5,302 nucleotides of DNA from Bacillota bacterium (GTDB lineage Bacteria; Bacillota_A; Clostridia; Lachnospirales; WQUN01), in assembly GCA_009786175.1 (NCBI GenBank), contig WQTQ01000075.1:1-5302 (forward strand), given 5' to 3'. A program made the translations under genes and the position numbers. Every line of letters begins with the position of its first letter. Position 1 is the stretch's first letter. Below the pieces are notes generated by a model. It was not told the origin of the DNA and made no database searches. It saw nothing but the letters and a program-made list of their open reading frames with translations. This document shows positions 1 to 5,302 of this stretch, in pieces.

Positions 1-33
1 CGTTGTTGTCAATTGAAATTCTTCGTATGTCAT
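1..33 (-). CDS. Possible 5' end of a divergently transcribed gene (partial, 11 codons visible)
   Basis: Reading leftward, an ATG at 33-31 opens a frame without stops to the window edge, giving MTYEEFQLTTT. It is preceded by GGTGAG (43-38), a fair Shine-Dalgarno match at suitable spacing, and by an extended -10 box TGTTATAAT at 65-57. Promoter, ribosome site and start thus sit in the right order. Only eleven residues are visible, so the product cannot be identified. Its head-to-head position before a drug-exporter operon is typical of a transcriptional regulator controlling that operon, but this is inference from layout only. The main doubt is that eleven open codons can arise by chance. Confidence 0.42.
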   Translation of the reverse strand, partial: MTYEEFQLTTT

Positions 34-56
34 TTTTCTCACCGGCTTTTTATTAC

Positions 57-65
57 ATTATAACA
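57..65 (-). promoter_or_regulatory. Extended -10 promoter element facing left
   Basis: The minus strand reads TGTTATAAT here: a perfect TATAAT at 62-57 with the upstream TG of an extended -10 promoter. No good -35 box is seen at 16-18 bases upstream (the candidate around 80-85 reads GGGCAA), which is acceptable for extended -10 promoters. Transcription would start near 50, leaving a short leader before the ATG at 33. Confidence 0.5.
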
Positions 66-83
66 CTTTTCTTAAGTTGTTGC

Positions 84-101
84 CCCCCTGATATCAGGGG
101 G
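84..101. promoter_or_regulatory. 18-bp perfect palindrome CCCCCTGATATCAGGGGG
   Basis: The arms CCCCCTGAT and ATCAGGGGG are exact reverse complements with no gap. In RNA it would form a 7-bp stem with an ATAT loop. It is not followed by a T-tract on either strand, so it does not look like an intrinsic terminator. It abuts the expected -35 region of the leftward promoter and lies about 50 bases upstream of the rightward -35 box. This suits a dimeric regulator binding between two divergent promoters. No regulator can be named. Confidence 0.5.
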
Positions 102-103
102 TA

Positions 104-120
104 CGCTTTTGCGAAGAGCG
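104..120. repeat. Small inverted repeat / hairpin beside the palindrome
   Basis: CGCTTTTGCGAAGAGCG can fold into a 7-pair stem (one G-T wobble) with a GCG loop. It starts two bases after the 18-bp palindrome. No T-run follows directly (AATCAACAATTTTTG), so a terminator role is weak. It may be part of the control region or of a decayed leader. It could be chance. Confidence 0.3.
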
Positions 121-153
121 AATCAACAATTTTTGTAGTTTTTCACCAAACTA

Positions 154-182
154 TTGACATATTAACCGATAACCTATACATT
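154..182 (+). promoter_or_regulatory. Sigma-A-like promoter for the exporter operon
   Basis: A perfect -35 box TTGACA (154-159) is followed after 17 bases by TACATT (177-182), a 4/6 match to TATAAT. An alternative -10, TATACA at 175-180, has only a 15-base spacer. Transcription would start near 189, about 30 bases before the exporter ATG at 221. The -10 box lies inside the left half of the dyad at 171-197, so a protein bound there would block initiation. Confidence 0.6.
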
Positions 183-197
183 TGCCGTGTATAGGTT
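171..197 (+). promoter_or_regulatory. Perfect 10-bp-arm dyad over the -10 and start site (operator, or attenuator)
   Basis: AACCTATACA (171-180) and TGTATAGGTT (188-197) are exact reverse complements separated by the 7-base TTTGCCG. Two readings are possible. As DNA it is a repressor operator of the kind used by TetR-, MarR- or GntR-type proteins, covering the -10 box and start of the promoter at 154-182. As RNA it is a hairpin followed by TTATTTTT (198-205), resembling an intrinsic terminator just before the ribosome site at 206-212. If transcription starts near 189 the left arm is not transcribed, so the operator reading is favoured unless another promoter lies upstream. Confidence 0.65.
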
Positions 198-220
198 TTA
201 TTTTTAGAGGAGCGGATTAT

Positions 221-1969
221 ATGCAAGCATTCAAGTGGGCATGGCCATATGTCGCCCAATACAAAGGGCGTTTAATTTTTGGTCAATGTGTTAACATTCT
301 CAATATTTTGCTAATGCTTATCAACCCGTTTATAGCCGGGCGCATTGTGGCAGATGTTATCCAGGGCGGGTACCACGAGTTACTGCCACGGTACTTGCTA
401 ATCATGGTTAGCGTCACCCTTGTGCGCAGCATAATGCGTTATTTCTTTTTGTTGTTGTTCGAAAGCACTTCCCAAAAAATCCTGTTCAACCTGCGGCGGG
501 ATATTTACAACAAGCTACATATCCAAAATTTCCACTGGTTTGACAAAAACCGGGTTGGTGACACCATGAGCCGCATGACAGGCGACTTGGAGGCCGTTCG
601 CGGTTTTATCGCCTTCGACTCTTATGCCATACCGGAGAATATTTTGCTGTACTTTGCCGCCATTATCGCCATGGGCGTTATAAACTGGCAGCTTACTTTA
701 ATTTTGCTTGTTACAACACCGGTGGTTATTTGGGCCGCGCTAAAGCAAGCTAAGGAAATCCGCCCTACCTTCCGCGAAGTACGCGAGCAATTCTCTAACC
801 TTAACTCCACCTGCAGCGAAAATATCGGCGGCAACCGGGTGGTAAAAGCCTTCACCAAGGAAGCACACGAAATCGAAAAATTTAAGAAGGTAAACCAGGC
901 ATTTTACGACGCCAACATGGGTGCCGCAAGAGTGCGCATAAAATACTTCCCAATAATGGAGACATGCGCGTCATTACTGCCATGGCTGCTGCTTTTGTTT
1001 GGCGGCCTGATGGTAATTTGGGGCCGTATGGAGCTGTGGCAAATGATAACCATTAGCGGATATTTGTGGATGATAAATAACCCAACCCGCATGTTTACTT
1101 GGGTTGTTAACAACGTGCAAAACTGCGGTACATCCCTGGACAAAGTGTTTGAGATGATGCGCCAGCCAATTCTAATAGAAAACCCGGAAGATGCCGTGCG
1201 TACAGAGCGTATCCAAGGCGCGGTAGAGTTCCGGAACGTGTCATTCAGCTACGACTACGAAACAAATGTGCTTAAAAACATCAGCTTCCGCGCAGAGAAG
1301 GGTCAGACAATTGGGATTGTAGGCGGCACAGGCAGCGGAAAAACCACACTGATGTCATTAATAAGCCGCTTCTATGACACAACTAAGGGTGACGTGTTTG
1401 TAGACGGCGTAAACGTTAAGGATTATTATATTCCGGACTTGCGGGGGGGCATTGCCTACGCCATGCAAGACGTATTTCTATATTCCGACACTGTAGAGGG
1501 CAACATCGCCTTCGGCATACCCAACGCGCAAATGGATGTGGTATACGAAGCGGCTAAAATTGCCGATGCCCACGAGTTTATCGAAAAAATGCCCGAAGGC
1601 TACGACACAATTGTAGGTGAACGGGGCGTTGGCCTTTCCGGCGGGCAAAAGCAGCGCATATCGCTGGCCCGCGCCGTTGCCACAGAGCCGTCCATTTTAG
1701 TGCTGGACGACGTAACATCCGCCGTAGACATGGAAACAGAGCAGCGTATACAGGAAGCTTTGGCAGAAAAAGTTACAAAAAGCGGAACCGCCCGCACCAC
1801 ATTTATTGTGGCACACAGGCTTTCTTCCGTGCAGGACGCGGACCTTATTCTTGTATTGGAAAGCGGCGAAATAATAGAGCGCGGCACACACCAGCAGCTT
1901 CTTTCCAAAGGCGGTTACTACGCCCAGATGTACACAGAACAGAAGGGAGCGGTTGATTATGGCGCGTAA
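221..1969 (+). CDS. ABC half-exporter, first subunit of a heterodimer (degenerate catalytic residue)
   Basis: A 582-residue fused membrane-plus-ATPase protein of the type IV (MsbA-like) exporter fold, expected to pump drugs or lipids outward across the cell membrane with its partner downstream. About six membrane segments lie in residues 17-290 (near 17-39, 57-80, 138-155, 157-176, 250-268, 272-290). The ATPase domain has A-loop Y344, Walker A GGTGSGKT (368-375), Q-loop Q416, signature LSGGQ (472-476), Walker B ILVLDD (492-497), D-loop SAVD (500-503) and H-loop H532. The catalytic Glu after Walker B is Asp497, as in the degenerate subunits TM287 and BmrC. Length fits that family. The start is set by AGAGGAG (206-212), eight bases before ATG 221; an in-frame TTG at 182 lacks such a site and lies in the dyad. 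The exact substrate is unknown. Confidence 0.95.
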   Translation: MQAFKWAWPYVAQYKGRLIFGQCVNILNILLMLINPFIAGRIVADVIQGGYHELLPRYLLIMVSVTLVRSIMRYFFLLLFESTSQKILFNLRRDIYNKLHIQNFHWFDKNRVGDTMSRMTGDLEAVRGFIAFDSYAIPENILLYFAAIIAMGVINWQLTLILLVTTPVVIWAALKQAKEIRPTFREVREQFSNLNSTCSENIGGNRVVKAFTKEAHEIEKFKKVNQAFYDANMGAARVRIKYFPIMETCASLLPWLLLLFGGLMVIWGRMELWQMITISGYLWMINNPTRMFTWVVNNVQNCGTSLDKVFEMMRQPILIENPEDAVRTERIQGAVEFRNVSFSYDYETNVLKNISFRAEKGQTIGIVGGTGSGKTTLMSLISRFYDTTKGDVFVDGVNVKDYYIPDLRGGIAYAMQDVFLYSDTVEGNIAFGIPNAQMDVVYEAAKIADAHEFIEKMPEGYDTIVGERGVGLSGGQKQRISLARAVATEPSILVLDDVTSAVDMETEQRIQEALAEKVTKSGTARTTFIVAHRLSSVQDADLILVLESGEIIERGTHQQLLSKGGYYAQMYTEQKGAVDYGA

Positions 1970-3731
1970 CACTTTCCGTACAGACGAAGTTGTTAGAGAA
2001 GAGAGCACATTCAACCTCCAGCGGATGATGCGCTTAAATAAATATGTGCTGCCCTACCGCAGAAGTTTTATTATCACGCTTACATTCACCATAATTTCCA
2101 GCATACTTGGGCTGCTTGCCCCTATGCTAACCATGATAATTATGGATACAGCCATCCCGGAGCATGACATCCCTCTTGTACTGCTAATTGCCGGGTTTAT
2201 GCTGCTTACAATTGTGGCCAACGTATTCTTTTTGCGCTACCGCATGGACGCCATGGCTAAAGTTGGCCAGGGCATAATCCGGGACCTGCGCACAGAGTTA
2301 TTTGTCCATTTGCAGCGGCTGCCGTTCAGCTTTTTTGACAGCCGCTCCCACGGCAAAATTCTTGTGCGTGTGGTTAACTACATCAACTCCTTAAGCGACA
2401 TGCTTTCCAATGGGCTTATCAACGTAATTACAGATCTGTTTTCTCTGGTAATTATTGTTGTAATGATGCTGCTTATTAACCCACGGCTTACGCTTGTTGC
2501 CATGGCCGGTGTGCCGTTTTTGATTCTTGTGGTATTCCTCATTCGTATGAAAAACCGCAGAGCGTGGCAAATTTTCAGCGCGAAACAATCCAACCTTAAC
2601 GCATATATTCATGAAAGCATTGCCGGGGTAAAAATTACTCAGTCTTTCAACCGGGAAGCAGAAAACAAAGTTACTTTTGCAGAAGTTTCCGGCAACGTAC
2701 AGAAATCTTGGATGTACGCGGTCAAGGTTATGTTCCTTTTGTGGCCAAGTGTGGAAAACATCGGCTCCTTTGGTGTGGCGTTTTTGTATATCATAAGCGT
2801 AAGCATGATTGCCAATGAAACCCTAACCGTAGGCGTACTTGTGGCATTTGTCGCATATATCTGGCGTTTTTGGATGCCTATAAACAACATCGCCAACTTT
2901 TACAACGTGCTTGTAACAAACATGGCCAACCTGGAGCTTATTTTCGAGACAATTGATGAACCGGTACTGGTAAAAGATAAGCCCGACGCCGTAGACATGC
3001 CGCAAATTAAGGGCGATGTGGAGTTCAAAGATGTGGCATTCGGCTATGAAGAAGGGCAGACTATTTTGGATGGCGTAAGCTTCAAGTGCAAAACCGGGGA
3101 TTCTGTTGCGCTGGTTGGCCCAACAGGCGCGGGCAAAACCACAGTGGTAAACTTAATCAGCCGCTTTTACGAGATTAACAGCGGCCAAGTGCTAATTGAC
3201 GGCTTTGACATAAGCAACGCAAAACTTGCTTCCCTGCGCAGCCAAATGGGAATAATGCTGCAAGACAGCTTCTTATTTTCCGGCACAATAATGGACAATA
3301 TCCGCTACAGCCGCCTGGATGCCACAGACGAAGAGGTAATGGAGGCGGCAAAGGCCGTTTGCGCCCACGAATTTATTATGGAAATGGAAGACGGGTACAA
3401 AACAGAGGTTAACGAACGCGGCAGCAGACTATCCGTTGGCCAGCGGCAGCTTATATCCTTTGCCCGCGCCTTGCTTGCCGACCCTCGCATATTAATACTG
3501 GACGAAGCAACATCCAACATCGACACCCGCACGGAAAAAGCCCTGCAAGAAGGCTTAAACCGCCTGCTGCAAGGGCGTACGTCATTCATAATCGCCCACA
3601 GGCTTTCCACCATTCAGCACGCAGATAAAATTATGTACGTAGACAAAGGAAACATTGCCGAGTCCGGCAATCACGCGGAATTAATGGCGTTAAAAGGCGA
3701 GTATTACAACCTTGTAATGGCACAGATGTGA
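1959..3731 (+). CDS. ABC half-exporter, second subunit of the heterodimer (catalytically competent)
   Basis: A 590-residue partner with the same membrane-plus-ATPase layout: about six membrane segments in residues 34-307 (near 34-58, 72-93, 152-173, 177-197, 254-285, 290-307). The ATPase domain has A-loop Y363, Walker A GPTGAGKT (387-394), Q-loop Q435, Walker B ILILDE (511-516) with catalytic Glu516, and H-loop H547. Its signature is LSVGQ (491-495) instead of LSGGQ. Paired with Asp497 of the first subunit, this makes one degenerate ATP site, while Glu516 here and LSGGQ of the partner make the active one. This is the known design of heterodimeric exporters (BmrCD, LmrCD, TM287/288). AAGGGAG (1943-1949) lies nine bases before ATG 1959; the in-frame TTG at 1953 would be too close. 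It overlaps the first gene by 11 bases, implying coupled translation and equal subunit supply. Confidence 0.95.
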   Translation: MARNTFRTDEVVREESTFNLQRMMRLNKYVLPYRRSFIITLTFTIISSILGLLAPMLTMIIMDTAIPEHDIPLVLLIAGFMLLTIVANVFFLRYRMDAMAKVGQGIIRDLRTELFVHLQRLPFSFFDSRSHGKILVRVVNYINSLSDMLSNGLINVITDLFSLVIIVVMMLLINPRLTLVAMAGVPFLILVVFLIRMKNRRAWQIFSAKQSNLNAYIHESIAGVKITQSFNREAENKVTFAEVSGNVQKSWMYAVKVMFLLWPSVENIGSFGVAFLYIISVSMIANETLTVGVLVAFVAYIWRFWMPINNIANFYNVLVTNMANLELIFETIDEPVLVKDKPDAVDMPQIKGDVEFKDVAFGYEEGQTILDGVSFKCKTGDSVALVGPTGAGKTTVVNLISRFYEINSGQVLIDGFDISNAKLASLRSQMGIMLQDSFLFSGTIMDNIRYSRLDATDEEVMEAAKAVCAHEFIMEMEDGYKTEVNERGSRLSVGQRQLISFARALLADPRILILDEATSNIDTRTEKALQEGLNRLLQGRTSFIIAHRLSTIQHADKIMYVDKGNIAESGNHAELMALKGEYYNLVMAQM

Positions 3732-3813
3732 GAAATGCCTCGTTTTGCAAGCGCAAGCGAAGCAATCCAGTGACTTTAAGCTACCATTCAACTCCAATGA
3801 GGTCTAATAAAAT
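3732..3813 (+). other. 82-base gap between exporter and methyltransferase, no clear terminator
   Basis: No stem followed by a T-run is visible, nor a convincing promoter (TTGCAA at 3745-3750 has no good -10 partner). A short direct repeat of GCAAGCG lies at about 3747-3759. GAGG at 3799-3802 is the likely ribosome site for the next gene, with an 11-base spacing that is slightly long. Read-through from the exporter genes is therefore plausible but unproven. Confidence 0.4.
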
Positions 3814-4629
3814 ATGATAACGGAAACCCAAGTAAATAAAATGGTCGAAAAAATCCTAAAAATGTCTAAGTACAAAGAGGTTTCAATTCCCCCGGAGACG
3901 CTTCAATCCGTAATTGAAATGTCTCTGCCCCTGTCCAAAAACATCGCCGAACTGGAAAAACGGGTACGGGAGAAAATTCACAATATTGTTGCATTGTACT
4001 TGGGGGAAATGGATTACGAAAAAGCAGTTGACGAGTTTAGGCAGGTAAAGAATAACTGCCAGTTACTAAAAGAATTTTCTGCCCGGGCATTAATGGCTCA
4101 CGCCTCAACAAAAGAGCGAGGGCAAGAGCTGGCGGAATTTTATCAAGTTTTATTCAGCCGCATAGGCAATATGCAAAGCATTGCCGATTTAGCTTGCGGT
4201 TTACACCCTTTGGGGCTGCCGTTTATGGGTTTGCCATCGGACACAGCCTACTATGCCTACGATTTAAATAAAGCGCGGGCAGATTTTATAAACATTTTTA
4301 TAACGGAGCAAGGGTACAGCGGCGGATGTTTCCACGAGGATATTCTTACAAACCCGCCCCCGGAAGAGTTTGACGCAGCGTTTTTCTTCAAAGAAGCCCA
4401 CCGGTTTGAAAAACGTGAGCCAGGTGTTTTGCCAAACTTTTTTGACAGTGTAAAAGCACATAAAATTGTGGTTTCCGTACCGCTGCAAAGCTTTGGAACC
4501 CATTGCGAGATTTACAAAAAGTATGAGAAAATATTTTGTGAGTACGCTGAAAAGCGCAACCTTCATTTGGAAAACTTTTTCCATGGCAATGAAGTATTTT
4601 TTATTATCGATAGGAGCAGCACACAATGA
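3814..4629 (+). CDS. ArmA/Rmt/FmrO-type 16S rRNA methyltransferase homologue, divergent (putative aminoglycoside resistance)
   Basis: The 271-residue product resembles the SAM-dependent enzymes that N7-methylate G1405 in the 16S rRNA A site and block 4,6-disubstituted deoxystreptamine aminoglycosides (ArmA 257, RmtB 251, Sgm 274 residues). A helical N-terminal domain (about 1-90, with VEKILKMSKY aligning to the ArmA start) is followed by HASTKER (96-102), the family's HxSTxER motif; SAM motif I DLACGLHPLGL (125-135); AYDLNK (148-153) with Asp150 as likely ribose ligand; FFFK ending at Lys193; VSVPLQSF (220-227); and GNEVFFII (258-265). Oddities against ArmA/RmtB as I recall them: His131 where CGxNP has Asn, Gln225 where FPxK/RSL has a base, and no GxxxKGM loop afterwards. 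Fold and family are secure; the exact target nucleotide is not. The gene follows the exporter pair in the same direction. A Met at residue 10 is an alternative start. Confidence 0.85.
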   Translation: MITETQVNKMVEKILKMSKYKEVSIPPETLQSVIEMSLPLSKNIAELEKRVREKIHNIVALYLGEMDYEKAVDEFRQVKNNCQLLKEFSARALMAHASTKERGQELAEFYQVLFSRIGNMQSIADLACGLHPLGLPFMGLPSDTAYYAYDLNKARADFINIFITEQGYSGGCFHEDILTNPPPEEFDAAFFFKEAHRFEKREPGVLPNFFDSVKAHKIVVSVPLQSFGTHCEIYKKYEKIFCEYAEKRNLHLENFFHGNEVFFIIDRSSTQ

Positions 4630-4769
4630 TTAATGAATTTCTTAACACATGTTTACCTACGAGACTGAAATTACACCCTAAACCAACCACCAATACACCT
4701 GCTCAAAAAACAGCCCTGCCACGCCCCACGCGGGCAAATAATCAAACCGCACAACGCCGCGTACGCTAA
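4612..4769 (+). pseudogene. Coupled start of a lost downstream gene (AGGAG plus ATGA overlap)
   Basis: AGGAG (4612-4616) stands nine bases before an ATG (4626-4628) that overlaps the methyltransferase stop as ATGA, a standard sign of a translationally coupled next gene. The frame begins MINEFLNTCLPTRLK but passes the convergent membrane gene's stop at 4678 after 17 codons. From there it is antisense to that gene, low in complexity, and ends at TAA 4767-4769 (47 residues in all). The likeliest reading is the remnant of a gene cut off by recombination near 4660-4680. It could also be a genuine tiny peptide, or a chance start. I do not recognise the residues. Confidence 0.4.
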
Positions 4770-5064
4770 ATCGGGTGTGGCTGTAATCCCACGGGCAAAT
4801 GTCGGCCCGTTTCAGCAGCGTGCCCGTCATAAATTCGCCAAACAGTATAAAAGACGCATAAATTAGCCCCCGCAGCAGAAAATTAACAGGGGCTAAAAAC
4901 CTAAAAACCGGTTCCAGCACAACAACCGACCCGTAGATAAAAAACATCCACAGGCTGGTTTTGCTGGTCAGTGTAAAATTTTTATTTATCAACGAGCCAA
5001 GACCCGTCCAAAATACTTCCATCAAGCAGCCTATTGCGCCATAAATAATAAATCGCGTAATCAT
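4678..5064 (-). CDS. ABC_trans_CmpB-family (PF06541) small integral membrane protein
   Basis: A 128-residue membrane protein with about four hydrophobic segments (2-21, 37-57, 62-84, 109-128). The motifs match the family Pfam calls putative ABC-transporter type IV: IYGAIGCLMEV near the N-terminus, TSLWMFFIYG (36-45), LLRGLIY (63-69), CPWDYS (90-95), and RFDYLPAW (106-113). Despite the name, no member's transport role is assured, so function stays unknown. The frame is open further upstream to an ATG at 5229, but the ATG at 5064 is preferred because family members begin directly with this hydrophobic segment and the extra 55 codons overlap the end of another gene. The ribosome site is weak. 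It lies 64 bases after the upstream minus-strand gene, so the two may be co-transcribed. It converges on the methyltransferase gene, 48 bases apart. Confidence 0.85.
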   Translation of the reverse strand: MITRFIIYGAIGCLMEVFWTGLGSLINKNFTLTSKTSLWMFFIYGSVVVLEPVFRFLAPVNFLLRGLIYASFILFGEFMTGTLLKRADICPWDYSHTRFSVRGVVRFDYLPAWGVAGLFFEQVYWWLV

Positions 5065-5103
5065 AAACGCAGTATGCCCAGGAAAAAAATATCCATACGC
5101 CAC

Positions 5104-5130
5104 AATGGGGGTTAAGCCCCATTTTTGTTT
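5104..5130 (+). terminator. Hairpin with T-tract, terminator-like on the plus strand
   Basis: AATGGGG (5104-5110), loop GTTAAG, and CCCCATT (5117-5123) form a perfect 7-bp stem whose plus-strand copy continues into TTTGTTT. On the minus strand it begins five bases after the stop of the partial gene but is followed by TGTGGCG, not T; a T-run comes about 14 bases later. So the best terminator orientation is plus, where the only upstream gene is the methyltransferase 475 bases away. It may act in both directions or be an intergenic hairpin before the CmpB gene. Confidence 0.45.
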
Positions 5131-5302
5131 ACCTCCACCAAATCTCCCCATCGGGGCCTGTCCAGAGGCGTATGGCGGTTGTTTCTGTTTCAAGCGGCTG
5201 TACAAAATCAATATAACGTATGCCGTCACGCATGGTTAGTACCACTCCCGCGCCTGCCGCACCTGTGGCACTTACAACAAACACCGTACGACCTTCTTCG
5301 TA
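5129..5302 (-). CDS. 3' end of an unrecognised gene (partial, 57 residues visible)
   Basis: From the right window edge a frame stays open for 57 codons to TAA at 5131-5129. The composition is protein-like: TVFVVSATGAAGAG near its beginning, a middle DGIRYIDFVQPLE, and a C-terminus of LWTGPDGEIWWR. Beta-strand-like alternation and the final tryptophan-rich stretch suggest a soluble or exported domain, but I do not recognise the family. Its start lies outside the window. It is chosen over the overlapping frame that extends the CmpB gene upstream, since that frame here reads as a glycine- and proline-rich sequence with no resemblance to the family. It precedes the CmpB gene in the same direction. 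Confidence 0.65.
   Translation of the reverse strand, partial: YEEGRTVFVVSATGAAGAGVVLTMRDGIRYIDFVQPLETETTAIRLWTGPDGEIWWR

What the first reader, a model, noticed from the sequence alone, without database searches (positions are those of the whole stretch)
3814..4629. Divergent ArmA/Rmt-like rRNA methyltransferase in a Clostridia-like genome
The HxSTxER motif, SAM motif I, AYDLNK and GNEVFFII place this protein in the 16S rRNA G1405 methyltransferase superfamily, otherwise best known from actinomycete producers and acquired Gram-negative resistance genes. A chromosomal-looking homologue in a Bacillota-like setting could be an unrecognised reservoir or an ancestral branch.
Basis: partly seen in the sequence, partly recalled or inferred. 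Interest (0 to 1): 0.85.

Follow-up and report, generated by a model that had tools for sequence, protein, structure and literature searches.

The report
Unrecognised sister of ribosomal resistance methyltransferases
This bacterial gene encodes a relative of the ArmA/Rmt enzymes that make ribosomes resistant to aminoglycosides, but it belongs to a separate branch with a rebuilt active site, whose relatives mostly sit among ribosome-maintenance genes rather than resistance genes.

Summary

In Chloroflexota the group II gene mostly follows a canonical group I gene (69 of 79 loci, 3 more with unclassified pieces), in a cluster with tgt and an RsmF-like gene. Canonical genes of Bacillota often sit beside tgt too. 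This suggests native ribosome modification, not acquired resistance.

The window's copy, from a relative of Defluviitaleaceae, sits alone beside an ABC pair and was probably acquired (AU p = 0.08, not decisive).

Best reading: an active methyltransferase for the small-subunit decoding region, probably with another target or role than the canonical enzyme. Target and resistance are untested.

The parts
3814..4629 (+). group II FmrO-superfamily methyltransferase gene, 271 aa
4099..4119 (+). HASTKER (residues 96-102), conserved in both groups
   Evidence: H96, E101, R102: 206 of 206 group II rows; 233, 232 and 233 of 233 group I rows
4186..4209 (+). SAM motif I DLACGLHP (residues 125-132)
   Evidence: D125 206 of 206 group II, 232 of 233 group I
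4390..4416 (+). group II motif KEAHRFEKR (residues 193-201), where canonical enzymes have K-x-x-P
   Evidence: E194, R197, R201 206 of 206 in group II, 0 of 233 in group I; follows strand 186-192 of the model
4477..4524 (+). altered target-site loop VPLQSFGTHCEIYKKY (residues 222-237), one residue shorter than the canonical FPxKSLGGRxxGMxxxY
3799..3802 (+). GAGG, possible ribosome-binding site, 11 bases before the ATG
   Evidence: read from the sequence
221..1969 (+). ABC exporter subunit 1 (neighbour, not counted as part of the system)
   Evidence: PF00664 and PF00005; homologues at 69-74% in six genomes without this methyltransferase in the stretch fetched
1959..3731 (+). ABC exporter subunit 2 (neighbour, not counted as part of the system)
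   Evidence: PF00664 and PF00005; homologues at 74-77% in the same six genomes

Best explanation
The gene encodes an active class I SAM-dependent RNA methyltransferase of an undescribed sister subfamily ('group II') of the Arm/Rmt/Sgm 16S rRNA G1405 enzymes. It has the same build: an N-terminal helical domain (which docks the 30S subunit in known members, recalled) and a Rossmann domain. Shown: predicted fold, conserved SAM site, separate clade, loss of the canonical target loop, new conserved residues beside the conserved lysine, and, in Chloroflexota, co-occurrence and gene-cluster linkage with a canonical group I enzyme and other decoding-site modification genes. Inferred: it methylates small-subunit rRNA in or near helix 44. 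The target is probably another nucleotide than G1405, or a subunit already handled by the group I enzyme, as part of normal ribosome modification rather than drug resistance. The copy in the window was probably acquired by a Bacillota host from a Chloroflexota-like donor.
Against: No biochemistry on any group II protein turned up, so the substrate is inferred. The window's copy is away from the cluster. In G001, the one fetched relative of the window's branch with a genome, the group II gene is on another contig than the group I gene with tgt and an RsmI-type gene. Seven of 79 loci show no group I gene upstream; at least three of these (L036, L038, L056) start too near a contig edge to tell. 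Neighbourhood shows a shared process, not the target nucleotide. The loop residues are named by counting positions in RmtC; their role in positioning the base is recalled from papers I could not open.
Confidence: 0.55

Rival explanations
1. It is still a G1405 N7-methyltransferase that positions the base with a different loop, and would give resistance to 4,6-linked aminoglycosides like ArmA or Rmt.
For: Same full-length fold, same SAM site and HxSTxER. Ten genomes were searched for 16S; the four with a full-length gene all have the G1405 sequence.
Against: Loop Gly absent in 206 of 206 group II rows; the P after K-x-x in 229 of 233 canonical rows is H in 200 of 206 group II rows. A canonical enzyme is encoded nearby or elsewhere in most hosts, so a second one would be redundant.
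Confidence: 0.2
2. It is a partner subunit of the canonical group I enzyme: the two form a heterodimer or a relay, and group II acts mainly by recognition or regulation.
For: Order I then II, with a 4-base overlap (by my script's choice of start codon) for 44 of 73 upstream ORFs; 14 of 15 group II genomes of the class sample have group I; G001 has one of each.
Against: Group II keeps its SAM-site residues, whereas helper paralogues often lose them (general knowledge); the known enzymes bind 30S alone (recalled). In L001 the gene is unlinked from group I, and none is in the window.
Confidence: 0.17
3. It modifies another RNA, such as a tRNA anticodon region or 23S rRNA.
For: tgt, a tRNA wobble-base enzyme, is the usual upstream neighbour of the pair in Chloroflexota; in L001 the next gene is a SPOUT methyltransferase (PF02590) on the other strand.
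Against: The N-terminal domain aligns with that of 16S enzymes, and other cluster members (RsmF-like, RsmE-type, RsmI-type) belong to families of 16S enzymes.
Confidence: 0.08

Closest known systems
Sgm (PDB 3lcu/3lcv; from an aminoglycoside producer)
   Different: Sgm has FPTKSLGQRSKGMFQNY and KTLPCLE; the window has VPLQSFGTHCEIYKKY and KEAHRFE.
RmtB, RmtC, RmtD, RmtF, ArmA (acquired G1405 enzymes)
   Same: Same superfamily; 23-28% identity.
   Different: Separate clade; Gly-Met of the loop kept in all five and lost here; they are plasmid-borne, no close relative of this gene was found on plasmids.
Group I chromosomal-type genes of Chloroflexota and Bacillota, often beside tgt
   Same: Same or related bacteria; both groups can occur in one genome.
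   Different: They keep the canonical loop and are the nearer kin of ArmA/Rmt/Sgm.

Membership tests
FmrO superfamily (PF07091) | Profile score over the curated cut-off | tested here: met
   115.2 bits against 27
FmrO superfamily (PF07091) | Two-domain fold with N-terminal helical domain | tested here: met
FmrO superfamily (PF07091) | SAM-binding motif and HxSTxER | tested here: met
   Present in the window; D125, D150, H96, E101, R102 in 206 of 206 rows of its group
Rmt equivalog NF000466 (G1405 N7-methyltransferase) | Curated score cut-off 250 | tested here: not met
   149.8 bits
Arm/Rmt/Sgm G1405 clade | Loop SFPxKSLGGRxxGMxxxY (K236, G240-R241, G244-M245 by RmtC count) | tested here: not met
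   Window has a gap at the Gly and Ile at the Met position; 0 of 206 rows of its group have the Gly
Arm/Rmt/Sgm G1405 clade | Branches inside the clade of known enzymes | tested here: not met
   Group II split 100/99; window scores 288 bits with a group II profile built without its own clade, 191 with group I. RmtA, E, G, H and Kmr not included
Arm/Rmt/Sgm G1405 clade | Makes m7G1405 | not testable with these tools
   Needs the purified protein
Arm/Rmt/Sgm G1405 clade | Gives 4,6-aminoglycoside resistance | not testable with these tools
   Needs a bench test
Acquired (mobile) resistance gene | Mobile-element context or presence on plasmids | tested here: inconclusive
   In the 5.3 kb window the five ORFs scanned name ABC exporters, PF06541 and this gene, one has no match; plasmids hold only matches under 60% identity. 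What lies beyond the window is not known

The most novel reading that the evidence does not exclude
Group II is a second, native decoding-centre methyltransferase that modifies a nucleotide other than G1405. In Anaerolineaceae-type Chloroflexota it works in a helix 44 modification cluster (tgt, group I, group II, RsmF-like, often with RsmE and RsmI nearby) that lets m7G1405 and m5C1407 chemistry coexist; Bacillota such as the window's host have picked up this second enzyme alone. On this view m7G1405 is a housekeeping modification in whole lineages, and clinical rmtD and rmtG, which still carry a tgt-type neighbour, descend from such clusters.
Probability: 0.35. Interest if true: 0.88.

Novelty: new variant of a known kind. 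Interest (0 to 1): 0.68.

Why it matters
The G1405 enzymes are described as self-protection of aminoglycoside producers that pathogens acquired (PMC9311965 and PMC12340973, passages). Here the superfamily appears in ribosome-maintenance gene clusters of Chloroflexota and Bacillota, with a second branch whose active site was rebuilt. This makes testable where clinical enzymes came from, and whether m7G1405, or a new modification near it, is a native part of some ribosomes. It also warns that automatic naming as '16S rRNA (guanine(1405)-N(7))-methyltransferase', seen for several group II relatives, is probably wrong for this branch.

Tried and rejected
Rejected: the ABC exporter pair as functional partner; homologues at 69-77% occur in six genomes of the family without this gene in the fetched stretch. 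Rejected: phage or plasmid origin; of 27 viral stretches with a pattern none was confirmed, phage records gave two partial matches, plasmids matches under 60% identity. Rejected: dead copy; core residues are kept. Not settled: transfer from Chloroflexota. The tree nests the window's 22-row clade among other group II rows, but the AU test does not reject the alternative (p = 0.080). A first run with one row wrongly left out gave p = 0.030; I use the second. Only L001 in the 22-row clade and the L rows outside it have a known taxon; the P rows were assigned to the Bacillota or Chloroflexota side by me from their place.

Results against my reading: group I without group II seems to avoid RsmF in the class sample (RsmF-type match in 4 of 47 genomes with group I only, 10 of 15 with group II, 68 of 187 without FmrO, no correction for kinship, draft genomes). 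The family of G001 does not show this: 19 of 20 FmrO genomes have an RsmF-type match at E <= 1e-3 (18 over the cut-off), 16 of 18 without FmrO. The RsmF-like gene of the cluster is divergent (representative L048: 276 bits against an RsmF cut-off of 588), so its C1407 target is not certain. Promoter scan: 3 sites, 2.9 expected; terminator scan: 7 sites, 2.9 expected; I draw nothing from them.

Rows dropped: of 209 superfamily ORFs those under 200 aa; P rows outside 230-345 aa; 2 of 441 domain rows under 190 residues. Two short group II-type fragments of G224, counted, were left out. The 206 and 233 rows include repeats of one gene fetched twice (for example L015 and L087); below 80% identity they are 148 and 162. 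Group I or II in this set was assigned by the loop itself, so the loop count is partly circular; E194, R197, R201 and the trees are not. P0235 lacks the loop Gly but was put in group I by its place in the tree. P0080 has Q for K193.

Literature: ten searches. In the listings I saw (capped at 20 papers or fewer where many matched) there was no paper on FmrO-type enzymes in Chloroflexota or on a group II branch; the library holds open-licence papers only. Papers seen as passages: PMC9311965, PMC12406665, PMC12340973, PMC4119055, PMC3904158. Others only as listings.

Full report
What is there. The window holds two ABC exporter genes (221-1969, 1959-3731), the methyltransferase ORF (3814-4629), and on the other strand an ORF with PF06541 (4678-5229) and a partial one without a match. 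The ORF matches PF07091 FmrO at 4.3e-33, NCBIfam Rmt models below their cut-offs (best 149.8 against 250), and solved sequences of Sgm and the Rmt and ArmA enzymes. A search of 5.8 billion proteins gave 718 homologues at E <= 1e-3; among the 120 listed the nearest named ones are from Defluviitaleaceae MAGs. No genome is held for the window. Its second ABC protein was searched in 295 genomes of the MAG's order: the 15 best places lie in genomes of the MAG's family (59-77%), the best outside at 60%. The MAG genome itself has no such close copy (37%). So the window most likely comes from a related Bacillota. That such hosts live in termite guts is recalled from the MAG's name, not from a call.

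Two groups. I aligned 439 superfamily rows (dropped rows are told under Tried and rejected). They divide into group I, 233 rows with Sgm, ArmA, RmtB, RmtC, RmtD and RmtF, and group II, 206 rows with the window. Group I has the loop SFPxKSLGGRxxGMxxxY: its Gly in 232 of 233 rows, Met in 226 of 233. In group II the Gly is absent in 206 of 206; Met stands at the Met column in 32 of 206. Group II has E194, R197 and R201 in 206 of 206, group I in 0 of 233; R155 206 of 206 against 1 of 233. They flank K193, kept in 205 of 206 and 233 of 233. In a 108-row IQ-TREE with both diagnostic stretches removed, group II is one clade at 100/99. In the larger FastTree one branch separates all 206 from the rest at 1.0. 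A profile built without the window's clade scores the window 288 bits, against 191 for group I. Fourteen group II rows of a class-wide search, three of them already among the 206, all have K-E-x-x-R; 13 show the one-residue deletion and one ends before it. Some of them keep SGRR in the loop and vary at H196 and R201.

Distribution. Of 38 genomes in the MAG's family, 20 have an FmrO match; of 398 across its phylum 7 over the cut-off, the MAG among them. In 295 genomes of the order 23 match, and only G001 has a match scoring like group II (431 bits, others 158 or less). In 249 genomes of the class of Bellilinea (G002) 62 match: 47 with group I only, 14 with both, one with group II only, by profile score. 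One of the 14 (G224) rests on fragments. So group II hardly occurs without group I there.

Gene order. A group II alignment gave 107 confirmed stretches in public genomes, of which the best 80 were kept: one MAG of Defluviitaleaceae and 79 titled as Chloroflexi or Anaerolineae kinds. In 69 of the 79 a group I gene lies upstream on the same strand, in 3 more an unclassified superfamily piece, in 7 nothing. Of the 73 upstream ORFs 44 overlap the group II gene by 4 bases with the start my script chose, and four lie about 2.5 kb away. Directly upstream is tgt in 62 of 67 loci with room, directly downstream an RsmF-like gene in 73 of 74 with room; RsmE-type and RsmI-type genes occur in 49 and 44 of the 79 loci (identities from one representative each). 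E. coli RsmF, RsmE and RsmI act at C1407, U1498 and C1402 (PMC4119055, passages). Superfamily genes elsewhere keep part of this order: tgt adjacent in 13 of 20 loci of the MAG's family, 7 of 10 loci of the class search, 6 of 6 Bacillota loci. In G001 the order is RsmI-type, tgt, group I. On a plasmid rmtD2 has tgt 18 bases upstream, and rmtG is reported with a putative tRNA ribosyltransferase immediately upstream (PMC3904158, passages); the fetched plasmid pieces around rmtF1, rmtB1, armA and rmtC, which have little flank, show none. I read the tgt link as a trace of the chromosomal cluster; that is inference.

The window's copy. It lacks this neighbourhood: the ABC pair next to it is found in six relatives without it. 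The G001 copy also stands apart from the G001 group I gene. In the tree the window's 22-row clade (100/99) lies within the other group II rows. Holding the other 41 rows together costs 33 log units but is not rejected (p 0.080). Transfer into Bacillota is therefore favoured, not proven.

Link with RsmF. Published work says that G1405 enzymes impede RsmF at C1407 (PMC12406665, passages). In the class sample an RsmF-type match is found in 4 of 47 group I-only genomes, 10 of 15 with group II, and 68 of 187 without either (p 1.9e-5 for group II against group I only). This is not corrected for kinship, uses draft genomes, and is not seen in the MAG's family (19 of 20 with FmrO, 16 of 18 without). 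It is a lead that group II may help both modifications coexist, no more. Ten genomes were searched for 16S; the four with a full-length gene all have the G1405 sequence.

Verdict. The specific claim of an ArmA/Rmt-like G1405 enzyme and reservoir is not supported for this gene; it is a separate branch, most likely a decoding-region methyltransferase with a different task.

Noticed in passing
L089-L108, L119-L124: Canonical group I genes occur in Bacillota genomes, often beside tgt (13 of 20 and 6 of 6). In the trees those of the MAG's family group with ArmA (0.85) or with ArmA and RmtC (93/80), but ArmA and RmtC are very long branches, so this kinship is unsure.
   Followed up: partly
L127:1-959: The plasmid gene rmtD2 has tgt 18 bases upstream, as many group I genes have; rmtG is reported likewise (PMC3904158).
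   Followed up: partly
window 221-3731: Overlapping pair of ABC exporter genes, present at 69-77% in six genomes of the family; no evident link to the methyltransferase.
   Followed up: yes
window 4678-5229, minus strand: ORF of 183 aa with PF06541 (putative ABC-transporter type IV), 7e-9.
   Followed up: no
class sample (249 genomes): RsmF-type matches are rare in genomes with group I only (4 of 47) and common with group II (10 of 15); 68 of 187 without FmrO.
   Followed up: partly
hits H31, H32: Two records labelled Acinetobacter phage MD-2021a hold an FmrO-annotated gene whose match has the same span and identity as the ArmA matches.
   Followed up: no
L236-L239: Helix 44 of the four readable hosts reads CCGCCCGTCACGTCA, whereas E. 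coli has CCGCCCGTCACACCA (recalled): changes just after position 1409.
   Followed up: no
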